From assembly GCA_000632805.1 (NCBI GenBank), contig CP007444.1, forward strand, positions 3,212,772 to 3,276,771: a stretch of 64,000 nucleotides of DNA. Direction: 5' to 3'. Positions 1 through 64,000 of this stretch are shown here, piece after piece (within the stretch, counting starts at the first letter, position 1; every line of letters begins with the position of its first letter). The position numbers were made by a program, and so were the translations under genes. The notes below the pieces were generated by a model, which saw nothing but the letters and a program-made list of their open reading frames with translations, had not been told where the DNA came from and did not search any database. This DNA is from Dyella jiangningensis. GTDB lineage: Bacteria; Pseudomonadota; Gammaproteobacteria; Xanthomonadales; Rhodanobacteraceae.

Positions 1-1
1 A

Positions 2-1498
2 CATGAAATCGCCGCCACTGCCACAGCCGCCGACCTCGCCGATGCCGGCACGCCGGTGCACATCGAAGTGGTGATGAAACTGCAGAACCGTTCCACGCTC
101 GACGACTTCATCGCAGCCTCGCACAACCCGAACAGCGCGGCCTACCACAGCAAGCTCAGCGCGTCGGATGCCGTCGCGATGTTCTCCCCCAGCGCCGCGC
201 AGGTGCAGGCGGTGGTCGATCACCTGAGCAAGGCCGGCTTCAGCCACATCACGGTGGCGCCGAACCGCATGCTGATCTCCGCCGATGGCAATGCCGGCGC
301 CGCGCAGGCCGCTTTCGCTACCCGCCTGATCAAGGCGCATGATGCCGAGGGTCGCGATGCCTACGCCAACATTGATGACGCCAAGGTGCCGGCGGAGCTC
401 GCCGATTCCGTGCTCTCCGTCGTCGGCCTGCAGACCGTGTCGCACGCGCACACCATGCTCAAGCCGGCCGATCGCATCGGCACCCATGCCACCACCGGCG
501 TGACGGGTCATAACCCAACCACCTTCCCCACCATCTACAACGCCGGCAGCACGCCGACGGCCTCGACCATCACGGTGGGCATCATCAGCGACGGCGACAT
601 GACGCAGCCGCTGAAGGACCTCACCGCCTTCACCACGGCCAACAGCCTGCCGGCCGTCAACACGCAGGTGATCGTGGTCGGCACGCCCGGCACCGACACC
701 AGTGGCACGCCGGAATGGGACCTGGACAGCCAGGACATCGTCGGCATGTCGGGCGGCGTCGGCAAGCTGATCTTCTACGCCGCCAATTCGCTCAGCAACA
801 GCGCGCTGACCGCGGCCTACAACCAGGCCGTCAGCGACAACCAGGCGCGCGTGATCAACGTGTCGCTCGGTGAATGCGAAACCAGTGCCTACAACGACGG
901 TTCGATGGCCGCCGACGACCAGATCTTCGCGCTGGGCGTATCGCAGGGTCAGACGTTCTCCGTGTCTACCGGCGACTCCGGCTCCAACGAGTGCACCAAG
1001 GCACCGCGCGGCACCACGCCGAGCTATCCGGCGAGTTCGCCGTACGTGGTGGCGGTCAGTGGCACCACGCTCACCACCGGCACCGGCACCGGCAACAGCT
1101 GGGCTGGCGAAACGCTGTGGTCGAAGGCTGGTGGCAGCCCGAGCACGGTCGAACCGAAACCGAGCTGGCAGACGCAGGGCGGCGGCACCACGCGTGACGT
1201 GGCCGACGTCGCGATGGATGCCGATCCGAACTCGGGCTCCATCATCATCGTCAACGGCAGCAACGCGCAGTACGGCGGCACCAGCCTGGCCGCGCCGCTG
1301 TTCGCGGCCACCTGGGCGCGCATGCTCGCCGGACATTCCACGCTGGGCTTTGCCGGTCCGCATCTGTACCAGGTGCCGACCAACAGCTACCACGACATCA
1401 CGTCGGGCAGTAACGGTGGCGAAACCGCGACCGTCGGTTGGGATTACGCCAGCGGCTTCGGCAGCACGATCGTGACCAATCTCAACAGCAATCTCTGA
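2..1498 (+). CDS. S53 (sedolisin/kumamolisin-type) serine-carboxyl peptidase, 5' end outside window
   Basis: Secreted endopeptidase of MEROPS family S53, active at acid pH in characterised members. The reading frame is open to the left edge, so the true start and signal peptide lie outside. Counting from the GTG at 56, residues about 1-130 resemble the activation prodomain and the rest is the subtilisin-like catalytic domain. The sedolisin Glu/Asp pair is in EWDLD (E about 220, D about 224), the oxyanion Asp is in STGDSG, and the nucleophile is in GGTSLAAP (Ser about 410). A calcium-loop-like segment, GWDYASGFG, is at the C-terminus. No C-terminal extension (such as PKD or P-domain) follows. 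The family is certain; the substrate cannot be told. Confidence 0.93.
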   Translation, partial: HEIAATATAADLADAGTPVHIEVVMKLQNRSTLDDFIAASHNPNSAAYHSKLSASDAVAMFSPSAAQVQAVVDHLSKAGFSHITVAPNRMLISADGNAGAAQAAFATRLIKAHDAEGRDAYANIDDAKVPAELADSVLSVVGLQTVSHAHTMLKPADRIGTHATTGVTGHNPTTFPTIYNAGSTPTASTITVGIISDGDMTQPLKDLTAFTTANSLPAVNTQVIVVGTPGTDTSGTPEWDLDSQDIVGMSGGVGKLIFYAANSLSNSALTAAYNQAVSDNQARVINVSLGECETSAYNDGSMAADDQIFALGVSQGQTFSVSTGDSGSNECTKAPRGTTPSYPASSPYVVAVSGTTLTTGTGTGNSWAGETLWSKAGGSPSTVEPKPSWQTQGGGTTRDVADVAMDADPNSGSIIIVNGSNAQYGGTSLAAPLFAATWARMLAGHSTLGFAGPHLYQVPTNSYHDITSGSNGGETATVGWDYASGFGSTIVTNLNSNL

Positions 1499-1524
1499 AG
1501 CCGTTGACGCAAATGTAAGCACGC

Positions 1525-1557
1525 GGGGCCTTCGCATCGAAGGCCCCGTTTTCTTTT
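1525..1557 (+). terminator. Rho-independent terminator of the S53 peptidase gene
   Basis: A perfect 10-bp stem (GGGGCCTTCG / CGAAGGCCCC) with a 3-nt loop is followed by GTTTTCTTTT, 27 bp after the peptidase stop codon. Confidence 0.9.
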
Positions 1558-1604
1558 GGCGAGAAAACAAAATGCGGCACGCGCGAACAACCACATGCTT
1601 GGCT

Positions 1605-1642
1605 CACAACAAAACACCACCGCTCTTTCGGGCGGTGGTGTT
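1605..1642 (-). terminator. Terminator of the RcnB-like gene
   Basis: An 11-bp perfect stem AACACCACCGC / GCGGTGGTGTT, read on the minus strand, runs into TTTTGTTGTG just after the minus-strand gene that stops at 1666. It lies tail to tail with the terminator of the peptidase gene. Confidence 0.8.
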
Positions 1643-1665
1643 GGCGAGCCATGCGGTGGTGGCGA

Positions 1666-2070
1666 TCAGAAACCGGCGGCGATATCGATGACCACGCCGC
1701 TGGAAATCAGCGTCAGGTAGAACTGGCCGCCATCGGCGCGCACCCAGCGGTAGCCCGGATCCGGACGGCGCAGGTGATACCGCTCGTAGTCGGTGACGTA
1801 GTAGTCGCGCGAATAGTAGTAGTCCGGCAGGCGGTCGCCCTTCTTGTACCAGCCCTTGTGCTTGCCGTTGTCGTGGCGCCCCTCGTCCTTGGGATTGTGC
1901 CCGCGGCCCTGGCCGCCGTCGTCCCAACGGGCATCGTCATCGTTGCCGCCGCCATTACCGTTGCCGTTGCCATGGCCGTTTCCGTGGCCGTGCCCCTGCG
2001 GCGAGGCAAGGACCACTCCGCTGCCTGCGAGCAGGGCTGCCGCAACGACGAATGAAAATAGGCGCTTCAT
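1666..2070 (-). CDS. RcnB-family periplasmic protein with Gly/His/Asn repeat
   Basis: 134-aa exported protein. The start at 2070 was chosen because GGAG lies 7 nt upstream and the first residues (MKRLFSFVVAAALLAGSG) form a signal peptide; the open frame extends further up without a better site. A Gly/His/Asn/Asp-rich segment (about residues 27-55, GHGNGHGNGNGN type) precedes the C-terminal RcnB domain, recognisable by GDRLPDYYYSRDYYVTDY, then YHLRRPDPGYRWVR, ending in a GVVIDI strand. RcnB of E. coli is a periplasmic factor in nickel/cobalt homeostasis; metal binding here is only inferred. Transcribed divergently from the repeat protein at 2501. Confidence 0.82.
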   Translation of the reverse strand: MKRLFSFVVAAALLAGSGVVLASPQGHGHGNGHGNGNGNGGGNDDDARWDDGGQGRGHNPKDEGRHDNGKHKGWYKKGDRLPDYYYSRDYYVTDYERYHLRRPDPGYRWVRADGGQFYLTLISSGVVIDIAAGF

Positions 2071-2500
2071 GTTGACTCCGTACAAGGCGTGGAAATGTTC
2101 GATGGGCGCCGCCGTATTGAACTCAGCCGGCGCGGCGACAACATCGCACAAAAATTCGACCTGCGCGCCACGCGTCCTAAGGAAACGCTAAGCGAAGTCG
2201 CTATTTCCTCGCCCTCATTACGCTTCCACGCACACAGCTTCACGCAAGAAAACCCCTTGTTTTCTGCGACTTCGCGCACGGAAAGAACGGCTCCTTGACT
2301 GGCTGCTGAAGGATTTTTTTCTGGTTGCTGAACTTGCGCGCGCGCACTCTTTTCTTGCGCCGTCGAGTCCGCCAGTATCCGCGACCGAGGCCGTCGGGTG
2401 AGCATGCGTTTGCAGCACTACCGCGCGGCAGATGCGGAGTTCATCTGATGCCCTTGCGGCGCCTCGAAGGGAACGAATCATCACCTTCAAGGGGCAATCG
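2071..2500. other. Divergent intergenic region (430 bp)
   Basis: Spacer between the RcnB-like gene and the divergent repeat-protein gene; it must hold both promoters. A short AAAAC/GTTTT hairpin sits at about 2249-2264 and the region is less GC-rich than its surroundings. No convincing gene or named operator was seen. Confidence 0.5.
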
Positions 2501-3229
2501 ATGAAAAAGCACGTACATGTACTCACCGCGTTGAGCGTGGCCGTTGGCCTGTGCATGGGCAGCTCGCTGGCGTTGGCCGACACCGCGCCGACCACGCAGA
2601 CCGCACCGACGAGCGGACAGGAAAGCACCAAGCTCGCCTCCTCCTACACCACGTTCGCCGGCTCCACCACCAACGCACAGGCGCTGGTCACGGGCCTGCG
2701 CAGCGGCACCGCCATCGTGCTGGTGACGCCGGCAACGGCGACCACGCCTGCCGTGCAGACCACCTTTACCCCGACCACGGGCCAGATGGGCTACGGCAAC
2801 GTCAACATTTCGCTGGCGCTGGCCCAGGCCGAGCTGACGGCGGCTGGCATCACGCAGCCGACGGCTGCGCAGCTCGAAGCCGCGTTGAACGGCGGCACGG
2901 TGACCGGTCCGAACGGCCCGGTGCAACTCACCGGCGTGCTCGCGCTGCGTGCCGATGGCCAGGGCTGGGGCAACATCGCCAAGGCGCTGGGCTTCAAGCT
3001 GGGCGAAATCATGAGCGCCGCCAAGGCCCATGGCCCCGTGCCGGATAGCGCCGACATCGCGCACGGCGAAAAGACCGACAAGGCCGGCCACGCCGACAAG
3101 GCGGACAAGGTCGCCAAGGCCGACCATCCCGACAAGGCCGACCGCCCGGACAAGCCGGATCATCCGGACAAGCCCGAAAAGCCGGAAAAGCCCGAGCGCC
3201 CCGACAAGCCCGAGCACGGCGGCCGCTGA
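2501..3229 (+). CDS. Exported protein of unknown function with Lys/Pro/Asp repeat tail
   Basis: 242 aa. The start has an AAGGGG ribosome site 6 nt upstream and gives a clean signal peptide (MKKHVHVLTALSVAVGLCMG ... LALA|DT). The middle (about 30-175) is Thr/Ala/Gly-rich with predicted structure, including a segment GWGNIAKALGFKLGEIM that reads as an amphipathic helix. The last 60 or so residues are a degenerate repeat of HADKADK, HPDKAD and RPDKPD units passing into KPEKPE, charged and proline-rich, of the kind seen in periplasm- or wall-spanning linkers. I do not recognise the family. It may be cotranscribed in part with the barrel gene at 3306, through the intervening terminator. Confidence 0.8.
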   Translation: MKKHVHVLTALSVAVGLCMGSSLALADTAPTTQTAPTSGQESTKLASSYTTFAGSTTNAQALVTGLRSGTAIVLVTPATATTPAVQTTFTPTTGQMGYGNVNISLALAQAELTAAGITQPTAAQLEAALNGGTVTGPNGPVQLTGVLALRADGQGWGNIAKALGFKLGEIMSAAKAHGPVPDSADIAHGEKTDKAGHADKADKVAKADHPDKADRPDKPDHPDKPEKPEKPERPDKPEHGGR

Positions 3230-3252
3230 TAACAACAATTCTCGACTTGCGT

Positions 3253-3284
3253 GGAGGCCTCTCTTGGGGCCTCCCGTTTCTTTT
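3253..3284 (+). terminator. Intercistronic terminator/attenuator
   Basis: GGAGGCC / GGCCTCC, a 7-bp stem with an 8-nt loop followed by CGTTTCTTTT, between the repeat protein and the barrel gene. It would end or attenuate transcription between the two. Confidence 0.7.
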
Positions 3285-3305
3285 GCTACGCCCTAGGAAG
3301 AACTC

Positions 3306-4154
3306 ATGAATCTGAAGAACACCAGCACCCTATGCGCCCTTGGCGTTCTGGGCCTGATGGCGCAGGCAGCGCATGCCGATGACAGCTCGACCGTCAAGGT
3401 CGGCGCCGGCATCGACTACACCACCGGCAAGTACGGCACGTCGACCACGACCGACATCACGCAGGTGCCGGTGACCCTCGGCTACGAGATCGACAGCTGG
3501 TCGTTCAAGCTGGACGTGCCGTACATCCATGTGTCCGGTGCCGACAACGTCATCCCTGGCATTGGTCCGGTGAAGAACAACAACCCGAACGGTCGCGGCA
3601 AGGGCAAGGGCAACGGTAACGGCAACTCGCAGGGCGGCGGCACCACGCCGACGACCGCGACGACCGGCTCCGCATCGGGCCTGGGCGACATCACCGCGTC
3701 AGCCACGTACGAGGCCTACACCAATAGCGCCGCGCAGTTCGGCATCGATCTCACCGGCAAGATCAAGTTCGGTACGGCCGACGAGAACAAGGGCCTGGGC
3801 ACCGGCAAGAACGACTACACCTTCAGCGTCGACACGTACAAGGGCTTCGGCGCGTGGACCGTGTTCGGCGGCGTGAGCTACACCTGGCTCGGCAGCTCGC
3901 AGTACATCCAGCTCAACGACGTGTTCGGCGCCAACGTGGGCGCGAGCTACAAGCTCGACACGCACAGCAGCTTCGGCGCGTACTACGACTACCGCGAGAA
4001 GGCATCGGACACCAGCTTCGCGCGCAACGAACTCACCGGCTACTACGCCTACAAGTTCGCCAGCGGCTGGAAGGCCCAGGCATACGTGACCAAGGGCTTC
4101 ACCGACGGCAGCCCGGACTGGGGTGTCGGCGCGACGGTCGTTTACTCGTTCTGA
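3306..4154 (+). CDS. Outer-membrane beta-barrel protein (MetA-pathway/transporter-like)
   Basis: 282 aa. A signal peptide (MNLKNTSTLCALGVLGLMAQ ... AHA|DD) is followed by alternating amphipathic strands (VKVGAGIDYTTGKYG, VPVTLGYEIDSWSFKLDVPY) and a final strand ending in VVYSF, the terminal aromatic typical of BAM-assembled barrels. Organisation resembles the phenol-degradation MetA-type transporter family. An inserted Gly/Lys/Asn run (GRGKGKGNGNGNSQGGG, about residues 95-115) probably forms a flexible surface loop. A GGAAG ribosome site precedes the ATG. The substrate is unknown. Confidence 0.75.
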   Translation: MNLKNTSTLCALGVLGLMAQAAHADDSSTVKVGAGIDYTTGKYGTSTTTDITQVPVTLGYEIDSWSFKLDVPYIHVSGADNVIPGIGPVKNNNPNGRGKGKGNGNGNSQGGGTTPTTATTGSASGLGDITASATYEAYTNSAAQFGIDLTGKIKFGTADENKGLGTGKNDYTFSVDTYKGFGAWTVFGGVSYTWLGSSQYIQLNDVFGANVGASYKLDTHSSFGAYYDYREKASDTSFARNELTGYYAYKFASGWKAQAYVTKGFTDGSPDWGVGATVVYSF

Positions 4155-4200
4155 TCTACCCCCAACGATGTCGTGACAGCATCGGATGCGGGCTTCACGG

Positions 4201-4226
4201 CGGCGCCTTCGGGCGCCGTTCGTGTT
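4201..4226 (+). terminator. Terminator of the barrel gene, probably bidirectional
   Basis: CGGCGCC-TTCG-GGCGCCG, a 7-bp stem with a stable UUCG-type tetraloop followed by TTCGTGTTT. It abuts the stop codon of the convergent SRPBCC gene at 4227. Confidence 0.75.
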
Positions 4227-4679
4227 TCAGGTACGCGACTCGACGTATCGCTTGAATACCTCGAGCGTTCCTGCCCAGTAGAACCGGAGGTGATGATAGA
4301 TCGACGCCGTGGGAAAGCCGCTGGCTGAGAGCGACAGCAGCGTGCCGTCGCCCTCCGCTTCCATCACGAAATCGAGCGTGGTGTGGTTCGACGGCTGCGC
4401 CGGCAAGCCGGACAGCGAACTGAGATGGCTGTACGCCAGCCGCTTCATCGGTTCGAAGGCCAGCAGTAGGCCTGCATTTTCAAAGGGCACATGGTGAATG
4501 CCGCGCACGACGAAGCGGCTACCCACCTGCCACGTGGTTTCCACGTGCACGTGCATCGATGGATCGCCCATCCATGCGCCCATGTGCTCGCTGGATGCGA
4601 AATTGCTCCACGCCATCGCGACGGGCGCGGCGATCTGCACGACTTCGTTGAAACGCTCGGGAACAACGTTCTCTGGCAT
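4227..4679 (-). CDS. SRPBCC (AHSA1/START-like) domain protein
   Basis: 150-aa cytosolic protein made of a single helix-grip fold. The opening motif is VVQIAAPVAMAWSNFASSEHM, followed by the typical turn WQVGSRFVVRG, the strand pattern ending TTLDFVMEAEGDGTLLSLSASGF and a long C-terminal helix (LRFYWAGTLEVFKRYVESR). This is the AHSA1-like branch (activator of Hsp90 ATPase homologue), whose bacterial members bind hydrophobic ligands and mostly lack a known role. Convergent with the barrel gene. Confidence 0.85.
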   Translation of the reverse strand: MPENVVPERFNEVVQIAAPVAMAWSNFASSEHMGAWMGDPSMHVHVETTWQVGSRFVVRGIHHVPFENAGLLLAFEPMKRLAYSHLSSLSGLPAQPSNHTTLDFVMEAEGDGTLLSLSASGFPTASIYHHLRFYWAGTLEVFKRYVESRT

Positions 4680-4842
4680 GTGACTTTGCCGACGCGTGGC
4701 AACACGCGTTCTGGAAGGGTCTTATAGCGCAATGGCGTTGCCGCTCGCCCGTGCCGGGGCGACACGCTCGCGCAGCCATGGGGCGAGCCAACTCGACCGC
4801 CTGCCACCGCTCGCCACGATCCGGCGAGCGATGGCGGCACCG

Positions 4843-5706
4843 TCACTCGGCGGCTATGGCGTTCAACTCGGCCAGCATCTCGTCACTCAATACCCGTTGC
4901 GAGGCCTGCATGTTCTCGCGCAGGTGCGCTATCGACGATGTGCCGGGGATGAGCAAGACGTTCGGCGAACGGTGCAGCAGCCACGCCAGGGCAAGCTGCA
5001 TGGGTGTGGCCTGCACGCGCGCGGCCAGTGCGGACAATCCGGAAGATTGGATCGGGGTAAAACCGCCGAGCGGGAAGAACGGAACGAAAGCGATGCCCTG
5101 TCCTGCCAGTTCGTCGACCAGTGCATCGTCCGTGCGCTGTACCAAGTTGTACTGGTTCTGCACGCACACGATCGGCGTGATGCGCTGTGCCTCGGCAACC
5201 TGGGTCGACGTGACATTGCTCAGGCCCACGTGCCGCACGAGGCCTTCGTGCTGCAACTGTGCGAGCGCCTCCACCTGGCGTGCGATTGAACCTTCGCTGG
5301 GCTCGTGGATGTTGCCCATCACGCGCAGGTTCACCACGTCGAGCGCGTCGAGACCGAGATTGCGAAGGTTGTCGTGCACGGAACGGCGAAGATCCTCCGG
5401 CTCCTGCGCCGGAAGCCACGCGCCATCGCCGTCGCGCACTGCGCCGACCTTAGTGACGATGAGCAAATCGTCCGGATAAGGATGCAGTGCCTCGCGAATG
5501 ATCTGATTGGTGACGTGCGGGCCGTAGAAGTCGCTGGTGTCGATGTGGTCGACGCCCAGCGCGACCGCTTCACGCAGCACGGCCAAGGCGGCGCCGCGGT
5601 CCTTCGGCGGGCCGAACACGCCTGGGCCGGCGAGCTGCATGGCGCCGTAGCCCATGCGGTTGATGGTTCGACCGGCGAATGAATAACTGAGAACGGGCGT
5701 AGACAT
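4843..5706 (-). CDS. pdxI: Aldo/keto reductase, PdxI (YdbC)-like pyridoxal reductase
   Basis: 287 aa with an ideal AAGGAGA ribosome site before the ATG at 5706. The protein follows E. coli PdxI/YdbC very closely from memory: NRMGYGAMQLAGPGVFGPP, HIDTSDFYGPHVTNQIIREA, NLGLDALDVVNLRVMG, VCVQNQYN, PFFPLGGFTP and LLIPGTSSIAHLRENM. PdxI reduces pyridoxal to pyridoxine with NADPH. The AKR Asp (HIDTSDFYG), Tyr and Lys (VTK) are present, but the usual catalytic His is replaced in the VNLR motif, as in that subfamily. Divergent from a LysR gene 95 bp away, its likely regulator. Confidence 0.87.
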   Translation of the reverse strand: MSTPVLSYSFAGRTINRMGYGAMQLAGPGVFGPPKDRGAALAVLREAVALGVDHIDTSDFYGPHVTNQIIREALHPYPDDLLIVTKVGAVRDGDGAWLPAQEPEDLRRSVHDNLRNLGLDALDVVNLRVMGNIHEPSEGSIARQVEALAQLQHEGLVRHVGLSNVTSTQVAEAQRITPIVCVQNQYNLVQRTDDALVDELAGQGIAFVPFFPLGGFTPIQSSGLSALAARVQATPMQLALAWLLHRSPNVLLIPGTSSIAHLRENMQASQRVLSDEMLAELNAIAAE

Positions 5707-5801
5707 GGGGGATCTCCTTGCGATGACACGCCCAATATGAGAGAGATTGCCCTGTCCGATAACCCCAATGAATCCGCACGGGCTGTGCGAAAAGGTAAAC
5801 A

Positions 5802-6755
5802 ATGGCCGTGGAGATGAATGACCTCGCCGCGTTCGTTTCGGTGGCGCGCGCCGGCGGCTTTCGGGATGCGGCTCGCACCGGCGGCATTTCCGCCTCGGGT
5901 CTCAGCACCGCGGTGCGACGGCTCGAAGCCCGCCTCGGCGTGCGATTGCTCAACCGCACCACCCGCAGCGTCGCGCCAACGGAAGCCGGCGAGCGGCTGC
6001 TGGAGCGCCTGACGCCCGCGCTGGCCGACATGGAAGCGGCGCTGGACGTGCTCAACCACTTCCGCGATCGCCCCGCAGGCACCCTGCGCCTGAACGTGCC
6101 GGCCGGCGTCGCGCGCACGGTGCTGCCGCCGATCCTGTTTCGCTTTCTCCAGCAGTACCCCGACATCCGCGTGGAGGTCACCGTCGAAGACAGCTTCGTG
6201 GATCTTCCATCGGCTGGCTGTGATGCGGGCATCCGCTACGACGAACGGCTGGAACCGAACATGATCGCCACGCCGATCGGCCCGCGCGTTCAGCGCTTTG
6301 CCACGGCGGCGTCGCCGGCGTATCTGGGCGCCCATGGCCGCCCGCAGCATCCGCGCGACCTGCTCGATCATGCCTGCCTGCGTGGCCGCTTTGCGGGCGG
6401 CGCCATGCCCACCTGGGATTTCGAGCGCAAGGGCGAAGTGCTGCGGCTGGATCCGACCGGTCCGCTCGTGATGCGGCCCGGTGCCGCCATCGACGTCGCG
6501 GTGGGCGCGGCGGTGGCCGGACTGGGCGTGATCCATCTGTACGAGGACATGCTGCGCCCGCATCTCGACAGCGGCGCACTCGAACCGATCCTCACGCCAT
6601 GGTGGCAGGCGTTCTCGGGTCCGTTTCTCTACTACGCCGGACGCCAGCATCTACCTGCGCCGCTACGGGCCTTCGTCGATTTCGTGAAGAGCGACACGGC
6701 AAGCCATGCAGCCCCGCCGGCATCGGGCCACAAGGCCAGACCACGCCGCGCCTGA
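5802..6755 (+). CDS. LysR-family transcriptional regulator
   Basis: 317 aa. Residues about 4-62 form the winged HTH (AFVSVARAGGFRDAARTGGI, then SGLSTAVRRLEARLGVRLLN and RTTRSVAPTEAGERLLE), a linker helix follows, and residues about 92-295 are the periplasmic-binding-protein-like effector domain. A second in-frame Met (residue 5) is possible as start. The short divergent spacing to the PdxI-like reductase suggests it controls that gene and itself, responding to an unknown metabolite. Confidence 0.93.
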   Translation: MAVEMNDLAAFVSVARAGGFRDAARTGGISASGLSTAVRRLEARLGVRLLNRTTRSVAPTEAGERLLERLTPALADMEAALDVLNHFRDRPAGTLRLNVPAGVARTVLPPILFRFLQQYPDIRVEVTVEDSFVDLPSAGCDAGIRYDERLEPNMIATPIGPRVQRFATAASPAYLGAHGRPQHPRDLLDHACLRGRFAGGAMPTWDFERKGEVLRLDPTGPLVMRPGAAIDVAVGAAVAGLGVIHLYEDMLRPHLDSGALEPILTPWWQAFSGPFLYYAGRQHLPAPLRAFVDFVKSDTASHAAPPASGHKARPRRA

Positions 6756-6829
6756 AGCACGCGGCCATCACGCCTGCGCTCCCGCTCTGCGCTACGCTGG
6801 CGCGAACGAGTGATCGGGAGGTTGCTGAC

Positions 6830-7126
6830 ATGCGTGCCCCCACCGGTTCCGTCGTCGGCCTCTGCGCCGCCTCGGCCACCATGAGCGCCCTCGGCATGGC
6901 TTTTCTCGGCTACTGGGGTGTGCACGAAGCATCGCCCTGGCACTGGCACGACGTGATCGCCGTCGTGCTCGCCTTCCTGGGTTTCGCTGCGTTGGCTTCC
7001 ACACCGTGGATCGTCACCACGCCCGTCGAGCACGAAAGCGAAGAGCGTATCGTGGCCGCGCGCCGCACCTTCGCCATCGGCACGGCGATGATCTGGCTGG
7101 CGGCGCTGATGACCGTGATCGGTTAA
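6830..7126 (+). CDS. Small inner-membrane protein, unknown
   Basis: 98 aa with a GGGAGG ribosome site 8 nt before the ATG. Three hydrophobic segments are visible (about residues 7-28, 38-60 and 79-97), separated by a charged loop containing PVEHESEERIVAARR. The family is not recognised. The frame is open upstream but only this start has a ribosome site. Confidence 0.7.
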   Translation: MRAPTGSVVGLCAASATMSALGMAFLGYWGVHEASPWHWHDVIAVVLAFLGFAALASTPWIVTTPVEHESEERIVAARRTFAIGTAMIWLAALMTVIG

Positions 7127-7145
7127 TGCCGCGCAAAGGCGCTCG

Positions 7146-7841
7146 CTAGAAGTAGCCACGCGAGGGTTCTTCGACGACCAGCTTGTCTCGCACGCCCGTC
7201 ACGCCAGGCACGTTTTCCACCAGCACGCGCAGCGCATCGCGCATGGCGACGTTGGTGACCACGCCATCGATATCGACTGCGCCCTGCGTCACGTCGACCT
7301 TGATGGCCGAACGGGTGATCCACGGACAACGCAGCATTTCCTGGTCGATGTTGCGGCGGATATCCGCATCGGACGCGTGGACCGTGGACTCTTCTTCCGG
7401 CAGCGCCTGGAGAAAGGCACGCATGAGATCGGCGCGGCTGAGGATGCCGGCGAGCTTGCCCTGGCGCACCACCGGAAGGCGCCTGACGCGATGCTTCTCC
7501 ATCAAGGCGACGGCGTCGGCCAAGGGCGCGGACTCCTCGATCGTCACCACGTCGCTGCTCATGAGGTCGCCCACGTGCCGGCTGTGGGTTTCCACATATT
7601 CCTTGGCCACGCGCTGGGGACCGACCACGATCTCCAGCCAGCGCGGCCGGTGGCGATCGGTGCCCATCTCGGCGCGCCGAAGCAGATCGCCTTCGGTAAG
7701 GATGCCCACCAGCTTGCCATCCTTGTCCACCACCGGAAGGCCACTGACCCTCGCGCCCAGCATGATGCGCATGGCCAGGGCCACGCTGTCGGTGACCAGT
7801 GCGGTGCGTACCTGCGCGTTCATCACATCGCTGACGTTCAT
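7146..7841 (-). CDS. CBS-domain pair plus BON domain protein
   Basis: 231 aa, cytosolic. Two CBS motifs form a Bateman module (DVMNAQVRTALVTDSVALAM ... GLPVVDKDGKLVGILTEGDLL, then DLMSSDVVTIEESAPLADAV ... RRLPVVRQGKLAGILSRADL), followed by a BON domain at about residues 155-225 (DIRRNIDQEMLRCPW, VTQGAVDIDGVVTNVAMRDA, PGVTGVRDKLVV). CBS pairs sense adenosyl nucleotides; BON domains bind membranes or phospholipids. Such fusions are common beside universal stress proteins. Start at MNVSDVMN, with GAGGT 8 nt upstream. Confidence 0.9.
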   Translation of the reverse strand: MNVSDVMNAQVRTALVTDSVALAMRIMLGARVSGLPVVDKDGKLVGILTEGDLLRRAEMGTDRHRPRWLEIVVGPQRVAKEYVETHSRHVGDLMSSDVVTIEESAPLADAVALMEKHRVRRLPVVRQGKLAGILSRADLMRAFLQALPEEESTVHASDADIRRNIDQEMLRCPWITRSAIKVDVTQGAVDIDGVVTNVAMRDALRVLVENVPGVTGVRDKLVVEEPSRGYF

Positions 7842-7928
7842 GGATCTGACCTCGCCAATGAAAGGGTGTTGCCGTATGACCCGATGGCAGCTGGCGCAAC
7901 GTCTGCACCTCGCCACCGATCGGGCGAG

Positions 7929-8510
7929 CTAATGCAGGTCCAGTGTGTGGATGACCTGGGTGTGGTCCCGTGGATCCAGCCGACAGTGAAATCCCAGGTA
8001 GCCGGCAAGATCGCGCATGGGCTGGTTCTCCGCGGCATCGATGGAAAACATCTGTGCAAAGCCATGGATGCGCGCGGTGTCGATGAGGTGACGCATGAGC
8101 AACACGCCCAGGCCCTGGCCCTGCCACTCGTCGGCAACGGTGACGGCGCACTCGCAACGCCTGCCACCGTCTTCGGCGCTGTACCGGCTTATGCCGATTT
8201 CGCGCAACGAGCCTCCTTCGTGGATGAGAGCAACGAACGCCACCCGACTATGCCCATCGACATCCATCAAGGCGTCGACAAGCGAGGCGTTGGCCTGGTT
8301 GAAGCTTTCGAGGAAGCGCATGCGTCGCGCCTGCGGGGAAAGGCGCGCGAGAAAAGCTTCCTCGTGCGCGCGGTCATCCGCGCGCAGCATGCGGATGAGC
8401 ACGGGCGTTCCATCGTGAAGCGGCTCGATCCAGTGATCCCCTTCAATCGGGTTCAGGAATGGCAGGAAAGGCCTCGGCGCTTCGGCGAGGCAGGGTATCG
8501 GCCTGGGCAT
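7929..8510 (-). CDS. GNAT-family N-acetyltransferase
   Basis: 193 aa. The GNAT fold is seen from IRMLRADDRAHEEAFLARLS through MRFLESFNQ, the strand RCECAVTVADEWQGQGLG (acetyl-CoA loop Q-x-x-G-x-G: QGQGLG) and the helix LMRHLIDTARIHGFAQMFSI. It resembles the acetyltransferase module of Pat/YfiQ-type protein acetylases, here alone without an acyl-CoA synthetase domain. The start is uncertain because no good ribosome site precedes 8510. Probably cotranscribed with the CBS-BON gene downstream (gap 87 bp). Confidence 0.85.
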   Translation of the reverse strand: MPRPIPCLAEAPRPFLPFLNPIEGDHWIEPLHDGTPVLIRMLRADDRAHEEAFLARLSPQARRMRFLESFNQANASLVDALMDVDGHSRVAFVALIHEGGSLREIGISRYSAEDGGRRCECAVTVADEWQGQGLGVLLMRHLIDTARIHGFAQMFSIDAAENQPMRDLAGYLGFHCRLDPRDHTQVIHTLDLH

Positions 8511-8879
8511 ACACAGACACCGTCAAGCATGAGGCCACCGGACCGCTCCGCGATCGCGACGCCACGGTTTGCACGCGCATCCTGCATGGCTTCGTTCTAC
8601 GCCACGCGCTCGTCGCCAAGTTGATCATCGTCAGTTTCGGCGCATGGCGCCGATGGCGGACGCCATGTCTTCACGCGATCCATGCAAATGGCGGCCAGCC
8701 GGCGCCGCCATGCATGGCGGATTTTCTTGGGATGCAACATGACGGGTTTGCGCGCTCGAACTGACGGCGGTCAACTCGCATCGGCCTGTGGGGATGCAAG
8801 CTCGCCACGACCTGCCACGGTGGCATGGCTACGTCCAGTGCGTACATGCCGCCGCGCTTTCCTCGCACGGAGCCTCACC
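8511..8879. other. Intergenic region (369 bp)
   Basis: Spacer between divergent genes (GNAT and universal stress protein). Short open frames here have no ribosome site and no recognisable composition; I see no gene. It must hold promoters for both flanks, but none matches a consensus clearly. Confidence 0.4.
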
Positions 8880-9317
8880 ATGTTCAAGCACATCCTGTTG
8901 CCCACCGATGGGTCCGACCTCTCGCTGCGCGCCGTGGATATCGGTATCGGCCTGGCCGCCAGTTTCGGCGCCAAAGTGCTGGCCTATCACGCCATGGAGC
9001 CCTTCGCCACGCTGCCCTACTACTCCGACGCCATGGCGTTTCCCGAGGACGTGTATCTCAACCAGGCCCAGGAACATGCGGCGTATTACCTGCAACAGGT
9101 GCGCGAGCGGGCGAAGGCGGCGCACGTGGAGTGCGATGCCATCTACGAGTTCGAGCATCGCCCGTATGAAGGCATCGTGCGCGCGGCGCATGATCGCCAT
9201 TGCGACCTCATCGTGATGGGCTCACACGGACGCTCGGGCCTGGACAAGCTGTTGCTCGGCAGCCAGGCCAACAAGCTGCTGCTGGCAGCCGACGTCCCGG
9301 TACTGATCTGCCACTGA
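8880..9317 (+). CDS. Universal stress protein UspA family
   Basis: 145 aa, single Usp domain. It starts MFKHILLPTDGSDLSLRAV with GGAG 7 nt upstream. It ends with the ATP-binding signature G-x2-G-x9-G-S (GSHGRSGLDKLLLGS), so it belongs to the nucleotide-binding Usp class. Induced by stasis, hypoxia or other stress in relatives. Neighbours (CBS-BON, zinc alcohol dehydrogenase, SulP) fit a general stress island. Confidence 0.94.
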   Translation: MFKHILLPTDGSDLSLRAVDIGIGLAASFGAKVLAYHAMEPFATLPYYSDAMAFPEDVYLNQAQEHAAYYLQQVRERAKAAHVECDAIYEFEHRPYEGIVRAAHDRHCDLIVMGSHGRSGLDKLLLGSQANKLLLAADVPVLICH

Positions 9318-9330
9318 TGCAGCAACACCT

Positions 9331-10320
9331 CTATGGGATGAGCACCGCGGCACCCTGCAGTGCGCCGTGCCGAAGATCATCGAGCGCCTCATTGGCCCGC
9401 TCCAGCGCGTACCTGCGCACGTGCGACACCACATGGGCCGAGGCCGCCGCCGCCAGAAACGCATGACCGTCTTGGCGGGTGAGATTCGCGACGGACAACA
9501 GGCGCCGCTCCTCCCACAGAAGACGATAGGGAAAGCTCGGGATATCGCTCATGTGGATGCCGCCGCACACCACGCTTCCGCCCTTGCGCACCGCACGCAA
9601 CGCCAGCGGAACCAGTTCGCCGGCGGTGGCGAAAATGATTGCCGCATCCAGTTCGAATGGTGGCCGCTGCGTTGATGCACCGGCCCACGCGGCGCCCAGC
9701 GATCGCGCGAACGCCTGGGCCTCCTCGTCGCCTTCGCGGGTGAAGGCGCATACCTGTCGTCCCTGCGATGTCGCCACCTGGATCAGCAGGTGCGCGGCTG
9801 CGCCAAAGCCATACAAGCCGATCCGCTCGCCATCGCCCGCCAGCGACAAGGCGCGGCCGCCGATCAGGCCGGCGCACAGCAACGGCGCCGCTTCAGCCGC
9901 ATCGGGATAGAGGGACTTGGGCATGGGCAGGCAGAACGCCGCTCCCGCGAGCACATGCGTGGCATAGCCGCCATCGCGGTTGCAGCCAGTGAAGACCGGG
10001 CGATCGCAGAGATTCTCCTGACCGCGCAGGCAATAGAAGCATGCGCCGCAGGTTTCGCCCAGCCACGGCACACCCACCTGCTCGCCCACTCGCGGCGATG
10101 CCACGCCCTCGCCCACCGCTTCCACAGTGCCCACGATCTCGTGTCCCGGAACGATGGGGTAACGCGCCTGGGGCAGCTCACCGTCCACGACATGCAGGTC
10201 GGTCCGGCATACGCCGCAGGCGGCGATGCGCAGAAGCACCTCGCCCGCGCCGGGCGGTGGCAGCAGGCGCTCGATCAGTGACAACGGCTGCCCGGGCTTG
10301 CTCAGGACCATCGCTTTCAT
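9331..10320 (-). CDS. Zinc-dependent alcohol dehydrogenase (MDR superfamily)
   Basis: 329 aa with an AAAGGCAG ribosome site before MKAMVLSKPG. Catalytic-zinc ligands C38 (CGVCRTDLH) and H60 (PGHE) are present, and the structural-zinc cysteines are in CGACFYCLRGQENLC. The Rossmann domain (IGLYGFGAAAHLLIQVA) binds NAD(P). It likely oxidises or reduces small alcohols/aldehydes. It lies 40 bp downstream of the SulP gene on the same strand, so the two probably share a transcript. Confidence 0.92.
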   Translation of the reverse strand: MKAMVLSKPGQPLSLIERLLPPPGAGEVLLRIAACGVCRTDLHVVDGELPQARYPIVPGHEIVGTVEAVGEGVASPRVGEQVGVPWLGETCGACFYCLRGQENLCDRPVFTGCNRDGGYATHVLAGAAFCLPMPKSLYPDAAEAAPLLCAGLIGGRALSLAGDGERIGLYGFGAAAHLLIQVATSQGRQVCAFTREGDEEAQAFARSLGAAWAGASTQRPPFELDAAIIFATAGELVPLALRAVRKGGSVVCGGIHMSDIPSFPYRLLWEERRLLSVANLTRQDGHAFLAAAASAHVVSHVRRYALERANEALDDLRHGALQGAAVLIP

Positions 10321-10360
10321 GCGTATCTGCCTTTCATCGAAGCGGCAAACGTTCGCGGGT

Positions 10361-12088
10361 TTACGGTGTCTGCAGATAATCATCCACCGCACTGCCCAGG
10401 GTGGGATGGAAACGGTGGTCGCCCATGATGTCGGCGAGTTCCAGGCGCCTGAGCTTGTCGCGCACCGGGTCCTTCATCTCGGCGAAATGCAGCGCGATGC
10501 CACGCTCGCCGAGCGTGCGGTGCAGGTCGCGCAACATGTCCGCAGCGGTAACGTCGACACTGGTGACAGGTTCCGCTGCGATGACAATGCGTCTCACCGG
10601 CGTGGGCGACGCATCGATCGCTTCCAGCATGCGTTCCTGGAACAGCTCGGCATTGGCGAAGAACAGCGGGGCGTCCCAACGGAACAAGACGAGTCCGGGA
10701 ATGCGCGTGGCGGTGGGGTAACGCTTGGTATCGTGGTAGCCGCGCAAGTTGTCCACCCGCCCAAGCACGGCGTAATGCGGCCGCCAGGCGTCCCACAGGA
10801 ATTCGAGCACGGCAATCACCACGGCAATGCAGATGCCGGGAATCGCCCCGAACACGGCCACGCCCACGAAACAGGCAATGGACAACCAGAATTCCCAGGG
10901 CTGGATGCGATAGATGCGCCGCAGGTCAGCAAACTCGAACAGGCCCAGCGCAGCCGCAATGACCACCGCGGCCAACGCGCTGTTCGGCAGATGACGCATC
11001 AGGCTGGGCGCCGCCACCAGCACCACGGCGACGGCCAGCGCGCCGACCACGCCGGTGAGTTGACTGCGTGCGCCGGCGGCTTCGGCCACGGGTGTGCGCG
11101 AGGAACTGCTGCTGATCGGAAAGCCCTGGAAAAAGCCTGCCGCCAGGTTGGCCGCACCGAGGCCGACCATCTCCTGGTTGGGATCGACGCGGATATGGAA
11201 ACGCGCCGCGTACGTGCGCGAAAGCACGCTGGTATCGGCGAACGAAATCAGCGCCACTGCGCATCCGCCAAGCACGATCTTCACCACGTCCGCGCCGCTT
11301 GCCCAAGGAAAAACCAAGGCGGGCAAACCCTGTGGGATCCTGCCGAGCACTTTCACGCCCATGGCATCGAGCTTGAACAGGCTGACGCATAGCGTGGCCA
11401 GCACCACCGCGATCAGGATGCCCGGCACCCGCTCGAAACGCTTGAGGAAGAGGATAAGCACGAGGCTGCCCGCCCCCACCGCGAAGCTGTACCAGTTGGC
11501 CTGTCCGCCGGAGATTGCCGTACCCAGGCTCATGATCTCGCGCAGTGGCCCCTGGTCCTCGACCGAGATGCCGAAAAACTTGGGCAACTGGCTGATCAAT
11601 ACGGTCAACGCGATGCCGTTCATGTAGCCATATCGAATCGGCTTGGACAGCAGCTCGGTAATGAAGCCAAGACGCAGCAGGCCAAGCACGATACAGAACA
11701 GGCCCGAGACCACCGCCATCATGCTGGCCACGGCGACGGCACGCGCCGGGTCGCTTCCGGCGATGACCACCACGACCGAGAGGATCGGCGCCGCGAGCGA
11801 CGAATCCGGCCCCAGCACGAGAATCCGGCTCGGACCAAACACGGCGTAGGCCAGCAACGGGATGATCGTTGCGTACAGGCCATACACGCCGGGTACACCG
11901 GAAGCTTCCGCGTAGGCAATGCCCACCGGCACCAGCATCGTCGTCAGCACCAGGCCGGCAGCGATATCCCTTGGCAGCCATGCGGCCTGATAGTGCCGAA
12001 GCATCAGCACGCCGGGCAGCCAACGCAGCCATCCCTGCGTCGCGTCCGAAGCCGTTTCGCCCTGGGCGATGGAACCGTCGGAAGGCAT
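10361..12088 (-). CDS. SulP-family anion transporter with STAS domain
   Basis: About 575 aa. The N-terminal half carries the SulP signature (AAGLVLTTMLVPVGIAYAEA, then YGLYATIIPLLAYAVFGPSR) and about 12 membrane segments. The last 110 residues are a cytosolic STAS domain (LFFANAELFQERM, VTSVDVTAADMLRDL). SulP proteins move sulfate, bicarbonate or dicarboxylates; which is not readable. Start choice: the Met at 12088 has GGGATGG upstream, and a Met at 12103 is also possible. A CGTAG-type motif lies 123 bp upstream. Confidence 0.92.
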   Translation of the reverse strand: MPSDGSIAQGETASDATQGWLRWLPGVLMLRHYQAAWLPRDIAAGLVLTTMLVPVGIAYAEASGVPGVYGLYATIIPLLAYAVFGPSRILVLGPDSSLAAPILSVVVVIAGSDPARAVAVASMMAVVSGLFCIVLGLLRLGFITELLSKPIRYGYMNGIALTVLISQLPKFFGISVEDQGPLREIMSLGTAISGGQANWYSFAVGAGSLVLILFLKRFERVPGILIAVVLATLCVSLFKLDAMGVKVLGRIPQGLPALVFPWASGADVVKIVLGGCAVALISFADTSVLSRTYAARFHIRVDPNQEMVGLGAANLAAGFFQGFPISSSSSRTPVAEAAGARSQLTGVVGALAVAVVLVAAPSLMRHLPNSALAAVVIAAALGLFEFADLRRIYRIQPWEFWLSIACFVGVAVFGAIPGICIAVVIAVLEFLWDAWRPHYAVLGRVDNLRGYHDTKRYPTATRIPGLVLFRWDAPLFFANAELFQERMLEAIDASPTPVRRIVIAAEPVTSVDVTAADMLRDLHRTLGERGIALHFAEMKDPVRDKLRRLELADIMGDHRFHPTLGSAVDDYLQTP

Positions 12089-12715
12089 GCGACCATCCCA
12101 CATCGAGACACAGTACGGCAGATCATAGGCCCGCCGGCATGTGGCGACCACAAGCATGAGGCATCGCGCCACGCACCGCTTGTCTCGCAGCGCGACGCAA
12201 CCTGGCGCCGACCGTAGTTCTACCTATGCCGCCAGCGGTAATTGTTCTGCCGCTGCGTGCGCCACGGCATATTTCTTCTTCATGGGCCTTCGCATTGCGG
12301 AGCACGCTTCCGGCTCCGCGAAACAAGCTCATCCGCTGACAGACCTTGTGCCCGATGGTGCCGACGTCGCATCGTCGATACCGCCCGCATCGACGGCAAC
12401 GCCAGCGAAGCCATTCCTCCCGCTTATGCGCGCCTCAACCGGCTGCAGAAGCCGGTTCGCATGCATGTGTTGATCGACTGCCTTACATCGATGCTTCAGC
12501 ACTAGCACGAGACATGCATTGAACTTCGCGTCACCAGCCCGGAAGAAAGGTTTTGTGCGCCCAGCGTGAAGAAGGATGAAACCCTGCGAATAGTGCATGC
12601 CGGGAAGGCATGAAGTCGACGAAGGGTTGACACCCGTGCCGTGACCATCGGTTCGACCGTGCGCCAGACGCATCGCGACGCATGGCGATCACCACCATGG
12701 TCAGGTGTCGCAACG
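12089..12715. other. Intergenic region (about 630 bp) with CGTAG-type motif
   Basis: Spacer between the divergent SulP gene and the hypothetical gene at 12716. It contains one copy of the CGTAG-N5-C(G/C)TA motif (12212-12230) and an AACCGGCT/AGCCGGTT hairpin (12437-12457) without a T-tract. Short open frames on both strands show no ribosome site or sensible composition. It may include decayed DNA. Confidence 0.45.
12212..12230 (-). promoter_or_regulatory. CGTAG direct-repeat motif, copy 1
   Basis: The plus strand reads CCGTAGTTCTACCTATGCC. This matches, with two changes, the repeat CGTAG-TTTTA-CGTAG seen at 19467 and 23941. It lies 123 bp upstream of the SulP start on the minus strand and almost 500 bp from the plus-strand gene, so SulP is the likelier target. 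Confidence 0.5.
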
Positions 12716-13456
12716 ATGAGCCATCTCAGGACCGAACTGGGAATACGTGCCCTCAGGGCACAACTGGGCACGCAGTTTCGCCGCCACGGTCCGGTGATCG
12801 ACACCCTGCGCCTGTCGGTGATGGAGCTGGAACAGCAGACCGATGACCGCGATGTCGATTATCTCCATGACCGCCTGATGGGCGTGCTGCACAAGTGGCG
12901 CATCAACCTGCTGATCCAGTCCAATCCCTGGCTGATCCTGCAGCGGGCTTTCTACAGCCGCCCATCGCATCTGGTCGGCCCCAGCCTGCTGGGAAACATC
13001 ATCGTCACCGACGACGGTCGTGCCGCGCGTATCGCCGAAGTGGTGACCAGCGACGTAGCCCCACGCGACATGGCCTCGCTGCTGCCCCGCGAGGCTGTCG
13101 GTCGTCTGGTCGTTTCCGAGGAAGACCAGGTGCCCAAGGTGTGCGTGCTGTGTGGGCGCGCACCGGAAACGTCCGCCGTCGCGCTCGCGAGCATCGAACC
13201 GTTGGAAGGCCTTGCGCTGATGAAGGCGCAAGCGCCTGCCGAAGAGCTTGAGACCTACCGCGGTGCCTCGATCGTCCACGCGCTCGGCCTGGGAAACCGG
13301 TTACGCGCGATCGATGTCACGCATCGGCGCAGCGCGGTGCAGATCGCATCCATCCTGCAACCCGTTCCGCTGGCCGTCGGACGTCCGAAGCGGAGCCGAC
13401 GCAATGGCCATCCGCGCGAGTGGCGCTGGAGCATTGCTTCGCCCGGAAGCCCCTGA
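12716..13456 (+). CDS. Conserved-looking hypothetical protein
   Basis: 246 aa, cytosolic by composition, with AGGTG 8 nt before the ATG. Residues 1-60 look helical (TQFRRHGPVIDTLRLSVMEL). A middle segment LLGNIIVTDDGRAARIAEVV and a later VCVLCGRAPETSAVALASIE suggest a mixed alpha/beta fold. The C-terminal 25 residues are basic (GRPKRSRRNGHPREWRW). No family recognised. The antisense open frame over the same bases has shadow-type composition and was discarded. Confidence 0.6.
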   Translation: MSHLRTELGIRALRAQLGTQFRRHGPVIDTLRLSVMELEQQTDDRDVDYLHDRLMGVLHKWRINLLIQSNPWLILQRAFYSRPSHLVGPSLLGNIIVTDDGRAARIAEVVTSDVAPRDMASLLPREAVGRLVVSEEDQVPKVCVLCGRAPETSAVALASIEPLEGLALMKAQAPAEELETYRGASIVHALGLGNRLRAIDVTHRRSAVQIASILQPVPLAVGRPKRSRRNGHPREWRWSIASPGSP

Positions 13457-13480
13457 CGCAATGATCCCGGCGAATGCCAT

Positions 13481-14121
13481 TTATAGCGTGCTGTTCGATA
13501 CCGGCAGCGAAATGGTGCAGCTCAGGCCGTCGGGCCCGAGCACATAGGTGGTCTTCGCGTTGAGCTGGTATGGCAGCGCCTGCTCGATGAGTTCCCTGGC
13601 ACGCGCAAAAGGGCGACGAGCCGATCGTTGAATCGGTCGTGGAAGTCGCCAAGGTTGACGCTGGTACGCGCTGTCTTGTCGGCCATGGAATGAATCACGC
13701 CCATGAGGTTGCGGATGCGATGCTGCAGTTCGGCAATCAACACTTTTTGCCGTTCTTCCACGCGCAGCCGCTCTTCGTTTTCCTGATGGCGTGAAATGAT
13801 GATGGCCGCGGCATGACCTGGCTCAACGGAAGCGCCGGTGCGCCGGCGTCGCCCGCGGCATGCCCTTGGCCGACGAGAAAACCTGCGTATCGCACGATGC
13901 AGTAGTGCACCTCGCAAAAGCGGGACAGGTGCACGAACAGGCGTTTCTTGAAGAGCGAAGGCAGTGGGATTGTCGAGGTAGCTCGACTTGGCGAACGCCC
14001 AGAGTTCGTCGAGCAGACCGGCAGCCGTGGGCGCGCGAAAGAAATTCGGCAACACGCCGAGTCGAGCCGTCACCTCGTCGGCGAAGCTTTCGCTGGCATC
14101 AGGACGTTCGCCTGCGATCAT
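13481..14121 (-). pseudogene. Remnant of an AhpD-like/HWE-type sensor histidine kinase
   Basis: Read from 14121 leftward, the frame begins MIAGERPDASESFADEVTAR and LGVLPNFFRAPTAAGLLDEL. It shifts frame near 13965 (continuing LPSLFKKRLFVHLSRFCEV ... YAGFLVGQG) and jumps to the H-box region of an HWE/HisKA_2 kinase (QKVLIAELQHRIRNLMGVIH, SMADKTARTSVN). It then shifts again near 13605 into the kinase C-terminus (ARELIEQALPYQLNAKTTYV ... SCTISLPVSN, stop at 13483). The PAS region and most of the ATPase domain are missing. At least two frameshifts and internal deletions make this a dead gene. Intact members sense redox or light and signal through two-component systems. Confidence 0.8.
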
Positions 14122-14347
14122 CCGGCCACCTCGGGCCCGACTCTGCTGACCGGCGTGCAGAGGCGGCGCTCTGGCGACTACACGACGTTGGGAAGAGTTG
14201 CCTGAAACTGACGGCATCCCGCCATAAGAAGTTCGCCAGCCGGGGACGTTGAGAGCGTGCGTGAATTCGGCGTCGACGTCACAGCAGTTCGTGAGCCTGG
14301 CGCAAGGCTTTCGAGCGGCGATCAACACATGGATCACGCCGCAGCCA

Positions 14348-15739
14348 TCAGCACGGCGGCATCTTCTCCTTCCGCGGGTTATGCCAACCGCCATGTCGTG
14401 CCGTGATGACATCGGCGGCCTCCGGCCCCCAGCTTCCGGGCGCGTACTCGTGCACGGGCTCCGCGTCATCCAACACCGGATCGAGCACCGCCCACGCCGC
14501 CTCCACGCTGGCGTCACTGGTGAATCGCGAGGGATCACCCCGTATCGCCTCGCCCAGCAGTCGCTGGTAAGGCTGTTCTTCGCCCACCGATTGGTGACGA
14601 GCCACCAGCTCGACCGATTCGCCGCGCATGCGCTCTCCTGCCCGCTTCACCCGCGCGCCGGTCGCAAGGGTGACGTCGGGACCGAGGCGAAACCGGAAGT
14701 AATTGGTCTGTGCCGCGGTGCCGGCATCGAACACGGCAAGCGGCGGCTCTTTCAGCGTGACCATGACTTCACAACTGGTGAGTGGCAGGCACTTGCCGGT
14801 GCGGATGAAGAACGGCACACCTGCCCAACGCCAGGTGTCGATCTGCAAGCGCAGCGCCGCGAAGGTTTCCACGCGGGAATCGGCCGCGACGCCTTTTTCC
14901 TGGCGATAGCCGCGAAACTGGCCACGTACCACCTGGCTGGGCTTCAACGGCCGCATGGCCTGGAACAGGCGAAGCTTCTCGGCTCGCATGGCCGCCGGCT
15001 CCTGCCCCAGCGGCGCCTCCATCGCCAGCAGGGCCGTGACCTGCAACAAATGGTTCTGCACCACGTCGCGCAACGCACCCACGTCGTCGTAGAAGCTGCC
15101 GCGTCCCTGGATGCCGAAATCCTCCGCCATGGTGATCTGCACGTTGTCGACATAGGTACGCGACCACACCGGCTCCAGGAAGGTATTGGCAAAGCGGAAA
15201 TACAGCAGGTTCTCCACCGCCTCCTTGCCGAGGTAATGATCGATGCGGAAGATCGCCGATTCCGGAAACACTTCGTGCAGGGTGCGGTTCAAGCGCTTCG
15301 CCGATTCGAGGTCGCGTCCGAAGGGTTTCTCCACCACGATCCTCGCGCCTTTCGCACAGCCCGATTTCGCGAGGCACTCGACCACGGTGCCGAACATGGC
15401 GGGTGGGATGGCCATGTAATGAAGCGGGTGGCGAGCCTTGCCCAGGGCCTGCTTCAACCGCGCGTACGTGTCCGGATCGTTGTAGTCGCCATCGATGTAT
15501 TGCAGCTGCGCGGCGAGCCTGTCGAATGCCACGGCATCCACACCGCCATGCTCGCGCAGGCTGCTGCGGGCACGTTCGCGCAACTGGTCGAGCGTCATGC
15601 CACCGTGTGCCACGCCGATGATGGGCATGCGCAAGTCACCCGCGGCAATCAGTGCCTGCAACGCGGGAAAGATCATCTTGTAGGCAAGATCGCCGGTCGC
15701 GCCAAAGAAGACGAACGCATCCGAGGTCGGAACACTCAT
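14348..15739 (-). CDS. zwf: Glucose-6-phosphate 1-dehydrogenase
   Basis: 463 aa. Oxidises glucose-6-phosphate to 6-phosphogluconolactone with NADP+, the entry to the pentose-phosphate and Entner-Doudoroff routes. The dinucleotide-binding [15 protein letters not shown] is at the N-terminus. The active-site signature [19 protein letters not shown] is near residue 163, and the substrate-binding loops [10 protein letters not shown] and [10 protein letters not shown] are present. The start at 15739 has GGAGG 9 nt upstream; an upstream Met at 15745 is too close to that site. It stands alone, without pgl or edd, so it may be a stress-linked second copy. Confidence 0.96.
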
Positions 15740-15884
15740 CGCCATCAGCCTCCATCTCATGAACCCAATGCCGCTCAACCCTCGCTTGGCGCGCGTCAAT
15801 GGCAGGCATGGCTCGCATGGTCATCGCGTGATGCCGCGGCCGATCATTCACGTATCTCGGTAGCGGAGACCTCCGTCGCCTACC

Positions 15885-16250
15885 ATGCGGGGCATGGTGG
15901 AAGTGAAGTGGACTCGCGCAAAATCATGCGGCGCTACCGTGCCCGAGCGCTGGCGGGCGCATCTGGTCAAGCCATGGGTGTCGTGCGAGTTCGCGTGGCT
16001 GGTGCGCGGTGGCGATGGCTGGCATCTGGAACTGATGGGTCCGGACCTGGGCATCCGGCAGGTGGCCATCTATCGCCGTCCGGAACATGCGATGCGGCAC
16101 GTGGCGCGATGGATCAAGTCGCGCTGGCAACGCACGGTGCCCGCGTGCGACATGGATGATCCGAGAGAACGCGCTGGCCGCCGCCAATCGCACGCACTGA
16201 AGCATCGGCTGGCCATTCGCATCCACGAGATGACTCACCCGACGGAGTGA
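15885..16250 (+). CDS. Hypothetical protein, 121 aa
   Basis: Small, Trp- and Arg-rich protein (CEFAWLVRGGDGWHLELMG, VAIYRRPEHAMRHVARWIKS). The natural-looking composition and the lack of a better frame support coding. The start could be the Met at 15885 or the Met three codons later. Family unknown. Convergent with the gene ending at 16256. Confidence 0.5.
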   Translation: MRGMVEVKWTRAKSCGATVPERWRAHLVKPWVSCEFAWLVRGGDGWHLELMGPDLGIRQVAIYRRPEHAMRHVARWIKSRWQRTVPACDMDDPRERAGRRQSHALKHRLAIRIHEMTHPTE

Positions 16251-16255
16251 GTTCG

Positions 16256-16567
16256 TCAGGGCGCGCTCGCCTTGAACACCGCGTATCCAACCTCGGCGAC
16301 CTGCTTGAGCACATGGTCGGCATCCAGCCCCTTCAGCTCCACCCCCGACAGGAGATCGGCACCCTGGAGATGGAGCGCGAGATCCGCATAATCCGGCCCG
16401 GCGGGAATGGTTGCGCTCGCCAGCGGGCGCCCCGCGGGAATGGCAAGGAAACACGCCTGGTTGACACCGCTTCGGTAGATATCGAGCAGCATGCGGCTCT
16501 CCGTATGGATGACTGGATCCACACGCATATACACGACGCCGGTGGTGCACCCCGTGACGAATCGCAT
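16256..16567 (-). CDS. Hypothetical protein, 103 aa
   Basis: Composition is normal for a soluble protein (VVYMRVDPVIHTESRMLLDI, GADLLSGVELKGLDADHVLK). There is no signal peptide or membrane segment. The ribosome site is weak (GGCGGG about 9 nt upstream). Family unknown. It ends 5 bp from the stop codon of the convergent 121-aa gene. Confidence 0.5.
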   Translation of the reverse strand: MRFVTGCTTGVVYMRVDPVIHTESRMLLDIYRSGVNQACFLAIPAGRPLASATIPAGPDYADLALHLQGADLLSGVELKGLDADHVLKQVAEVGYAVFKASAP

Positions 16568-16777
16568 GCATGCCCGCCGTAACGTCAGTGAACGGGCTCT
16601 TGCATTTTCGTTTCATCGCCACTGGACAGGATGCTGCATAGATTGGCATTGCGTTCGATGCCTGGGCGCTCGGGATCGCCCCTCCCGGCTCTGCAGCCCG
16701 CGGACGACGCCTCGGGGCAGCGCGACCTCCGGTCCGCTGCCCCGACTTCTGTCACCACGAGGAACGCGCGCCCCTTC

Positions 16778-17224
16778 ATGACCGACCATGCGCATGACAT
16801 CAGCGTTCTCAATGGTCTCATCGAGGCCATGCTGGACAGTTGCGAGGGCTATCGCGAGGCCGCGGAACAGGCAAAGAACGTGATGATGGCCGAGCTGTTC
16901 AGGCATTGGTCCACGCAGCGACGCCAGGTCACCGGGGAGCTGCGCGAGACGGTGCGCGCACTCGGCGGCGACCCGCAGGAGGACGGCACGGTGCTCGCCT
17001 CCGCCCACCGCGTCTTTCTCGATCTTCGCGCCCACATGAGCAGGACAAACAAGGCCGTGGTGCAGGAAGTCGAGCGCGGCGAGGACCACATCAAGTACAA
17101 GTTCGAACGCGCCTTGATGGACCGGAAGATCGGCGTGGTCGCGCGCCTCGCCGTCCAGTCCGCTTACGTCTCGGTCAAGTCCGGCCACGACGACATGCGC
17201 AATCTCAAGCGGAGCTACGAATAG
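16778..17224 (+). CDS. PA2169-type four-helix-bundle protein (DUF2383)
   Basis: 148 aa. It starts MTDHAHDISVLNGLIEAMLD and consists of amphipathic helices typical of ferritin-like four-helix bundles (CEGYREAAEQAKNVMMAELF, STQRRQVTGELRETVRALGG, AHMSRTNKAVVQEVERGEDH). The family is common in stress-induced loci of Pseudomonas and Xanthomonadales and has no assigned reaction. A longer open frame upstream lacks a start with a ribosome site. Confidence 0.82.
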   Translation: MTDHAHDISVLNGLIEAMLDSCEGYREAAEQAKNVMMAELFRHWSTQRRQVTGELRETVRALGGDPQEDGTVLASAHRVFLDLRAHMSRTNKAVVQEVERGEDHIKYKFERALMDRKIGVVARLAVQSAYVSVKSGHDDMRNLKRSYE

Positions 17225-17287
17225 AGCTCGATCGACAACCGGATCCAGCCCATGCACAACAGCACGAAGGCCGGAGGGAACGATGGC

Positions 17288-17944
17288 TCATCCATCATGG
17301 GGCGATCCGGATCCGGCGGCACCCGCGTACTGGTCCACGGCCCCGCTCATTTCGACGAGGGTCTGCTCCATGGACTTCACGCCGTAGGGATAGAACGATG
17401 ACTTGTCGCCAGCATCCCACTGCTGCTTGAGGCCCGGCTCGTCCAGTGCCCAGTCGTGGCGAATGGAATGCGTCAGCTCGCGCAGTTCGTCGTGCAGCTC
17501 GGCCGTCGACGGCCGCCCCCAGTAGTAGTAACCGTTCCAGACGCGACGCAGCTCGAGCCGGGGCGCGAGAAGAAAGGTGTGGGGGATCATTGGATCATGC
17601 TCGGGATCGGTGTACTCCCGGATGTCCAAGTCATCACGCACGTGCTTCTCCTCATCATAGAGAAAGGGATAGTGCGCACCCAGCTGCTGCCTGAGGTTGT
17701 TGGTGGTGTGCCAATCGTCGGTGGTAATGACCACGAGCTGGCAACTGCCCACGACCAGCTGCGCATGAAAGCGCGTGAGTTCCTTCAACTGCTCGCGATC
17801 CTTGGGGCAGAAGAATCCGCGGATCAACACGATCAGCATCGGGTCCTGCTCGGTCTGCAGGTCGGAAAGCCGACGCAAGGTTTTCGTGTGGTCGGGCAAT
17901 ACATAGTCCGGAAACGGCTTGCCCGGAACGATCTTGGGATTCAT
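17288..17944 (-). CDS. Redoxin / AhpC-TSA-like thioredoxin-fold protein
   Basis: 218 aa. The thioredoxin fold with peroxiredoxin layout is seen in PGKPFPDYVLPDHTKTLRRL, then LIVLIRGFFCPKDREQLKEL with a single candidate peroxidatic Cys (FFCPKD, about residue 46), and LVVITTDDWHTTNNLRQQLG. The canonical peroxiredoxin PxxxTxxC is not conserved (RGFFCPKD instead), so peroxidase activity is uncertain. Convergent with the four-helix-bundle gene. Confidence 0.8.
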   Translation of the reverse strand: MNPKIVPGKPFPDYVLPDHTKTLRRLSDLQTEQDPMLIVLIRGFFCPKDREQLKELTRFHAQLVVGSCQLVVITTDDWHTTNNLRQQLGAHYPFLYDEEKHVRDDLDIREYTDPEHDPMIPHTFLLAPRLELRRVWNGYYYWGRPSTAELHDELRELTHSIRHDWALDEPGLKQQWDAGDKSSFYPYGVKSMEQTLVEMSGAVDQYAGAAGSGSPHDG

Positions 17945-18083
17945 GGCGACGCAACGTAGGGCACATCGTGTAGGCGAACGATCAAGGTCGATACAAGAGA
18001 ACGTTCACGACAGCCGCATCTCCCATGCGCCGACATGAATGATCGCCATGCGCAACGCAAGCATTCGCATACATCGCCCGTAA

Positions 18084-18329
<246 letters not shown>

Positions 18330-18466
18330 AGACACATCGGCGCCAGCTACACCCTTGATTCGAGATCGCCATCATTGGCCAAACCACCGCGGCCCTCTCG
18401 GGCACGTCGCATAGGACCGAGGCGTGAAAGAACACCCCCAAGTAGCGCCTGGCAGCACTCGGACAG

Positions 18467-18484
18467 CGTAATTTTACGGATGCC
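18467..18484 (+). promoter_or_regulatory. CGTAG direct-repeat motif, copy 2
   Basis: Reads CGTAATTTTACGGATGCC, a degenerate form of CGTAG-TTTTA-CGTAG. It ends 100 bp upstream of the OmpA-like lipoprotein start. Confidence 0.45.
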
Positions 18485-18584
18485 CGGCCTCACGCCTGGT
18501 GCGAAGATCCCCGCTACGGATGGCAACGCTTTCAAGGACCAGGGGCGCTTCCACGCAACTTCACGGCCAGAGGGGAAACATCCA

Positions 18585-19142
18585 ATGATCAAGTCTCCGA
18601 TACTGTGCGTATTGGGCGCGGCGCTGTTGATGGTGGGCTGCGTATCGCAACAGAAGTACGACGAATCGCAGCAACGCAATGCCGAACTCGAAGCGCAATA
18701 CAAGCAACTCAACGAAACCATGGGCACCGAGGTCGCGTCGCGCGACATGAGCATCCAGCGCATGCAGGACGCCATCAAGGTATCGCTCAACGACCAGCTG
18801 CTGTTCCCCTCGGGCGGATGGGAAATATCGGCCCAGGCCAAGCAGAGCATCGCCAAGATAGCGGCCATCCTCGCGCCGCATCAGAAGAACAAGATCAACG
18901 TCAACGGCTACACCGACAGCACGCCGATCGGTCCTCAACTGGCGGCGCAGGGTGTCACCACCAACATGATCCTGTCGCAGAAGCGCGCCGACAACGTGAT
19001 GCAGTACATGATCTCCCAAGGCGTGAAGCCCGAACTGGTCGCGGCTCACGGCTACGGCGAACAGAATCCCATCGCGTCCAACGACACGGCGGAAGGCAAG
19101 GCGCAAAACCGTCGCGTGGAACTCACCATCGCGAGCAAGTAG
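18585..19142 (+). CDS. OmpA-family outer-membrane lipoprotein
   Basis: 185 aa. Lipoprotein signal with lipobox LMVGC (lipidated Cys19). A short coiled segment follows (YDESQQRNAELEAQYKQLNE), then a C-terminal OmpA/MotB peptidoglycan-binding domain (about residues 70-185) with LLFPSGGWEI, VNGYTDSTPIG and NRRVELTI. It anchors outer membrane to peptidoglycan. AGGGG ribosome site. Preceded by a CGTAG-type motif, followed by a strong hairpin. Confidence 0.92.
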   Translation: MIKSPILCVLGAALLMVGCVSQQKYDESQQRNAELEAQYKQLNETMGTEVASRDMSIQRMQDAIKVSLNDQLLFPSGGWEISAQAKQSIAKIAAILAPHQKNKINVNGYTDSTPIGPQLAAQGVTTNMILSQKRADNVMQYMISQGVKPELVAAHGYGEQNPIASNDTAEGKAQNRRVELTIASK

Positions 19143-19150
19143 CGCTTCCA

Positions 19151-19200
19151 GAAGAGACGGGGCACGCTCGGCGACGAATGGCGCCCCGTCTCTTCCTGCC
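19151..19200 (+). terminator. Hairpin terminator after the OmpA-like gene
   Basis: 13-bp perfect stem GAAGAGACGGGGC / GCCCCGTCTCTTC with a 19-nt loop, 9 bp after the stop. It lacks a long T-tract, so termination is probable but not classical. Confidence 0.65.
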
Positions 19201-19466
19201 GTCAGCCGATCACTTCGGTTGTGCCCTGCCGGTCAAGCGCGTTTTCCCGCCACGCCCTATTCCGGATAGCGCGCGCCTGCTCCCGGCTTCACCGCCCGAA
19301 CGGCGGCGATCATGGTGATCGCATCGACCATCACTCTTTCCAAACCGGTTTGGCCACGCCAGTCAGACGCGTGAACCTGTGGACGCCGGAGCAGAAATTT
19401 CCCGCATCACGCGGGGCAACGTTGGTTGCGTATTTGCCGAGCCAGCCCAAGCCAGGGGGCGCTTGT

Positions 19467-19484
19467 CCGTAGTTTTACGTAGAG
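19467..19484 (+). promoter_or_regulatory. CGTAG direct-repeat motif, copy 3 (best copy)
   Basis: CCGTAGTTTTACGTAGAG: two CGTAG units with starts 10 bp apart, one helical turn, 193 bp upstream of the 122-aa gene. Confidence 0.55.
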
Positions 19485-19573
19485 GGACCGGGCGCAGGCG
19501 CGTTCCCGCGCCATCGGAAGCCGCCCGTTTCCTGAGCAAAGCGCGCCGAGCAGCGAAAGTTCGAGCCTGAACA

Positions 19574-19586
19574 GGCTTTTACGTAG
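19574..19586 (+). promoter_or_regulatory. CGTAG motif, copy 4 (half conserved)
   Basis: GGCTTTTACGTAG retains TTTTACGTAG but has lost the first CGTAG unit. It ends 91 bp upstream of the 122-aa gene. Confidence 0.35.
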
Positions 19587-19677
19587 CCCTTAACGCATTC
19601 GGCCATCACGCTGGCGGTGGCAAATGACCGCAATCGCGGTCTAAGATGCGCCACGTCTTCAAGACGAGGGAACCCGC

Positions 19678-20046
19678 ATGGAACAGCGAGCTCACCCGGT
19701 CTCTTACGCACTGACGGTCACGCGCGCGATCAAGGAACTTGCGAGCGATGCCGTCAGCGAAGGCGTGCTGCCCGAAAGCATGGCCGCCACGATATCGAAG
19801 GCCGCGACCGAGGCCGCGCTGTCGCTCGGTCTTTTCATCGTGTCCAAAGGGCCGCGCATCACGCATCAAAGCGCCAAGGCGATCGAAAGCGCACGCGTCG
19901 ATCTGGAAGCGCTGGCGGAACTCGCGGGGCTGGTTCGCACCTACAAGCTCACACCGAAAAACGCCGTGCACGTGGCGCTTGCCATCAGCTACACGGTCGG
20001 GCAGGCCGAGAATCGCTTGCGGCTGGCGGAAGACCTCGTGTCCTGA
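19678..20046 (+). CDS. Hypothetical all-alpha protein, 122 aa
   Basis: GAGGG ribosome site 7 nt upstream. Entirely helical by pattern: VSYALTVTRAIKELASDAVS, AATISKAATEAALSLGLFIV and AVHVALAISYTVGQAENRLR. No signal peptide; the middle helix is hydrophobic enough to associate with membrane. Family not recognised. Two copies of the CGTAG-type motif lie in its upstream region. Confidence 0.7.
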   Translation: MEQRAHPVSYALTVTRAIKELASDAVSEGVLPESMAATISKAATEAALSLGLFIVSKGPRITHQSAKAIESARVDLEALAELAGLVRTYKLTPKNAVHVALAISYTVGQAENRLRLAEDLVS

Positions 20047-20118
20047 GGGCGCACATAGGCTGCTGGCACGGCGGCCAGCACTCGCGGCCCGCCCGACAGC
20101 AAAAGAACATGACATTGC

Positions 20119-21225
20119 TCAGCCTGCGCGAAACGCTGCGGCAGGACGACGGCGACGTGCACGCCAGAACAACAGGCCCGTCACCAGCATGAAGCCTGGC
20201 AGCAGTGCGCTGATGGCGAGCATGACGCGCCACAGGCCACCACCCACGGCGCCGGCGTGGATCGGGAACAGCGCATTGGCCAGGCGCGCGCCTGGCCCCA
20301 GGCGCGTCGCATCTTCACCGCCGATGACCTTGGCCGCATAGGGATCAAGCCAGAGTGTGCTGCGCCCGTTGGGATTCCATTCGCCGGGCTGGCGCACGCG
20401 CATCATCAAGGCGTGGCCTTCGCGAACGGGAAGACTGATGCGCGTGATCGCCGCGTCTGGCGCGGCCGCCTGCGCGGCAGCCAGCACGTCGGGCCATGAG
20501 ACCTTCGCCGCGACGCTGTCGATGCTCGGTGGTTTGGCCGGCAGCGGTTCGCCAAACCATTGGATGAGTGCGGTACGCACGGCGCCGCGATAGGCCATGG
20601 TGGTGCCGGTGCCGATGGTGATGAGCAGCAACGGAAACGCCACCACGCCCACCATGCGATGCCAGCTTGCCCAGCGGAGAATCGGCGGCCTCGCATGCGG
20701 CCGCAGGTGCGTCACCGCGCGGCGTCGACCCGGCCAGTACAGCCATATGCCCGAGCACAGCATGAAGAGACCGGCGAAGGCGACGATGCCGAGCACGGTT
20801 TCACCGGTGGGGCCACTCAACAGGTGGGTGTGCCAGTCGAGCAGGATCAGTAGCGGATCGCGCTTGGCCGATCGCGTGAGCAGCAGTCGTCCATCGGCTG
20901 GATCGAAATAGAGCCGATCGCGATTCTTCGCGCTGCCTTCGAAGGCCGTGATCGCTTCGTCGGGCAACGTGATGCTGCGCAACGACTTGCCCTCGTCGCT
21001 GGCAAGGATGCGATCAAGCGTGCGTCCCAGGCTGGCGGAATCCGGCACTGCGCGTCCTGCCAGCTCGGGGTGCGTAATCGCGAGCAAGGGCTGCTCGAAC
21101 ACCAGCACGCCGCCGGCCAGCGTCACCAACGACAACAACACGCCGAGGCTCAACCCCAGCCACAGGTGCAGCGTCTTCAGCACGTGTCGCGTGCGGCGCT
21201 TGGCGGGTTGCGGCGCGCGTGCCAT
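20119..21225 (-). CDS. PepSY-associated TM protein (iron-uptake reductase-like)
   Basis: 368 aa, inner membrane. The start MARAPQPAKRRTRHVLKTLH has GGAG 5 nt upstream and lies 10 bp after the stop of the TonB receptor. Four membrane helices are seen (WLGLSLGVLLSLVTLAGGVL; TVLGIVAFAGLFMLCSGIWL; MVGVVAFPLLLITIGTGTTM; VMLAISALLPGFMLVTGLLF) with two periplasmic PepSY-like stretches. Proteins of this type accompany TonB siderophore receptors and are thought to help reduce or release iron. Forms an operon with the receptor. Confidence 0.9.
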   Translation of the reverse strand: MARAPQPAKRRTRHVLKTLHLWLGLSLGVLLSLVTLAGGVLVFEQPLLAITHPELAGRAVPDSASLGRTLDRILASDEGKSLRSITLPDEAITAFEGSAKNRDRLYFDPADGRLLLTRSAKRDPLLILLDWHTHLLSGPTGETVLGIVAFAGLFMLCSGIWLYWPGRRRAVTHLRPHARPPILRWASWHRMVGVVAFPLLLITIGTGTTMAYRGAVRTALIQWFGEPLPAKPPSIDSVAAKVSWPDVLAAAQAAAPDAAITRISLPVREGHALMMRVRQPGEWNPNGRSTLWLDPYAAKVIGGEDATRLGPGARLANALFPIHAGAVGGGLWRVMLAISALLPGFMLVTGLLFWRARRRRPAAAFRAG

Positions 21226-21235
21226 GGCGTCTCCG

Positions 21236-23476
21236 TCAGAACTCAATGGATGCCTGCACGTAATACGTGCGTGGCTGGCCGACATAAAGGCCGTCGTTGT
21301 TGTCGGTGGAGCGCGTGAAGTAGCGGCGATCGAAGATGTTCTTCACGCCCACGCCCAGCCTGAGGTTGGACAGCGTAGGACCGAAGGCGTATTCGCCGCG
21401 AAGGTTCCAGGTGGTCCAACCCGGGATATTGCCGAGGTCGCCGTTGGGCGTGCCTTCCGTCTGATACACCGTGGGGTGCGCGGGATCGAAGCTCGGCGAG
21501 CCGGGCGAGTGCTGACGCGACTGCGAGAACGCATCGAGATTGAACGTCCATGCCGCGCGGCTGTAGCGCACGCCCAGGTTCGCAGTGCGGCGCGAGTAGA
21601 ACGGCAGGTCGCGCCCGGCGAACGAGCCGTACTTGTAAATGGCATGCGTGTAGGTCGCCGTGCCCCACAGGCTCAAGCCCTGCAGCCTTTCGTCATAGGC
21701 GCCCAGATCCACATGACCACCGGTCTCGATGCCCTTGTGCGTGGTGGCGCCCAGGCTGGTCCAGCCGTCCACCGAATCGGGAACATCCGGCAGCTTGCCC
21801 ACGTACTGCAGCTCGTGATCGAAGTTGATGCGGAACAGCGTGATTTCGCCGCCCCACGCGCCCTTGTCGTAGCGCGTGCCGATCTCATAGGTGCGCGCCT
21901 TTTCCGGCTGCAGGCCCTGTGCGAACTGGCTGCTCGAATCCTTCTGGCTGATCTGGAAGTACTGCAGCGCGCCGAACGACGTCTCGGCATTGGCGTACAG
22001 CTTCAGCGCATCGGTGAGGTGATAGATGACGTTGAGCGAAGGCAGCGGCTGCGAGTAATGCTCGCGGCGGAAGGTCGGGCCCTTCACGATCACCGTGGCG
22101 CTCGGGTGCGCCTGCCACCAGCTATTGATGCGCTCGTAGCGCAGGCCGGGCGTGATGGTCCAGTTGCCGACGTTGATGGCGTCGTCCACGTAGACCGCAT
22201 TGGCCTCGTTCGAGCCGGTGTTGTTGCCGGACAAGACATAAGGCGCCTGGTAGATGCCGCTGTCGAACGGCGTGTAGTTCAGCGGCGAAACGAACTTGGT
22301 GTTGCGCAGCGTGCGCTCGTTCATCCATTCGGTGAGGTAGCGGTAGCCTACGCTGATCTCGTGCGTCCACTGGCCCCAGTCGAACAGCTGCGAATAGCGT
22401 GGTTCGATCGCGAAGGTATGGTAGTTGCGTGGGTACGCGTTGAGCTGGTGCGTGTACAGGCCGGTGCTGGCGTTCTGCGTGATGGTCTCGATGTGGCTGC
22501 CGCGGAAACTCTCGGTGTAATAGGTCTGCACCTCGAAGCTGCGGCGCTCGTCCTTATGGCTGTAACGCAGCACCGCATCCTGGCGGCGGCCGTGGAAATC
22601 ATCGAACGGCCGGCGCGACTGGAACGGGTCCGCATCGTAATCGGCCTGCGTCAGGCCGCCGGGCATGCCGGCCTGCCCGTCGTAGTAGTGCAGGCTGCCG
22701 CTGATCTCGTCGGTGGGACTGAATGCGTACTTCGCCTTCAGCATCACATCGTCGATGCTCTCGTTGTCCTGCTTCTCGCGGTAGCCGGGGCCGTGCGAAC
22801 CGTTGTAGAGCAGCGCCACGCCCAAACCCGAGGCCGTGGTGCCGCCGAGGAACAGGTTGCTCTGCGTGCGGATGCCGCCGTACTCACCGCCCTGCAGCTG
22901 CACACCGGCGTCGCCGCCGAAAGTTTGTGGGATATCGCGCGTGACGAAGTTGATGATGCCGCCCACGTTCTGCGGTCCGTAGCGCACCGAGCCGCCGCCG
23001 CGCACCACGTCGATCGCCTGCAGGTTGCCCAGCGCCACCGGCGCCATCGACACCTGCGGCTGTCCGTACGGCGCCACGGCGATCGGCACGCCATCGAGCA
23101 ACAGGGTGGAACGCGGCGACAGGCGCGAGGTGAGACCGCGCACGCCCACGTTGAGCGAGACGTCGCTGCCGCCGGTGCCATTGCTCTCCTGAACCTGCAC
23201 GCCGGGCACCTTGCGCAGCGCATCGCGCAGGTTCACCGCGCCGGCTTCGCGCATGTCCTCGCGGCGGATCACGGTGCGCGCGCCCGGATGGTTCACCACG
23301 ATGTTCTGGTCCGCCTCGCCCAGCCAGTTGCCGACGACGCTGACGCCCTCGAGAGTGGTGGCGCTGCGGGTGTCATCGGCGGAACCCGGTGCGGTGACAG
23401 CTTGTTGCGCGCAGGCGGCGCCGGCGTAGGTACTGCCGAACAGCGCCAGCAGGATGGCGGAGCGGATGGGGGACAT
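21236..23476 (-). CDS. TonB-dependent receptor, FecA-like (ferric citrate/siderophore)
   Basis: 746 aa. Signal peptide (MSPIRSAILLALFGSTYAGA ... CAQQ), then the plug domain at about 60-170 (INLRD-type AVNLRDALRKVPGVQVQES, RGLTSRLSPRSTLLLDGVPI, DVVRGGGSVRYGPQNVGGII) and a 22-strand barrel ending in YYVQASIEF. The plug resembles Fe(III)-dicitrate receptor FecA, but the N-terminus is too short for a signalling domain. No FecI/FecR is nearby. A Fur-like box overlaps its promoter region. Confidence 0.94.
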   Translation of the reverse strand: MSPIRSAILLALFGSTYAGAACAQQAVTAPGSADDTRSATTLEGVSVVGNWLGEADQNIVVNHPGARTVIRREDMREAGAVNLRDALRKVPGVQVQESNGTGGSDVSLNVGVRGLTSRLSPRSTLLLDGVPIAVAPYGQPQVSMAPVALGNLQAIDVVRGGGSVRYGPQNVGGIINFVTRDIPQTFGGDAGVQLQGGEYGGIRTQSNLFLGGTTASGLGVALLYNGSHGPGYREKQDNESIDDVMLKAKYAFSPTDEISGSLHYYDGQAGMPGGLTQADYDADPFQSRRPFDDFHGRRQDAVLRYSHKDERRSFEVQTYYTESFRGSHIETITQNASTGLYTHQLNAYPRNYHTFAIEPRYSQLFDWGQWTHEISVGYRYLTEWMNERTLRNTKFVSPLNYTPFDSGIYQAPYVLSGNNTGSNEANAVYVDDAINVGNWTITPGLRYERINSWWQAHPSATVIVKGPTFRREHYSQPLPSLNVIYHLTDALKLYANAETSFGALQYFQISQKDSSSQFAQGLQPEKARTYEIGTRYDKGAWGGEITLFRINFDHELQYVGKLPDVPDSVDGWTSLGATTHKGIETGGHVDLGAYDERLQGLSLWGTATYTHAIYKYGSFAGRDLPFYSRRTANLGVRYSRAAWTFNLDAFSQSRQHSPGSPSFDPAHPTVYQTEGTPNGDLGNIPGWTTWNLRGEYAFGPTLSNLRLGVGVKNIFDRRYFTRSTDNNDGLYVGQPRTYYVQASIEF

Positions 23477-23512
23477 GGGGACAGTATTTTTTTACGAATG
23501 GGCGCATGCTAA

Positions 23513-23530
23513 TTAGGAATCATTCTCATA
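23513..23530 (-). promoter_or_regulatory. Fur-like box
   Basis: The core on the minus strand is TGAGAATGATTCCTA, against the 7-1-7 consensus TGATAAT-N-ATTATCA (10 of 14 positions agree, with a perfect GAAT-N-ATTC centre). It is 36-55 bp upstream of the receptor gene and could also affect the divergent ABM gene. Confidence 0.65.
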
Positions 23531-23640
23531 TCAAGCGGACCAACTGCCGCAGCTGAGCCGGGGCGAAAATGCCGCAGGGCTCTCTGCTCTGCCCGTTCGT
23601 GGCGACGCCATGGCGCGCGAAAGCGCGCCGGGAGCGCAAC

Positions 23641-23946
23641 ATGAGTTACGACATCGTGTGGGAATTCCGGCTGGCCGCCGGGCGTGCATCCGCGTTTGAA
23701 CAGGCCTACGGGCCCGAAGGCGCCTGGGTCCGGTTGTTTCGGCACGCACCCGGTTTCATCGAAACCCGATTGCTTCGCGATACCGACGAACCCACCCGCT
23801 ACCTGACGATGGATCGTTGGGAGTCGCGCGATGCCTACGACGACTTCACGCGTCGCTTCGCCGCGGAGTACCGCACGCTGGATGCACAGCTCGAAGGCCT
23901 CGCGCGATCGGAGACGCGCCTGGGCGCTTTCGACACGATGCCGTAG
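23641..23946 (+). CDS. Antibiotic-biosynthesis-monooxygenase (ABM)-like domain protein
   Basis: 101 aa with GGGAG before the ATG. Dimeric alpha-beta barrel pattern: MSYDIVWEFRLAAGRASAFE, WVRLFRHAPGFIETRLLRDT, RYLTMDRWESRDAYDDFTRR. Enzymes of this superfamily include quinol monooxygenases and IsdG-type haem oxygenases. No diagnostic haem ligand can be assigned. Divergent from the iron receptor across the Fur-like box. Confidence 0.8.
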   Translation: MSYDIVWEFRLAAGRASAFEQAYGPEGAWVRLFRHAPGFIETRLLRDTDEPTRYLTMDRWESRDAYDDFTRRFAAEYRTLDAQLEGLARSETRLGAFDTMP

Positions 23947-23959
23947 TTTTACCTAGACG
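23941..23959 (+). promoter_or_regulatory. CGTAG direct-repeat motif, copy 5
   Basis: CCGTAGTTTTACCTAGACG overlaps the stop codon of the ABM gene. It ends 131 bp upstream of the membrane-protein gene at 24091. Confidence 0.5.
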
Positions 23960-24090
23960 CTTCTAGGTGATGTTGCGCTTGTCGCACCCACTCACGCCGC
24001 GATCATGGGATGTGCCAACGCTGGGACCGCGACGCGTCATCGACGCTCGAGGTTCCGCCGAGGCCGACCTGCCCTGAGCCGGAGCGGACC

Positions 24091-24618
24091 ATGAGCGCGT
24101 TCACTGCCAAGATCAAACACGAATTCCTGGAGATGCTGCCGCCGACGATCTTCTTCTTCGTCGTGCTGCACGTGGTCGCACTCATCCGCGCGCTGATGAT
24201 TCGGGGCTCCGGCATTTCGCTGCCGACCACGGCCTCGGTCGCACTCGCCGCGCTGATCCTCGGCAAGGCGGTGTTGCTCGCCAACATGCTTCCCTTCATC
24301 AACCGCTTTCCGGAAAGGCCGCTGATCTGGAATGCCGCCTGGAAAACCGTGATCTACACCGTCATCGCCGGCTTCATCCATTATCTGGAACGACTTTACG
24401 ACTACTGGAAAGAAGCGCCCAACATCGCGGCCGCCAATCACCAGCTGTTTACGGAAATGAGCTGGCCGCGTTTCTGGGCCATCCAGATCCTGCTGCTGGT
24501 GTTGATCCTCAATTACTGCGTGTTTGCCGAGCTGGCGCGCATCATCGGGCGCGAGCGGATGAAGGCGATCTTCCTGGGCCCCATCCCGCCCGACATCGCC
24601 GCACGGCTGGCCCGTTAG
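24091..24618 (+). CDS. Integral membrane protein, unknown
   Basis: 175 aa with GGAG 6 nt before the ATG. Four hydrophobic stretches: TIFFFVVLHVVALIRALMIR, ASVALAALILGKAVLLANML, AAWKTVIYTVIAGFIHYLER and FWAIQILLLVLILNYCVFAE. The C-terminus is basic (IIGRERMKAIFLG). It resembles small uncharacterised membrane proteins of stress islands. Convergent with the AI-2E transporter gene, 6 bp between stops. Confidence 0.75.
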   Translation: MSAFTAKIKHEFLEMLPPTIFFFVVLHVVALIRALMIRGSGISLPTTASVALAALILGKAVLLANMLPFINRFPERPLIWNAAWKTVIYTVIAGFIHYLERLYDYWKEAPNIAAANHQLFTEMSWPRFWAIQILLLVLILNYCVFAELARIIGRERMKAIFLGPIPPDIAARLAR

Positions 24619-24624
24619 ACGCAA

Positions 24625-26529
24625 TCACGCCGCGGCGGCGGCGCCTTCCGGAACCCGGCTGATGGCCTGCACGGCCGCGCTCTCGAAGGAGTTGAGCACT
24701 TCGTCGACATCGGCATCGGTCATCGCCGGGCCTTCGGTCGGCGCCAGCGGCTCGGGCAGCAGCAGCGCGGCGATGTGCACGCCGGGCATGTGCTCGCGCA
24801 TCTGCGCGGCGACCTCGACCATGCCCTGCTGCTCGGCGGAAAGCTGGGTGCTGACGAGGTACAACATGGCCACCGCATGGGGTGTCGCCTCGGGGTGAGG
24901 TTCGGCTTCGAACGCGGCGAAGTCATCGACGGACACGTGACGCGCGTCCACGTGCAGGTCGCGCAGGATGCGCGTAAGCAGCTCCGTCGCCAGGTCGTCG
25001 ACCACCGTTCCCAGGCCGACGCACAGCACGATCGAACCCGGCGTCACCGTGAGCGGCCCCTGCCAGCGGCCGCTGACGTCTTCGCGTTGCTGGCGCAGTC
25101 GCCGGCCAATGCTTACGTTGTCCAGCACCGAGGTGCGTCGGCGCCAGCGCATATGGCGCTGTCCTTCGTTGCCCAGCGTGCTGATGACGGTGACGATGGT
25201 GTCGCGCACCGTGCCCTGCTGCTCGGCGCCGATGACGCCGCGCCTCAAATCGATGCCTGCCAGCTGCAATGCCGGCAACAGCACGTTGTCGCAATAGGCG
25301 GCGAAGGAGCGACGTTTCAGGAACGAACGCGCCTCGGTGATGATTTCTCCGGCATCGCCCGAAAGCGCGCGCTGATAAAGGCGCTGCGGCATGGTCAACG
25401 CGGGCGCATCGCCGAGCAGCACGTTGAGCAGGCCCAGCGCCTGGACATGGCGACCGGCGACCACGAGGCACAGCGTCAGCGGCGTCGACATCACCAGGCC
25501 CACCGGGCCCCACAACCAGCTCCAGAAGATCGCCGCCACCACCACCGCCAGCGGCGACAGGCCCGTGGTGTGACCGTAGAGAAACGGCTCCACCAGCTGC
25601 GAAACGATCACTTCGATCACGATGTACAAGGCAAGCGTGAGTATCAGCAGTGTCCAGCCCGGCACCACGGCAGCGGCGAACAGGGCCGCCAGGCCAGCCA
25701 CCAGCCACACGCCGATGTAGGGCACGAAGCGCAGCACCGCCGTGAGCGCGCCCCACAACGGCGCGTTGGGTACGCCCAGCAGCCATAGCCCCACGCCGAT
25801 GGCGATGCCGACACCAAAGTTGACCGAAAACGTCGACAGGAAAAAGCGCGACAGACGTTCGCCCGCGTCGTTGATCGCCGCCGTCGTCGCGCGCAGGTCG
25901 TTGCCACCGGCCAGGCGGATGAAGCGATCGCGCAGCGATTCGTGTTCGAGCAGCACGAACACCAGCACCACCAGCACGATGCCTGCGGTTTCCACCGGTA
26001 CCCACGCGGTGGACAGCACGCGCGCGAGCACCGCCATGGGTGCGGATGCGCCACGCGCCGAGGCCTGCGCTGCACTTTCTTCGGAACGTTGCGCCTTGTC
26101 GCTGGCCGATACGCTTGCCGGCATTCCTTCGGACGAGGCAATGACCTTGCCGAACTCGCCCTGCATCGCCTGCAACTGGCCCAGCGTGGCCGTGCGCAAC
26201 GTCTGCACCTTGGCGTGGATGGTGGCCTCGTACTGCGGCAGGCTGCGCGCCATCGACACCATCTGCGAACCGATGACGGCAGTGAGCCCGCTGCCGATCA
26301 CCACCAGCGCGAGCACGGCGATGAAGACGGACGAACCGTGGCCCAGGCCCAGCCGCCGGTAGATGCGCACCCATGGCGCCATCAGCAGGCTGAGGAACAG
26401 CGCCAGCACGATGGGCACGAGCACTTCGCGACCGACATACAACAAGGCCAGGATGCAGGTCGCGGCGATGATCACCACCGCCCGCTGGCTCGGCGACGCC
26501 GCAGGCGCGGTGCTGGCATCGGTAGACAT
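24625..26529 (-). CDS. AI-2E (PerM/YhhT)-family transporter with long C-terminal extension
   Basis: 634 aa. GAGGAG lies 8 nt upstream of MSTDASTAPAAS. Residues about 20-370 are the eight-helix AI-2E exporter domain (VGREVLVPIVLALFLSLLMA, GVGLWLLGVPNAPLWGALTA, EPFLYGHTTGLSPLAVVVAA). An additional 260 residues follow, soluble and alpha/beta in pattern (ITVTPGSIVLCVGLGTVVDD, AVAMLYLVSTQLSAEQQGMV). Typical family members are about 350 aa. Closes the accessory region before the chemotaxis genes. Confidence 0.88.
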   Translation of the reverse strand: MSTDASTAPAASPSQRAVVIIAATCILALLYVGREVLVPIVLALFLSLLMAPWVRIYRRLGLGHGSSVFIAVLALVVIGSGLTAVIGSQMVSMARSLPQYEATIHAKVQTLRTATLGQLQAMQGEFGKVIASSEGMPASVSASDKAQRSEESAAQASARGASAPMAVLARVLSTAWVPVETAGIVLVVLVFVLLEHESLRDRFIRLAGGNDLRATTAAINDAGERLSRFFLSTFSVNFGVGIAIGVGLWLLGVPNAPLWGALTAVLRFVPYIGVWLVAGLAALFAAAVVPGWTLLILTLALYIVIEVIVSQLVEPFLYGHTTGLSPLAVVVAAIFWSWLWGPVGLVMSTPLTLCLVVAGRHVQALGLLNVLLGDAPALTMPQRLYQRALSGDAGEIITEARSFLKRRSFAAYCDNVLLPALQLAGIDLRRGVIGAEQQGTVRDTIVTVISTLGNEGQRHMRWRRRTSVLDNVSIGRRLRQQREDVSGRWQGPLTVTPGSIVLCVGLGTVVDDLATELLTRILRDLHVDARHVSVDDFAAFEAEPHPEATPHAVAMLYLVSTQLSAEQQGMVEVAAQMREHMPGVHIAALLLPEPLAPTEGPAMTDADVDEVLNSFESAAVQAISRVPEGAAAAA

Positions 26530-26626
26530 GGGCGCTCTCCTCACCGTTCCATGCTGCAGGTGGATCGGAGCGACTTCGCCGCTTCCGGATGCCTAGAGCA
26601 TAGCCCGCGGACGCCCGAAGGAGCGC

Positions 26627-27094
26627 TTAGGCCGCCTCGCTTTCCAGCGGCAGGCGGCAAAGCCGCCGCACGTCGAGCAAGGCCACGAAACCACCCTGCC
26701 ACGGCAACACGCCATGCACGGGATCGTCCTGTCGCGCAGCGCCACCCGGCGGTGGTGGTGCGATCTCCGCACCCTGCGCATGCACGAGGTCGCCGATCGC
26801 GTCCACGCGCAGGCCCACCAGGTGCGGGCCGTGCGAGAGCATGACCAGCCGGACCTCGTTCGCATCGCCATCGTGGGTTTCGGGGAGGCCGAGGCGACGA
26901 CGTCCATCGAGCACCGGCACGATGCGCCCGCGCAGATGACGGATGCCGAGCAGGTCAGCGGCGGCACCGGGCACCGGTGTGAGTTCGCCGTCGCGAATCA
27001 CCTCGCTCACCTGGTCGAGCGGCGCGGCATAGAGCTGGCCGCCCAGGCGGAACGAGAGCCAGCGATCGGTGGTGTGGTTGGGGATGTCGCTCAA
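26627..27094 (-). CDS. cheW: Chemotaxis coupling protein CheW
   Basis: 155 aa, a single CheW (SH3-like double barrel) domain: WLSFRLGGQLYAAPLDQVSE, LLGIRHLRGRIVPVLDGRRR, ANEVRLVMLSHGPHLVGLRV and FVALLDVRRLC. Links chemoreceptors to CheA in arrays. Last gene of the flagellar/chemotaxis run, 37 bp after motD. Confidence 0.9.
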   Translation of the reverse strand: MSDIPNHTTDRWLSFRLGGQLYAAPLDQVSEVIRDGELTPVPGAAADLLGIRHLRGRIVPVLDGRRRLGLPETHDGDANEVRLVMLSHGPHLVGLRVDAIGDLVHAQGAEIAPPPPGGAARQDDPVHGVLPWQGGFVALLDVRRLCRLPLESEAA

Positions 27095-27131
27095 GACATC
27101 GACTCCGCTGCATGAGTGACGAAAACGAGTT

Positions 27132-28238
27132 TCACGGCCCGTGCTCCGGCGTACCGAGGCGCGGCGCGGTGACGGTGATGGCCCCGGCCGCCGCCGTCGG
27201 CACGAGGGCCGGATGGCTGGCGGCAGGCTGCGCCACGGGCGCGGGGCCGGCCAGGATCACCTTGTTCGTGGGCAGGACGCCATCGCGGCCGGCTTCCGCG
27301 GGCGCCGGCGACAGCGTGGGCACGGCAGGCAGCGCGACCGGCACTTCCGGGGCGGGCGAGCGCTCGTCGACGGCATCGGCGTACTGGTTCTTGCCATCGG
27401 TGTCGTTGAACAACCGCTTGGGCGCGCCATCGTTGCTGAGGATGACGATCAGCACGCGGCGATTGTGGTTGCGGCCGTCCTCGGTGGTGTTGTCGGCGGC
27501 CGGACGATATTCGCTCCAGCCGACGATGCCCAGCCGCGACGGTTCGACACCTTGCTCGGAGAACAGGCGTGCCACGGCGGCCGCGCGTGCCGCCGACAGT
27601 TCCCAGTTGGAGGGATACAACGAGGTATTGATCGGGCGATCGTCGGTGTAACCCTCGATGCGCACCGGATTGGGAAACGGCTTGAGGATGCCCGCCATGT
27701 CGTCGAGCACGCCGTTCGCCTGGTCGGACAGTCGGGCCACGCCGCTGGGAAAGAGAATGTCGGTACGCAGTTCGATCTCCAACCACGTGGTGGTCTTGCG
27801 CACGATCACCATCTGCTTGTCGATCAGCGGCTGCATGGCGCGCTGGATCTGGTCGCGGATCACTTCGAGGTTCTTCTGCTCGGTGCGGTCCTGCAGCGCC
27901 TGGCGCACGTCCATCACGCGCACGCTCTGCGGCTTCGCGGGAATGGGCACGTTCACCGGCGTGGTCGCCGCGCCAGGCTGGCCTTGCGGCGCCGCCATGG
28001 CCGGGTCCACGTTGTGCGGCGAGGTGCGCGTCTGCGGCATCGGCGCGATCACGTGGCTGGAGCCGTTGAACGCCTCGATGATGGAGTTGGACATCACGCG
28101 GTACTTGCCTTCGTTCACGACCGACACCGCATACATCACCACGAAGAAGGCGAGCAGCAGCGTCATCAGGTCGGCATAGGGAATGGCCCATGCCTCGTGA
28201 TTGACGTGATCCTCGTGTTTTTTCTTCTTCCTGGCCAC
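27132..28238 (-). CDS. motD: Flagellar motor stator protein MotD (MotB family)
   Basis: 368 aa. N-terminal basic tail, then one membrane helix with the ion-binding Asp in AIPYADLMTLLLAFFVVMYA. A linker follows, then a C-terminal OmpA-like peptidoglycan-binding domain (TDILFPSGVARLSDQANGVL, EGYTDDRPI, NRRVLIVIL). The C-terminal 70 residues beyond it are Pro/Ala-rich. Partner MotC is directly upstream; in Pseudomonas the MotCD stator supports swarming and high-load swimming. Confidence 0.95.
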   Translation of the reverse strand: MARKKKKHEDHVNHEAWAIPYADLMTLLLAFFVVMYAVSVVNEGKYRVMSNSIIEAFNGSSHVIAPMPQTRTSPHNVDPAMAAPQGQPGAATTPVNVPIPAKPQSVRVMDVRQALQDRTEQKNLEVIRDQIQRAMQPLIDKQMVIVRKTTTWLEIELRTDILFPSGVARLSDQANGVLDDMAGILKPFPNPVRIEGYTDDRPINTSLYPSNWELSAARAAAVARLFSEQGVEPSRLGIVGWSEYRPAADNTTEDGRNHNRRVLIVILSNDGAPKRLFNDTDGKNQYADAVDERSPAPEVPVALPAVPTLSPAPAEAGRDGVLPTNKVILAGPAPVAQPAASHPALVPTAAAGAITVTAPRLGTPEHGP

Positions 28239-28250
28239 GGCGGCATCCGG

Positions 28251-28991
28251 TTAAGGCATATAGCCCTGCAGCTTGGCCTCGATCTGCCGCGGGTTCGACC
28301 CTTCGGCGATCGCGACCAGACCTTCGATGAGGATCTCGCGCATCTGCGTCTGTTTGTGGATCAGGCTTTTCAAGCGCGCGGACATCGGCAGCATCAGCAG
28401 GTTGGCCAGCGCCACGCCATAGATGGTGGCTACGAAAGCCGCCGCGATGCCGTGGCCCAGCTTGCTGGGGTCGGCAAGGTTCTGCATCACCGCCATCAGG
28501 CCCATCACCGCGCCGATGATGCCCATGGTCGGCGAGAAGATGCCGGCGTTCTCGAACACCTTGGCGCCGGCGAGGTCATGGTGCTCGCGCGCGTCCACTT
28601 CCACCTCGAGCACGCCGCGGATGGCTTCCGGCTCGCTGCCGTCCACCAGCAGTTGCAGGCCTTTGCGCACGAAGGTGTCGCTTTCCGAATCGATCTGCGG
28701 CTCCAGCCCGAGCAGGCCCTGGCGGCGCGAGATTTCGCTCCAGCCGACAATGCGGCTGATGAGGTCGCTGGGCTGGTGCTGCGGCGGCTTGTACACCATC
28801 GGGAACAGCTTCATCGCGTGCTTGAGCACCTTGCCCGAGTTCTGCACGAGCAGCGCGGCGATGGTGCCGAGGAACACGATCACGAAGGCAGCCGGGTTCC
28901 ACAGCGCTTCCACGCTGGAGCCCTTGAGGATGGTGCCAACGATGATGACGATGAACGCCAGGATCGTGCCGATGAGACTTACCAGATCCAT
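28251..28991 (-). CDS. motC: Flagellar motor stator protein MotC (MotA family)
   Basis: 246 aa with four membrane helices. MotA/TolQ signature in the last two (AGIFSPTMGIIGAVMGLMAV; LGHGIAAAFVATIYGVALAN). The cytoplasmic loop with charged residues contacts FliG. One base separates it from the cheA stop and 12 bp from motD, so stator and kinase are cotranscribed. Confidence 0.96.
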   Translation of the reverse strand: MDLVSLIGTILAFIVIIVGTILKGSSVEALWNPAAFVIVFLGTIAALLVQNSGKVLKHAMKLFPMVYKPPQHQPSDLISRIVGWSEISRRQGLLGLEPQIDSESDTFVRKGLQLLVDGSEPEAIRGVLEVEVDAREHHDLAGAKVFENAGIFSPTMGIIGAVMGLMAVMQNLADPSKLGHGIAAAFVATIYGVALANLLMLPMSARLKSLIHKQTQMREILIEGLVAIAEGSNPRQIEAKLQGYMP

Positions 28992-28992
28992 G

Positions 28993-30960
28993 TCAGGCGC
29001 TCATTCGCAATGAAGGGAGAAGTTGGCCATCGGCGTCCGCGAGGCCGGCAAGATCCATCACCAGCGCCAGGCGGCCGTCGCCGGTGACCGTCGCGCCCGC
29101 CACGGCAGGCACGCCTTCGAACAAGGGGCCGAGCGGTTTCACCATCACGTCTTCGCGGCCCAGCACCTCGTGCACGAGGCAACCGAGGCGCAGGTGGCCG
29201 ATGTGCAGCACCACCACGTGTCCACCGGGCAGATCGTTCACGCCGACCCAGCCGGCGAGATCCGCCAGTGCCAGCGCGCGACCGCGGTGCGAAGCAACGA
29301 CGCGACCGTCGAGCTGTTGCTGCTGGCCCGGCGCCATCTCGAACACTTCCTCGACGTTGCTGAGCGGCAGCGCCAGCAGGCGGGCGCCCACGCGCACCAT
29401 CAACACGCGCTGGATCGCCAGCGTGAGCGGCACGGCGAGTTCCAGTGTGCTGCCGCGACCGAGCTGCGAGCGCACCTGCAAGGTGCCGCCGAGTTCGGCC
29501 ACACGCGTCTTCACCACGTCCATGCCCACGCCGCGACCGGAGATGTCGGAGACGGTGGCGGCCGTGCTGAAGCCCGGGCGGAAGATCAGTTCATAGCATT
29601 CGTTTTCGGTGAGGCGCGCGGCCTGAGCCTCGTCGATGACGCCCTTTTCCACCGCCTTGCGGCGCAGGACGTCCGGATTCATGCCGCGCCCGTCGTCGGC
29701 CACGGAAATGACGATGCGCTCGCCACGCTGGCTGGCCGACAAGGTCACCTTGCCCTTGCGCGATTTGCCTGCGCGCTCGCGGTCGGCCGGCATTTCCAGG
29801 CCGTGATCGAGCGCGTTGCGGATCAGGTGCACCATCGGATCGGCGAGTGCCTCGACCAGGCTACGGTCGAGATCGGTGCCCTCGCCTTCCTGCACGAGTT
29901 CCACTTCCTTGCCGAGCTGGCGCGAGAGATCGCGCACGATGCGCGGGAAGCGCTGGAACAGGCGGCCCACCGGCTGCATGCGCATGCCGAGCACGGCGTT
30001 CTGCAGCGCGTCGGCAACGCGATCGAGTTCGCTCGCGGCCAGCGCAAGGGTTTCGTCGCCCTGCTTCGCGGCGAGGCTCAGCAGGCGGTTGCGCACCAGC
30101 ACCAGTTCACCGGCGCGATGCACGAGGGAGTCGAGGCGCGCGGTGTCCACGCGCACGGTGTTTTCCGGCGGCGGCGCAGCGCTGCGCGCGGCAGGTGCCG
30201 GTGCAGCCGCGGGTGCCGGTGCGGGCGCGGGAGCTGGTGCCTGCATCGCGCCGGGCGCCGAGCCCTTGCCATGCAGGTTGTCGAGCAGTGCTTCGAATTC
30301 GTCGTCGCTGATGCTGTCCGACGAGGCGGCGGCCGGCGGCGCATCATGCGCACCAGGCGTGCCGCCCTTGCCGTGCAGGTTGTCCAGCAGCGCTTCGAAC
30401 TCGTCGTCGGAAATTGTTCCGGACTCGCTGGACGATGCCGCCGGTGCGCCTGGCGCACCGCCATTGCCATAGAGGCTGTCCAGCAAGGCTTCGAATTCGG
30501 AATCGTCGATGCTGCCGTCAGCCGGCGGCGGCGCCACCGGTGCAGCGACCGCCTTGGGAGCCGGTGCGGGAGCCGCGCGCTTGCCCGGCGACAGACGGTC
30601 AAGCAAGGCCGTCGGTGGCATCGCCATGGCCTGGCCGCTGGCGAGCGCCGCCAGCATGTCGTTGAGCAGATCCAGCGCTTCGAGCAGCGCATCCATGCGT
30701 TCGGCATCGATCAGCAGCTGACCGTTGCGCGCCACGTTGAGCAGGTCTTCGGCGTGATGGCACAGCTGCACCATCGGCTCGACCGCGAGAAAGCCCGCGC
30801 CACCTTTCACGGTATGGAACGCGCGAAACACCGCGTTCAGCAGCTCGCTGTCGCGCGGCGAGCCTTCCAGCCCGATCAGCTGGTCGCCCAGGCGCTGCAC
30901 GAGGTCCCCGGCTTCCACCAGGAAGGCATCGCGCAGCTCGCTGTCCAACGTGGGATCCAT
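28993..30960 (-). CDS. cheA: Chemotaxis sensor histidine kinase CheA with triple linker repeat
   Basis: 655 aa. P1 (HPt) at 1-120 with phospho-acceptor His49 (FRAFHTVKGGAGF). A long Ala/Pro linker replaces a recognisable P2 and holds three copies of (S/D)DxEFEALLD(S/N)L(Y/H)G at about residues 149, 182 and 217. P3 dimerisation, P4 ATPase (HLIRNALDHGLE, SVADDGRGMNP, FRPGFSTAATVSDISGRGVG) and P5 CheW-like domain follow. Start at MDPTLDSELRD, with AAGGAC about 10 nt upstream. Confidence 0.97.
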   Translation of the reverse strand: MDPTLDSELRDAFLVEAGDLVQRLGDQLIGLEGSPRDSELLNAVFRAFHTVKGGAGFLAVEPMVQLCHHAEDLLNVARNGQLLIDAERMDALLEALDLLNDMLAALASGQAMAMPPTALLDRLSPGKRAAPAPAPKAVAAPVAPPPADGSIDDSEFEALLDSLYGNGGAPGAPAASSSESGTISDDEFEALLDNLHGKGGTPGAHDAPPAAASSDSISDDEFEALLDNLHGKGSAPGAMQAPAPAPAPAPAAAPAPAARSAAPPPENTVRVDTARLDSLVHRAGELVLVRNRLLSLAAKQGDETLALAASELDRVADALQNAVLGMRMQPVGRLFQRFPRIVRDLSRQLGKEVELVQEGEGTDLDRSLVEALADPMVHLIRNALDHGLEMPADRERAGKSRKGKVTLSASQRGERIVISVADDGRGMNPDVLRRKAVEKGVIDEAQAARLTENECYELIFRPGFSTAATVSDISGRGVGMDVVKTRVAELGGTLQVRSQLGRGSTLELAVPLTLAIQRVLMVRVGARLLALPLSNVEEVFEMAPGQQQQLDGRVVASHRGRALALADLAGWVGVNDLPGGHVVVLHIGHLRLGCLVHEVLGREDVMVKPLGPLFEGVPAVAGATVTGDGRLALVMDLAGLADADGQLLPSLRMSA

Positions 30961-30988
30961 CAACGCCAGTCCTTTTTCTTCTTTTCTT

Positions 30989-31630
30989 TTAGAAGCCGAA
31001 TTCGCTAAGCAGGCGATCCGCCTCGTCCTGGCTGGTGACCTTGACCGGGGCCGCGGCGGCTTCGCCGGTGGCGAGCGCACCGGTGAGGCTCACCAGTTCC
31101 AGCAGCGAGTTCTCCACGCTGCCGATGAAGTTGACGACCTTCTTGATGCGCTGTCCCGACAGGTCCTGCCACGACTGCGCCACCACGAAATCGGCCAGGC
31201 CTTCGCGGCACTCGTTGGCGAACGACTGGGCCTGCTTGGCCAGCACGTGGGCAACGTCGCCCTCGGAGGTACCGTCGATCACGGCGTTGGCGTTTTCCGC
31301 CACGGCCTCGGCCTGCGGACGCATGCGCTCGGCGAAATCGAGCGAGCGGTGTGCCGCCTGCGAACTCATCTCCAGCACGTCCTGCAGGTGCTGGCGCGCG
31401 TCGGCCACGCTGCCCGGTACGCCTTCCTGCGCGAGGTCGCCGCCGAGGCGGCGCACGGCATCGTGCAGGTCACGGGCCAGCAAGCCCAGCGCGCGGAACA
31501 TGCGCTGCTCGCGCTGGCGCACCAGTACGTCGAGGGCCTGCTCGAAGGCGGCGCCATCGGTGCTGTTGAGGAGGTCGTGCAGTTCCTGCGGCAGCGAGCC
31601 GCCGTCCATCAGGGATACTTGTGCATTCAT
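30989..31630 (-). CDS. cheZ: CheY-P phosphatase CheZ
   Basis: 213 aa, long helical hairpin. The catalytic Asp and Gln are in [14 protein letters not shown] (equivalent to E. coli D143 and Q147). The C-terminal tail [13 protein letters not shown] matches the CheY-binding peptide of CheZ. Its ATG overlaps the cheY stop by 4 bp (ATGA), suggesting coupled translation. Confidence 0.96.
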
Positions 31631-32022
31631 GCTGCGGCTCCGCTGGCGGCAAGCCGCTCGAAGATCTTGGTGAGTTTTTCCTGCAGCGTGACGGCGGTGA
31701 ACGGCTTGACGATGTAGCCGTTCACGCCGGCCTGCGCGGCAGCGATGATCTGGTCGCGGTTGTTCTCGGCGGTAACCATCAGCACCGGCATGCCCTTCAG
31801 CGAGGGCTCGGCGCGGATAGCGCGCAGCAGGTCGATGCCCGTCATGTTGGGCATGTTCCAGTCGGTGACGACCAGGTCGAAGGCGTTGGCCTTCAGCATG
31901 GTGAGCGCATTTTCGCCGTCGTCGGCTTCCTGGATGAGCGGGTTGCTGAAACCCAGCTCCACCAGCAGGTTGCGGACGATGCGCCGCATGGTGGAGAAAT
32001 CGTCCACCACGAGGATTTTCAT
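31627..32022 (-). CDS. cheY: Chemotaxis response regulator CheY
   Basis: 131 aa, single receiver domain: acidic pair D7/D8 ([12 protein letters not shown]), phospho-acceptor D54 ([12 protein letters not shown]), the Thr in LMVTAENN and the Lys in VKPFT. Binds FliM at the switch. A longer upstream frame lacks a ribosome site, while GGAC lies near this ATG. First gene after fliA, with 138 bp between that may hold its own promoter. Confidence 0.97.
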
Positions 32023-32160
32023 GTTCTTGTCCAAACGCTTTCTCCGCTGAGCGTGTGTGGATGGTTTAAAAACAGGGACGAGGAACGAGTGGCGGGAGCA
32101 CAGCGACATACCGTGGACGCGTGGGTATCACCGGAACGCTCGCGCTTGCGCCTTCGCCGC

Positions 32161-32925
32161 TCACCCCTTCTTCTTTTGCTTTTGACTCTGCTCGACCGCG
32201 TCGTGCCAACCACTCATGCGCGCACGCAGGCGCACCACCGCCTGGCCGTGGATCTGGCAGACGCGCGACTCGGTCACCCCGAGCACCGCGCCGATTTCCT
32301 TGAGGTTCAACTCCTCCTCGTAATACAGCGACATCACCAGTTGTTCGCGCTCAGGCAGGCTGCCGATGGCTTCGACCAGCGCCTCGCGCATGCCTTCGTG
32401 CTCGACGCTGTCCTGCGGACCGAGGCTGTCGCCATCGGCCACGTCGAACGCCGCGCCGCCGTCGGCGTCGTCGGGCGCCGAGAGGCTCAGCAACCGCGCG
32501 CTCGCCGCATCGGCCAGCACCTGGTGGTATTCCTCGGCACCGATGCCCAGGCGACGCATGACTTCGGCGTCATCGGCATCGGCCCCGGTTTCGATCTCGA
32601 TCTGGCGCACCACCTCGGCCATCTCGCGCACCTTTCGGTGCACCGAACGCGGCGTCCAGTCGGTGCGGCGCAGTTCGTCGAGCATCGCGCCACGGATGCG
32701 GATGCCCGCAAACGTCTCGAAGCTCGCATTGCGTCCGGTCGCAAAGTTACGCGCCGCTTCCAGCAGCCCGATCATGCCGGCCTGGATCAGGTCGCTCACG
32801 TCCACGCTGGGCGGCAGGCGGCCCATCAGGTGATAGGCGATCCTTCGCACCAGCGGGGCGTGCTGGCGGACCAGCTCGTCGGCACTTTGGCGTTGCAATT
32901 GCAGGTATTCGGAAGCCACGCTCAT
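32161..32925 (-). CDS. fliA: Flagellar sigma factor FliA (sigma-28)
   Basis: 254 aa. Region 2 (DLIQAGMIGLLEAARNF, TFAGIRIRGAMLDELRRTDW, TPRSVHRKVRE), region 3, and region 4 HTH (LKEIGAVLGVTESRVCQIHG). Directs transcription of flagellin, motor and chemotaxis genes; a matching promoter is present before fliC. Three bp separate it from flhG. Confidence 0.97.
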   Translation of the reverse strand: MSVASEYLQLQRQSADELVRQHAPLVRRIAYHLMGRLPPSVDVSDLIQAGMIGLLEAARNFATGRNASFETFAGIRIRGAMLDELRRTDWTPRSVHRKVREMAEVVRQIEIETGADADDAEVMRRLGIGAEEYHQVLADAASARLLSLSAPDDADGGAAFDVADGDSLGPQDSVEHEGMREALVEAIGSLPEREQLVMSLYYEEELNLKEIGAVLGVTESRVCQIHGQAVVRLRARMSGWHDAVEQSQKQKKKG

Positions 32926-32928
32926 TTC

Positions 32929-33867
32929 TCACCACCCGTTGGCCACAGCGGCCTGCCTGCTGAAGAAGGCAATGCGGTCCAGGCCGAGTCGTTCGGGTTC
33001 ACCCCATGTATCGACCGCACCTGCCAATTGCTTGAATGCCTGGCCCGACCGACTGGACGGCCACAGGTCGACCACCGCGCTCTGGCGCTTGATGGCCTGC
33101 CTCAGGCGTTCGTCGTTCGGCACCATGCCCATGAAATCCAGCGCCACGTCCAGGAAGCGGTCGCTGACGCGCGCCAGCTTCTGGTGCAGCTGCTTGGCCT
33201 CGCCGAGGTTGCGCACCATGTTCGCCACCATGCGGAAGCGGCGCACACCGAAGTCGCGGCTCAACACCTTGAGCATCGCGTAGGCGTCGGTGAGCGAGGC
33301 CGGCTCGTCGCAGACCACCAGCACCACGTCGTCGGCCGCCGCGGCGAACATCGCCACGTTGTCGGACACGCCCGCGGCGGTATCCACCAGCAGGTAGTCA
33401 GGCGGCGTCACCAGGTCGTCGAAGGCGCGGATGACGGCGGCATGCTCGGTGTTGCTGAGCTGGGCGAGGCGGCGCGTGCCCGAACCGGCCGGCACCACCT
33501 TGAGGCCGTGCCGCGCAGGCAGCAGCAGATCCTCGATGCCGCAACTGCCGTCGAGCAGGTGCCCGATATGGCGCGTGGGCGTGAGGCCCAGCAGCACGTC
33601 GATGTTGGCCAGGCCCATGTCGGCGTCGAGCAGGATCACGTCGTGACCGCCCATCGCCAGCGCCATGCCGAGGTTCACCGACACCGTGGTCTTGCCCACG
33701 CCACCCTTGCCGCCGGCGACCGCGATGGCGCGGCAGCGCTTGCGCGACGGGGGGCTGGCGAGGCCGAAGGCCTGGTCCTGGCCGGGGTTCTGCCTGCCGT
33801 GCCGTTCGGCCAGGGCACGCAGCATGCTCTCCAGACCGATCGCCTGATTCATTGCGAAAGCGCTCAT
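32929..33867 (-). CDS. flhG: Flagellar number regulator FlhG/FleN (MinD-like ATPase)
   Basis: 312 aa. Deviant Walker A AVAGGKGGVGKTTVSVNLG, Walker-type VILLDADMGLANIDVLLG, and YLLVDTAAGVSDNV. A short N-terminal helix with NQAIGLESML resembles the FlhF-activating motif. Restricts flagella to one pole and antagonises FleQ in relatives. The start MSAFAMNQ overlaps the flhF stop by 4 bp. Confidence 0.95.
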   Translation of the reverse strand: MSAFAMNQAIGLESMLRALAERHGRQNPGQDQAFGLASPPSRKRCRAIAVAGGKGGVGKTTVSVNLGMALAMGGHDVILLDADMGLANIDVLLGLTPTRHIGHLLDGSCGIEDLLLPARHGLKVVPAGSGTRRLAQLSNTEHAAVIRAFDDLVTPPDYLLVDTAAGVSDNVAMFAAAADDVVLVVCDEPASLTDAYAMLKVLSRDFGVRRFRMVANMVRNLGEAKQLHQKLARVSDRFLDVALDFMGMVPNDERLRQAIKRQSAVVDLWPSSRSGQAFKQLAGAVDTWGEPERLGLDRIAFFSRQAAVANGW

Positions 33868-35327
33868 GCGTTTGCCACCGCGAGTCCGAAACGTTCCGCC
33901 ATCACATCGTCGTCCGCAGTCGCGGCGGCGTTGCCCTTGAGCACCTGGGCGGCGCGGCACACCAGCACGCGCGCGTCGGCGGCGGCGATGTCCTCGGGCA
34001 CGCGCTGGCCGTCGGTGATGTAGTCGAGCGCCAGTCGGTGGCGGATGAGAACCGACAGCGCGCCGCCGAGGCTGGGTGCCTCGTCGAGTTTGGTAAGGAT
34101 GCAGGCATGCGGCCGCAGCGGCAGGTACGCGCGCACCGCTTCATCGAGCGACGGTGCCTGCGCATTGGCGGCCAGCACCAGGCACGCGCGCAGGTCGCCA
34201 CCGTTGGAAAGCACGTCGAGCTGCTGCGCCAAGCGCGGATCGCCACCGGCCACGCCGGCGGTATCCACCAGCACGGTATGGCAGCCGCGCAGCAGGCCCA
34301 GCACCTGGCGCAGGCTGTCCGCGTCGTAGGCCGGGTACACGCGCACGCCGAGCAGGCGGCCGTAGTGTTCCAGCTGCGCGGCGGCGCCGATGCGGTAGTG
34401 GTCGGTGCTGACCAGCGCCACGTTGTTCGCGCCATGGCGCATCACCGCGCGGGCGGCAAGCTTGGCGATGGTGGTGGTCTTGCCCACGCCGGTCGGGCCG
34501 ACCAGGGCGGTGACGCCAGGACGCTCGGACTGGTCGCGACGGCTGATGGAGAGGCTGCGGCTCAGCATGCCGAGCGGCAGGTAGCGCGCCTGTTCGGCGC
34601 TGAGGTTGTTCGGCAGGTCGTCCACCAGCTGGCGGGCGACATCGGATTCGATACCCAGGCGCGTCATCTCGCGCAGCACGCGGGCACGCAGCGGCTGGCG
34701 GCGCTCCATGTCGTTCCAGATCAGGCTGGAGAGCTGCGTTTCCAAAAGGTCACGCAGGCTGCCCAGCTCGGCGCGCACGCGGGCGGTGTCCTGCATGGCG
34801 CGTTCGAGCAGCGGATGGATCGGTGTGGACGGATCGAACGATGCGACAGGTGCGACAGCCTCGACCGGAGCATCGGGTGCCGCCGGTGGGACGGATGCCC
34901 GTGCCTGTGCAGGCGCGGCGGCCTGCATCGGCGGTTCGACGACACGCGGCGAAATTGCGCGAGGCGGCACCGGTTCGGCGGCCGGCGGCATCGGGGGCGC
35001 ACGACGCGACAGCGACACCGTCACGCCATCGTCGTGATGACGGCTGGCCGTCGGCAGCGGCGGCGGAGCGACGTCGCCGCGACGGATCGCCGCCGGCTTC
35101 TCCTCCGCCGGAGCGGGCTCGGCCGGCGTGCGCGGTTCCACGTACAGCGGCGCGCCATGGCGGGCGGCTTCACGCACCAGCGCCTCGTCGAAATCGACGG
35201 CGGCGATGATCTCGATGCCTTCGTCCATGCGGCGCGTGGAAAGGATCACGGCATCGGGGCCCTGCTCCTCGCGCACTTCGCGCATGGCCTGGCGCATGTC
35301 GGCGGCCACGAAACGTTTGATCTTCAT
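33864..35327 (-). CDS. flhF: Flagellar placement GTPase FlhF (SRP-type)
   Basis: 487 aa. N-terminal B domain (MKIKRFVAADMRQAMREVRE), a Pro/Ala-rich variable linker (about 90-180), an N domain and a C-terminal SRP-GTPase G domain with VGPTGVGKTTTIAKLAARA near residue 279, VLVDTAGVAG and ILTKLDEAPSLG. Marks the pole for flagellar assembly, paired with FlhG. A sigma-54-like sequence lies 86 bp upstream. Confidence 0.96.
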   Translation of the reverse strand: MKIKRFVAADMRQAMREVREEQGPDAVILSTRRMDEGIEIIAAVDFDEALVREAARHGAPLYVEPRTPAEPAPAEEKPAAIRRGDVAPPPLPTASRHHDDGVTVSLSRRAPPMPPAAEPVPPRAISPRVVEPPMQAAAPAQARASVPPAAPDAPVEAVAPVASFDPSTPIHPLLERAMQDTARVRAELGSLRDLLETQLSSLIWNDMERRQPLRARVLREMTRLGIESDVARQLVDDLPNNLSAEQARYLPLGMLSRSLSISRRDQSERPGVTALVGPTGVGKTTTIAKLAARAVMRHGANNVALVSTDHYRIGAAAQLEHYGRLLGVRVYPAYDADSLRQVLGLLRGCHTVLVDTAGVAGGDPRLAQQLDVLSNGGDLRACLVLAANAQAPSLDEAVRAYLPLRPHACILTKLDEAPSLGGALSVLIRHRLALDYITDGQRVPEDIAAADARVLVCRAAQVLKGNAAATADDDVMAERFGLAVANA

Positions 35328-35413
35328 GCGTTGAAACTCCAGGAGCGCGCGAAGGAAACGGCTTGCAACGCGGCGTCTGCACGACGGCGGAACCCGCCCT
35401 TCGATGCGCTTGC

Positions 35414-35428
35414 GCTATTCACCTGCCA
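35414..35428 (-). promoter_or_regulatory. Candidate sigma-54 promoter for flhF
   Basis: The minus strand reads TGGCAGGTGAATAGC. GG and GC are correctly spaced, with two mismatches to TGGCACG-N4-TTGC. It is in the 132-bp gap between flhA and flhF, 86 bp before the flhF start. Confidence 0.45.
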
Positions 35429-35459
35429 GCCCTGCTTCGTCATCGCTCTGTCCCTTGTC

Positions 35460-37550
35460 CTATCGGCCCAGCGCCTGTACCAGCCGCACACGGCGGTTGT
35501 CAGGCACCTCGTTGTAGGCCAGTACGTGCAGGTTCTGTGCCACGTGGCGCGTGAAGCGCGCGAGCCACGGACGAAGCTGCGGCGCGACCAGCAATACGGC
35601 CGGTTCGCCGCTCATTTCCTGCTTGCGCGCGGCGTCGGCCACGCCCTGCTGGAGACGATCCGCGAGGCCCGGCTCCACCGCGGCGCCCGCCACACCGCCG
35701 TTTGCGAGCGATCCCAGCAGGATCTGCTCCAGTTCCGGCGCCAGCGTGATGACCGGGATCTCGGTGCCCAGGCCGGTGATCTCCTGCACGATCTGGCGAC
35801 CCAGCGCCACGCGCACGGCGGCGGTGAGCGCGCCGGGATCCTGACTCTGGCTCGCGTGCTCCGCCAAGGATTCGACGATGGAGCGCATGTTGCGGATCGG
35901 CACCCGCTCGGCCAGCAGGTTCTGCATGACCTTGACCACCACGCCCAGCGACAGGCGCTTGGGCACCAGGTCTTCCACCAGCTTGGGCGCGGTCTGCGCG
36001 AGGCGGTCCAGCAGCTGCTGCACGTCCTGGTGACCCAGCAGCTCGTGCGCATGGCCCTGCAGGATGTGCGAAAGATGCGTGGCGATGACCGTGGCCGGGT
36101 CGACCACGGTGTAGCCCAGGCTCTGCGCCAGTTCGCGCTGGCCAGGCTCGATCCACATCGCTTCCAGGCCGAAGGCCGGATCGCGCGTGGGGATGCCGTG
36201 CAGGCCTTCCTGCACGCGGCCCGGGTTGATCGCCAGCAGGCGATCGTTGTGCACTTCGGCCTCGCCCATCGGCACGCCCATCAGGGTGATGCGATAGGTG
36301 TTGGGGCCGAGGTCGAGGTTGTCGCGAATGTGTACCGGCGGCACCAGGAAGCCCAGCTCCTGCGACAGCTTGCGGCGCACCGACTTGATGCGGCCCATCA
36401 GCTCGCCGCCCTGGTGCTGGTCCACCAGCGGAATCAAGCGATATCCCACTTCCAGGCCCAGCGGATCCACGCTCGCCACGTCTTCCCAACCCAGCTCGAT
36501 GCGCTCCACGGGCGCGACGGGCGGCGGCACTTCGGCGGCGATCTTCGCCACGCGTTCCTTGGCCTCGCGATCGCGCTTGACCATCAGGTACGAGGCGCCG
36601 CCGCAGGCACCGCCGAGCAGCAGGAAGGCAATGTTCGGCATGCCCGGGATCAGGCCCATCACGCCCAGCACCGCACCGGCCACGGCGAGCGCGCGCGGCT
36701 GGCCGAACACCTGGCCGATCACCTGCTTGCCCATGTCCTGCGCCTTGGATACGCGGGTCACGATCACCGCGGTGGCGATGGACAGCATCAGCGACGGCAC
36801 CTGCGCCACCAGACCGTCACCGATGGTGAGCAGCGTGTAGGTTTTGGCGGCGTCGCCGGCCGAAAGGCCGTGCTGCATCACGCCGACGAAGAAGCCGCCG
36901 ACGATGTTGATGATGAGGATCAGGATGCCCGCGGTGGCGTCGCCGCGCACGAACTTCGAGGCACCGTCCATCGAGCCGTAGAAATCCGCTTCCTCGCGCA
37001 CTTCCTGGCGACGGTCGCGCGCCTGCTCCTGGTTGAGCAGGCCGGCGTTGAGGTCCGCGTCGATGGCCATCTGCTTGCCGGGCATCGCGTCCAGGGTGAA
37101 GCGCGCCGTCACTTCGGACACGCGCGTGGCGCCCTTGGTCACCACCACGAAGTTGATGATGGTGAGGATGGCGAACACCACCAGGCCCACCGCGAAGTTG
37201 CCGCCAATGACGAACTCGCCGAACGCCTCGATCACCTTGCCTGCCGCGCCGGGGCCGTCATGGCCGTGCAGCAGCACCACGCGGGTGGAGGCGATGTTGA
37301 GCGCGAGGCGAAGCAAGGTCGCCATCAGCACCACGGTGGGAAACGCGGCGAATTCCAGCGGCCGCATCACGTAGATCACCGCCAGCAGGATCACCAGCGA
37401 CAACGCGATGTTGAAGCTGAAGAGCATGTCGAGGATGAAGGGCGGCAGCGGCAGCATCATCATCGCCAGCATGGCGAGCATGATGACGGGCGCTCCGACG
37501 CCGCGGCGTCCGAGTGACTTCAGGCTATCGATGGCGGTAGCGGTGGCCAT
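35460..37550 (-). CDS. flhA: Flagellar type III export gate protein FlhA
   Basis: 696 aa. Eight N-terminal membrane helices, including the FHIPEP region (VIMLAMLAMMMLPLPPFILD; TLLRLALNIASTRVVLLHG; FVIGGNFAVGLVVFAILTII; ARFTLDAMPGKQMAIDADLN). The large C-terminal cytosolic domain (about 340-696) docks chaperone-substrate complexes. Twelve bp from flhB. Confidence 0.97.
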   Translation of the reverse strand: MATATAIDSLKSLGRRGVGAPVIMLAMLAMMMLPLPPFILDMLFSFNIALSLVILLAVIYVMRPLEFAAFPTVVLMATLLRLALNIASTRVVLLHGHDGPGAAGKVIEAFGEFVIGGNFAVGLVVFAILTIINFVVVTKGATRVSEVTARFTLDAMPGKQMAIDADLNAGLLNQEQARDRRQEVREEADFYGSMDGASKFVRGDATAGILILIINIVGGFFVGVMQHGLSAGDAAKTYTLLTIGDGLVAQVPSLMLSIATAVIVTRVSKAQDMGKQVIGQVFGQPRALAVAGAVLGVMGLIPGMPNIAFLLLGGACGGASYLMVKRDREAKERVAKIAAEVPPPVAPVERIELGWEDVASVDPLGLEVGYRLIPLVDQHQGGELMGRIKSVRRKLSQELGFLVPPVHIRDNLDLGPNTYRITLMGVPMGEAEVHNDRLLAINPGRVQEGLHGIPTRDPAFGLEAMWIEPGQRELAQSLGYTVVDPATVIATHLSHILQGHAHELLGHQDVQQLLDRLAQTAPKLVEDLVPKRLSLGVVVKVMQNLLAERVPIRNMRSIVESLAEHASQSQDPGALTAAVRVALGRQIVQEITGLGTEIPVITLAPELEQILLGSLANGGVAGAAVEPGLADRLQQGVADAARKQEMSGEPAVLLVAPQLRPWLARFTRHVAQNLHVLAYNEVPDNRRVRLVQALGR

Positions 37551-37562
37551 TCACTGTTTCCG

Positions 37563-38699
37563 TCAGAACTTGTAGGGACCCATCAGGTCCGGATCGACAT
37601 CGGGCGTGGGCGCTTTCGGCGCCTGCTCGCCACGTGCGGCGGCCTGCTTGAGCTGGAACACGTAAGCGAGCACCTGCGCCACGGCGACATACAGCGACGA
37701 GGGAATCTCGCGATCGAGCTGGGTGGTGGCATACAAGGCGCGTGCCAACGGCGGCGCTTCCACCGTGGGAATGCGATGGCTGCCGGCAACGAGGCGAATC
37801 TGCATCGCCATTTCGTCCAGGCCCTTGGCGATCACGCGCGGCGCGCCCATGCGGCCTTCGTCGTAGCGCAGCGCCACGGCGAAGTGGGTGGGGTTGGTGA
37901 TCACCACGTCGGCCTTGGGCAGCTCCTGCATCATGCGCTTGCGCGCCATCTGGAACTGCATCTGGCGGATGCGGCCCTTGAGCTCCGGGTTGCCGTCGCT
38001 TTCCTTCGCCTCGTCCTTCAGTTCCTGGCGCGTCATGCGCAGGCGCTTGGCGTGGTCGAACTTCTGGTACAGCGCGTCCGCGCCGCCGATCAAGGCCAGC
38101 ACGCTACCGAACAGCAACGCACCATGGCCGAGCAGGCCCATGGCCTTGAGCATGCCGTGGCCGACGTCGCCGTGACCGGTCGCCATCAGGTCGCCCTGCC
38201 AGTTCTTCAGCACCATCACCAGCACGGCGCCGATCAGCAGCAGCTTCAGCAGCGACTTGCCGAGCTCGACCAGGCCGCGCATGGCGAAGATGCGGCCCAG
38301 GCCTTCGATGGGATTGAGCCGCTCGAACTTCGGCTGCAGCGCCTCCGCACTGAAATTGAGGCCGCCGAGCAGCACCGGCGCGGCCAGCGCGGCGAGTACC
38401 GTCGCCAGCGCCACCGGCGCGAACAGCAACATCGCCTCGCGCAGCGCGAGGCCCAGCACGCGGGCGGGCAGCGCATCGCTGAACAACGCATCGCGACCGT
38501 AGGTGAGCCCGAAACCGTAGATGCGGCGCACATGCTCCATGGAGTGCTCGCCGCCGCTGATCAATGCCGAGATGCCCGCCAGCACCACCACCGCGCCGGA
38601 GAGATCACGCGATCGCGGTACGTCGCCTTTCTCACGCGCCTCGCGAAGTCGTTTTTCTGAAGGTTGTTCGGTGCGGTCTTCGGCGTCATGCTCGGCCAT
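37563..38699 (-). CDS. flhB: Flagellar export switch protein FlhB
   Basis: 378 aa. N-terminal EDRTEQPSEKRLREAREKGD, four membrane helices, then a cytosolic domain with the autocleavage site NPTH (VVITNPTHFAVALRYDEG) near residue 266. Cleavage between N and P switches export from hook/rod to filament substrates. Acts with FliK. Confidence 0.97.
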   Translation of the reverse strand: MAEHDAEDRTEQPSEKRLREAREKGDVPRSRDLSGAVVVLAGISALISGGEHSMEHVRRIYGFGLTYGRDALFSDALPARVLGLALREAMLLFAPVALATVLAALAAPVLLGGLNFSAEALQPKFERLNPIEGLGRIFAMRGLVELGKSLLKLLLIGAVLVMVLKNWQGDLMATGHGDVGHGMLKAMGLLGHGALLFGSVLALIGGADALYQKFDHAKRLRMTRQELKDEAKESDGNPELKGRIRQMQFQMARKRMMQELPKADVVITNPTHFAVALRYDEGRMGAPRVIAKGLDEMAMQIRLVAGSHRIPTVEAPPLARALYATTQLDREIPSSLYVAVAQVLAYVFQLKQAAARGEQAPKAPTPDVDPDLMGPYKF

Positions 38700-38711
38700 G
38701 GTGCGGACTCC

Positions 38712-39482
38712 TTATCCACCCACCAGCTCGTGCATCAGCGTCCATGCGCTGTTCTGCAACGAATCGAACGCACCCGGCACGCTGCGCAACGACAGCCACA
38801 GCGCCACGAAACCGAGAGTCACCGTGATCGGGAAACCCACCGCGAAGAGATTCATCGACGGCGCCGCGCGACTGATCGCGGCAAAGCCTATGTTGACCAT
38901 CAACAGCGATGTCATCGCGGGCAAGGCCACGCGCACCGCGCCACCGAACAGGTGCACCGCGAACAGCAGGATGGCGTGCAGGCCGTTGGCGTCGATCACC
39001 GCGTGGCCCGGCGGCAAGGTGTGGAAACTGTCCGCGAGCAGTGCGATCAGACGCAGATGGCCGTCCATCGCGAGAAACAGCAAGGTCACGATCAACAGGT
39101 AGAACTGGCTGAGCACGGGCGAGCTGCCCCCACCGCGCGGGTCCACCGTTTCGGCAAAACCCAGGCTCATGCTCTGCCCCACCAGCTGACCACCGAACGA
39201 CACCGCCTCGAACACCAGCTTCAGCACGAAACCCACGGCGGCGCCGATCAAGACCTGGCTCACCATGGTGGCGACACCATCGGCGGACATCAGGTCGATG
39301 CTGGTCGGCGCGAGCGGTGCCAGCACGAAGGCGAGGATCAGCATGACGGCGAGACGGATGCGCGGGGGTACCACCTTGTCGCCGAATACCGGCGCCATCA
39401 GGAACAAGCCGCCGACACGTCCCATGGCCCACAGCAGCGAACCCAGCAGCTGTTGGATCTGGGCGTAATCGACGCTGGTCAC
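38712..39482 (-). CDS. fliR: Flagellar export gate protein FliR
   Basis: 256 aa with six hydrophobic helices (LGSLLWAMGRVGGLFLMAPV; AVMLILAFVLAPLAP; VLIGAAVGFVLKLVFEAV; FYLLIVTLLFLAMDGHLRLI). Component of the FliPQR export channel. The start overlaps the fliQ stop by 4 bp. Confidence 0.96.
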   Translation of the reverse strand: MTSVDYAQIQQLLGSLLWAMGRVGGLFLMAPVFGDKVVPPRIRLAVMLILAFVLAPLAPTSIDLMSADGVATMVSQVLIGAAVGFVLKLVFEAVSFGGQLVGQSMSLGFAETVDPRGGGSSPVLSQFYLLIVTLLFLAMDGHLRLIALLADSFHTLPPGHAVIDANGLHAILLFAVHLFGGAVRVALPAMTSLLMVNIGFAAISRAAPSMNLFAVGFPITVTLGFVALWLSLRSVPGAFDSLQNSAWTLMHELVGG

Positions 39483-39748
39483 TTCACCGCCCCGGGCAGG
39501 CTCTCGATCAGCTGGCGCGTGAACTGCACCAGCGTGCGCAGCATCCAGGGGCCGGCGATCAGCGCAACCGCGGCCATGGCGATGACCTTGGGGATGAAGC
39601 TCAGGGTCATTTCGTTGATCTGCGTGGCGGCCTGCACCACGCCGATGACGAGGCCCACCAGCAACGCGGTGAGCAAAAGCGGCGCAGCGATCATCATCGC
39701 GACATAGAGCGCATGCTGGCCGAATTCGATGACGGACTCAGGCGTCAT
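39479..39748 (-). CDS. fliQ: Flagellar export gate protein FliQ
   Basis: 89 aa, two membrane helices: MTPESVIEFGQHALYVAMMI ... LTALLVGLVIGVVQAATQIN and FIPKVIAMAAVALIAGPWML. The ATG at 39748 has GGAG 6-7 nt upstream; a GTG six codons earlier is less likely. Unusually, it is separated from fliP by a 168-bp repeat-filled gap. Confidence 0.96.
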   Translation of the reverse strand: MTPESVIEFGQHALYVAMMIAAPLLLTALLVGLVIGVVQAATQINEMTLSFIPKVIAMAAVALIAGPWMLRTLVQFTRQLIESLPGAVK

Positions 39749-39765
39749 GGCGCACTCCGTCTTCA

Positions 39766-39903
39766 CTCCCCTTAGGGCGGGGTGGGGTGAGGGGTTGGGG
39801 CTGGCAAGGGAGGTTGTTGTCTTCGCTCTGGCGCTGGAAATGAAGCGCCACCGCTAGCACCCGCCCCTCACCCCGGCCCTCTCCCCAGAGGGGAGAGGGA
39901 GAA
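39766..39903. repeat. Palindromic C/G-tract repeat doublet between fliP and fliQ
   Basis: Two facing arms: a G-rich arm with GGGGTGGGGTGAGGGG (about 39778-39797), and CCCCTCACCCCGGCCC followed by a perfect CTCTCCCC-AGA-GGGGAGAG hairpin (39879-39897). Similar sequence recurs at 43571-43640. Typical of dispersed intergenic repeats of Xanthomonadales. Confidence 0.7.
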
Positions 39904-39916
39904 AACAGCTGCGCGT

Positions 39917-40702
39917 TCACGAGTAGAAACTCCCCGCCAGCGTCCCCAGCAACAGCGTCCACCCATCCACCAGCACGAACAGCATGATCTTGAATGGCAG
40001 CGAGATGATCGCGGGCGACACCATCATCATGCCCATCGACATCAGCACGCTCGCCACCACCAGGTCAATGATCAGGAACGGGATAAACAGCAGGAAGCCC
40101 ATCTGGAACGCGGTCTTCAGCTCGCTGGTGACGAACGCGGGCATCGCCACGCGGAACGGCACGTCGTCCTTGCTCGCATAGGGCTTCTCGTTCGCCAGGT
40201 GCGTGAAGAGCTGCAGGTCGGCGTCGCGCGTCTGGTCCAGCATGAAGCGCTTGAACGGTGCTGCCGCGGCGGGCACCGCCTGCTCGGCGGACATCTGGCC
40301 GTCCATATACGGCTTCACGCCGTCGGTGTACGCATGCGACAGCACCGGCTGCATCACGAACAGCGTGAGGAACAGCGACAGGCCCAGCAGGATCTGGTTG
40401 GACGGCGTGGACTGCGTGCCCAGCGCCTGCCTCAAAAAGCCGAGCACGATGATGATGCGCGTGAACGACGTCATCATCAGCAGCACGGCGGGCAGCAGCG
40501 TGAGCACCGTCATCAGTGCCAGTACTTGCAGCGACAGCGTCCAGTTCTGCGCGCCACCCGGTGCGTTCTGCACGGTCAGCACGGGAATGCCCGCGGGCGA
40601 CGCCGGCATGCTCGGCATGGCGGGCATGGCGGGCGCGGCCCAGGCAAACATGGGCGCCAGCAGCAGAGCCAGCAGGACGATGAAACGGGCGTACTTCTTC
40701 AT
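39917..40702 (-). CDS. fliP: Flagellar export gate protein FliP
   Basis: 261 aa. Cleavable signal peptide (MKKYARFIVLLALLLAPMFA), Met/Pro/Ala-rich spacer, then the FliP core with VLTLLPAVLLMMTSFTRIII, FLRQALGTQSTPSNQILLGL, FLLFIPFLIIDLVVASVLMS and LPFKIMLFVLVDGW. The start overlaps the fliO stop by 4 bp. Confidence 0.97.
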   Translation of the reverse strand: MKKYARFIVLLALLLAPMFAWAAPAMPAMPSMPASPAGIPVLTVQNAPGGAQNWTLSLQVLALMTVLTLLPAVLLMMTSFTRIIIVLGFLRQALGTQSTPSNQILLGLSLFLTLFVMQPVLSHAYTDGVKPYMDGQMSAEQAVPAAAAPFKRFMLDQTRDADLQLFTHLANEKPYASKDDVPFRVAMPAFVTSELKTAFQMGFLLFIPFLIIDLVVASVLMSMGMMMVSPAIISLPFKIMLFVLVDGWTLLLGTLAGSFYS

Positions 40703-41076
40703 GGCGTGCGCTTCCAGCGGGCGAGCACATCGCCAAATCCGGGCATCGGTGGCGTCGGCGTTTCTTCCGGCGCGGCCCCTTCGTACACGTGCAACGTCCG
40801 CATGCCGCCCTGGCCGACACCCACCAGCAGGCGCTTGCCGTCGGCATCGATCAACAACAGGCGATCGCGCGCGCCGACGGCCATGGTCTCGACGCAACGC
40901 AGGCGGCGACCGCCCGGCGAGGTGCGTGCCTGCAGGCGACGGCTGAGCCAGCCCGCGGCGAAGATCAGCGCGACGATGCCGAGCAGGCTCAGCACGACGC
41001 GCACCAGTTCGCCACCGGCATTGATTTCCGGCGCGGCGGCGACCGGCAGGGCGAGAGCTAACAACATCGGACTCAC
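40699..41076 (-). CDS. fliO: Flagellar assembly protein FliO
   Basis: About 125 aa. Membrane helix LVRVVLSLLGIVALIFAAGW, then a soluble segment (RRLRCVETMAVGARDRLLLI, LLVGVGQGGMRTLHVYEG). Chaperones FliP ring assembly. Either the GTG at 41076, overlapping the fliN stop as GTGA, or the ATG three codons later with GGTGAG nearby may be the start. Confidence 0.9.
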   Translation of the reverse strand: MSPMLLALALPVAAAPEINAGGELVRVVLSLLGIVALIFAAGWLSRRLQARTSPGGRRLRCVETMAVGARDRLLLIDADGKRLLVGVGQGGMRTLHVYEGAAPEETPTPPMPGFGDVLARWKRTP

Positions 41077-41408
41077 CGCAGCTTGCGCACGCGTTCGGCG
41101 GGACTGATCACGTCGGTGAGACGGATACCGAAGCGCTCGTTGATCACCACCACTTCGCCGTGGGCCACCAGCGTGCCGTTGACGAACACGTCCAGCGGTT
41201 CGCCGGCGGAGCGGTCCAGTTCCACCACCGAGCCCTGGTTGAGCTGCAGCAGGTTGCGGATGCTGATGCGCGTGCGGCCGACTTCCATCGCCAGCGTCAC
41301 GGGCACATCGAGAATCATGTCCAGGTTGACGTCAGCGCCTTCCGCGACGGGTGCAGTCAGCGGATCGAACTCGACGCGCTGGGTCGAGGCGTCATTGGTC
41401 GGGATCAT
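41073..41408 (-). CDS. fliN: Flagellar motor switch protein FliN
   Basis: 111 aa. SpoA domain: LDMILDVPVTLAMEVGRTRI, LLQLNQGSVVELDRSAGEPL, VFVNGTLVAHGEVVVINERF. Forms the C-ring base with FliM and FliG. ATG overlaps the fliM stop by 4 bp. Confidence 0.97.
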   Translation of the reverse strand: MIPTNDASTQRVEFDPLTAPVAEGADVNLDMILDVPVTLAMEVGRTRISIRNLLQLNQGSVVELDRSAGEPLDVFVNGTLVAHGEVVVINERFGIRLTDVISPAERVRKLR

Positions 41409-42421
41409 GCGAGGGTTTTCTCCGTAACGAGTTCGGTCGACAGGCGCATTTCGCGGCGGCCTGTCTGGGCGTGGAAACGAATGGCGTTGTGGCCGCTGGA
41501 CTGGCCGTAGCGTCCGCGGAACACCGGCACGTCTTCGGCGAAAACCGTGCACAGTTCCGGCAGCTGGATGGGAAGGACGTCGCCCGGGCGCATCTGCAGG
41601 AATTCGCCGATGCTCAGGCGCGTTTCCAGCAGCAGCGCGCTGAGTTCGACCTCGGCGTCGAGCACTTCGTCCTGCAGCGTTTCGGCCCAGCGATCGTCGC
41701 GATCGACGCGATCGCTCTGCACGCCGGCATCGAGCAGCGTGCGGATCGGCTCCACCATGGCGTAAGGCAAGGTGAGATGCACTTCGCCGCCACCGCCGTC
41801 GAGCTCGACATGGAACTTGGAGACCACCACCGTTTCGGTGGGGCTCACGATGTTGGCGAACTGCGGGTTGATCTCGGAGTTGAGGTACTCGAAATTCAGC
41901 GGCAGCACCGGCGCCCATGCCTCGGTCATCGCCGTGAACAGCTCGGCGAGCATGATCTGGATGACGCGGTTTTCGGTGGCCGTGAAATCGCGACCCTCGA
42001 TGCGCGCATGGAAGCGACCGTCGCCGCCGAAGAAGTTGTCGATGACGGTGAACACCAGGCGCGGCTCCATCACCACCAGCGCCGTGCCGCGCAGCGGCTT
42101 GATGCGCACCAGGTTCAGGTTGCTGGGCACGGCCAGAGCGTGCACATATTCGGCGAACTTGATCATCTTCACGCCGAGCACCGACACCTCGCAGGTCTTG
42201 CGCAGCACGCCGAAGATGGCTGTGCGGAAGAAACGCGCGAAGCGGTCGTTCACCATTTCCAGCGTCGGCAGGCGGCCGCGCACGATGCGATCCTGCTGGG
42301 TGAAGTCGTACGAGATCACCGCATCAGGCGGCAACGGCTCGTCATTGCCCGTCTCGACGGCGCCACTACCCACGCCGTCGAGCAGGGCGTCGATTTCTTC
42401 CTGTGAAAGCAGGTCGCTCAT
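41405..42421 (-). CDS. fliM: Flagellar motor switch protein FliM
   Basis: 338 aa. N-terminal CheY-P-binding peptide LLSQEEIDALLDG, CheC-like middle domain (LRGTALVVMEPRLVFTVIDN, FFGG), and C-terminal SpoA domain (LSIGEFLQMRPGDVLPIQLP). Twelve bp downstream of fliL. Confidence 0.97.
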   Translation of the reverse strand: MSDLLSQEEIDALLDGVGSGAVETGNDEPLPPDAVISYDFTQQDRIVRGRLPTLEMVNDRFARFFRTAIFGVLRKTCEVSVLGVKMIKFAEYVHALAVPSNLNLVRIKPLRGTALVVMEPRLVFTVIDNFFGGDGRFHARIEGRDFTATENRVIQIMLAELFTAMTEAWAPVLPLNFEYLNSEINPQFANIVSPTETVVVSKFHVELDGGGGEVHLTLPYAMVEPIRTLLDAGVQSDRVDRDDRWAETLQDEVLDAEVELSALLLETRLSIGEFLQMRPGDVLPIQLPELCTVFAEDVPVFRGRYGQSSGHNAIRFHAQTGRREMRLSTELVTEKTLA

Positions 42422-42433
42422 GGCATGGCTCCG

Positions 42434-42931
42434 TCACTGCATCACGAAGCTGGTGAAGTACAGCGCTTCGATGCCGGGGCGGCCCAGGCGCTGCTCGACG
42501 ATCTTGCGCACGGCGGCGAGCGCATCGGCCTGCAGCTTCTGCTTGCCGGCGGCGTCGCTGAGGATGGTGTAGTCCTGGCTGCTGAACAGCATGACCATGG
42601 CATTGCGGATCACCGGCTCCGCTTCCTTGGCGGAAGCGAGCGCGGCGGCATCGTGCGACATCAGGCTCACGCCCACCTGCAGGAAGCGCATGGACTGGTC
42701 GTCCTTGAAGTTCACGACGAACGGCGGGTCCATCGGCAGGTACTGCTCCTGCTTGGAGAGCACCACCTTCGGTTCTTCCGGCGCATTGCCGTGCGAGGAC
42801 TTGCCAAGCAGCAGGTAGGCGCACGCGCCACCCAGCGCCAGCAGCGCCACGCCCATGATGATCACCACCTTGGAACCGCCCTTCTTCTGCGGGGCGCTCG
42901 TGGTTTCCGTCGTCTGCTCGTTCTGAGCCAT
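42434..42931 (-). CDS. fliL: Flagellar basal-body protein FliL
   Basis: 165 aa. Short cytosolic tail, one membrane helix (VVIIMGVALLALGGACAYLL), and a periplasmic stomatin-like domain (YLPMDPPFVVNFKDDQSMRF, LSDAAGKQKLQADALAAVRK, ALYFTSFVMQ). Surrounds the stator. First gene of the fliLMNOPQR-flhB unit, with a sigma-54 promoter 64 bp upstream. Confidence 0.95.
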   Translation of the reverse strand: MAQNEQTTETTSAPQKKGGSKVVIIMGVALLALGGACAYLLLGKSSHGNAPEEPKVVLSKQEQYLPMDPPFVVNFKDDQSMRFLQVGVSLMSHDAAALASAKEAEPVIRNAMVMLFSSQDYTILSDAAGKQKLQADALAAVRKIVEQRLGRPGIEALYFTSFVMQ

Positions 42932-42994
42932 GCCAGTACCTGTCCGTTTTCCGAATGTCTTGGCCACCGATGCGGCGGCCTCCGACTGTTCGAT

Positions 42995-43010
42995 AGCAAG
43001 CGCCATGCCA
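42995..43010 (-). promoter_or_regulatory. Sigma-54 promoter of fliL operon
   Basis: The minus strand reads TGGCATGGCGCTTGCT, matching TGGCACG-N4-TTGCW at all but one position. It lies 64 bp upstream of the fliL ATG. FleQ with RpoN is the expected activator. Confidence 0.8.
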
Positions 43011-43147
43011 TCGACGGAAAACGTTGTAGGGACTGGGTTTGCAGGCCAACACCGTAACCAGGCGGCGCTTTCTTGACGCGCGACGGAGTTCGCTCGCGTC
43101 GCGATGATGGCGGCTGACGGAAGCCCGTCGCCCCGGCCTCGCCCCTT

Positions 43148-43172
43148 TGTAGGAGCGCACCCTGTGCGCGAC
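43148..43172 (+). repeat. REP-like element copy A
   Basis: TGTAGGAGCGCACCCTGTGC-type sequence with an internal GCGCAC..GTGCGC palindrome. First of six copies in the window. Confidence 0.8.
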
Positions 43173-43189
43173 AGCCTTTCGCGCCGGTC

Positions 43190-43216
43190 GTCATCCCGGC
43201 GCAGGCCGGGATCCAG
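43190..43216. repeat. ATCCCGGC/GCCGGGAT hairpin element
   Basis: GTCATCCCGGCGCAGGCCGG followed by GATCCAG: a perfect 8-bp inverted repeat (43193-43212) of the widespread CATCCCGGC-type intergenic repeat. Confidence 0.7.
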
Positions 43217-43299
43217 TTGCACCAGTCTTCGGTCGTCGCGTTCCCGCCAGCTTGCCGCCTACGCGGCGGGCGTTTCGACGTCCTGCCGGCCGCCGAGTC

Positions 43300-43420
43300 A
43301 CTTTTCTTTTGCTGGCCCACGCACGCGCTCTTGGCGTGCGAACGGCGAAGCCGGCCCGAAGGGCGGAGGGCGGAACGCCCGGAGTCAAAGAAAAGTAACC
43401 CAAAGAAAACGGCCTTCAGA
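43300..43420. repeat. Imperfect inverted element with CACTTTTCTTT arms
   Basis: The left arm CACTTTTCTTTTGCTGGCC (about 43308) and right arm AAAGAAAAGTAACCCAAAGA (about 43389) are partly inverted copies enclosing GC-rich secondary hairpins (GGCGGAGGGCGGAACGCC). It resembles multicopy intergenic repeats of Xanthomonadales. Confidence 0.6.
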
Positions 43421-43570
43421 GCAAGGGCTCGTAGCGATATGAGGAATAGAGCCTGAGGACTGCGGCCAAGCGGGATACGCTCGTTACTACCTCGAACGAA
43501 GCCGCTACACCGCAACGCGCCGTAGCGAAGAGGGCTTAAAGCCACTTCGTTCGTTGCCTCGGTTCCTGAC

Positions 43571-43640
43571 TTCTCCCTCTCCCCTTCCGGGGAAAGGGCT
43601 GGGGCATTGCCACCTTTACGGTGGTGAGGGGCGGGTGCTC
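43571..43640. repeat. C/G-tract repeat, second copy
   Basis: CTCCCTCTCCCCTTCCGGGG leading into GAGGGGCGGGTGCTC; shares its arms with the fliP/fliQ doublet at 39766-39903. Encloses a short CCACC-TTTAC-GGTGG hairpin. Confidence 0.65.
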
Positions 43641-43730
43641 GCGAAAGCCTTGCCTATCTGTATAGGTCGCCCCGGCACACAGCTATCGCCGGATCCGCCC
43701 GCGACGACCGCTCCCTGAAACACACCGCAT

Positions 43731-43753
43731 GCGCACTGGGTGCGCTCCTACCA
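43731..43753 (-). repeat. REP-like element copy B
   Basis: The plus strand reads GCGCACTGGGTGCGCTCCTA, the reverse orientation of copy A with one change in the centre. Confidence 0.75.
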
Positions 43754-43788
43754 CGATGCGCGACGCACCACTCCACGCTGCCCCACCT

Positions 43789-43928
43789 TGTGGGAGCGCA
43801 CCCTGTGCGCGACCGCGGCGTCGGGGCGTCACCCTCGATTTTCGATGGTCGCCAGGCGCCGCGGTTATTCGCGACGGCCATCCCCTGCGGCATCAGCCCT
43901 GCAGCCGCGCACAGGGTGCGCTCCCACA
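43789..43928. repeat. REPIN-like inverted pair, copies C and D
   Basis: Copy C (43789-43813, plus: TGTGGGAGCGCACCCTGTGC) and copy D (43906-43928, minus) face each other around 92 bp, immediately downstream of the fliK stop. The whole 140-bp unit could fold into a cruciform. Confidence 0.8.
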
Positions 43929-43945
43929 GTGGAAGAGTTTGGTTG

Positions 43946-45130
43946 TCAGGCGAAGGTATCGAGAAGACCGATCGCCTTGATCACCGGCGCGGCGACTGCG
44001 GCGAGCCCGCCGCTTTCCGACGACGTGTCGTCGGCCGAGCCGCCCGCGCCCGCCGACGACGCGCCGTGCCCGCTTTCATGGCCGCGTCCGCCCTGCCCGA
44101 CTTCGGCATGGCCCAGCGAAAGGCCATGATGGGCCAGCAAAGTGTCGAGATGGCCGAGCGTCTGCTGCACGGCGTGCACCGCCTGCGGATGCTGGGCAAT
44201 GAAGGTGACGTCGACATGGTCCTGCTTCACGCTGACCTTTACGTCCAGCGGGCCAAGGTCTTCAGGATGCAGGCGGATGCGCGCTTCCTTGACGTCCTGG
44301 CCACCCAGCCAGGCGACCTGCTGGCCCAGTTCCTGAGCGAACGCCGGCGTTCCGACGCTGGACTGCATGGTGAGCGCGTGTGCTGCCGGCGTCACCGGAG
44401 CCATCGGCTGCGGCTGGGGCAGCGGCGAGGCCATCAGCGAATTCAGCCCATCCAGCGGATTGCCGTGACCGTTCGAGGTGGACTGGGACGTCTGGTCCGT
44501 GCCGGAGGTCTTGGCCATCGCGGCCAGAGCATCGGCAAAGCTCGTGGTGGTGGTCCCTTCGTTGTCGTCGGCGGCAGCGGGCGTCGTGTCCAGGGCATCG
44601 TCCTTGAGCGCACCGATACCCTTGGAATCGAGCATGTCATCGGCATCGGCCTGCACGCCCGGCGCCGTCGCTGCCTGGCCTTGCAGGCTAGCGATCGCCT
44701 GCATGCCCGCAGGCAGCGTGGGGGCGAGCGGCGAAGCCGTCGTTTCACCCTGCCCTGCGGTACCGGCTGCAGGGGTCGCCGCGGCCTGCGTGGGAATGCT
44801 CTGCCCGAGCAAAGCCAGCATGGCGGCGGCGGCATCCGGCGTGGACGCGGCTGGCGTCGAGTGGTCCTTGCTGGCCTTGTCCGGCGCATCGGAGGATGCG
44901 TGGCTATCCGCGTTCGAATCCTTGGCGGCCGGCTTGGCGTCGCGGCTGGCCGGTGCCTGCTGCGACGTGGGCGCTTGCTGTTGCTGCTGTTGCTGGCGAG
45001 CCTGCTGCAGCGGCTTGCGGAAATCGCTGCGCGCGGCGTGGCCCGAGGCATCGTGCGTCGACGATGCCTGGTTGGTGGATGCGCTGGCGGCCACGGCCGT
45101 ATTCACGGACAGCACGGCGGCAGAGGTCAT
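43946..45130 (-). CDS. fliK: Flagellar hook-length control protein FliK
   Basis: 394 aa. The first 290 residues are low-complexity (Ala, Ser, Asp, a Q-rich run near residue 45). The C-terminal Flg_hook domain (about 290-370) is clear: ELGQQVAWLGGQDVKEARIR, LHPEDLGPLDVKVSVKQDHV, DVTFIAQHPQAVHAVQQTLG. Molecular ruler acting on FlhB. Last gene of the fliE-K unit. Confidence 0.93.
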   Translation of the reverse strand: MTSAAVLSVNTAVAASASTNQASSTHDASGHAARSDFRKPLQQARQQQQQQQAPTSQQAPASRDAKPAAKDSNADSHASSDAPDKASKDHSTPAASTPDAAAAMLALLGQSIPTQAAATPAAGTAGQGETTASPLAPTLPAGMQAIASLQGQAATAPGVQADADDMLDSKGIGALKDDALDTTPAAADDNEGTTTTSFADALAAMAKTSGTDQTSQSTSNGHGNPLDGLNSLMASPLPQPQPMAPVTPAAHALTMQSSVGTPAFAQELGQQVAWLGGQDVKEARIRLHPEDLGPLDVKVSVKQDHVDVTFIAQHPQAVHAVQQTLGHLDTLLAHHGLSLGHAEVGQGGRGHESGHGASSAGAGGSADDTSSESGGLAAVAAPVIKAIGLLDTFA

Positions 45131-45155
45131 GGTGCGATCTCCAGATAAAGGCGGC

Positions 45156-45593
45156 TCATCGACGGGAGTCCCCCATCGGGCGCCGGTATTGCATGCGTTC
45201 GTCGATCTCGGCCTGTTCGCGCCGGTCCTCGACCTTGCGTTCCTGCTCGCGGTAGCGATCGATCACGCTGCCCAGGGCCTGTTCGCGCGCGTGCGCGTCG
45301 CGCCACTGGCCGCGGACCTGCTCAAGCTGGCGCTGCTGGCGTGCCACTTCATTGATCTGCTGCGCGATGACGGTGTCGATGCGTTCGACGAACTGGCGGC
45401 GGTTGAGCAGCGCGCTCACCGTGACACCGCTGTTTGTCTCGGCATATTCCTCGCGATAACGGCGCAGCTCGGCCAGTTGAGCCTCGGCCTTGGCCAAGCG
45501 CTGCTGCTGCTCGGCCAGCTTCTGCATGGCCGCTTCCTGGCGCTCGTGCGCGAGGTCGGCCGCGGGCTGCAGGCGATTGGCGCGTGACTTCAC
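45156..45593 (-). CDS. fliJ: Flagellar export chaperone FliJ
   Basis: 145 aa, almost wholly coiled-coil ([58 protein letters not shown]). The start is a GTG overlapping the fliI stop (GTGA). Binds FliI and FlhA and recycles chaperones. Confidence 0.92.
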
Positions 45594-46954
45594 AGCGTGC
45601 CTCCGACGGTCAGCTGTTCAAGCATGGTGATGGCGTCGGCAAGCGTGGTCGGCGCATCCACTTCCTGCTGCAGGAAATCGCGCAGCTTGGGCCACATCGC
45701 GATGGCGTGGTCCACCTGCGGGTCCGAGCCTTTCTGGTAGGCGCCGACCGCGATCAAGTCGCGCTGCTGGCGATAAGCCGAGTACACCTGGCGGAAGCGC
45801 TGCGCCGCGCGCATGTGCTCGCGCGGGACCACGGCGGGCATCACGCGGCTGATCGACGCTTCGATATCGATGGCGGGGTAATGGCCCGCTTCGGCGAGGT
45901 CGCGCGAGAGCACGATATGGCCGTCCAGAATGGCGCGCGCCGCATCCGCGATGGGATCGTGGCGATAGTCATCGCCTTCGGCCAGCACGGTGTAGAACGC
46001 GGTGATCGAGCCACGGCCTTCGGCATCGTTGCCGGCGCGCTCCACCAATGCCGGCAACATGGCGAACACCGACGGCGGATAGCCCTTGGTGGCAGGCGGC
46101 TCGCCAATGGCGAGCGCGATTTCGCGCTGCGCCTGGGCGTAACGGGTAATCGAATCCATCAGCAGCAGCACGCGCTGGCCGCGATCGCGGAACCATTCGG
46201 CGATGGCGGTGGCGTACTGTGCGCCACGCAGCCGCTTGAGCGGGGGCGCATCGGCCGGCGCAGCAACAATCACCGAGCGCGCACGGCCTTCGGGGCCCAG
46301 CGTGTGCTCGACGAATTCCTTCACTTCGCGGCCGCGCTCGCCGATCAGGCCCACCACCACCACGTCGGCGTCGGTGTAGCGGGTCATCATGCCCAACAGC
46401 GTCGACTTGCCCACGCCGGAGCCGGCGAACAGGCCAATACGCTGGCCGCGTCCCACGCTGAGCAACGCATTGATGGCGCGCACACCAGTATCCAGTGGCG
46501 TATCGATCGGCTTGCGCGACATCGGATTGATCGGCTCGCGCTTGAGCGCGGCGTGCTCATCCACATCGAGCGGCCCCATGCCATCCAGCGGCACGCCATC
46601 GGCGCCGACCACGCGGCCAAGCAAGGCCGCGCCTACCGGCAGGCCGCTGGTATGCGCACAGGGCCGCACGCGTGCGTTGGGCAGGACGCCATGCATTTCG
46701 GTCACGGGCATCAGCAGCAGGCGTTCGTCGGCGAAGCCCACCACTTCAGTATCCAGTTCGCTGCCATCGGCCGTGGTGACCATGCAACGTGCGCCCAGCG
46801 GCGCTTCGCAGCCTTCGGCTTCCAAGGTGAGGCCGACCACGCGCCGCAGGCGACCTTCCACGGTAATCGTGCGCGTGCCTTGGGCGCGCATGCGGCGGCG
46901 CGCGAGTCGTTCCTGCCAAAGCGCAGTGCGCGTCTGGCCGGACGCCGCCTTCAT
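45590..46954 (-). CDS. fliI: Flagellar export ATPase FliI
   Basis: 454 aa. F1-beta-like: Walker [16 protein letters not shown] near residue 178, Walker [21 protein letters not shown], and the type III ATPase signature [16 protein letters not shown]. The start overlaps the fliH stop by 4 bp. Confidence 0.97.
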
Positions 46955-47598
46955 CCGCGCACCTCATCGGCGTCGGCATCGAGGTCTTCCGCTTCGGCGC
47001 CGAGCACGGCATCGACGATAGCCGCGAGCCGCGTCTCCAACCTCGCATCGAGACGCGAGCGTTCGGTTTCGAGCATGCAATCGCCGCGTTGCAGCGTGGG
47101 ATCGGCCAACAGTTGCCAGTTTTCCTCGGCCACGCCAAGCGTGCGCAACAGCGCGAGATCTTCGGCGTGCAAGCGCACTCGCAGGTTGCCCGACGCGGCC
47201 GGCAGAGCAAGCGCCGCCTGGCGCACCGCCTCCACCACCAGGTCCGGCGAGACACGTAATTCGTGCGACAGCACCTGTCGCGCGACGGTCATCGCCAGGC
47301 GCGCCAGTTCCAATTCCACCAGTTCATCCATGGCGTGCAAGGGACGAGCCGCCGATTCCAGCAGCGCATCAAGCTTCGCCATGCGTGAATTCATGAGGTC
47401 GCGCGCCGCGGCCATACCTTCGGCGTGGCCCGCTGCGTAACCTTCCTCGCGCGCCTGCTGCTCCAGCGCTTCGAGATCGCGCACGGTCGGCTGCGCCACT
47501 GGCTCGGCCGGCGCGGGTTCGGCCACGGGCTGACCCATCTCCGGCGGAAGCCAGCGCTCGAACTGCACCAAATTGTCGCGGTTCATCACAGCACTCAT
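46951..47598 (-). CDS. fliH: Flagellar export regulator FliH
   Basis: 215 aa. N-terminal FQRWxPP-like segment ([14 protein letters not shown]), long helix ([20 protein letters not shown]), and a C-terminal V-ATPase E-like domain ([40 protein letters not shown]). Holds FliI at FliN. Overlaps the fliG stop by 4 bp. Confidence 0.94.
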
Positions 47599-48605
47599 GC
47601 GACCAGCTCGTCACCCGTACCGGAAAGATTGATCTGGCCCGAATCGGCCAGCTTGCGCGCAATGCCCAGCACTTCCTTCTGCGCCGCGTCGACTTCGCTG
47701 AGGCGAACGGGGCCGGACACTTCGAGATCGTCGCGCAGCATGTCGGCCGCGCGCTTGGACATGTTGGCGAAGATCTTTTCGCGCACGCCGGGCTCGGCGC
47801 CCTTGAGCGCCGTGGTCAGGCGTGCCGTCGGCACTTCGCGCAGCAATGTCTGCATGCTGCGGTCGTCCAGGTCGGCCAGGTCCTCGAACACGAACATCAG
47901 TTCTTCGATGCGTCCGCTCAGGCTCGAATCGTGCGTGCGGATCGCGGCCATCAACTCGTTCTCGCGACTGGTTTCCATCGCGTTGAGGATGTTGGCCGCG
48001 GCCTTGAGGCCGCCCACCGAGGCCGACTTGAGCTTCTTGGTGTTGCCGGAGAACTGGCGCTCCATGATCTCGTCGAGCTCGTTGAGCGCGTGCGGCTGCA
48101 CGCCGTCGAGCGTGGCGATGCGCATCACCGCGTCGCTGCGCGTGCGCGGCGGCAGGTAGCCGATCACTTCGGCCGCCTGGTCGGGCTCCAGGTGCGCCAG
48201 CACCAGCGCGATGATCTGCGGGTGCTCCTGGTTGATCATTTCGGCGATGGCGCGGCTTTCCATCCACTTCAGCGATTCCAGGCCCTTGCTGGAGCGGCCG
48301 AGCAGGATGCGGTCGATGAGACCACCCGCCTTGCTCTCGCCCAGCGCGTTGACCAGGATCTTGCGGATGTATTCCTCGGTGCCCACGCCCAGCGAGGTGT
48401 GGCGGCCCATGTCGTCGTTGAGACGGGCAAGCACCACTTCCACCTGTTCGCGCGACACGTTGGTGAGGCTGGCCATGGCCGTGCCCACCGCCTGGACATC
48501 GCGCGCACTGAGGTGCTTGAGCACCTCAGCGGCGTCCTGCTCGCCCAGCGTGAGCAAAAGAATGGCGGCACGCTGCGCGCCGCTGATGGGTGTCTCTGCC
48601 TTCAT
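47595..48605 (-). CDS. fliG: Flagellar motor switch protein FliG
   Basis: 336 aa. Three armadillo-like domains: AAILLLTLGEQDAAEVLKHL at the N-terminus, EHPQIIALVLAHLEPDQAAE in the middle, and the torque-generating C-domain with FEDLADLDDRSMQTLLREV and NMSKRAADMLRDDLEV. A 132-bp gap to fliF is unusual in an otherwise tight unit. Confidence 0.97.
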   Translation of the reverse strand: MKAETPISGAQRAAILLLTLGEQDAAEVLKHLSARDVQAVGTAMASLTNVSREQVEVVLARLNDDMGRHTSLGVGTEEYIRKILVNALGESKAGGLIDRILLGRSSKGLESLKWMESRAIAEMINQEHPQIIALVLAHLEPDQAAEVIGYLPPRTRSDAVMRIATLDGVQPHALNELDEIMERQFSGNTKKLKSASVGGLKAAANILNAMETSRENELMAAIRTHDSSLSGRIEELMFVFEDLADLDDRSMQTLLREVPTARLTTALKGAEPGVREKIFANMSKRAADMLRDDLEVSGPVRLSEVDAAQKEVLGIARKLADSGQINLSGTGDELVA

Positions 48606-48737
48606 GATTCAATCCGCCCGAATGGCTGCATGCCCGTGCGCACGACGGATGCGCCGGCCACGCGTGCCTGCTCCCGCGATATCGGCTGCGCGCGGCGTTT
48701 CCGAAGCGCCAGGGCGCCGGCGGGATGCCATGTGTGC

Positions 48738-50447
48738 TTAGCCGCCATCTTCGCCCACCCAGCTCTTGACCACCTGCGCGACCTGCTTGGGGTTTTCGCT
48801 CACCATGCGACGCGCCAGGCCGATGCGCTGCTCATAAGCCATCGTCGGCGCGATACCGTTGTTGAGTCGGGCCAGTTCGTCGACGTCTTCCTTGTCGTCG
48901 ATGCGCACCGAAATGGTGGGCGGTACCTGTTCCTGCGCCACGGCCAGCGCCTTGCCCGGCGCGGGGCTGCGCGTAAGGCCGCGCAGCAGCGGGCGCAGCA
49001 GACCGAAGGCGACCAGCAGCGCGACCAGGATGCCCGCACCCTGCTTGATCAGGTCCAGCATGCCCGGACGCTCCCAGAACGCCACCGGCGGCTGCGAGGT
49101 GTCGCCCGTCGTGTCCTGGTGGAACGGCTGGTTGATGACGCTGACGCTGTCGCCGCGCGTTTCGTTGTAGCCCACGGCATTGCGGGTCAGCGTGGTGAGA
49201 TGTTCGAGTTCCTGCGGCGTGAACGGCACGCTCTTGTTGCCGCCCTTGTCGCCGGCAACCGTCTTGTTGTCGACCACCACCGCCACGGTGAGACGCGCCA
49301 GGCGGCCCGCCGGATCACTGACATGGCTGATGGTGCGATCAAGCTCGTAGTTGCGCGTGGCGCTGCTGGTGTTCTCGGAAGGACCCGTCGCTTGCGCCGT
49401 GCTCGCGGCAGCGCCCTTGCCCGCGGCGCCCTTGCCGGCATTCGGCTGTGCGGCGGTGGGCTGCGCGACAGTGTTGGGCGGCTGGTTGCTCAGCGCGCCG
49501 GGAACACCGCCATCGGTGGCGTTGCCGGTGCGCGACTGGCTGTTGGTCTGCTCGCTGCGCAGCGCGGGGTGATCATGGCCGTAGGTCTCGGTGGCCTTTT
49601 CGGTCTCGCTGAAGTCGAGGTCCGCGTAGACCTGCGCCCGCACCTTGCCCGGGCCGACCAGCGGCGTCAGCAGTTCTTCGATGCGTTGCGCATAGGTGTT
49701 CTCGAGGCGCGTCGCCATGCGCAGGCGCGTATCGCCGATCGCGCTGGCGTTGCCCGGATCCGTGGTGGTAAGCAACTGTCCCTGCTGATCGACCACCGAC
49801 ACCTGCTTGGGGTCGAGGTTGGGCACGCTCGCAGCGACCAGATGCACGATCGCGGCGACCTGGCTCGCATCGAGCTGCCGCCCCGGATACAGCGTCACCA
49901 GCACCGATGCGCTGGCTTCATGGCTATCGCGAATGAACGCCGACGGCTTGGGCAACGCGAGATGCACACGCGCGGCGCGCACGGACTGCAGGCCGGCGAT
50001 GGTGTTGCCCAGGTCGGTCTCCAGCATCTGCTGGTAGCGCGTGCGCTCGGCGAGATCGCTCATGCCGAACGGCGAATCGGCGCCCGGCACCGAAGTCGTG
50101 TTCGCACTGCCCTGCGGCAGTCCCTGCGAAGCAAGCCTCAGACGAATCGCCGCGAGGTCAGAGGCGGGCACCATGATCGAGCCGCCGTCCGCGCTGAGCG
50201 TGAACGGCGTATTGGAGGCCTGCAGCGCCTGCGTGACGGCGGCGGCGTCTTTCTGTTCCAGGCCCGCATACAGCAGGCTGTAATTGGGACCGCGCGACCA
50301 CAGCACCACCGCGACGCCAAGCGCCACGGCGGCCGCCACGCCGAACAACAGCAAGAGCTGCCGCGTTGCCGGCGTACGTGCGAGCTGCTTGAGGTCCAGG
50401 CGAGAACCGGCCTTGTCGTCGGTGGTCGCGAGGGCGTTATCGGCCAT
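48738..50447 (-). CDS. fliF: Flagellar MS-ring protein FliF
   Basis: 569 aa. Two membrane helices (about 32-52, LLLLFGVAAAVALGVAVVLW; about 455-475, GAGILVALLVAFGLLRPLLR) flank periplasmic ring-building motifs (YSLLYAGLEQKDAAAVTQAL, MLETDLGNTIAGLQSVRAAR). The C-terminal FliG-binding tail is ENPKQVAQVVKSWV. Central inserted region is Ala/Asn/Gly-rich. Confidence 0.97.
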   Translation of the reverse strand: MADNALATTDDKAGSRLDLKQLARTPATRQLLLLFGVAAAVALGVAVVLWSRGPNYSLLYAGLEQKDAAAVTQALQASNTPFTLSADGGSIMVPASDLAAIRLRLASQGLPQGSANTTSVPGADSPFGMSDLAERTRYQQMLETDLGNTIAGLQSVRAARVHLALPKPSAFIRDSHEASASVLVTLYPGRQLDASQVAAIVHLVAASVPNLDPKQVSVVDQQGQLLTTTDPGNASAIGDTRLRMATRLENTYAQRIEELLTPLVGPGKVRAQVYADLDFSETEKATETYGHDHPALRSEQTNSQSRTGNATDGGVPGALSNQPPNTVAQPTAAQPNAGKGAAGKGAAASTAQATGPSENTSSATRNYELDRTISHVSDPAGRLARLTVAVVVDNKTVAGDKGGNKSVPFTPQELEHLTTLTRNAVGYNETRGDSVSVINQPFHQDTTGDTSQPPVAFWERPGMLDLIKQGAGILVALLVAFGLLRPLLRGLTRSPAPGKALAVAQEQVPPTISVRIDDKEDVDELARLNNGIAPTMAYEQRIGLARRMVSENPKQVAQVVKSWVGEDGG

Positions 50448-50477
50448 GGAAGGGGCTCGTGCGCGTCAGGGAGCCGG

Positions 50478-50801
50478 TCAGACCGGCATGTTCATGATGT
50501 TGTTGTAGGCATCGACCAGCTTGTTGCGCACCTGCGTAAGCGTGTTCAACGAGAGATCGGCCTTCTGGACGGCCACCATCGTGCGACCGAGATCGGCGCC
50601 GGCATCGCCGCGCTCGAAACCGAGCGCGAGTTGGCCTGCGTTGGTCTGCGCATCGGCCACCGAAGCGATGGATTGCTTCAGCAGGCTGGAGAAATCCGCC
50701 TGGCCGGGCTTCGCCGCGGTGAACGCCTGTTCGGCAGGTTTCACCTGCGAAGACATCTGGCGCATTTGCGACAGCAGGTTGTTGACGTCGATCTGGCTCA
50801 T
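50478..50801 (-). CDS. fliE: Flagellar hook-basal body adaptor FliE
   Basis: 107 aa. MSQIDVNNLLSQMRQMSSQV and the conserved C-terminus QKADLSLNTLTQVRNKLVDA YNNIMNMPV identify FliE, which links MS ring to rod. The start at 50801 follows the sigma-54 promoter by 40 nt. Upstream in-frame codons run into the REP pair and are not coding. Confidence 0.95.
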   Translation of the reverse strand: MSQIDVNNLLSQMRQMSSQVKPAEQAFTAAKPGQADFSSLLKQSIASVADAQTNAGQLALGFERGDAGADLGRTMVAVQKADLSLNTLTQVRNKLVDAYNNIMNMPV

Positions 50802-50840
50802 GTCGGAATTCCAACGCGTGACGATGTTCTGGTGTGTAGA

Positions 50841-50856
50841 AGCACGATGCGTGCCA
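50841..50856 (-). promoter_or_regulatory. Sigma-54 promoter of fliE operon
   Basis: The minus strand reads TGGCACGCATCGTGCT: TGGCACG-N4-GTGC, one mismatch to consensus TTGC, with the GG/GC pair correctly spaced. Forty nt upstream of the fliE ATG. Confidence 0.82.
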
Positions 50857-50879
50857 CCGTGTTTCTCGCCAGGTTTCCT

Positions 50880-50962
50880 TGTGGGAGCGCACCCTGTGCG
50901 CGACAAACCAACGGAGCGGTGAAGCTTTGAGGTTGTAGTCGCGCACAGGGTGCGCTCCCACA
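50880..50962. repeat. REPIN-like inverted pair, copies E and F
   Basis: TGTGGGAGCGCACCCTGTGC (50880, plus) and its inverse (50938-50962) face each other around 33 bp, between the fleQ terminator and the fliE promoter. Confidence 0.85.
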
Positions 50963-50983
50963 GAAAACCGCTGGACGTCACCG

Positions 50984-51013
50984 CGAAAACGACCTCTCCC
51001 GAACAGGGAGAGG
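50984..51013 (-). terminator. Terminator of fleQ
   Basis: 8-bp perfect stem CCTCTCCC / GGGAGAGG, 5-nt loop, followed on the minus strand by TCGTTTTCG, 8 bp beyond the fleQ stop. Confidence 0.75.
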
Positions 51014-51020
51014 AACAAAC

Positions 51021-52466
<1,446 letters not shown>

Positions 52467-52804
52467 CGTGGACCCCTGAACCCGGACTGCGCTGCTCGTG
52501 TGTCGGCGATCCGTCGTCGACTGTTGAACGGGAGGGAGCAAGAAGAAGGCCAGCGCACAACGAAATCTCGACACGCTCGGGCAGGCTCATCTGCCGAGCT
52601 GCGTCACCCTCGCGGACATGCGCTTACGGATGGCATACGGGTATGTGCCATCTCCATGAATCCATTGGATTAAATCGTTTACGTGAAGGCCGCAGGAAAG
52701 TGACCTTGTGCGGCAGTCGACTGAGATCGGCGTCAAAGAATTTTCGCGTCGACTTTTCGTAACGTGATGTCCATCACATAGCGAATCGTGCTGTCGGCAC
52801 AGTC
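52467..52804. promoter_or_regulatory. fleQ upstream region (338 bp)
   Basis: Gene-free. Carries a CRP/Clp-type palindrome at 52763, an AT-rich stretch around 52655-52690 suited to a promoter, and no sigma-54 consensus. It is the likely control region of fleQ. Confidence 0.55.
52763..52778. promoter_or_regulatory. CRP/Clp-type binding site
   Basis: CGTGA-TGTCCA-TCACA matches TGTGA-N6-TCACA at 9 of 10 half-site positions. In Xanthomonas the homologue Clp is a c-di-GMP-responsive regulator. Confidence 0.65.
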
Positions 52805-53362
52805 CTAAGAAGCTGTCAGCCGACGACCTGCCACTTTGCGTCGGTGGTGACGGAAGACGAGACGCTCAAGTGCGTCACACGTCACGTCATCGATAGATTC
52901 AAAGGCAACAAAAACGTGATCGCCATCACGATCTTGCACGAAGCGCGCCGGCAATTCGAGCGGCAGCGCGAGGCACCCGTCGAAGTGCAGTCGCAGCAGT
53001 CCGTGGTCCTCGCCCACGGGCCAGAGCGAACGCGACAGCAGCGCGCCCACCGCGTTGAACGACACCGTCTGGCGGGGCGGCAATTCGGTATCGCGCCGCA
53101 GGAGCTGGTCCAGCATCGCCATCAACACGTTGAGCTTGCTGTCGAGCCGCAGGATGTCCTGCGATACGGGGCCTTCTTCGTCCACGGCTTCGACCCGACG
53201 CTCGGTGAAGACGGCCAGCGTATTGAGCACGCTGAGATTGCGTTCGCGCATCGCAGACAGCTGAAGATCACCCAATGGCTGGCGCAGTGCCGCGCAGCTC
53301 ACGTGCAGTCCATCTTCATAGGTGACGCGTTCGGAAAAGGCCAACCAGGACGGGTCTTGCAT
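52805..53362 (-). CDS. Atypical PilZ (tPilZ-like) domain protein
   Basis: 185 aa. Residues about 15-60 and 105-185 give beta-rich segments (LAFSERVTYEDGLHVSCAAL; HGLLRLHFDGCLALPLELPA, DHVFVAFESIDDVTCDALER). A long helical insertion with heptad pattern (LSVLNTLAVFTERRVEAVDE, DILRLDSKLNVLMAMLDQLL) matches tetrameric tPilZ proteins such as Xanthomonas XC6012. The c-di-GMP motif RxxxR is not visible in its usual place. The position between fliT and fleQ suggests control of flagellar function. Start at the second Met, with GGGGGA upstream. Confidence 0.75.
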   Translation of the reverse strand: MQDPSWLAFSERVTYEDGLHVSCAALRQPLGDLQLSAMRERNLSVLNTLAVFTERRVEAVDEEGPVSQDILRLDSKLNVLMAMLDQLLRRDTELPPRQTVSFNAVGALLSRSLWPVGEDHGLLRLHFDGCLALPLELPARFVQDRDGDHVFVAFESIDDVTCDALERLVFRHHRRKVAGRRLTAS

Positions 53363-53455
53363 GGGATCCCCCATGTTTCTGGACGGGGCTGTCGTGCCGC
53401 CGGGATACGTAGGGATTATGCGCGCGATCGTCTCAGTGCCGAACAGACTGACATG

Positions 53456-53737
53456 TCAGTCGTTGGCGGTCTGCAAATAGGCAGTCAGCGCGCGGTGGCG
53501 CTGCTTGTGCTCGCCTAGCGCGTCACCCAGGCGCTCACGCTGTTGCCTGGCCAGCGCCCGCACTTCTTCGGTATGCACCAGGAGGGCCTTGAAGGTGGTG
53601 AGCGCTGCCGGGTCGCTGAGGGAAAGACCGGTGATGAGCGGGCTGCGCTCCGATTCAAGCTGCACGACTGCATCCCAGTCGCCGGCGCGCGCCGCGTCGA
53701 CCATGCGCGCACTGATACCGAGAAGCCGCTCGATCAT
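53456..53737 (-). CDS. fliT: FliT-like flagellar chaperone
   Basis: 93 aa, helical: MIERLLGISARMVDAARAGD, WDAVVQLESERSPLITGL, VHTEEVRALARQQRERLGDA. The size, W-D-x(3)-x-L-E-x-E-R pattern and place after fliS fit FliT, the FliD chaperone. Sequence conservation in this family is low. Confidence 0.82.
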   Translation of the reverse strand: MIERLLGISARMVDAARAGDWDAVVQLESERSPLITGLSLSDPAALTTFKALLVHTEEVRALARQQRERLGDALGEHKQRHRALTAYLQTAND

Positions 53738-53748
53738 GCCGTTCGTCC

Positions 53749-54180
53749 TCAGGCCGCGGCGGTCGAGGCGCCGCCCTGCGAAGCCAGGAAGGTGTCGCGG
53801 ATCTGACGCCAGGCATCGCGCACCGGCGTGAGTAGGTCGATCGCTTCGTCGATGGCGCGCTCGTCATCGTTCAACTGCGCGTGCAACAGCCGGCGGGTCA
53901 CATAGTCGTATAGCGCATCCAGCCGGCCGGCCAGTTCGGCGCCGCTCTTGTGGTCGAGGCTGCCGCGCAGTTCGTTGATGATCGCCAGCGCCTTGCCGAA
54001 GTACAGGCCCTTGGCAGGCACGTCACCGCGGCGCATGGCGCCGCGCGCCTGATTGATGCGATCGATCGCGCCATCGAACAGCATGCTGGTCAGCTGGTGG
54101 CGATCGGCGCCCTCGACGCTGCCGCGTGCGCTGTTGTCCTGATAGATCGCGCTGGCGTTGCGCGCGTAGCCGTAAGTCAT
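53749..54180 (-). CDS. fliS: Flagellin export chaperone FliS
   Basis: 143 aa. The YxxxxV-type start GYARNASAIYQDNSARGSVE, QLTSMLFDGAIDRINQARGA, and YDYVTRRLLHAQLNDDERAI identify FliS, which caps the C-terminal helix of flagellin. The ATG at 54180 has GGGAAAG upstream. Confidence 0.95.
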   Translation of the reverse strand: MTYGYARNASAIYQDNSARGSVEGADRHQLTSMLFDGAIDRINQARGAMRRGDVPAKGLYFGKALAIINELRGSLDHKSGAELAGRLDALYDYVTRRLLHAQLNDDERAIDEAIDLLTPVRDAWRQIRDTFLASQGGASTAAA

Positions 54181-54194
54181 GGTCACTTTCCCGT

Positions 54195-55685
54195 TCAGTT
54201 CTTCGAGCCGCTGTTGGTCAGCTGATCGAGTGCCGTGGTCAGGTAACTGCTGGTGTTGTTGAGCGAGGACATCAGCGTATCCAGCGCGGTGTACTGGCTC
54301 TGCAGCTGCTTCTGGTACGTGGCCATGCGCGCATTCAGCGCCGTCTGCTGCTGGCTCAGCTGGGTCAGCGTGTTGTTGAGGCTGTCCATCCGCGACGGGA
54401 TGATGCCGTTGCTCGCCGTGTACGCGTTGATGGTGCTGTTGAGCTTGGTGCCGTAGCCGTTGGTGCCGGTGAAAAGATCCTTGACTGCCGCGGCGTTCGA
54501 CTGGAAAGCGGACGCGAGCTTGGTCGTGTCGAGCGCCAGCGTGCCGTCCGCATTGCGGGTGATGCCCAGGTTGGCCAGCGTGCTGATGCTGTTGCCCTTC
54601 ACCGCACCGCTCAGCACGGATCCGATGCCGCGCTGTACCGAGGTGAGCGTGGAGTCGCCCAGCAGCACGCCAGCTGCGCCGGTGCTCTTGTCGTAGCTCG
54701 CCAGCGGAGAAACCGTGCTTACATAACTGTTGTATGCGTCGACCAGGCCCTGGATGGCATTGGTGGCCGCCGTGTTGTCCTGCGTCACCGCCAGCGTATT
54801 GGTGCCGGTGCCGGTGAGATTGAGCGTGACGCCGTCCATCTTGCCCGACACCGAATTGGACGCGCTGGTCACGTCGATGCCGTCGATGGTGAGTTTGGCG
54901 TCCTGCGCCTCGTTGCTGCCGGCCGTGTTGAGCTTGGTCGCCAGTGCCTGCAGACCGCTGCTGCTGGTCGCATCGGCGCTGATGCTGAAGCCATTGGCCA
55001 CGCCGGTCTTGCTCGAACTCAGCACCAGCTGCTGGCCGTTCACGCCATTGACGATGGTGGCGGTCACGCCCGGGTTGGACGAGGAGCTGTTGATCGAGCT
55101 TGCAATGTCGGCCAGCGTGTTGGTGGCCGACACCGCCACGTTCATGGTGCTGCTGCCCACCGTGATGCTGAGCGTCCCCTGCCCCACGGCGGTGCCGCTG
55201 GCTACCGGGTCGCTGGTGCGCTTCTGCACCGTGGCGAGCTGGCTGACAGCGATGGTGTACGTGCCGGGGTGCGCGCTGGACAGCGTGCTGGCCGTGCCGA
55301 TGCTGGAGCTGCCGCTGGCAGGCGTCAGCGTGCCGGCGTAGCTGTTGAACGTATTGACCGAGCTCAGGCTCGCCAACGCGCTCTGGATGCCGCCAAGCGC
55401 GGAGTTGAGCGACGACAGGCCGGTGAGCAGGTTGTTGGTCTGCTTGGTGCGCGTGTCGATCTGGTTCTGCGAGGCCGCCTTGCGCGCGTTCACCAGCGCC
55501 GTGACGATCGAGTTCACGTCCAGGCCCGAACCGATGCCGCTGGCGCTGAGCGTGCCGCTGCCGCCCGAGCCGGTGCTGCTGGACGAGCTGGTCGAACTGC
55601 TGGAGCCGCTACCCGTACTGTTGGCGGTCAACGTGTTGAGCAAAGAGCTCAGGCTGTTGCTGCTTGTGGCGCTGGTGGTGGTCAT
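54195..55685 (-). CDS. fliD: Flagellar filament cap protein FliD
   Basis: 496 aa. The diagnostic GIGSGLDVNSIVTALVNARK is preceded by an unusual 45-residue Ser/Gly/Thr-rich stretch (TGSGSSSSTSSSSSTGSGGS). FliD_N and FliD_C domains follow, with C-terminal coiled coil (MATYQKQLQSQYTALDTLMS, LNNTSSYLTTALDQL). Transcribed with fliS and fliT. Confidence 0.95.
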   Translation of the reverse strand: MTTTSATSSNSLSSLLNTLTANSTGSGSSSSTSSSSSTGSGGSGTLSASGIGSGLDVNSIVTALVNARKAASQNQIDTRTKQTNNLLTGLSSLNSALGGIQSALASLSSVNTFNSYAGTLTPASGSSSIGTASTLSSAHPGTYTIAVSQLATVQKRTSDPVASGTAVGQGTLSITVGSSTMNVAVSATNTLADIASSINSSSSNPGVTATIVNGVNGQQLVLSSSKTGVANGFSISADATSSSGLQALATKLNTAGSNEAQDAKLTIDGIDVTSASNSVSGKMDGVTLNLTGTGTNTLAVTQDNTAATNAIQGLVDAYNSYVSTVSPLASYDKSTGAAGVLLGDSTLTSVQRGIGSVLSGAVKGNSISTLANLGITRNADGTLALDTTKLASAFQSNAAAVKDLFTGTNGYGTKLNSTINAYTASNGIIPSRMDSLNNTLTQLSQQQTALNARMATYQKQLQSQYTALDTLMSSLNNTSSYLTTALDQLTNSGSKN

Positions 55686-55740
55686 CGCACTACCTTCTCA
55701 GTCCCGAATAAGCCCGCCTTGCGGCGGCGTGTTCGAGCCC

Positions 55741-55774
55741 CCGGCAAAACCCTCGCGCGCAAGGGCTTTGCCGG
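55741..55774 (-). terminator. Stable hairpin between fliC and fliD
   Basis: CCGGCAAAGCCCT / AGGGTTTTGCCGG on the minus strand: a 13-bp stem with one G-U pair, 100 bp after the fliC stop. No T-tract, so it may protect the fliC mRNA 3' end rather than terminate strictly. Confidence 0.55.
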
Positions 55775-55874
55775 CGGCTCCCGTGACATCGGGCGGATCG
55801 ATACCGATCCACCCGATGGTGTTTCCGGCCGAAGTGGTCGCGACCCGGGAGAGCCGCGACCAGCCTCTGGTCCG

Positions 55875-57074
55875 TTACTGCAACAGCTTCAGCACCTGCT
55901 GCGGGTTCGAGTTGGCCTGGGCCAGCACCGAGATACCGGCCTGCTGCAGCACCTGCGCCTTGCTCAGGTTGGCCGTTTCGGAAGCGAAGTCCGCGTCCTG
56001 GATGGTCGACTGCGAGGCCTGCAGGTTGGTCGTCTGCGCCGCCACCGTGGAGATGGTCGACTGGAAACGGTTCTGCACGGCGCCCAGCTGGGCGGCGAAA
56101 TCGCTGACCGTCTTCAGCGCGACGTCGACACGCGAGATCAGCGCGTTGGCGTTGTCCACGGTCTTCACGTCCGAGCCATTCAGCGAACCCGCCGTGGCTA
56201 CGGCAGCGCCGTCCGTGTAGGCAGCGCCGGCACCAACGTCGGTAGCCACGCCGGTGATCTTGGTCTGGGTAGCACCCAGGGTCGAGGCAGCGTTGATCGA
56301 ACCGGTGTCGGCGATCTTGAACGAGCCGTTCGAGAACACGCTCAGGCCGCCCTTGCCGTCCACGGCCGCGCTGACGCCAGCGATGCCCTTGGCGTTGATG
56401 GCGTCGGCCAGGTCCTGCACGCTGCTGGCCGTGCCGCTGAGCGCAACCGCCGTACCGTCGGTGCCGGTGACCGTGATCTTGGACAGGTCCATCGTGTAGG
56501 ACTTGCCGGTGGCGTCGGTGAACGCACCGCTCAGATCGGAGGTATTCACCTCGGCGATCTTGCCCATGTCGCTGGCCTTCACGCTGGTGCCCAGGTTGAC
56601 GCTGATGGTCTGGCCGACGTCGGCGCCGATCTGGAAGCTCTTGGTCTGCATGGAGCCGTCGAGCACCTTCGAACCGTTGAAGGTCGTCTGGTTGGCGATA
56701 CGGGTGATTTCTGCCAGACGCTGCTGCACTTCCTGGTCGATCGAGGAACGGTCGGCGGAGGTGTAGGTACCGTTGGCGGACTGCACGGCCAGGTCACGGA
56801 TGGCCTGGAGGTTGGCGGTCACCTGGTCCAGCGCCGAGCCGGCGGTCTGCGCCAGGTTGATGGCGTCCGAAGCGTTGGCGCTGGCCTGGGTCAGGCCGCC
56901 CACCTGCGTGGTGTAGCGCTGCGAAATGGCGAAACCGGCGGCGTTGTCGGCTGCGCTGTTGATCTTCAGGCCCGACGACAGACGCTGCGTGGCCATGGCC
57001 AGAGCATTCTTCGACTTGGTCAGGTTGTTCTGCGCGTTCAGCGACGAGACGTTGGTATTGATAACGAGAGACAT
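55875..57074 (-). CDS. fliC: Flagellin FliC
   Basis: 399 aa. Conserved D0/D1 ends: N-terminal MSLVINTNVSSLNAQNNLTK, QRLSSGLKINSAADNAAGFA; C-terminal LGAVQNRFQSTISTVAAQTT, ILAQANSNPQQVLKLLQ-like end (SVLAQANSNPQQVLKLLQ). The variable centre (about 150-310) is a single D2-type insert. AGGAGA ribosome site, a sigma-28 promoter 97 bp upstream, and a hairpin in the leader. Confidence 0.98.
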   Translation of the reverse strand: MSLVINTNVSSLNAQNNLTKSKNALAMATQRLSSGLKINSAADNAAGFAISQRYTTQVGGLTQASANASDAINLAQTAGSALDQVTANLQAIRDLAVQSANGTYTSADRSSIDQEVQQRLAEITRIANQTTFNGSKVLDGSMQTKSFQIGADVGQTISVNLGTSVKASDMGKIAEVNTSDLSGAFTDATGKSYTMDLSKITVTGTDGTAVALSGTASSVQDLADAINAKGIAGVSAAVDGKGGLSVFSNGSFKIADTGSINAASTLGATQTKITGVATDVGAGAAYTDGAAVATAGSLNGSDVKTVDNANALISRVDVALKTVSDFAAQLGAVQNRFQSTISTVAAQTTNLQASQSTIQDADFASETANLSKAQVLQQAGISVLAQANSNPQQVLKLLQ

Positions 57075-57089
57075 GGATTTCTCCTGCGT

Positions 57090-57106
57090 AAACCGGTGGC
57101 CGGTTT
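57090..57106 (-). promoter_or_regulatory. 5' leader hairpin of fliC
   Basis: AAACCGG-CCA-CCGGTTT on the minus strand, a perfect 7-bp stem ending 5 nt before the AGGAGA ribosome site. It is placed to influence translation or mRNA stability. Confidence 0.55.
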
Positions 57107-57170
57107 GATTGGCTTTGTTCTTGCCGGCGGCAACGGCCCGTTATGTGGTGTGCCATCCGCCTCAGTGAGT

Positions 57171-57197
57171 TTTTCGGCGCCTGTGGCGATTACTTGA
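57171..57197 (-). promoter_or_regulatory. Sigma-28 (FliA) promoter of fliC
   Basis: The minus strand reads TCAAGTAA-N11-GCCGAAAA, close to TAAAGTTT-N11-GCCGATAA with exact spacing and 7 of 8 bases in the -10 box. About 97 nt upstream of the fliC ATG. Confidence 0.85.
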
Positions 57198-57283
57198 GCC
57201 GATTCCCCGATTTCGTGACGGGGCTCACTTTGCCGTGCCTATCAAACCGTGTCGTACCGCTACGCCAAGCCTCCCTTGTTCCA

Positions 57284-57319
57284 CCGAAAAAGCGATGGTC
57301 GTGTCCACGCGACCATCGC
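57284..57319 (-). terminator. Terminator of the flgGHIJKL operon
   Basis: GCGATGGTCG / CGACCATCGC, a perfect 10-bp stem with an 8-nt loop, then TTTTTCGG on the minus strand, 9 bp after the flgL stop. Confidence 0.9.
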
Positions 57320-57327
57320 GACCATGT

Positions 57328-58554
57328 TCACTTGAGGTAATTGAACAAGCTCATCTGCTTCACCTGCGCAAACACCTGCTGCGATGCCTGCAGCGCCGCC
57401 GATTGCAACGACAGGCTACTGATGGCCTTGTACGGATCAGCGCCGGCCACGTCGGTAAGCGCGGACTGGTATGTCACGTTGAGATCCTGGTACGCACCCT
57501 GCTGCTGCGTCAGCGTGTTCAGACGTCCGCCGATGGCGACCTGCGTCGCGCTGATCGTCGACTGCGTCTGGTCGATCGATTCGATCTGGCGGCTCATCTG
57601 GTTTGCCAGCTGCGTATCGGTGGTGCCGCTCTGCAGCGACGAGATCATGTTGCTCAGCGTGGTGAAGATGTTCTGCTGGCCGCCGGTCGTCACCGACACG
57701 GTGTCGCCCGCGGCAGGCGTACCGCTCATGGCGATGTTCATCCCGTTGAAGCTGATCGAACCGCCATCCTGGTAGGTGCCACCCACGGGATTGCCGCTGC
57801 TGTCGAGCACCGGATTGCCATTGGCGTCCGCGGCCGTCCAATTGCCCCCGGTACCGAACGTGATGGTGTAGCCGCCGCCGCTCGACGCCTTGGTGCTGTT
57901 CCACGCGCTGAGGTCGGTCACATTGTTGGCGCCCACCACCAGCGTGCCCGTGTTGGCACTGCCCACGCCGGTCGCAAACGAACCGTTGCCGGCGGGAACA
58001 TTCATGAAAAGCCCCGAGCCCGCATCGCCCGTCACCACCTGCAGGCCGGAACCCACCGATGCATGCTGCGATTCGTCGTTGCCCAGATAGGTCACTACAC
58101 CATTGGCACCGACCTGGAACGGAGCGCGCGTGGTACTGGTGCCGGCGAACAACGCGTTGCCGTTGCTATCCGTGGTGTTGGCCAGCTGCACGAGCTGGTC
58201 GCGAATCTGGCTGAGCTGGCTGGCGATGCTCTTGCGATCGGAATCGCCCAGGGTGCCGTTGATCGCCTGCAAGCCCAGCGTGCGCGCGCTGTCCAGCACG
58301 CTGTTCACCGAACTGAGCGTGCTCGCCTCGGTATTAAGGCGCGTATTCGCGCTGTCGATGTTGGTCGAGTACTGCGTGTTTGCCGCAATCACGTGGCTCA
58401 GGCTCACCACCTGTCCCGCGCCCGCCGGATCATCGGACGCGACGTTGATGCGCACGCCGGTCGTGACTTCGTTCTGCGTGGCCGCCAGCGCACTCTGCTG
58501 GTTGAGCATCGTGGTGAGGGACTGCTGGTACATCCAACTGGTGGAAAGGCGCAT
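57328..58554 (-). CDS. flgL: Hook-filament junction protein FlgL
   Basis: 408 aa. MRLSTSWMYQQSLTTMLNQQ, TGVRINVASDDPAGAGQVVS at the N-terminus and flagellin-like C-terminal helix (QVAIGGRLNTLTQQQGAYQD, ALQASQQVFAQVKQMSLFNYL). Thirteen bp from flgK. Confidence 0.96.
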   Translation of the reverse strand: MRLSTSWMYQQSLTTMLNQQSALAATQNEVTTGVRINVASDDPAGAGQVVSLSHVIAANTQYSTNIDSANTRLNTEASTLSSVNSVLDSARTLGLQAINGTLGDSDRKSIASQLSQIRDQLVQLANTTDSNGNALFAGTSTTRAPFQVGANGVVTYLGNDESQHASVGSGLQVVTGDAGSGLFMNVPAGNGSFATGVGSANTGTLVVGANNVTDLSAWNSTKASSGGGYTITFGTGGNWTAADANGNPVLDSSGNPVGGTYQDGGSISFNGMNIAMSGTPAAGDTVSVTTGGQQNIFTTLSNMISSLQSGTTDTQLANQMSRQIESIDQTQSTISATQVAIGGRLNTLTQQQGAYQDLNVTYQSALTDVAGADPYKAISSLSLQSAALQASQQVFAQVKQMSLFNYLK

Positions 58555-58567
58555 GACGATCTATCCG

Positions 58568-60442
58568 TTATCCGTGGATGGCCGAAATCAGGCTGCTGAA
58601 AATGCTCTGCGAGGTCGAAATGATCTGCGCCGAGGCCTGGTACGCCTGCTGGTAACGCACCAGGCTCGCCGCTTCCTCGTCAAGGTTCACGCCCGACACG
58701 CTCTGCTGCGCCGACACGGCCTGGTTGTACAGGCTGGTCTGCGTGGTGAGATTGGTCTGCGCCTGGCTGCCCACCGTACCGATGTTGGTGGTCAGCGAGC
58801 CGTAGGCGGCCACGACCGATTGCTTGCCACCGTTGAGAATGCCCTTGTCCGCCAACTGCGCCATGGCGAGCGCGTTGCTGGTGTCGTTGAGTCCGTTGGC
58901 ATTGATGCCGACGGTGAAGCTGTCGTTCGCGGCCGGCGTGCCGGAGGGCGTCACGCTCCAGCCATTGGCGCTGATGGTCTGCCCCGGCGCGTAGCTGCCG
59001 CTGCTCAGCACGTTGCCGCTGCTGTCGGTCACCTGATAGCTGCCCGCCGTCGGGAAGCTGAGCGTGGCATTGCTGAGCAACGCGGCATTGGTCGGATCAT
59101 CCACCGTCACCGCGCCGATGCTGCTGGTGCCCGTGTTGGCGCTGGCCGCTTTCGAGGTCAGCGCCGCCGCAGCGGCGATGCCGTTCGGATCGGTCATCGT
59201 CAGCGTGAGGCCGCCGGCAGCCGCGCGCGTGGGCTGGATCTGGAAGCTGTCGCCCTTCTGCGCCGTGCCGGACAGGCTGAAGGTCAGGCCATCCGCCGAG
59301 TACGAACCGTCCGGGTTGGCCGTCATCGGCACGCTCTGGCCGGCCGTGGAGGCAAGATTCCAGTTGCTGCCGTCATAGCTGAGCACGTAGTCGGACGTGG
59401 TGAGCTTCGAGACGTCGGTGATGCTGGCCGCGACGCTTGCACTGCCCTTGTTGTTGCCCGCCGCGAGCACGTTGGGGGCAGGCACGCTGAACATCGCGCC
59501 GCCCTGTTTGCCGTTGAGATCGAGGCCCTTGGCCTGTTGCGTGTTGACGCTGGTGGCAAGCGCCACGGCGGCCTGGCCAAGCTGGTTCTGCACGCTGTCG
59601 AGCACGCTGCTGCGGTAGTCGAGCAAGGCACCCAGCGTGCCGCCGCTGAGCTTGCTGGTGATGTCGGTGCCCGTGGTGTCGAGCACTACCGTGCGCGATA
59701 CGTCGTATCTGTCGGTGCCGGTGGACAGCGCAAAGGACTTGTCCCCGCTGACCAGCGCCTGCCCGCTCGATGCGTATACGCTGATGGTGCCGTCCGCCTG
59801 CGCATAGGTGGACACGCCGAGATAGCCCGACAGCGTCTGGATCATGGTGTCGCGCTGATCCAGCAGGTCGTTCGGAACGTTGGTGCCCGCCTGGTGAATC
59901 TTCGCGTTGAGATCCGCGATGCTGCTGGCCACGGTGTTGATGCTGTCCACCGTGGTGCCGATCTGGCTGTTCACCTGGCTCTGCTGCGAGGTGAACTGCT
60001 GCGCCAGCGTGTTGAACACGGTGACCATGGAGCCGGCGCTGCCCAGCAGCGATTGCCGGCTGGACGCCACGCCCGGCGTGTTGGCTACCGTGTCGAACCC
60101 GCCGTAGAAGCCGTCCAACGCGCTCTGCAGGTTGCCGCTGGCGCTCAGCATGCTGTTGAGCGTCGTGGTCAGGTTGTTGTACGTGGTGGCGCGCTGCACG
60201 CCGGAGTTGCTGCTCCACACCGCGCTGGTCAGGAAGTCGCTGTAGGCGCGCTGCACCGACTGCACGTCCACGCCACTGCCGATGCTGTAGCGACCGGCGG
60301 AGTTCGACATGTTTTCGGTCTGCAGCACGGTCTGCCGGCTGTAGCCGGGCGTGTTGACGTTGCTGATGTTGTTGCCGACCGTGGTCAGCGCCACCTGGGC
60401 GGCGTTCAGCCCCGAGGCACCGATGCTGAGAAGGTTGGACAT
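58568..60442 (-). CDS. flgK: Hook-filament junction protein FlgK
   Basis: 624 aa. N-terminal rod/hook motif NLLSIGASGLNAAQVALTTV, GNNISNVNTPGYSRQ; C-terminal SGVNLDEEAASLVRYQQAYQ, ASAQIISTSQSIFSSLI. Large variable centre rich in Thr, Ser and Ala. AGGGA ribosome site. Confidence 0.97.
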   Translation of the reverse strand: MSNLLSIGASGLNAAQVALTTVGNNISNVNTPGYSRQTVLQTENMSNSAGRYSIGSGVDVQSVQRAYSDFLTSAVWSSNSGVQRATTYNNLTTTLNSMLSASGNLQSALDGFYGGFDTVANTPGVASSRQSLLGSAGSMVTVFNTLAQQFTSQQSQVNSQIGTTVDSINTVASSIADLNAKIHQAGTNVPNDLLDQRDTMIQTLSGYLGVSTYAQADGTISVYASSGQALVSGDKSFALSTGTDRYDVSRTVVLDTTGTDITSKLSGGTLGALLDYRSSVLDSVQNQLGQAAVALATSVNTQQAKGLDLNGKQGGAMFSVPAPNVLAAGNNKGSASVAASITDVSKLTTSDYVLSYDGSNWNLASTAGQSVPMTANPDGSYSADGLTFSLSGTAQKGDSFQIQPTRAAAGGLTLTMTDPNGIAAAAALTSKAASANTGTSSIGAVTVDDPTNAALLSNATLSFPTAGSYQVTDSSGNVLSSGSYAPGQTISANGWSVTPSGTPAANDSFTVGINANGLNDTSNALAMAQLADKGILNGGKQSVVAAYGSLTTNIGTVGSQAQTNLTTQTSLYNQAVSAQQSVSGVNLDEEAASLVRYQQAYQASAQIISTSQSIFSSLISAIHG

Positions 60443-60460
60443 GGATCGTTCCCTGACGGC

Positions 60461-61402
60461 TTATTCGGAGGAGTTCGGCTGGTCGCTGACATTCTTGAGC
60501 GCGGCCAGCGCTTCCTTCATCGCGGGACTATTGGCGATGGCCACGATTTTTTGCGCATAGGAGGGATCGGTGGCGTAGCCGCCGCTCACCAGGCCGCGCG
60601 CGAAACCCACCACGTCTTCGCCATGGTTCAGCGCCTTGGCGTAGCGCGGGTTGTCGGCAATGAGCTGGGCGTAGTCGTTGAACGATTCGCCCGGGTTGTT
60701 GTACGAGCGGAACTGGGCGCGACGGTGCACCGCCACGCCTTCTTCGAATTCCAGCGTGGGCACGCTGACCTTCTGGCCGTCCCAGCTGCTGCCGGCCTTC
60801 ATGCCGAACAGGTTGTTGCTGGTGTCGCCGTTGGAATGGGACGGCATGTGCTTGCCCCACTGCGTTTCCAGCGCGGCCTGGGCCAGCACGGCGCGCACCG
60901 ACACGCCGAGTTTCTCCGCCGCCTTCTGCGCATAGGGCGCCAGTTCCTTCACGAACTCCTGGGCATCCTGCGGCAGCCATTTCACCACTTCGGCGCCGAC
61001 GGACTTGGCGGCATTGGCGACGGAGCTCAGGCGCTGCTGCCAGTCGTCGCTTTTCGCGCCGTCGGCCGCGCTCGAGGAAGAGGAGGATGAGGAGGCGCCG
61101 CCCAACTGGCGCATCAACATCTGCGCGATGCCCAGGCCATTGCCCTGCGACAGGTTCACCGACAGCTGCTGGTCGAACATGTCGCGCCAGGCATTGCCCG
61201 CTTCGCTGTCACCCAGCCCGTCGCCCGGGCTGGCCTCGCGCATCGACTTGAGCATCATCTGCGTGAAGATGGATTCGAACTGCTTCGCGACGGCCGGCAG
61301 TGCGGACTTCGCGTCCGACTGCGCCGTCTGGCGCAAGGCACCGAACCCGGACAGATCGGTCCAGGTATTGAGGCTTTTCGCGGCGTCCCCGGAGATGGCC
61401 AT
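60461..61402 (-). CDS. flgJ: Flagellar rod-cap and peptidoglycan hydrolase FlgJ
   Basis: 313 aa. The N-terminal rod-binding half (VAKQFESIFTQMMLKSMREA, AWRDMFDQQLSVNLSQGNGL) is joined by a Ser-rich linker to a C-terminal GH73 glucosaminidase domain (LAQAALETQWGKHMPSHSNG with the catalytic Glu in ALETQWG; NLFGMKAGSSWDG). Dual-domain form typical of beta/gammaproteobacteria. Confidence 0.96.
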   Translation of the reverse strand: MAISGDAAKSLNTWTDLSGFGALRQTAQSDAKSALPAVAKQFESIFTQMMLKSMREASPGDGLGDSEAGNAWRDMFDQQLSVNLSQGNGLGIAQMLMRQLGGASSSSSSSSAADGAKSDDWQQRLSSVANAAKSVGAEVVKWLPQDAQEFVKELAPYAQKAAEKLGVSVRAVLAQAALETQWGKHMPSHSNGDTSNNLFGMKAGSSWDGQKVSVPTLEFEEGVAVHRRAQFRSYNNPGESFNDYAQLIADNPRYAKALNHGEDVVGFARGLVSGGYATDPSYAQKIVAIANSPAMKEALAALKNVSDQPNSSE

Positions 61403-61403
61403 A

Positions 61404-62570
61404 TCAGATCACTACCAGCTCCGCATGGAGCGCACCGGCCTGCTTCAAGGCCTGCAGGATGGAAATGAGATCGCTCGGCGAAGCACCCACCTGGTTCACC
61501 GCGCGCACGATGGTGTCGAGATTGGTACCAGGGCCGAACTTGAACATGTGGCCGCCGTCCTCACTCACCTGCACGCTGCTGTTGGGCACCACGACCGTCT
61601 GCCCCTTGCTGAAGGCCTCCGGCTGGCTGACGCTCGGCTGCTCGCTGATGGTCACCTGGATCGCGCCGTGCGCCACCGCGGCCGGTGTGACGCGCACGTC
61701 CGAACCGATCACCACCGTGCCGGTGCGCGAATTCACCACCACGCGCGCCGGTGCATCGCCCGGGTTCACGTCCAAGGCCTGGATCGCACCCAGCCATGCC
61801 ACACGCTGGGCGGCGTCGGCCGGGCCGCGCACGGCCACCGAACCGCCGTCCACCGCGTTCGCCGTGCCCGCGCCATAAGTGCGATTCACCGCTTCGGCGA
61901 TGCGCGTGGCGGTGGTGAAATCCGGCGTGTTGAGGTTGAGCATGAGGTCGCCGTTGCTGTTGGCGAACGACGAGGCGACGCTGCGCTCCACCGTCGCGCC
62001 ATTGGGCACGCGGCCGCTGGCGGAGATGTTCACCTGCACGCTGGAACCGCTCTTGCCCTGCGCGCTGATGCCGCCCACCACCACGCTGCCCTGCGCCATC
62101 GCATAGACGTTGCCGTCCGCACCGCGCAGCGGCGTCATCAGCAGTTCGCCGCCGCGGATGCTCTTGGCGTTGCCGATGGAGGCCACAGTGACATCGATGG
62201 TCTGGCCCGGCTTGGCGAACGGCGGCAGCTGCGCGGTGATCGTCACGGCCGCCGCATTCTTCAGCTGCGGACGGACGTTGGCCGGCACCGTGATACCGAA
62301 CTGCACCAGCATGTTTTCCAGGCTCTGCGTGGTGAACGGCGCCTGTGTGGTCTGGTCGCCGCTGCCGTCGAGACCCACGACCAGGCCGTAACCGATCAAC
62401 TGGTTGGTACGCACGCCGCCGACCTGCGCGAGGTCGCGGATCTTGTCGGCATGCACGGGCTGGCTCACCGAGAAGCTCGCGCACAGCACGATGATCACGC
62501 CGCGCAGCACCGACAACGTGCGTTCGCGTGCGCGCGCCAGCGTGTAGCGATCGAAGCAGAGACCGTTCAT
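61404..62570 (-). CDS. flgI: Flagellar P-ring protein FlgI
   Basis: 388 aa. Rather long signal peptide (hydrophobic core [16 protein letters not shown], mature start near [20 protein letters not shown]). Core motifs [35 protein letters not shown]-like [20 protein letters not shown], and C-terminal [20 protein letters not shown]. The start codon overlaps the flgH stop (TGATG). Confidence 0.96.
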
Positions 62571-63250
62571 CAGTAGGGCATCCACTTGGAATTGAAAAAG
62601 CGCGACAGCCAGCCCTGCGTATTCGCATCGGCCAGCGAACCCTTGCCGGTGTAGGCGATCTGCGCGTCGGCCACGCGCGTGGACGGCACGCTGTTGTCCT
62701 GCAGGATGTCCTGCGGCCGCACGATGCCGGAGATGCGGATCAGCTCCTGGCCCTGGTTGATGGTGAGCATCTTCTCGCCGCGCACCAGCAGGTTGCCGTT
62801 GGAAAGACGCTGCGCCACGGTGACGGTGATGGAGCCGGTGAGCTGGTTGCTCTGGCTGCTGTCGCCGCTGCCGTCGAAGCTGCGGTTGCCCGAAGTGGAA
62901 ATGTCCGCCGCCTTGCCGCCCACCTTCAGCGCATGACCGAGAATGGTCGGCGCGGTGATATCGGTGTTGTCCTTCTTGCTGGTGCTCGTGCTCGCCTTCT
63001 TCGATGCCTGCGTGCTTTCCACCAGCGAGATGGTGAGGATGTCGCCTACGCGATGCGCGCGCGCATCGTTGAACAGCTCCATGCCCTGCTCGGCGTGATA
63101 GATCGCGCCGTCGGTGGGCGGTGCCGCCGTCTGCTCGGCAGGCATGGTGGCCGCCCACTGATGATCGTCGCGCGGCGGCTGCATGGCGCAGCCCGCCAGC
63201 AGCGCGAGCGCCAGTGCGGTGGAAAGACGGGACAGGGTACGGAAGGACAT
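62570..63250 (-). CDS. flgH: Flagellar L-ring lipoprotein FlgH
   Basis: 226 aa. Lipoprotein signal [21 protein letters not shown] (Cys21). FlgH core: [60 protein letters not shown] and C-terminal [14 protein letters not shown]. An upstream GTG at 63262 overlaps the flgG stop, but the ATG fits the signal peptide better. Confidence 0.95.
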
Positions 63251-63258
63251 GGTGGTGC

Positions 63259-64000
63259 TCACATCTTGTCGGTCAGGTCCTGCAGCATCTGGTCGGCGCT
63301 GCTGATGGCCTTGGAGTTCATTTCGTACGTGCGCTGCGTTTCGATCATGTTGACCATCTCGGCCACCACGTTGACGTTGGAGGACTCCAGCGAGCCCTGC
63401 AGCAGCGAACCCATGCCGTTGAGCGCGGGCTGCCCGGTCTGGGGGGCGCCGCTTGAGGCGGTCTCGAGATACATGTTCTGCCCCATCGGCTGCAGGCCGG
63501 CGGGGTTGATGAAGTCGGCGAGCTGCAGCGTGCCCAGCGTCTGCGGCGTGGCCGACGCGGTGGTCGTGGCCGACACGGTGCCGTCCGAACCGATGGTCAG
63601 CGACTGTACGTTCGGCGGCATGGTGATCGCCGGCTCGATCGGATAGCCGTCCGAGGTGACGAGCTGGCCATTCGCGTCGGTGTGCAGCGAGCCATCGCGC
63701 GTATACGCCACGGTGCCGTCGGGCATGCTCACCTGCAGGAAGCCGCGGCCCTGGATCGCCACGTCCATCGAGTTGCCGGTCTGCGTGATGTTGCCCTCGG
63801 TGAACAGCTTCTCGTTGCCCACCACGCGCACGCCGGTGCCGAGCATCAGGCCCGAGGGCGACAGCGTCTGCTCGGTAGTCTGGCCGCCCGGCTGACCCTT
63901 GTTCTGGTACATCAGGTCCTGGAACGCCGCACGCGAACTCTTGAACGCGGTAGTGTTGGCGTTGGCCAGGTTGTTGGAGATGACGTCCATGCGCGTCTGC
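63259..64000 (-). CDS. flgG: Flagellar distal rod protein FlgG, N-terminus outside window
   Basis: At least 246 aa visible; the frame runs off the right edge ([20 protein letters not shown]), so roughly 18 N-terminal residues are missing. Motifs: [35 protein letters not shown], and C-terminal [30 protein letters not shown]. First visible gene of the flgGHIJKL run. Confidence 0.96.

What the first reader, a model, noticed from the sequence alone, without database searches (positions are those of the whole stretch)
1666..4154. Three neighbouring exported proteins each with a low-complexity tract
An RcnB-like protein (Gly/His/Asn run), an unknown protein with a Lys/Pro/Asp repeat tail and an outer-membrane barrel with a Gly/Lys/Asn loop sit side by side. 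The first two are divergent and the last two are separated by an attenuator-like hairpin. Such tracts could bind metal or polyanions or span the periplasm. The set could be an envelope metal- or polymer-handling module.
Basis: inference. Interest (0 to 1): 0.55.

Follow-up and report, generated by a model that had tools for sequence, protein, structure and literature searches.

The report
Barrel paired with charged-tail export protein
Two of the three neighbouring genes form a conserved pair found in many bacteria, an outer-membrane pore resembling known polypeptide exporters and an exported protein with a regular charged, proline-rich tail that probably uses that pore, while the third gene, a metal-protein relative, sits there only in close relatives.

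Summary
Call them A (RcnB-like, 1669-2070 -), B (unknown exported protein, 2501-3226 +) and C (barrel, 3306-4151 +). Of 40 B loci in the family, all 37 with a tail have C directly downstream; the three tail-less paralogs have A instead and no C. A lies beside B in 9 of 13 loci of the window's genus and one related genus, and in 0 of 27 others. C is modelled as a 12-strand barrel; its best solved matches are FapF, the Pseudomonas amyloid-polypeptide exporter (Z 24.7), and a COG4313 channel (Z 22.9), but it seems to lack their N-terminal plug. B's tail is a triplet repeat, mostly P-[D/E/Q]-[R/K/H]; no clear solved relative was found for its domain. C relatives elsewhere often sit beside other exported low-complexity proteins, a few with the same tail on another N-terminus. 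Best reading: C is a dedicated channel for its partner's disordered charged tail, exporting or displaying B. This is inferred, not shown. Main rivals: an RcsF-like plugged complex; a hydrophobic-compound importer. A metal module is poorly supported (no NicO/RcnA match in the genome).

The parts
1669..2070 (-). Gene A: RcnB-like exported protein, 134 aa (stop codon 1666-1668); a genus-level neighbour, not a constant part of the module
   Evidence: PF11776 E 2.1e-18; beside B in 9 of 13 loci of groups g1 and g19 and 0 of 27 others
1942..1995 (-). Gly/His/Asn run of A
   Evidence: sequence; protein length varies among 9 loci
2071..2500 (.). Divergent intergenic region between A and B; no sigma-70-like site found by the scan
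2501..3226 (+). Gene B: exported protein of unknown family, 242 aa (stop codon 3227-3229)
   Evidence: no Pfam family over its cut-off and no NCBIfam family up to E 1; match in 37 of 147 family genomes
2501..2578 (+). Probable signal peptide of B (first 26 residues, ending ALA)
   Evidence: read by eye from the sequence
2612..3034 (+). Folded domain of B (about residues 38-178), with G[YW]G[NE]V and GWGxIA motifs
   Evidence: predicted structure, pLDDT mostly above 90; alignment A1; no clear solved relative found
3023..3226 (+). Charged tail of B; triplet P/A-[D/E]-[K/R/H] repeats from about 3071
3253..3274 (+). Intercistronic hairpin between B and C
   Evidence: stem of 8 or more pairs in 31 of 37 loci
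3306..4151 (+). Gene C: 12-strand outer-membrane barrel, 282 aa (stop codon 4152-4154), PF13557/COG4313/FapF-like
   Evidence: PF13557 33.8 bits; model pLDDT 86; FapF Z 24.7, COG4313 channel Z 22.9
3543..3662 (+). Extracellular loop 2 of C with the Gly/Lys/Asn tract
   Evidence: model strands and low pLDDT at residues 101-116; sequence

Best explanation
B and C form a two-gene outer-membrane module. Both look Sec-exported. C folds as a 12-strand barrel of the FapF/COG4313 type but has only about 3-6 residues before its first strand, so it probably has no plug of its own. B carries a folded domain followed by a disordered tail built of P-acidic-basic triplets, which would favour an extended polyproline-II rod with one proline, one acidic and one basic stripe. 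The tail enters the pore of C from the periplasm. C is then the dedicated channel through which B is secreted, or at least its tail is displayed, as FapF does for the disordered Fap subunits. The hairpin between the genes probably lets the cell make more B than C. Shown here: the pairing, the order, the triplet rule, the fold similarity, the hairpin, and the joint absence of tail and C in one paralog group. Inferred: the missing plug (signal cut placed by rule), the physical contact, the direction of transport, the location of B and the RNA effect.
For: (1) 37 of 37 tailed B loci have C 67-133 bp downstream on the same strand; 3 of 3 tail-less B paralogs have no C (41 loci fetched, L041 with a tail-only match dropped). 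(2) In 82 different B domains (rows without room downstream dropped), a run of at least three triplet-spaced prolines goes with C in 66, neither is present in 11, C occurs without such a run in 4 (3 Polaromonas rows with charged VERPEK-type repeats, and L141), the run without C in 1 (L134). The tail-less rows form one clade (support 100) inside a Dyella clade (98) whose 12 other rows all have C (quick tree). (3) The 12 B relatives without C have no tail (3), Pro-poor and mostly Gly-rich ends (8), or are L134. (4) Partner swap: beside the C-type barrels of L136, L138 and L144 lie proteins with RPERPQRP/KPEKPEKP/ERPEKPEKP repeats and no B-domain match; the L144 partner has no Pfam match up to E 0.1. 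L136 and L138 were found by their tails alone in the B-profile search of 274 genomes. (5) Neighbour test at 3.0 bits: 15 of 22 C loci outside the family and 53 of 73 B-type loci (5 loci are in both sets), against 2 of 28 generic PF13557 loci. (6) C's best solved matches are FapF (Foldseek top 18 rows, E 1.5e-13 to 2.8e-11; Z 24.7, rmsd 2.5, 218 aligned). (7) 0-6 residues before strand 1 in 37 C rows if the last possible signal cut is used, 0-11 if the first is used. (8) B and C are the only genes found in all 51 loci compared.
Against: No experiment places B outside the cell or inside C. B's domain is predicted well folded and would have to unfold to pass a 10-12 A pore. The COG4313 channel fits the model nearly as well (Z 22.9). 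C genes without B exist in the family: only 3 of 11 have a low-complexity neighbour at 3.0 bits (one of the 11, L166, lies at a contig end). Two tails have no barrel: L134 (no C-profile match in its 15 kb) and the tail-only match L041 (no C in 15 kb). Independent contrasts on the B tree are too few to test (2 supported pairs, median sign-test p 0.5). The neighbour test went through three scoring versions and loses its contrast at looser cut-offs (control 13 of 28 at 3.2 bits); its control comes from one bacterial family, the outside loci are not independent (several share a family), and its automatic caller missed real partners and took spurious frames. Other genes also keep company with the pair in part of the family: biotin-synthesis-like genes in up to 16 of 51 loci and EamA transporters in 18 of 51, both on the opposite strand.
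Confidence: 0.45

Rival explanations
1. Plugged complex, RcsF-like: the tail of B threads into C and stays there as a plug or as a surface-exposed sensor or anchor, while B's domain remains in the periplasm. Nothing is secreted.
For: The same facts as for the best explanation. C has little room for a plug of its own. B's domain is predicted to be folded. [quoted passage not shown]
Against: B has no lipidation cysteine; its mature part has no cysteine at all. Some partners of C relatives look disordered throughout when read by eye (L138, L144), with no obvious periplasmic domain to stay behind.
Confidence: 0.22
2. C is an ordinary COG4313-type channel that takes up a hydrophobic compound, and B is a periplasmic binding or scaffolding protein that helps it.
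For: PF13557 above cut-off. COG4313 channel 4rl8 at Z 22.9, rmsd 2.0. OMPdb gives COG4313 as Phenol_MetA_deg (passages).
Against: The recurrent neighbours that were identified are biotin-synthesis-like and EamA genes, not catabolic genes (only the most frequent clusters were looked at). C seems to lack the roughly 14-residue N-terminal plug of the solved COG4313 channel (PMC4493636, passages). The partner's N-terminal part is replaceable while its low-complexity character persists, which is odd for a ligand-binding helper.
Confidence: 0.15
3. Three-gene metal- or polyanion-handling envelope module as proposed by the first reader.
For: A is RcnB-like with a His-rich run and lies divergent from B at two loci of this genome (L031, L071). 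One C relative (L143) lies beside an ORF that looks like a copper ATPase and an exported Lys/His-rich protein (by eye).
Against: A is absent from 27 of 27 B loci outside groups g1 and g19. No NicO/RcnA match in the genome. The B tail has mixed charge rather than a metal-ligand pattern.
Confidence: 0.06
4. Genetic linkage without functional contact: B and C are co-transcribed envelope proteins that share a stress regulon, and the tail is a generic disordered spacer or cell-wall tether.
For: No direct evidence of contact. C genes without B exist in the family, and two tails occur without a barrel nearby (L134, L041).
Against: The joint absence of tail and C in the paralog group and the partner swaps tie the tail to the barrel.
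Confidence: 0.12

Closest known systems
FapF, outer-membrane exporter of the Pseudomonas functional amyloid (Fap) system
   Same: 12-strand barrel fold, best structural match of C; gene partner is an exported, partly disordered protein
   Different: C has no room for the periplasmic coiled coil and helical plug (at most 11 residues before strand 1). This genome has a separate FapF-like gene (E 3.1e-23 to solved FapF) beside the genome's only C39 protease match, about 0.52 Mb away. C has no significant sequence match to FapF (profile E 0.13-0.19).
COG4313 / PF13557 (Phenol_MetA_deg) channels such as Pput2725, TcpY, SphA
   Same: C matches the Pfam family above its cut-off and the solved member at Z 22.9
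   Different: C seems to lack the barrel-inserted N-terminus. Generic PF13557 genes in the same bacterial family sat beside low-complexity exported ORFs in 2 of 28 loci at 3.0 bits (13 of 28 at 3.2 bits).
RcsF-OMP interlocked complexes
   Same: Idea of a disordered proline-rich segment inside a barrel lumen
   Different: RcsF is a lipoprotein using several OMPs (PMC9907809, start of abstract and passages); B has no lipidation cysteine and travels with its own barrel gene
GfcD / YjbH double barrels of capsule-type operons
   Same: N-terminal halves are described as FapF-like, and amyloid export was suggested for GfcD (PMC9603273, passages). That their operons also encode a small low-complexity exported protein (GfcA/YjbE) is recalled and comes from no call.
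   Different: Those barrels are fused to a polysaccharide-type porin; C is a single barrel
RcnB (PF11776)
   Same: Gene A carries the domain
   Different: No RcnA/NicO match in this genome; A is not a constant part of the module

Membership tests
Fap secretion system / FapF | 12-strand outer-membrane barrel of FapF fold | tested here: met
   Z 24.7, rmsd 2.5, 218 aligned to 5o65
Fap secretion system / FapF | N-terminal periplasmic coiled coil and helical plug | tested here: not met
   3-6 residues before strand 1 in the window's C, at most 11 in 37 C rows, signal cut placed by rule
Fap secretion system / FapF | fap operon with C39 protease FapD and FapA-E nearby | tested here: not met
   the genome's only C39 match (PF03412) lies about 0.52 Mb away, beside its own FapF-like gene; fapA, B, C and E were not sought by profile
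Fap secretion system / FapF | significant sequence match to FapF | tested here: not met
   C profile against PDB: FapF E 0.13-0.19; hhalign of C alignment to own FapF probability 2.5%
Fap secretion system / FapF | trimeric channel exporting amyloid-forming subunits | not testable with these tools
   needs biochemistry
COG4313 / PF13557 channel | Pfam profile match above cut-off | tested here: met
   33.8 bits, cut-off 22
COG4313 / PF13557 channel | N-terminal segment (about 14 residues in the solved member) occluding the lumen | tested here: inconclusive
   window's C 3-6 residues, relatives 0-6 or 0-11 by two cut rules; too short in the window's C, but some relatives could hold a short one; feature taken from PMC4493636 passages
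COG4313 / PF13557 channel | uptake of a hydrophobic substrate | not testable with these tools
   no assay
RcnB (gene A) | PF11776 domain | tested here: met
   66.4 bits, cut-off 25.9
RcnB (gene A) | works with the RcnA (NicO) Ni/Co exporter (pairing recalled) | tested here: not met
   PF03824: 0 matches in the genome at E 0.001, E. coli control positive
RcsF-OMP complex | lipidated N-terminal cysteine | tested here: not met
   no cysteine in mature B
RcsF-OMP complex | disordered segment threaded through a barrel lumen | not testable with these tools
   needs crosslinking or a complex model

The most novel reading that the evidence does not exclude
A minimal, widespread outer-membrane export or display system of Pseudomonadota: a plug-less FapF-like barrel dedicated to one partner, in which a P-[DE]-[RK] triplet tail (or another charged low-complexity tract) is a transplantable address that delivers unrelated N-terminal domains to the pore. 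Loss of the tail frees the domain from the barrel, as in the Dyella paralogs.
Probability: 0.3. Interest if true: 0.75.

Novelty: new variant of a known kind. Interest (0 to 1): 0.55.

Why it matters
Dedicated outer-membrane exporters of disordered polypeptides are few; FapF and CsgG are the examples discussed in the Fap passages read here. PF13557 barrels are described as channels for hydrophobic compounds. A conserved pair of such a barrel with a triplet-repeat tail protein would give part of that family a different function, offer a two-gene model for how disordered chains are taken to a pore, and be a small, engineerable surface-display system. It would also give a testable role to exported charged low-complexity proteins that now carry no family name.

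Tried and rejected
Rejected: a three-gene module (A is beside B in 9 of 13 loci of groups g1 and g19 and 0 of 27 others). Rejected: C is this genome's FapF (a separate FapF-like gene lies beside a C39 protease). Rejected: the hairpin as a plain intrinsic terminator (only 6 of 37 have a T-rich tract). Rejected: the tract of C as the key element (C of Polaromonas, L131 and L136, all beside a charged-tail protein, lack it). Corrected on rechecking: I first held that nothing but B and C recurs at the loci; in fact biotin-synthesis-like genes (methyltransferase, alpha/beta hydrolase, aminotransferase and BATS/radical-SAM matches) lie convergent to C in up to 16 of 51 loci from 8 of 19 groups, and EamA genes divergent from B in 18 of 51; they are not in the window's A-C neighbourhood, lie on the opposite strand, and are read as synteny.

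Led nowhere: solved relatives of B by sequence (none up to E 1) or fold (Foldseek best E 0.85; VIA best Z 3.9, rmsd 3.0, 65 aligned), which does not show that the fold is new. A look in plasmid records gave 5 partial hits to C at 25-33% identity. The promoter scan of 1400-4400 found no site. Literature: 'Dyella' with 'outer membrane' and 'low complexity' (0 papers), FapF or Phenol_MetA_deg (20 of 209 listed), COG4313/PF13557/MetA (23 listed), FapF-like (4 listed): no listed title or abstract start describes such a barrel-tail pair; only listings and the passages or section named in the report were read.

Scoring history: the neighbour test was run three times with different definitions (windowed entropy plus charge; charge plus proline; entropy alone). 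At other settings: at 0.55, 55 of 73 B loci, 5 of 28 C loci without B, 0 of 28 control; at 3.2 bits, 69 of 73, 17 of 22 outside the family, 4 of 11 in-family without B, 13 of 28 control, so the contrast is lost at loose cut-offs. 'With B' rests on the B profile, which in L136 was matched by the tail alone and in L144 only weakly (E 2.7e-7), its protein having no B-domain by eye. Rows dropped: L041 (tail-only match) from the 41 fetched loci; L127 for lack of downstream sequence; by the same rule. The 51 loci hold at least one genome twice (L050 and L078).
Full report
1. What is there. The window lies in a 5.4-Mb genome; in the scan of named genomes the best matches to its B gene are Dyella sp. 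EPa41 (94%) and Dyella solisilvae (88%). Three genes occupy 1666-4154. A (1669-2070, -) is RcnB-like (PF11776). B (2501-3226, +) is an exported protein with no Pfam family over cut-off and no NCBIfam family. C (3306-4151, +) matches PF13557 above its cut-off. A and B are divergent. B and C run in the same direction with a hairpin between them.

2. The constant unit is B-C. A search of 147 genomes of the bacterial family found B in 37, C in 41 and A-like genes in 83. I fetched 41 loci; one (L041) had only a tail-like match and no B or C at the cut-off used and was dropped. Of 40 B loci, 37 have C after B on the same strand, 67-133 bp away. The other three are short B paralogs (175-176 aa) that end where the tail would begin; all three have a divergent A-type gene and no C. 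A lies beside B in 9 of 13 loci of groups g1 (the window's genus) and g19 (which holds Dyella marensis, by its contig length) and in 0 of 27 others. In 51 loci from 19 groups B and C are in all 51. The next most frequent real neighbours lie on the opposite strand: biotin-synthesis-like genes downstream of C in up to 16 of 51 loci (8 groups) and EamA-type transporters upstream of B in 18 of 51; they are not in the window's A-C neighbourhood. The other large clusters that I checked by position are other frames over B and C. The scan of named genomes brought 59 B loci, many from the same genomes; 53 of 59 hold a C-profile match, among them Dyella, Rhodanobacter, Oleiagrimonas, Polaromonas, Lysobacter and Pseudoxanthomonas.

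3. The tail goes with the barrel. Twelve B relatives with enough downstream sequence have no C: three have no tail, eight have Pro-poor and mostly Gly-rich ends (among them Chitinibacter, a Dechloromonas genome and a myxobacterial genome), and L134 has an RPER-type tail. On 82 different B domains, a run of three or more triplet-spaced prolines and C are both present in 66, both absent in 11, and disagree in 5: three Polaromonas proteins with VERPEK-type repeats, L141, and L134; a scan of 15 kb around L134 with the C profile found nothing. The first version of this count, with a charge-based definition, gave 57 with C and 0 without for charged tails, and 13 and 12 for the rest. Relatedness limits these numbers: C changes at least 5 times on the tree, only 2 of them forced by well-supported branches, and the paired-contrast test cannot reach significance. 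The cleanest event is the tail-less group: a fully supported clade inside a Dyella clade (support 98) whose 12 other rows all have C, so tail and C are missing together.

4. Partner swap. C relatives in samples of 398 genomes of the phylum and 289 of another class were rare: 14 and 7 genomes with a match, three shared, one the window's own. Several lie beside exported low-complexity proteins that lack the B domain: KADK repeats (L142), DR/DK repeats (L145, L148), RRGRGADDGPGD repeats (L153), E/P/V-rich ends downstream (L147, L150, L151, one family), and ERPEKPEKP repeats (L144) (read by eye). From the other side, the B-profile search of 274 genomes brought two proteins by their tails alone (L136, L138); both lie beside a C-type barrel, with RPERPQRP and KPEKPEKP repeats on other N-termini. 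The tail-only match L041 in the family search has no C in 15 kb. An automatic test (exported-looking ORF within 250 bp, lowest 40-residue entropy at most 3.0 bits) counted 53 of 73 B-type loci, 15 of 22 C loci from outside the family (5 loci are in both sets), 3 of 11 in-family C loci without B, and 2 of 28 generic PF13557 loci. The cut-off was chosen after earlier versions, and at 3.2 bits the control rises to 13 of 28, so this is supporting evidence only. In-family C genes without B (L161-L171) show that a partner is not universal.

5. Anatomy. C is modelled with good confidence (pLDDT 86) as a barrel that I read as 12 strands; its Gly/Lys/Asn tract is in the long loop 2, extracellular if the C-terminus is periplasmic, and is disordered. 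Its best solved matches are FapF (Foldseek top 18 rows; Z 24.7, rmsd 2.5, 218 aligned, 21% identity) and the COG4313 channel 4rl8 (Z 22.9, rmsd 2.0, 217 aligned, 15%). FapF carries a coiled coil and plug (PMC5557850, discussion section read; PMC6173800, passages). The COG4313 channel carries about 14 N-terminal residues in its lumen and would have a 10-12 A channel without them (PMC4493636, passages). By rule-placed signal cuts the window's C has 3-6 residues before strand 1, and the 37 aligned C rows have 0-6 (last possible cut) or 0-11 (first possible cut). The pore is therefore predicted to be open unless something else fills it. B has a confidently predicted domain (residues about 38-178) with no clear solved relative found and then a tail. 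In 73 tails, proline recurs every third residue (lag 3: 388 against 83 expected; lag 6: 413 against 78), the residue after proline is mostly D, E or Q, and the next mostly R, K or H. Such a repeat fits a polyproline-II rod with acidic and basic stripes; this is inference.

6. Hairpin. In 37 B-C gaps, 31 have a perfect stem of 8 or more pairs, mostly ending 22-35 nt before C. The sequences differ between genera, 25 of 37 gaps fold better than shuffles by more than 2 s.d. (median z -2.3), and only 6 have 5 or more T in the next 8 bases. A conserved stem without a conserved T-tract suggests an mRNA-end protection or partial attenuation element that raises B over C. This is inferred.

7. Not the Fap system itself. 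The same genome holds a C39 protease (its only PF03412 match) next to a FapF-like gene (E 3.1e-23 to solved FapF) and low-complexity FapB/C-like and FapE-like ORFs (named by order and look, not by a profile), about 0.52 Mb away. C has at most a very distant sequence relation to that FapF. Earlier work noted that FapF profiles pick up a larger family (PMC3792158, passages). FapF-like halves were also reported in GfcD/YjbH, with a suggestion of amyloid export (PMC9603273, passages).

8. Gene A. It is a good RcnB-domain protein, but the genome has no NicO/RcnA match. Its association is with the B domain in groups g1 and g19, at two paralogous loci of this genome. A role in metals cannot be excluded for A itself.

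9. Verdict. A conserved two-gene outer-membrane module, most likely a plug-less FapF/COG4313-type channel with a dedicated partner whose charged triplet tail enters the pore for export or display (confidence 0.45; that B and C work together at all: about 0.85, my estimate). New variant of a known kind.

Noticed in passing
L227:3569-8120 (G000:C1:2687000-2699500): A fap-like operon elsewhere in the same genome: C39 FapD-like gene and a FapF-like protein (E 3.1e-23 to solved FapF) with a long N-terminal part, plus FapB/C-like and FapE-like ORFs named by look.
   Followed up: partly
L031:7659-8976 (G000:C1:853000-868000): A paralogous divergent pair: a tail-less B domain protein and a second RcnB-like gene, without C.
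   Followed up: yes
window 56-1498 +: Pro-kumamolisin activation domain and probable S53 peptidase next to gene A; a match of 96% identity lies next to A in L042 too.
   Followed up: no
L143 (C at 1492-2304 -): A C-type barrel followed by an exported Lys/His-rich protein and an ORF that looks like a copper ATPase: a possible metal context for one relative.
   Followed up: no
L147, L150, L151: C-type barrels followed by exported proteins of A/P/T/V repeats ending in E/P/V-rich stretches, a different low-complexity partner type (three genomes of one family).
   Followed up: no
L212:7595-8224 -: A B-like protein with an RPER-type tail but no C-profile match in 15 kb; neighbours look like RND efflux and ABC transporter genes. 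An exception to the tail-barrel rule.
   Followed up: partly
L034:1177-6369 and 15 other loci: Biotin-synthesis-like genes (BATS/radical SAM, aminotransferase, alpha/beta hydrolase, methyltransferase) run convergent to C in up to 16 of 51 loci; EamA transporters run divergent from B in 18 of 51.
   Followed up: partly
L038:7443-8618 -: Two B-type stretches in tandem in one locus (G129), upstream of C.
   Followed up: no
L161-L171: C genes in the same family without a B gene; most show no clear low-complexity exported partner (L166 lies at a contig end).
   Followed up: partly
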